A DNA stretch of 13,329 nt, taken from contig QZKU01000137.1 in the NCBI GenBank assembly GCA_003598085.1, positions 1-13,329 of the forward strand, in the 5' to 3' direction. Under the pieces are notes generated by a model. That model saw nothing but the letters and a program-made list of their open reading frames with translations, had not been told where the DNA came from and searched no databases. Shown here piece by piece: positions 1 through 13,329 of this stretch; the first letter of the stretch is position 1, and each line of letters begins with the position of its first letter. Both the position numbers and the translations under genes were made by a program. This DNA comes from Candidatus Abyssobacteria bacterium SURF_5. Lineage in GTDB: Bacteria; Abyssobacteria; SURF-5.

Positions 1-27
1 GATACCACAAAAAGAGGCTATTGTCAA
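1..27 (-). promoter_or_regulatory. Candidate promoter cut by the left edge
   Basis: On the minus strand a perfect -35 hexamer TTGACA lies at 27-22. It is followed by a 17-nt spacer ending in TGG and then TATC at 4-1, where the window stops. TGG just before the hexamer would be an extended -10 (TGn). If the two unseen bases complete a TATCNN -10 box, this is a sigma70-type promoter for a gene left of the window. The same 17-bp spacing and TGn element occur at both other promoters proposed here. The -10 is incomplete, so the call is tentative. Confidence 0.4.
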
Positions 28-42
28 CCATAAATTAATATC

Positions 43-58
43 TTGAACTATAGTTCAA
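43..58. repeat. Perfect 16-bp palindrome, possible operator
   Basis: TTGAACTATAGTTCAA reads the same on both strands. It lies 15 bp upstream of the candidate minus-strand -35 box at 27-22, a common place for an activator or repressor site. No regulator gene is visible in the window, so the operator role is inference from symmetry and position. Confidence 0.45.
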
Positions 59-72
59 CAACTTTAATCGTC

Positions 73-89
73 GGACAGTCTCTCTGTCC
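73..89. repeat. Perfect 6-bp inverted repeat with 5-nt loop
   Basis: GGACAG (73-78) and CTGTCC (84-89) are exact reverse complements around the loop TCTCT. There is no T-tract on either side, so it is not a convincing terminator. It may be one arm of a larger dispersed element in this region. Confidence 0.4.
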
Positions 90-105
90 CTATATTTTCG
101 AAGAT

Positions 106-140
106 CTTCTTTGTGTCTCTGTGCCTTGGTTGTTGGTTTT
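106..140. repeat. Stretch resembling a dispersed TTTGTGTCTCTGTG-type repeat
   Basis: The core TTTGTGTCTCTGTG (110-123) followed by CCTTGGTTG resembles, from memory, short intergenic repeats built on TTTGTGTCTNTGTG units in many environmental bacterial genomes. Only one copy lies in this window, so the repeat status is inferred and not shown here. Confidence 0.3.
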
Positions 141-159
141 AAAAGCAGTCTATAGCAAG

Positions 160-180
160 ACAGTCTACAGTCTACAGTCC
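160..180. repeat. Three-unit 7-bp direct tandem repeat
   Basis: The heptamer ACAGTCT occurs back to back at 160-166 and 167-173, followed by a third copy with one change (ACAGTCC, 174-180). A degenerate relative, GCAGTCTA, lies at 145-152. Spacing and unit size do not fit CRISPR. It is a short microsatellite-like tract that leads directly into the hairpin at 180-200. Confidence 0.6.
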
Positions 181-200
181 ATCCCGCGAGGTGCGGGATG
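180..200. repeat. Perfect 8-bp stem hairpin with 5-nt loop
   Basis: CATCCCGC (180-187) pairs exactly with GCGGGATG (193-200) around GAGGT. The GC-rich stem is stable, but no T-tract follows on the minus strand, where the sequence continues into GACTGTAGACTG. It could protect the 3' end of the operon mRNA, or be part of a dispersed palindromic element. Of the structures in this gap it is the best candidate for marking the transcript end. Confidence 0.5.
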
Positions 201-213
201 TCCCTACACGGTA

Positions 214-244
214 GAGAGATTTTTCACTGCCGTTCAGAATGACA
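214..244 (-). repeat. Stretch resembling a dispersed GTCATTCTGA-type repeat
   Basis: On the minus strand this reads TGTCATTCTGAACGGCAGTG and continues into AAAAATCTC. It resembles, from memory, the TGTCATTCTGAGCGAAG...GAATCTC element scattered between genes in many uncultured bacterial genomes. Only a single copy is present here, so the match is a recollection that needs a genome-wide search. Confidence 0.3.
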
Positions 245-295
245 CAAGGGGGTGGTTAGTCTCGATACTCTGCGCCATCCGCGGATAAAGAGGCT

Positions 296-1891
296 TCAGG
301 AGGTTTCCTTCAGCTCGAGCACGAGGAGGCGCTGGCCTTTATGGGGGCCCCAGGGTTGCTCGAAGGTCTTGATGATCGAGAAGCGGGAGCGGTAGTCTTC
401 AGCGCCGCCGTAGCGCGTGAAAGCGAATTCAAGCATTCCCTCCCAATCGATGACGTACCGGATGCGTTCCTGCCGGAGATACGAAAACAGGTCGCCCGCC
501 TCAAGAAACGGAATGACGGAATCGTTTATGACTCCGTCGAGGTTCACCACCATCCTGTCGGAAAAGTAGCTGTAGATGCCGCAGTTGAACGAGCCGATCT
601 TTTCGTCCGGCGGAATCTGCTTTTGAATCCATGGGACCGCCTGCGCGTACATGGTCGAATGCAGGCTGTGCGTGCCGGCCGAGCCTCTGCCCTCGCGCCA
701 CGACGCAACGCCTGAGACGGCCGCATTGAGAAACAGGACGAGAAACGCGGCGAGCGAAAGCAGGCGAATCGATCGCTCATGCATCCTCTCCTTCAGCAAG
801 GTCGCGGCCGCGATAAACAATCCGGTGAAAATTACCAGATGGGCGGGATACAGATACCGATTCAGCGGCGCGAAGTTGGCGGCATAATATGACGCGTGCG
901 CAATCGGATAGAGAACGAAGACGAGCGCGGGCATCTCGATTCGCGTTCTCAGCGGCTTCCTGAAGACGGCGGCCGACAGCGCCAGCAGCATAACCAGCGC
1001 GAGCGGCCACAGCGGCATCAATCCGTAGACATGACCCGCCTCGGGCAGATACCGGACGATCATGTCCAGCCAATGCCCGAGAATTCCGCTGTCTCCCGCA
1101 GCTTCTCTCCCGATCCACAGCTTGAGCGCGCGATGGCTGTTCGGCAGCGCCGCGCCGGAGACGCGCCAACTGAATGCCAGCCACGGCATGATCAAGAGCA
1201 CTGCCGCAAGCGATACAGGAATGACGCGCGCCGACAGCCGCATCGCTTCTTCTTTTCTACGCATCCAGAAAAACAGCTGGTCGGCCGCCACGGCGAAACC
1301 GAGGAGCGCGCCGTCGAACCGCGCGAGCGCCGTCAACCCGAGCAACGCTCCGAGCTCAATGCCGCTCCGCACGGAAAGATGCTCGCGGCGCGGAAGATAA
1401 AAGGCGATCGTGCCGATCAGGAGCAGACCGAACAGCGCTGTCTCCAGGCCGCACATCGCGAGCGCGATCACGTTGTAATTGAACAGCCACAAAAATAATG
1501 CCGCGACGGCAACCCAGCGGTTTCCCGTCCTCACCACGATCCCGTAAATGAACAGCGCGGTCGCCACGTGGAAAAATGCGCAGAGCGTGAAGAGGAGGTG
1601 CACCGGCATCTTCGAGCCGCCCTCGAAGATGGAGACCAGCCCGAAAGATATCAGCATCCAGAGCGGGTGGAATCCGTTGGTCGGGTGAACGCCGTCGAGC
1701 GTGGCGCCCAGCCCCTGCGAAAGGCTCCTCGCCACCCCCAGATAATAAAAAACATCTTCGAACCCGAAATGGGAGAGGCTGACCTCGAGCGGAAGCCACG
1801 CGAGCAACAGACACAGAATCAACCCTGCGGCTGACAGAGCGCCGGCGAGGACTTTGTCGAGACGGGCGGGGAATGGATTGCTGCTGCTCAA
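296..1891 (-). CDS. Polytopic GT-C-type glycosyltransferase, putative
   Basis: A 531-residue integral membrane protein. It has a first membrane helix at about 14-36, many further helices to about 395, and a soluble C-terminal domain at about 405-531. Right after the first helix comes an acidic motif, GFEDVFYY (E45, D46), then HPTNGFHPLW (69-78). This is the arrangement expected of GT-C enzymes (ArnT/PMT-like), in which acidic residues in the first periplasmic loop take part in catalysis and the donor is usually a lipid-linked sugar. LARFDG at 189-194 also fits. Acceptor and sugar cannot be read from sequence. The start is a TTG at 1891, the only plausible one before the first helix, with a weak GGA Shine-Dalgarno. 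It begins 4 bp after the PilZ gene and is the last gene of the lptD operon. Family class is fairly secure; specificity is unknown. Confidence 0.75.
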   Translation of the reverse strand: MSSSNPFPARLDKVLAGALSAAGLILCLLLAWLPLEVSLSHFGFEDVFYYLGVARSLSQGLGATLDGVHPTNGFHPLWMLISFGLVSIFEGGSKMPVHLLFTLCAFFHVATALFIYGIVVRTGNRWVAVAALFLWLFNYNVIALAMCGLETALFGLLLIGTIAFYLPRREHLSVRSGIELGALLGLTALARFDGALLGFAVAADQLFFWMRRKEEAMRLSARVIPVSLAAVLLIMPWLAFSWRVSGAALPNSHRALKLWIGREAAGDSGILGHWLDMIVRYLPEAGHVYGLMPLWPLALVMLLALSAAVFRKPLRTRIEMPALVFVLYPIAHASYYAANFAPLNRYLYPAHLVIFTGLFIAAATLLKERMHERSIRLLSLAAFLVLFLNAAVSGVASWREGRGSAGTHSLHSTMYAQAVPWIQKQIPPDEKIGSFNCGIYSYFSDRMVVNLDGVINDSVIPFLEAGDLFSYLRQERIRYVIDWEGMLEFAFTRYGGAEDYRSRFSIIKTFEQPWGPHKGQRLLVLELKETS

Positions 1892-1895
1892 GAGT

Positions 1896-2324
1896 CTATT
1901 CCGGAATATTCTGAAGAAATGTGATTAGACGTTGCAGATTTCGCTGGTGTTTCTCCCTCATATGACGAAAACTCATGCCGATGATATACCCCTGCGTTTT
2001 CGTGGTCAGCTTATCGGCCCAAACGACGCGGCCATCGGTCTCTATTGGAGGAGCGACCGGGTTTTCAATAGCTATTTTCACCATCAGCCCGGGCGGGAGA
2101 CTGTGGTCCAGCTCGAGAGCGAGGCCGCGCTCGCTGATATTCAGGATATACGCGGTCTCTCCCTTCTGAAATTGGATATCCTGTGCCTTTACTGTCTTGC
2201 GGGAGGCGCCCGAAGGATTAAAGTCAAGGATTCCTTTTAAAGAGGTCTTGCAGGAATAACGCATGAATTTACGCCGTTCCCCTGTCTTCGCTTTTTTTCC
2301 GTTATCCCCCGGTTGCTTCTTCAT
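1896..2324 (-). CDS. PilZ-domain protein, likely c-di-GMP receptor
   Basis: A 142-residue soluble single-domain protein. The two PilZ signature motifs are both present: RKFMR (R18-xxx-R22) and NISERG (N62-x-S64-xx-G67). In this family they wrap around cyclic di-GMP. A beta-rich body follows, including DGRVVWAD and GYIIGMSF, and a C-terminal helix ends at 142. The first 15 residues are Lys-rich and probably flexible. The ATG at 2324 has a GAGG Shine-Dalgarno 5 nt upstream. It starts 10 bp after the UDP-xylose synthase gene and ends 4 bp before the glycosyltransferase, so it is almost certainly co-transcribed with both. A role in gating glycan synthesis or transfer by c-di-GMP is inference from context, comparable in logic to PilZ control of cellulose and alginate synthases. 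Confidence 0.85.
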   Translation of the reverse strand: MKKQPGDNGKKAKTGERRKFMRYSCKTSLKGILDFNPSGASRKTVKAQDIQFQKGETAYILNISERGLALELDHSLPPGLMVKIAIENPVAPPIETDGRVVWADKLTTKTQGYIIGMSFRHMREKHQRNLQRLITFLQNIPE

Positions 2325-2334
2325 AGGTTCCTCA

Positions 2335-3276
2335 CTAAGATGCTTGCATCCGCGTCCTGAAGAATTCTATTGTCCGCGCGAGTCCCACCCGCAAATCGAC
2401 TTTCGGCTCCCACTGAAGCGCCCTGCGCGCAAGTGTTATATCCGGCTGCCTCACCTTCGGATCATCGATCGGGAGCGGCTGCATGATAATCTCGCTGCCG
2501 CCACCAACGAGATCCCTCACCAGTTTTGCCAGCTCGAGCACGGACATCTCATTGGGATTTCCCACATTCACCGGCCCGCATTGCTCTGAATGCAGCAATC
2601 GAAAGATACCGTCCACCAGATCGTCGACGTAACAGAAGCTCCGGGTCTGCGAGCCGTCGCCGTACACGGTCAGCGGCTTGCCGGCAAGAGCCTGCGTGAT
2701 GAAATTGGATACTACCCTTCCGTCCTGCGGGCGCATCCGCGGCCCGTACGTGTTGAAAATCCTCGCGATGCGCGTCTGCATTTTGTGGACCCGGTGATAC
2801 GCCATCACAAGCGCCTCGGCGAAACGCTTCGCCTCATCGTATACTCCCCGCGGGCCGATGGGATTAACGTTGCCCCAATACGATTCCGGCTGCGGATGGA
2901 TCAGCGGGTCGCCGTAAACTTCCGAGGTCGAGGCCAGCAGCAGTCGCGCACCCTTGTCCTTCGCAAGGCCGAGCACTTTATGTGTTCCGAGCGCGCCCAC
3001 CTTCAATGTCTGGATCGGAAGTTCGAGGTAATCGATCGGGCTGGCGGGGGAGGCGAAATGAAGAACGTACTGCAGCGAACCCCCGACATAGATATATTCG
3101 GTCACATCGTGCTGGATGAATTTGAAATGCGGATTTCCGAACAGATGCGAGATGTTGTCGCACGTGCCCGTGATCAGGCTGTCGACGCAAATGACGTCGT
3201 ATCCTTCTCCGATGAATCGGTCGCACAGGTGCGAACCCAGAAACCCGGCGCCGCCGGTGATCAGTACCCTGGCCAA
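2335..3276 (-). CDS. uxs: UDP-glucuronate decarboxylase (UDP-xylose synthase)
   Basis: Converts UDP-glucuronate to UDP-xylose and CO2 in the cytosol with bound NAD. It is an extended short-chain dehydrogenase of 313 residues, normal for bacterial UXS. The Rossmann motif GGAGFLG is at 8-14 and the catalytic YxxxK is Y146-DEA-K150. Highly family-specific segments are ASPASPIDY (75-83), TSEVYGDP (117-124), [20 protein letters not shown] (131-150) and [10 protein letters not shown] (172-181). I place the start at a TTG (3276) because AAGGAGG lies 5 nt upstream and the protein then begins MARVLITGG. An ATG at 3357 would add 27 unrelated residues and overlap the previous gene by 70 bp. The gap to the upstream SDR gene is 11 bp. 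No UDP-glucose dehydrogenase, needed to make its substrate, is in the window. Confidence 0.92.
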
Positions 3277-3287
3277 ATATTCCTCCT

Positions 3288-4238
3288 TCAGGTATTCCTG
3301 CGCCAGTATTCGACCATGTCTCCAAGCGTCTTTGCCAGTGGAATGCTCGGCTTCCATCCGATGGCTTTCTGAATCTTCCCGTAATCGCCGCGTATCTCCT
3401 CGACGTCGCTCGGGCGCGTGCGGTCGGCCGATTCGACCACCTTCAGCTCGCGCCCCGAATACGCCATCAGCATTTCAAGCAGCGCGCTCACCGACACGGA
3501 TGCCCCCGAACAGATATTGTAGACTTCGCACGAGTCGCCGCCCTTCAGGATATCGCGATACGCGCGCACGACGTCCCTCACATCGAGGAAATCGCGCTTC
3601 GGCCGCAGATTGCCGACATGAATTTCGGGAGTGCGCCGCCCCTTCTCCGCCTCGACTATCTGTCGCGCAAAATCGGAGCACACGAAACGCGGCGACTGGC
3701 GCGGGCCGGTATGATTGAACGGGCGCACGCGCACGACGTGCAGATGGCTGTTCAGGCCGTATTCATACGCGAGCATGCTCGCGCTCACTTTGCTGACCGA
3801 ATACGGGTTCGTCGGCCTCAACGGGTTTTCCTCGCGAATGGGAAGCTCGCTCTGCTTGACGCGCCCGTACTCATCGGCCGAGCCCACGAACAGAACGCGC
3901 GGGCGATTTTTGAGTTTTCGCGCCGCCTCCAGGAGATTCAATGTGCCCAGCAGGTTGATCTTGAACGTTATCCGCGGATCAACGACCGAGTCCGGAATGA
4001 AAGTGAGCGCAGCCAGATGATAGATGCAGTCGGGTTTCGCCTGAGCGACTGCGCGATTCGTCGTTTCGACGTCCCGCAGATCGCAGTCGAGCAACTGCAC
4101 GTGCGAGAGCAGCGGCTTCAGATTCTGAAGATTCTCATCCGGCAGCCTGGTCCCGGCCACGTTCTCGCCGTCGCTCAGCAGCAGTTCGGCGAGATATGAC
4201 CCGGCAAAGCCTGCGATTCCGGTTATCAACGCTTTCAC
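3288..4238 (-). CDS. Nucleotide-sugar SDR, GDP-4-keto-6-deoxymannose reductase (Rmd)-like
   Basis: An NAD(P)-dependent extended SDR of 316 residues. The cofactor loop is GIAGFAG (7-13), with GSADEYG (119-125) and the catalytic Y146-SVS-K150. The stretch [12 protein letters not shown] (172-183), followed by VCSDFARQI and [20 protein letters not shown] (208-227), is typical of Rmd, which reduces GDP-4-dehydro-6-deoxy-D-mannose to GDP-D-rhamnose. The related dehydratase Gmd usually has NHESPRRG at the equivalent place, so Gmd is less likely. No gmd gene is in the window, leaving the true substrate open. The GTG start at 4238 has AGAAGGA 8 nt upstream. An ATG at 4277 would add 13 residues, lies inside a hairpin and lacks a ribosome site. 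Third gene of the lptD operon. Confidence 0.75.
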
Positions 4239-4259
4239 ATCAATGGTCCTTCTGCAAAA

Positions 4260-4283
4260 CGAGGGGCATGAGAACATGCCTCG
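4260..4283 (-). terminator. Hairpin plus short T-run inside the operon, possible attenuator or processing site
   Basis: In the 49-bp gap between the epimerase and Rmd-like genes, GGCATG (4265-4270) pairs with CATGCC (4275-4280) around a 4-nt loop. It extends by CGA/TCG across a 2-nt bulge. On the minus strand the stem is followed at once by TTTT (4259-4256), and the Shine-Dalgarno for the next gene starts a few bases later. The short T-run predicts partial termination or an RNA processing point rather than a full stop, since the genes on both sides form one functional set. Confidence 0.4.
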
Positions 4284-4287
4284 AACA

Positions 4288-5250
4288 TCATCGGGAAAAA
4301 TACTCGATCACTTTCCGCAGCAACTGCTCGAGCGACGTCTTCGGCTCGAAGCCGACCAACTTCCTTGCCTTGCTGATATCGGGCACGCGCCTGTGAAGGT
4401 CTTCGAAACCCTTCTCATACGCCTGCTCATAGGGCACATATTCAATTTTCGAATTGCTGTTGGTCATGCGGACAATCTTGTGCGCGAGCTCCGAAATGGT
4501 GATCGGCTCGGTCGAACCAAGATTAAATATCTCGCCCTCGGCCTTCGGATGCTCCGCCAGCGCAATGGTGCCCTCGACGATATCGTCAATATAAGAAAAA
4601 CAGCGTATCTGTTTTCCATCGCCGTACACGAGCAGCGGGTGACCCAGCAGAGCGGCCTTCACAAAGCGGGGAATGACCATGCCGTACTCGCCGGTCTGCC
4701 GCGGGCCGCACGTGTTGAAATAGCGAAGCGCGACGACCGGCAGTTTCTTTTCCCGCCAATACGCGAGCGCAAGAAACTCGTCGAACGCCTTGGTGCACGA
4801 GTAGCCCCAGCGCGAGATCGCGGTCGAGCCGAGTATCCTGTCGTCGTCTTCGCTTAGCCGGTCCTTCTCGTTCTTCCCGTAAATTTCGGAGGTGGACGCC
4901 AGGATCACCTTCCGCTTGTGACGGTTGGCGGATTCGAAAACGTTTTCCGTTCCCTTGATATTGATCCGCAGCGAATTGAGCGGATTGTCGATGATGTATT
5001 TGACTCCAACCGCAGCCGCCAGATGATACACCATTTGGCACTGCGATACCAACGAATCGACGGTGGAAGCGTCGAGAATCGTTCCGAGCACGAATGAAAA
5101 CTTCGGGTCCCCCTGAAGATGCTCGATGTTGTCGCGGCTGCCGGTCGATAGATCGTCAAGCACGCTCACGTGGTTTCCCCGCTTCGTCAGGGCCTCTGCA
5201 AGATGCGACCCGATGAAGCCGGCGCCGCCGGTTACCAGAATGTCGGCCAC
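4288..5250 (-). CDS. NAD-dependent nucleotide-sugar epimerase/dehydratase
   Basis: A 320-residue extended SDR with Rossmann motif GGAGFIG (8-14), TSEIYGKNE (120-128) and catalytic Y150-SCT-K154. It also has RYFNTCGPRQTGEYG (176-190), a sugar-nucleotide domain segment YGDGKQIRCFSYIDD (209-223), and a C-terminal RRVPDISKAR (287-296). This is a GalE/UXS-related clade common in polysaccharide clusters; reaction and substrate cannot be fixed from motifs. It may be a UDP-hexose or UDP-hexuronate 4-epimerase. The GTG start at 5250 lies inside lptD, overlapping its last 19 bp, with GAGGA 6-7 nt upstream, so translation is probably coupled to lptD. The next gene follows after 49 bp containing a hairpin. 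Family call is firm, precise activity open. Confidence 0.8.
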   Translation of the reverse strand: MADILVTGGAGFIGSHLAEALTKRGNHVSVLDDLSTGSRDNIEHLQGDPKFSFVLGTILDASTVDSLVSQCQMVYHLAAAVGVKYIIDNPLNSLRINIKGTENVFESANRHKRKVILASTSEIYGKNEKDRLSEDDDRILGSTAISRWGYSCTKAFDEFLALAYWREKKLPVVALRYFNTCGPRQTGEYGMVIPRFVKAALLGHPLLVYGDGKQIRCFSYIDDIVEGTIALAEHPKAEGEIFNLGSTEPITISELAHKIVRMTNSNSKIEYVPYEQAYEKGFEDLHRRVPDISKARKLVGFEPKTSLEQLLRKVIEYFSR

Positions 5251-7352
5251 TGCTTTTCCTCGATCGGTTCTATGTCGGTTGTCCGTTCGATCCGCCTCAT
5301 GGGGAACGCGGTTATATTAACGAGCGCCATGATCGAAGTCGCCTCGCGCCGGTCCCGAAGAACGAGAAAGAACTCCAGACAGTCCAGGCTGTGCCACACC
5401 CACAACTCCTGATATGAAAGCTCGTCTTCGGAAAAATCATATCGTTGCTCGAAGCCCGCACGCCACACCGGACCGAAGGATTTACTGGCCGCGTACACGA
5501 GCTGTGTTGTCGAAGGACTCTCCAAACTGTCGCCGTGAGTCGCACCGATATGAGCCTCAAACAGCTCCGGATTCGAGTACCTGAGGATGGCGCTTGCCAG
5601 GTCGTTGCGGGTCTCGTCCCTGAAATCGCTGAACGCCTTCAGCACCAGTTGCCAGTGCGGAATCGGAATGATCCAGAGCTCGTTGTCGAGCTCGGCAAGC
5701 TTGTCTTCGCCGTCATCGAATTCCACTCCCGCCGTTATCCGGTATTGGAGCACCTCGCGCTTGAGGCCGTCCCGCCGCTTGGCTTGCAGATAGTTGCGCA
5801 CCTCGATCTCGACTGAATTCGCGCGGTCGATCCGATCGACGTTGTCGAATTGCAGCAGGTCCTCCGGCCTGTCGTCGGGCTCGGGCCTGAACCGGTACGT
5901 CACCGTCGGCACCATGACGTGCCGGAAGTTCGAATACATGGGAAACAGCGAACCGTATACCCGCTGAACCTTTGTCTGCGCCGCCACGCCGGTGGACCAG
6001 GAGAGGCGGAATTCATCATCTTCCTCGTCCAGAGTATCAGAGTAATACGTCGCATCCCCTTCAACAAACGGAACGAATTCAAGCCTGTTCCACAAGCGCA
6101 CCGGGTACGCAATTCGCGCATCGGTGAAATTGCGCGCGGTATGGAAATCCTCCGGCTCATGGTTCAGGTAAGCGCTCTGATTTCCGCCGCTGAAGAAGAA
6201 GCCGGTATCGCCGATCCGCTGCTCGAGCAGTTCAAGCCTCAACTGGGGGAAGCGCTCGACCTGCTCAACATAATCCGCCAGCCGCACGCTGGTCAGGAAC
6301 GATATCACGTCGTGGGTTCCCGTTCGCTCGAGATTGAAGAACGACTGCGGCGGCTCGCGGTCTTCATATTTATCAAATGAATAGGTTTTCAAGAATTCTT
6401 CGTCGGTGTTGTATTCGGCGCGAAAAATCGCGTTCCACTCGTGCGGCAGGTTCTGCCGATAAAACGCGTATGCGGTCCCCCTGTGTTCATCCACGCCCGG
6501 CTCTTCGGCCTCGTCGCTCAAGTCGTAAATGTAGAACGTGTCGAACCAGCCGCGGCCATCTCCCTCGAACAGCTCGAGCTCGCCGTCCAATCCCGCGCCG
6601 ACACCGCTCTCAGTGAACGCGCGAACGTGCGGTTTCAGCGAGACGCCTTCCGCCGGCTCCACTTCATATGCCAGCCCGAGATAAGCGCCGACGTCCGATT
6701 GGGTGCCGGCTTCCAGTTCGATGGGAGGAACCCGGGTGTCGAGGTCCTGCGAATAATACGGGAAATAGAAAATCGGGACCGGCCCCGCAAACAGCGTGAG
6801 GTTTCGGGCGGTGATCCGTTCGTCGGGGACAACCTCGACAGAGCGCGCCCTCAGCGCGTAATGCGGGTCCGGCAATTCGCATGTGGTCAGCGATGCGTTG
6901 CGTACCGCGTACTCGCCCGACGGAACCCTCTGAATCTCCTCGGCCGATACATACCACGGATCGTTGTACCCGCGCGCTTCGTAGAAGACGCCTTCACCCG
7001 CCGAAAAATCATACAGGCCGCGCGTCCCTTCAACAACGGCGCCGCGGCTTGTTGCCTTCACGTTGCCTTCGATCTCCGCAAGCTCGCGAAGCGTATTGAT
7101 GACTGCCCGATCGCCCTCCAGTTTGCTCTCCGCCTGCACGATCTCGACATTGCCCTCTCCGGTGACAATGCCGGTGTCTCTGTCATACGTGACCCTGTCC
7201 GCGGAGAAGTAAACCGGTTCCTCCTTGCTGAAAAGGATCAGTTCGTCCTCGTTCAGGCGCTCCTCGGCCCATCCGGGTTTACTTACAGGAAACACCACAA
7301 GCATGAACACCCAGAAGAAAAGGCGCCTTCCCCTCGCCCGGCTGCTCGGCAT
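5232..7352 (-). CDS. lptD: LPS-assembly protein LptD (OstA/Imp)
   Basis: The outer-membrane beta-barrel that inserts LPS into the outer leaflet at the end of the Lpt bridge. The 706-residue product has a signal peptide (about 1-29, cleavage near GWAEE). An N-terminal LptA/OstA-like beta-jellyroll follows at about 45-170, with YFSADRVTYDRDTGIVTGEG at 48-67. The rest is a long barrel of alternating aromatic/polar strands ending in PTFW, an aromatic C-terminus as expected for BAM substrates. Only two cysteines are present, C158 in TTCELPD and C658 in SLDCLEFF, at the places that form inter-domain disulfides in the four-cysteine E. coli protein. It is somewhat shorter than E. coli LptD (784). The ATG at 7352 has GAGGAG 8 nt upstream and a promoter about 100 bp upstream. 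First gene of the glycan operon; its 3' end overlaps the epimerase start. Confidence 0.9.
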   Translation of the reverse strand: MPSSRARGRRLFFWVFMLVVFPVSKPGWAEERLNEDELILFSKEEPVYFSADRVTYDRDTGIVTGEGNVEIVQAESKLEGDRAVINTLRELAEIEGNVKATSRGAVVEGTRGLYDFSAGEGVFYEARGYNDPWYVSAEEIQRVPSGEYAVRNASLTTCELPDPHYALRARSVEVVPDERITARNLTLFAGPVPIFYFPYYSQDLDTRVPPIELEAGTQSDVGAYLGLAYEVEPAEGVSLKPHVRAFTESGVGAGLDGELELFEGDGRGWFDTFYIYDLSDEAEEPGVDEHRGTAYAFYRQNLPHEWNAIFRAEYNTDEEFLKTYSFDKYEDREPPQSFFNLERTGTHDVISFLTSVRLADYVEQVERFPQLRLELLEQRIGDTGFFFSGGNQSAYLNHEPEDFHTARNFTDARIAYPVRLWNRLEFVPFVEGDATYYSDTLDEEDDEFRLSWSTGVAAQTKVQRVYGSLFPMYSNFRHVMVPTVTYRFRPEPDDRPEDLLQFDNVDRIDRANSVEIEVRNYLQAKRRDGLKREVLQYRITAGVEFDDGEDKLAELDNELWIIPIPHWQLVLKAFSDFRDETRNDLASAILRYSNPELFEAHIGATHGDSLESPSTTQLVYAASKSFGPVWRAGFEQRYDFSEDELSYQELWVWHSLDCLEFFLVLRDRREATSIMALVNITAFPMRRIERTTDIEPIEEKQWPTFW

Positions 7353-7455
7353 CCCGTCCGCTCCTCAATTCTGCGCATGCGTGTGATAACCGCGGCCGCC
7401 CTCTGGTCGGATTTCATGTCACATCGGCGGCAATTGGAATGCAGATAACTGGAGG

Positions 7456-7484
7456 ATTATAACACAGGGACGAAAATACTTCAA
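7456..7484 (-). promoter_or_regulatory. sigma70-type promoter for the lptD operon
   Basis: On the minus strand TTGAAG (7484-7479) is followed by exactly 17 bp and then a perfect TATAAT (7461-7456), preceded by TGT, an extended -10. The expected transcript start is near 7449, giving a leader of about 97 nt before the lptD ATG. The leader contains GGCGGC (7426-7431) and its complement GCCGCC (7395-7400), which could form a weak stem. There is no other gene between this promoter and lptD. Confidence 0.65.
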
Positions 7485-7517
7485 CGAATGCGCAGGAGCC
7501 AAAACGCAGGAAAACCC

Positions 7518-7545
7518 GAGAAAACAGGCGGCTGCCCGGCCCGCC
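7518..7545 (-). terminator. Weak intrinsic terminator after the CLC gene
   Basis: Directly after the TAA at 7549-7547, GGCGG (minus strand, 7545-7541) can pair with CCGCC (7531-7527) across a 9-nt GC-rich loop. It is followed by TGTTTTCTC on the minus strand (7526-7518). The stem is short and the T-run interrupted, so termination is probably incomplete. Some read-through into the lptD unit is possible. Confidence 0.4.
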
Positions 7546-7546
7546 C

Positions 7547-9337
7547 TTATACCGGCGTCGCCGATAGAAATTGACGATCGTACGCCGCTACCAGATCGGT
7601 TCGGCTGAGGATGCCGATCACTTTCTGCGGATTCTCCTCATCAACGACAATGACCTCGTCGGATTGCGACGTCACCATCTTATGCACCGCCGAATAAAGG
7701 TTCTCCTGCGGCGTCACCTTCGGCGGGTTCACCGCCAGTTCTTTCGCGATAACAAGCTGATCGATAAACCCCGCCTCGCGAATCGCCTGTCGCAGATCGC
7801 GCCCGTCCACCATCCCCGCAAGGTTTCCGTGTCTGTCGAGGACGGGGAAACATGCCTGCTTCGTTCCCGCAAACTTGTCAAGCAACTCGCGCAGCGTCGC
7901 CGTCTCGTTCACCATGACAAATGGCTTCTGCGCCCCGTTCGCGAGCGCATCGGCGACAGTCAGCCGCTTCAGGATGCCGCCCATCATCTCACCCATGTGC
8001 GACGGCGAGTCCATGCGCGTGGGAAGCTGCCTCTCATAGATGGTCGACCGGCGCACGAGCAGATAGGCGATGATGCAGACCCACATCGACGGCACGAGCA
8101 GGTTGTAATTGCCGGTCATCTCGCTGACCATGATCACGGTCGAAATCGGAGTGTTGGCCGCGGCCGCGAAAAAGCCCGCCATTCCGACCATCACGAATGC
8201 GCCCGGATCGATGCTCATGCCCGGGAAGATTCGCTGCATCGCGATACCGACCGCGCCGCCGAGCGCTCCGCCAATGACTACCGACGGTCCGAACACCCCG
8301 CCGCTCCCTCCCGACCCGATCGAAAACGAGGTGGTCAGAATCTTGCCTGCCGCCAAAACCAGCAGGAGAGTCAATCCGAACTGTCCCGCAAACGCGCCAT
8401 CGACTATCCCATAGCCGGTCCCAAGCGCGGCCGGCAAGAAGAATCCGATGACACCGACCACCAGTCCGCCGATCGCCGGCTTCAGGTAGTTGGGCAATTT
8501 AAGCGAGCGAAAAACGTCGCGGACCCCGTAAAATGTCCTGATGAAGATGACCGCACCGCCCGCGAGCACAAGGGCCAAAAAGAAATACGGGACAAGCTCG
8601 GCCGGGTTGCGAAAGAGAAAATGACGCGATTCAAACAGCGGGTCCCATCCGAAGACCGACGCGAAGACCGCATACGAGATCACCGAAGAGATGATCGCCG
8701 GCACGATCACCTCGTACTCCATATCCATTTCCCGATACAGCACTTCGGCCGCAAACAATGCTCCCGCAAGCGGAGCATGGAAAACGGCGCCGATACCGGC
8801 GGCCATGCCGGACGCCAGCAGGATGCGCCGTTCGTACGCGCTCAACCGCAACAGATTCGCGAGTATTGAGCCGAATCCGGCGCCGATTTGCGCGATCGGA
8901 CCTTCGCGTCCCCCCGAGCCGCCGGTGCCGATCGTTATTGCAGAGGCGACGGCCTTTATGACAGGGATGCGGGCGCGCACCTCGCCGCGCTTGAAGTGAT
9001 ATGAATTAATAGCCGCGTCCGTGCCGTGTCCTTCGGCTTCCGGCGCAAACAGATAGACGATGAGCCCGCTGAGGATGCCGCCCAGGGCGGGAATGAAGAA
9101 GAGCAGCCACCGCCGGAAAGGGGTGGCGGGCTCGGGAAACAGTTGCAGTTCTCCCGACGGTATCGCAGGACTGAAGCCGGCAAGCACCCCGAGCGCATAA
9201 TGCTTGGTGAGTTCGAGAGCCCAGACAAACGCGATGGCGCCAATGCCCGATACTACGCCGACCAGCCCACACAGCATCAGGAGACGGCCCAGCTTTCTGG
9301 CCATATCGACCGGCGTGGGGAAAAAAGGTCTGCTCAA
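7547..9337 (-). CDS. CLC-family chloride channel/transporter with two CBS domains
   Basis: A membrane anion channel or Cl-/H+ exchanger of the CLC fold. Numbered from the TTG at 9337 (596 residues), the gate motif GSGGREGP is at 140-147 with gating glutamate E145. The helix-N motif GSGGSGGVFGP is at 341-351. Y434 (in STIYERQ) matches the pore tyrosine Y445 of E. coli ClcA. Two CBS domains, about 457-515 and 528-590, form a cytosolic regulatory unit that in other CLCs binds adenine nucleotides. Two pore positions differ from ClcA: GHGTD (103-107) replaces GSGIP, and V199 replaces the internal proton glutamate E203. A GTG at 9376 would add 13 residues, but its AGGGAG is only 2 nt away. The TTG has AAGGAAG upstream and is preferred, though not certain. 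It appears to be transcribed alone. Confidence 0.88.
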   Translation of the reverse strand: MSRPFFPTPVDMARKLGRLLMLCGLVGVVSGIGAIAFVWALELTKHYALGVLAGFSPAIPSGELQLFPEPATPFRRWLLFFIPALGGILSGLIVYLFAPEAEGHGTDAAINSYHFKRGEVRARIPVIKAVASAITIGTGGSGGREGPIAQIGAGFGSILANLLRLSAYERRILLASGMAAGIGAVFHAPLAGALFAAEVLYREMDMEYEVIVPAIISSVISYAVFASVFGWDPLFESRHFLFRNPAELVPYFFLALVLAGGAVIFIRTFYGVRDVFRSLKLPNYLKPAIGGLVVGVIGFFLPAALGTGYGIVDGAFAGQFGLTLLLVLAAGKILTTSFSIGSGGSGGVFGPSVVIGGALGGAVGIAMQRIFPGMSIDPGAFVMVGMAGFFAAAANTPISTVIMVSEMTGNYNLLVPSMWVCIIAYLLVRRSTIYERQLPTRMDSPSHMGEMMGGILKRLTVADALANGAQKPFVMVNETATLRELLDKFAGTKQACFPVLDRHGNLAGMVDGRDLRQAIREAGFIDQLVIAKELAVNPPKVTPQENLYSAVHKMVTSQSDEVIVVDEENPQKVIGILSRTDLVAAYDRQFLSATPV

Positions 9338-9442
9338 AACGAACTCTTCCTTTAGAAAACCGAACTCGAAAAACACAACTCCCTAAACTATGAGCAACCT
9401 GATTTTCCGGCTCGTGCGGGAGATGTGCCGAGGCTTTTCTTA

Positions 9443-9471
9443 ATTATACCAGCAGCCGGGCATAATGACAA
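9443..9471 (-). promoter_or_regulatory. Near-consensus sigma70-type promoter for the CLC gene
   Basis: On the minus strand TTGTCA (9471-9466) is followed by a 17-bp spacer and a perfect TATAAT (9448-9443), preceded by TGG (extended -10). The expected transcript start is near 9436, about 60-100 nt before the gene. The -35 box begins in the T-run of the atp terminator, so the two elements are packed end to end. Confidence 0.75.
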
Positions 9472-9473
9472 AA

Positions 9474-9510
9474 GGAAGGAAGCCCCGACATAGACGGGGC
9501 CCTTCCTTCC
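9474..9510 (-). terminator. Strong intrinsic terminator of the atp operon
   Basis: The two arms are 9474-9487 and 9495-9510. GGAAGGAA pairs with TTCCTTCC and GCCCCG with CGGGGC, giving 14 base pairs with a 2-nt bulge and a 7-nt loop. On the minus strand the stem is followed by TTTTGTCATTAT. It lies 24 bp after the atpC stop and separates the atp operon from the CLC gene. Confidence 0.85.
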
Positions 9511-9534
9511 ATTTGAAGCAGGTTTCGTTGATGC

Positions 9535-9936
9535 TTATTCCGCAACTTTCAGCCGCGCTATGGCTCGTTTCAAAGCGGCCTCGGCGCGGTCGATATCGAT
9601 ATCCGGACCGGGCGCGGAAATCCGCTCGCGAGCCCGGGTCATTGCGGCTCGAGCCCGCTCAACGTCGATTTCTTCCTTTTTCTCAGCCGTATCAACCAAC
9701 AGCGTCGCCCCCTGGCTGGTTACCGCCAGAAAGCCTTCGCCAACGGCCATCTTCGCTTCGGACCCGCCTTCAAGCTTTATGGATACGATACCGATCTCAA
9801 TATTGGTCAGCAGCGGCGCGTGACCCGCCAGAATCCCCAGGTATCCGAGCCCACCGGGCGCGGTCAGGCACTCTACGTCGTCGCTAAAGACCGTTTTTTT
9901 CAAGGTGACTATATCGAGCGGATATGGTTTCGCCAC
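9535..9936 (-). CDS. atpC: F1 ATP synthase epsilon subunit
   Basis: Part of the rotating central stalk (gamma-epsilon) of F1. Its C-terminal helices can brake ATP hydrolysis. The 133-residue length is normal. The N-terminal beta-sandwich spans about 1-85, with LTAPGGLGYLGILAGHAPLL at 24-43 and VGEGFLAVTSQGATLLVDTAE typical of the family. Residues 88-133 form the two-helix C-terminal domain, ending in AALKRAIARLKVAE. The start is a GTG at 9936 with AAGGGG 9 nt upstream, lying inside the end of atpD. The gap to atpD is 6 bp. It is the last gene of the operon, before the terminator at 9474-9510. Confidence 0.95.
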   Translation of the reverse strand: MAKPYPLDIVTLKKTVFSDDVECLTAPGGLGYLGILAGHAPLLTNIEIGIVSIKLEGGSEAKMAVGEGFLAVTSQGATLLVDTAEKKEEIDVERARAAMTRARERISAPGPDIDIDRAEAALKRAIARLKVAE

Positions 9937-9942
9937 AATCGT

Positions 9943-11382
<1,440 letters not shown>

Positions 11383-11397
11383 TCATCAGCATATGCA

Positions 11398-11420
11398 CGG
11401 CCGCCCGCCTTCGGCGGCCG
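11398..11420. repeat. GC-rich hairpin in the atpG-atpD gap
   Basis: CGGCCGCC (11398-11405) pairs exactly with GGCGGCCG (11413-11420) over a 7-nt loop. A nested alternative, CCGCC with GGCGG around TTC, is also possible. No T-run follows on the minus strand, so it is not an intrinsic terminator. It may act as an mRNA stabiliser or processing site that sets atpD output relative to atpG, or be a REP-like dispersed palindrome. Confidence 0.5.
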
Positions 11421-11454
11421 ATACGGGCGCGCAAGAATGACGGTTCACCCGCAG

Positions 11455-12321
11455 TCACTTTTTCACGGTCGCGTCGGCGCCGGCGACTACCTCAAGGATC
11501 TCCCGCGTGATCGACGCCTGCCGAACCTTGTTGTAGTTCAGCGTCAGCGTGCGGATCATCTCGTCGGCGTTGTCCGTCGCATTCCTCATCGACACCATGC
11601 GGTTGCCCTGTTCGGACGCAGCCGCCTGCACGAGCGCGAGGTAAATCTGGTTCTGAAGATATTTCGGGAGCAGCTTCTGCATCAGGCCTTCGGCGCTCGG
11701 CTCGAAGATGTACAACGCGCTCATCCCGGCCTTTTCCTGCGGCTCGGCGTGCTCGATCGGGAGCAGTTGCGCCTGAGTGGGAAACGTGAGAATGGCGCTC
11801 TTGAACCTGGTGTAGAAGAGCACAACCTGATCGAATTCGCTGCGCTCGTAAGCTTCGGACAAATAACGGGTGACCTCCTGGACGAAGGACACCTCGATGT
11901 CCCGCCCGGGAAACGGCCAGTATTTCAGTATCTCATACGGGCGCTTCTTGAAGAACTCGTTGGCCTTCTTGCCGATGATGACCAGGCGCACCGACTCTTT
12001 TTTCAGCGAGCGGATGTATTCCATCGCCTTGTTGATGATATTAGCGTTATACGCGCCGCACAGCCCCTTGTCCGAGGTAACGAGCACGAGGCAAGTACGC
12101 TCGACCGGCCGCTGCACCAGCAGCGGGTGCGAAATGCCCGAGACCGACTTGGCCACGTCCGACATCATGGCCCGAAGCTTGTCCGCGTACGGGACGGCGG
12201 ATTTCACCTGGTCTTCCGCCCGCTTCAGCTTCGAGGCGGCGACCATCTCCATCGCGCGCGTTATCTGCTGAATGTTCTTCACGCTACGGATGCGGTTTCG
12301 TATTTCTCGTGTATTTGCCAT
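11455..12321 (-). CDS. atpG: F1 ATP synthase gamma subunit
   Basis: The central rotor shaft of F1, with N- and C-terminal helices forming a coiled coil inside the alpha3beta3 ring. At 288 residues it is very close to E. coli AtpG (287). The N-terminal helix MANTREIRNRIRSVKNIQQI (1-20), continuing TRAMEMVAASKL, and the central SDKGLCGAYN (83-92) are strongly conserved. The C-terminal helix carries the family pattern MRNATDNADEMI...TLNYNKVRQASITREI. The ATG at 12321 lies 3 bp after the atpA stop, with only a weak GGA Shine-Dalgarno, so translation is probably coupled to atpA. Confidence 0.96.
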   Translation of the reverse strand: MANTREIRNRIRSVKNIQQITRAMEMVAASKLKRAEDQVKSAVPYADKLRAMMSDVAKSVSGISHPLLVQRPVERTCLVLVTSDKGLCGAYNANIINKAMEYIRSLKKESVRLVIIGKKANEFFKKRPYEILKYWPFPGRDIEVSFVQEVTRYLSEAYERSEFDQVVLFYTRFKSAILTFPTQAQLLPIEHAEPQEKAGMSALYIFEPSAEGLMQKLLPKYLQNQIYLALVQAAASEQGNRMVSMRNATDNADEMIRTLTLNYNKVRQASITREILEVVAGADATVKK

Positions 12322-12324
12322 GCT

Positions 12325-13329
12325 TTATTCCGGCTTGAACAGAAGCTTGAACTCTTCCGTCGCTTTCTTCAACTGTTCCAACGTCTGATCGTCCACTTTC
12401 TTGGTGGTGCGGATGGCCTCGCCGATCGCGGAATACCGGTCCTTCATGAACTCGTGGAAATCGGACTCGAACGCCTTGATCTTATCGACCGGGACATCAT
12501 CGAGCAATCCCAGATTGGCGACGGCGATGATTTGCACCTGCTGCTCGACCGGCATCGGCTCGTACTGCGGCTGCTTGAGCACCTCGACGAGCCGCTCACC
12601 GCGCGCGAGCTGCGCCTGGGTCGCCTTATCCAGCTCCGAACCGAACTGAGCGAACGCGGCAAGCTCGCGGTACTGCGCAAGGCTCAACCGCAGCGTGCCG
12701 GCCACTTTTTTCATGCCCGCGATCTGCGCATTGCCGCCCACGCGCGACACCGACAGGCCGACCGAGACGGCGGGGCGTACTCCGGCATAGAACAGGTCGG
12801 TCTCGAGATAGATCTGGCCGTCGGTAATGGAAATCACGTTGGTCGGAATGTAAGCCGAGAAGTCGCCGGCCTGTGTTTCCACGATTGGAAGCGCGGTAAG
12901 CGACCCGCCTCCCAGTTTGTCCGACAGCTTCGCCGCCCTTTCGAGCAGGCGCGAATGCAGGTTGAAGATGTCGCCCGGGTACGCCTCGCGTCCGGGGGGC
13001 CGGCGCAGCAGAAGCGACATGGTTCGATAGGCGACCGCGTGCTTGGACAGATCATCATAAATAATCAGCGCATGCTTGCCGTTGTCGCGGAACTCCTCGC
13101 CCATCGCGCAGCCGGAATACGGCGAAATGTATTGCATCGGGGCGGGATCGCTCGCGTTTGCGGCCACGATGATGGTATAGTCCATGGCGCCGTAGCGCTC
13201 GAGCGTCTCCATGACGCCGACCACGGTCGACTGCTTCTGTCCGATCGCGACGTAGATGCAATAGACATCACCGCCGCGCTGGTTGATGATGGTATCGACG
13301 GCGAGTGCCGTCTTGCCCGTCTGCCGGTC
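12325..13329 (-). CDS. atpA: F1 ATP synthase alpha subunit, 5' end cut by window
   Basis: The non-catalytic nucleotide-binding subunit that alternates with beta in F1. The frame is open to the right edge and begins there with [17 protein letters not shown], so the window cuts the P-loop GDRQTGKT after its first glycine. The 334 residues present correspond to roughly the last two thirds of a protein of about 500. [14 protein letters not shown] contains the arginine finger that reaches into the beta active site. The C-terminal helical domain ends in [10 protein letters not shown]. The true start and any atpH/atpF genes lie beyond the edge. No defect is seen in the visible part. Confidence 0.97.

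Follow-up and report, generated by a model that had tools for sequence, protein, structure and literature searches.

The lptD gene of Candidatus Abyssobacteria bacterium SURF_5 appears to head a co-expression unit that links the supply of LPS sugars to LPS export, a reading of the locus that we rate somewhat better than even. We favor it because the order of five genes has been kept in three genera despite near-saturated dS and altered flanks, with identical promoter hexamers and spacing. It is further favored because LpxC, LptF/G, Gmd, and GGDEF proteins occur in all three genomes, and because two further phyla also have lptD near ugd and UXS, where the linked UXS sequences do not group in a tree. 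Judged by sequence, the individual parts belong to known families, and what seems to be new is their combination.

The DNA analyzed (13,329 nucleotides, hereafter called the window) is one whole contig of a 145-contig genome of 5.1 Mb. Its relevant features are as follows.

7456..7484, minus strand: candidate promoter TTGAAG-N17-TATAAT with an extended -10 (TGTGTTATAATC); same hexamers and spacing 5' of lptD in G001 and G002, relatives from two other genera
5232..7352, minus strand: lptD, LPS assembly outer-membrane protein, 706 aa (LptD_N match and LptD-structure matches)
4288..5250, minus strand: SDR1, UXS-like extended SDR, a probable UDP-uronate or UDP-pentose enzyme (best PDB matches UXS1)
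3288..4238, minus strand: SDR2, Rmd-like GDP-4-keto-6-deoxy-D-mannose reductase, by sequence (best PDB match 2pk3)
2335..3276, minus strand: UXS, putative UDP-glucuronate decarboxylase/UDP-xylose synthase (best PDB match human UXS1, signature complete)
1896..2324, minus strand: stand-alone PilZ-domain protein, 142 aa (PF07238, both motifs present)
296..1891, minus strand: GT-C-like membrane glycosyltransferase, 531 aa (PMT_2 below cut-off, hydrophobic segments)

A Conserved Unit Headed by lptD

The original prediction described six tightly spaced minus-strand genes following one promoter-like site. This arrangement is borne out by the reading frames, all six of which are open on that strand, by the site at 7484-7456, and by its conservation in two other genera. 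Two start positions deserve comment. SDR2 probably begins at GTG 4238, which matches the starts in G001 and G002, in a frame that is open from 4277. UXS probably begins at TTG 3276, which is preceded by the Shine-Dalgarno sequence AAGGAGG, in a frame that is open from 3357. With these revised starts, lptD and SDR1 overlap by 19 bp, and the gaps that follow are 49, 11, 10, and 4 bp.

Promoter-like sites are not in excess in the region scanned, where five were found and 3.8 were expected from shuffled sequences, and so the site alone is not significant. It becomes convincing because it lies in a block that is kept across three genera. The TTGAAG-N17-TATAAT arrangement is found 5' of lptD in the window, G001, and G002, and 24 of about 30 columns in the block are identical, whereas the flanks are not.

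Among 60 relatives searched, only G001 and G002 belong to the same family, and the others share only its taxonomic domain. In both, tblastn recovers the identical order lptD-SDR1-SDR2-UXS-PilZ. The GT-C gene follows pilZ in G001, and no GT-C orthologue was found by tblastn after pilZ in G002. At the expected GT-C place in G002, a REP-like element (GTCATTCCCGCGAAGAGAGGAATC) follows pilZ (L034, ~12375-12400, minus strand).

All six genes have low dN (0.10-0.45) set against near-saturated dS (~1.7 upwards), which implies that gene order has been retained over a long time. The surroundings have not been retained to the same degree. Beyond the unit there is a creatininase-family gene in G001 and acyl-CoA-ligase-type genes in G002, and the flanks vary between genera except for a ClC gene 5' of lptD in two of the three. 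In the window, this ClC-type chloride channel gene with CBS domains occupies 7547-9376, just 5' of lptD, and G002 is arranged likewise; in G001, an acyl-CoA dehydrogenase gene on the opposite strand takes its place. Before the ClC gene and on the same strand, ORFs at 9535-13224 resemble atpC, atpD, atpG, and a cut-off atpA, all named from sequence.

The neighborhood comparison that had been proposed as a check therefore finds lptD together with the sugar genes in both G001 and G002. The order and promoter common to three genera point to an operon-like unit headed by lptD, as had been suggested.

LptD and the LPS Machinery

LptD is commonly regarded as a housekeeping protein. The assignment of the first gene begins with the LptD_N (OstA) domain PF03968, which scores 24.2 bits against a cut-off of 20.4, and with a match of the window protein alone to LptD structure 8h1r (E=1e-12, residues 42-283). 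The barrel domain PF04453 was not matched by the single sequence in a Pfam scan. A profile of 14 family members (the window protein and 13 relatives) nevertheless aligns with LptD structures over nearly its full length at E=4.5e-55, although some of this strength comes from the 8 of the 14 members that match PF04453 themselves. An AlphaFold model made from two sequences reached a pLDDT of 32 and was discarded. The protein, which is 53-54% identical to its G001 and G002 counterparts, resembles LptD of the LptD-LptE translocon in its LptD_N domain, its conserved TTC...PHY / PIFYFPY region, and the alignment of its family profile over the barrel region. It differs in its lack of a single-sequence PF04453 match and in the position of its gene at the head of an operon-like sugar-nucleotide unit.

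Profile searches place LpxC and LptF/G over cut-off in all three genomes, and therefore lipid A-based LPS and an export bridge are expected in these organisms.

Enzymes for Xylose and Probably D-Rhamnose

The UXS signature comprises, in human numbering, T118, S119, E120, R144, Y147, K151, N176, R277, A79, and Y84 (PMC12820599). The window UXS carries all ten residues in alignments, finds human UXS1 as its best PDB match (E=3.4e-111), and is 82-84% identical to the G001 and G002 proteins. In closest match and complete signature it is like UXS1 (EC 4.1.1.35), and the difference is that the UXS of this family sits within a unit headed by lptD. SDR1, which is 79% identical in both G001 and G002, also has UXS1 entries as its best PDB matches and retains eight of the ten signature positions. 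Because the A79 and Y84 positions are changed, we term it only UXS-like.

For SDR2, a sequence search of the PDB gives a full-length top match to Rmd, the GDP-6-deoxy-D-lyxo-4-hexulose reductase (2pk3; E=3.5e-70, 240 bits, versus 116 bits for Gmd 1rpn), and places the protein nearer to characterized Rmd than to Gmd or GalE. Gmd itself is over cut-off in all three genomes and is encoded elsewhere than in the unit; in the window genome it lies on another contig, a difference from the otherwise close likeness to Rmd. Since SDR2 is nearest Rmd and Gmd is present, GDP-D-rhamnose is a likely product of the two enzymes. These matches agree with the pentose or deoxyhexose that had been expected: the pentose would be xylose, supplied as UDP-xylose, and the deoxyhexose is probably D-rhamnose.

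lptD and UXS in Other Lineages

The partner set had been called unusual for lptD, and a survey of 30 lptD loci from other phyla upholds this view. The gene 3' of lptD is scattered among unrelated families in this rough survey, which considered at each locus the longest ORF running in the same direction as lptD within 350 bp and omitted loci lacking one. Some other lineages do pair lptD with sugar-nucleotide genes, among them ugd, on which UXS depends for its substrate. In G069, from a second phylum, lptD-ugd-UXS is followed by genes for DUF3179, SDR, and SDR1 proteins and then by another ugd and a WecA-like transferase gene. In G210, its sole phylum mate in the sample, lptD-ugd lies at the edge of one contig, and a different contig carries UXS-SDR-SDR-SDR1-ugd-GT4. 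In G363, from a third phylum, there is a compact same-strand lptD-ugd-SDR-UXS run, and this linkage is absent from the phylum mates of G363 that were examined. Because the next gene varies in the 30 loci and the G363 linkage is not found in its phylum mates, the coupling is not general.

Two loci also came to attention. At L236:281-7188, in another phylum, a compact lptD-ugd-SDR-UXS run has a CDP-alcohol phosphatidyltransferase gene just 5'. Another lpt-UXS neighborhood, L242:4-6892, was ruled out as a case of lptD near UXS, as its order is lptC-lptA-lptB-rpoN-M61 peptidase-UXS.

When 52 UXS sequences were placed in a tree, the lptD-linked UXS of different lineages did not form one group, though with low support. 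The linkage may therefore have arisen repeatedly and independently. With lptD lying within ~6 kb of UXS in just 1 of 40 sampled UXS loci, however, the recurrence is suggestive rather than proof. A search of non-subscription literature found no paper that describes lptD in company with a PilZ gene or with genes for UDP-xylose.

These surveys bear on another explanation, which we regard as a minority possibility of some weight. The sugar genes could serve an exopolysaccharide, a capsule, or a protein glycan, with lptD a merely co-transcribed envelope gene and the PilZ protein acting on that polysaccharide, as in BcsA. UXS is present in 218 of 386 genomes, mostly distant from lptD. Furthermore, of 60 outside SDR1 loci, 9 have a close UXS relative within the same ~19 kb, and 8 of these 9 lack a neighboring lptD. 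The SDR1-UXS linkage may partly reflect a general clustering of polysaccharide genes. Exopolysaccharides are also what c-di-GMP usually governs (PMC8669472). Weighed against this, LptD was the sole exporter recognized in the unit or its annotated flanks, where neither a polymerase nor a flippase was recognized, and lptD is the first gene in three genera and lies beside ugd or UXS in two further phyla.

The PilZ and GT-C Proteins

The fifth gene encodes a protein that matches PF07238 (E=2e-13) and keeps both PilZ motifs, RxxxR (RKFMR) and (D/N)xSxxG (NISERG), in the window, G001, and G002. GGDEF proteins, with six to eight matches in each of the three genomes, lead us to expect that c-di-GMP is made. 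Taken together, the intact motifs and the GGDEF proteins make it possible that the unit responds to c-di-GMP. Among the neighborhoods scanned, a PilZ gene adjoins lptD only in the family of the window, as judged with a three-sequence profile that a divergent PilZ could escape. The arrangement recalls BcsA-type PilZ-regulated polysaccharide systems, in which a PilZ module is genetically joined to glycan genes. It differs from cellulose synthase BcsA in that the window PilZ stands alone as a small protein encoded near an LPS export gene and is not fused to a synthase.

Some PilZ proteins do not bind c-di-GMP. Even if sugar supply and export are coupled as we favor, the PilZ protein could be a c-di-GMP-independent partner in a constitutive unit, which we think rather unlikely. 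This idea draws on such nonbinding proteins, on the long segment that separates its motifs, and on a sequence search that found no PDB relative. Retention of both motifs in three genera at an overall identity of 50-54%, along with the presence of GGDEF proteins, argues against it.

The last gene encodes a protein with eight hydrophobic segments that scores 23.8 bits against Pfam PMT_2, below the cut-off of 26.1, and a sequence search of the PDB found no relative. Its FED and HPTNG(F/Y)HPLW motifs are common to G001. The multi-pass character and an acidic first-loop motif are shared with ArnT and other GT-C/PMT enzymes; the sub-threshold PMT_2 score, the missing PDB match, and the lack of the gene behind pilZ in G002 set it apart. 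Of the overall proposal made for this locus, the operon-like unit, the sugar enzymes, and the unusual partners are supported, and the comparison of the last protein with ArnT is not.

How the Unit Might Work

Chance proximity, with neighbors preserved by slow rearrangement and sharing no function, is improbable, for although lptD neighbors vary widely among phyla and the G363 linkage is not common to its phylum, the five genes hold their order and tight spacing despite changed flanks and near-saturated dS, and the promoter block is retained.

In the co-expression reading, the conserved extended -10 promoter would drive a single transcription unit, presumably as one transcript. This unit would yield the LptD translocon, the UDP-xylose enzymes (UXS and the UXS-like SDR1), and the GDP-D-rhamnose enzyme Rmd, with Gmd supplied from elsewhere. 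Their co-expression would match the sugar supply, for what we infer to be LPS core or O-chain, to the capacity for export. In the cytoplasm, the PilZ protein might bind c-di-GMP and tune a sugar step, most likely through contact with a synthesis enzyme or glycosyltransferase. Where present, the GT-C protein might work at the periplasmic face and attach a sugar carried by a lipid.

A bolder version can be offered only tentatively. The unit would be c-di-GMP-responsive and would couple LptD export capacity to the synthesis of xylose and D-rhamnose destined for LPS. The whole outer-membrane surface would then be reset by a second messenger, and the coupling of lptD with UXS would have evolved repeatedly.

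A link between LPS sugars and LPS export is functionally sensible and would not be shocking; the surprising part is the predicted connection to PilZ. If the co-expression reading is true, the conserved promoter provides a concrete case of linked control over LPS make-up and export. The repeated occurrence of lptD near ugd and UXS may likewise offer a way to predict the sugars that decorate LPS in uncultured bacteria.
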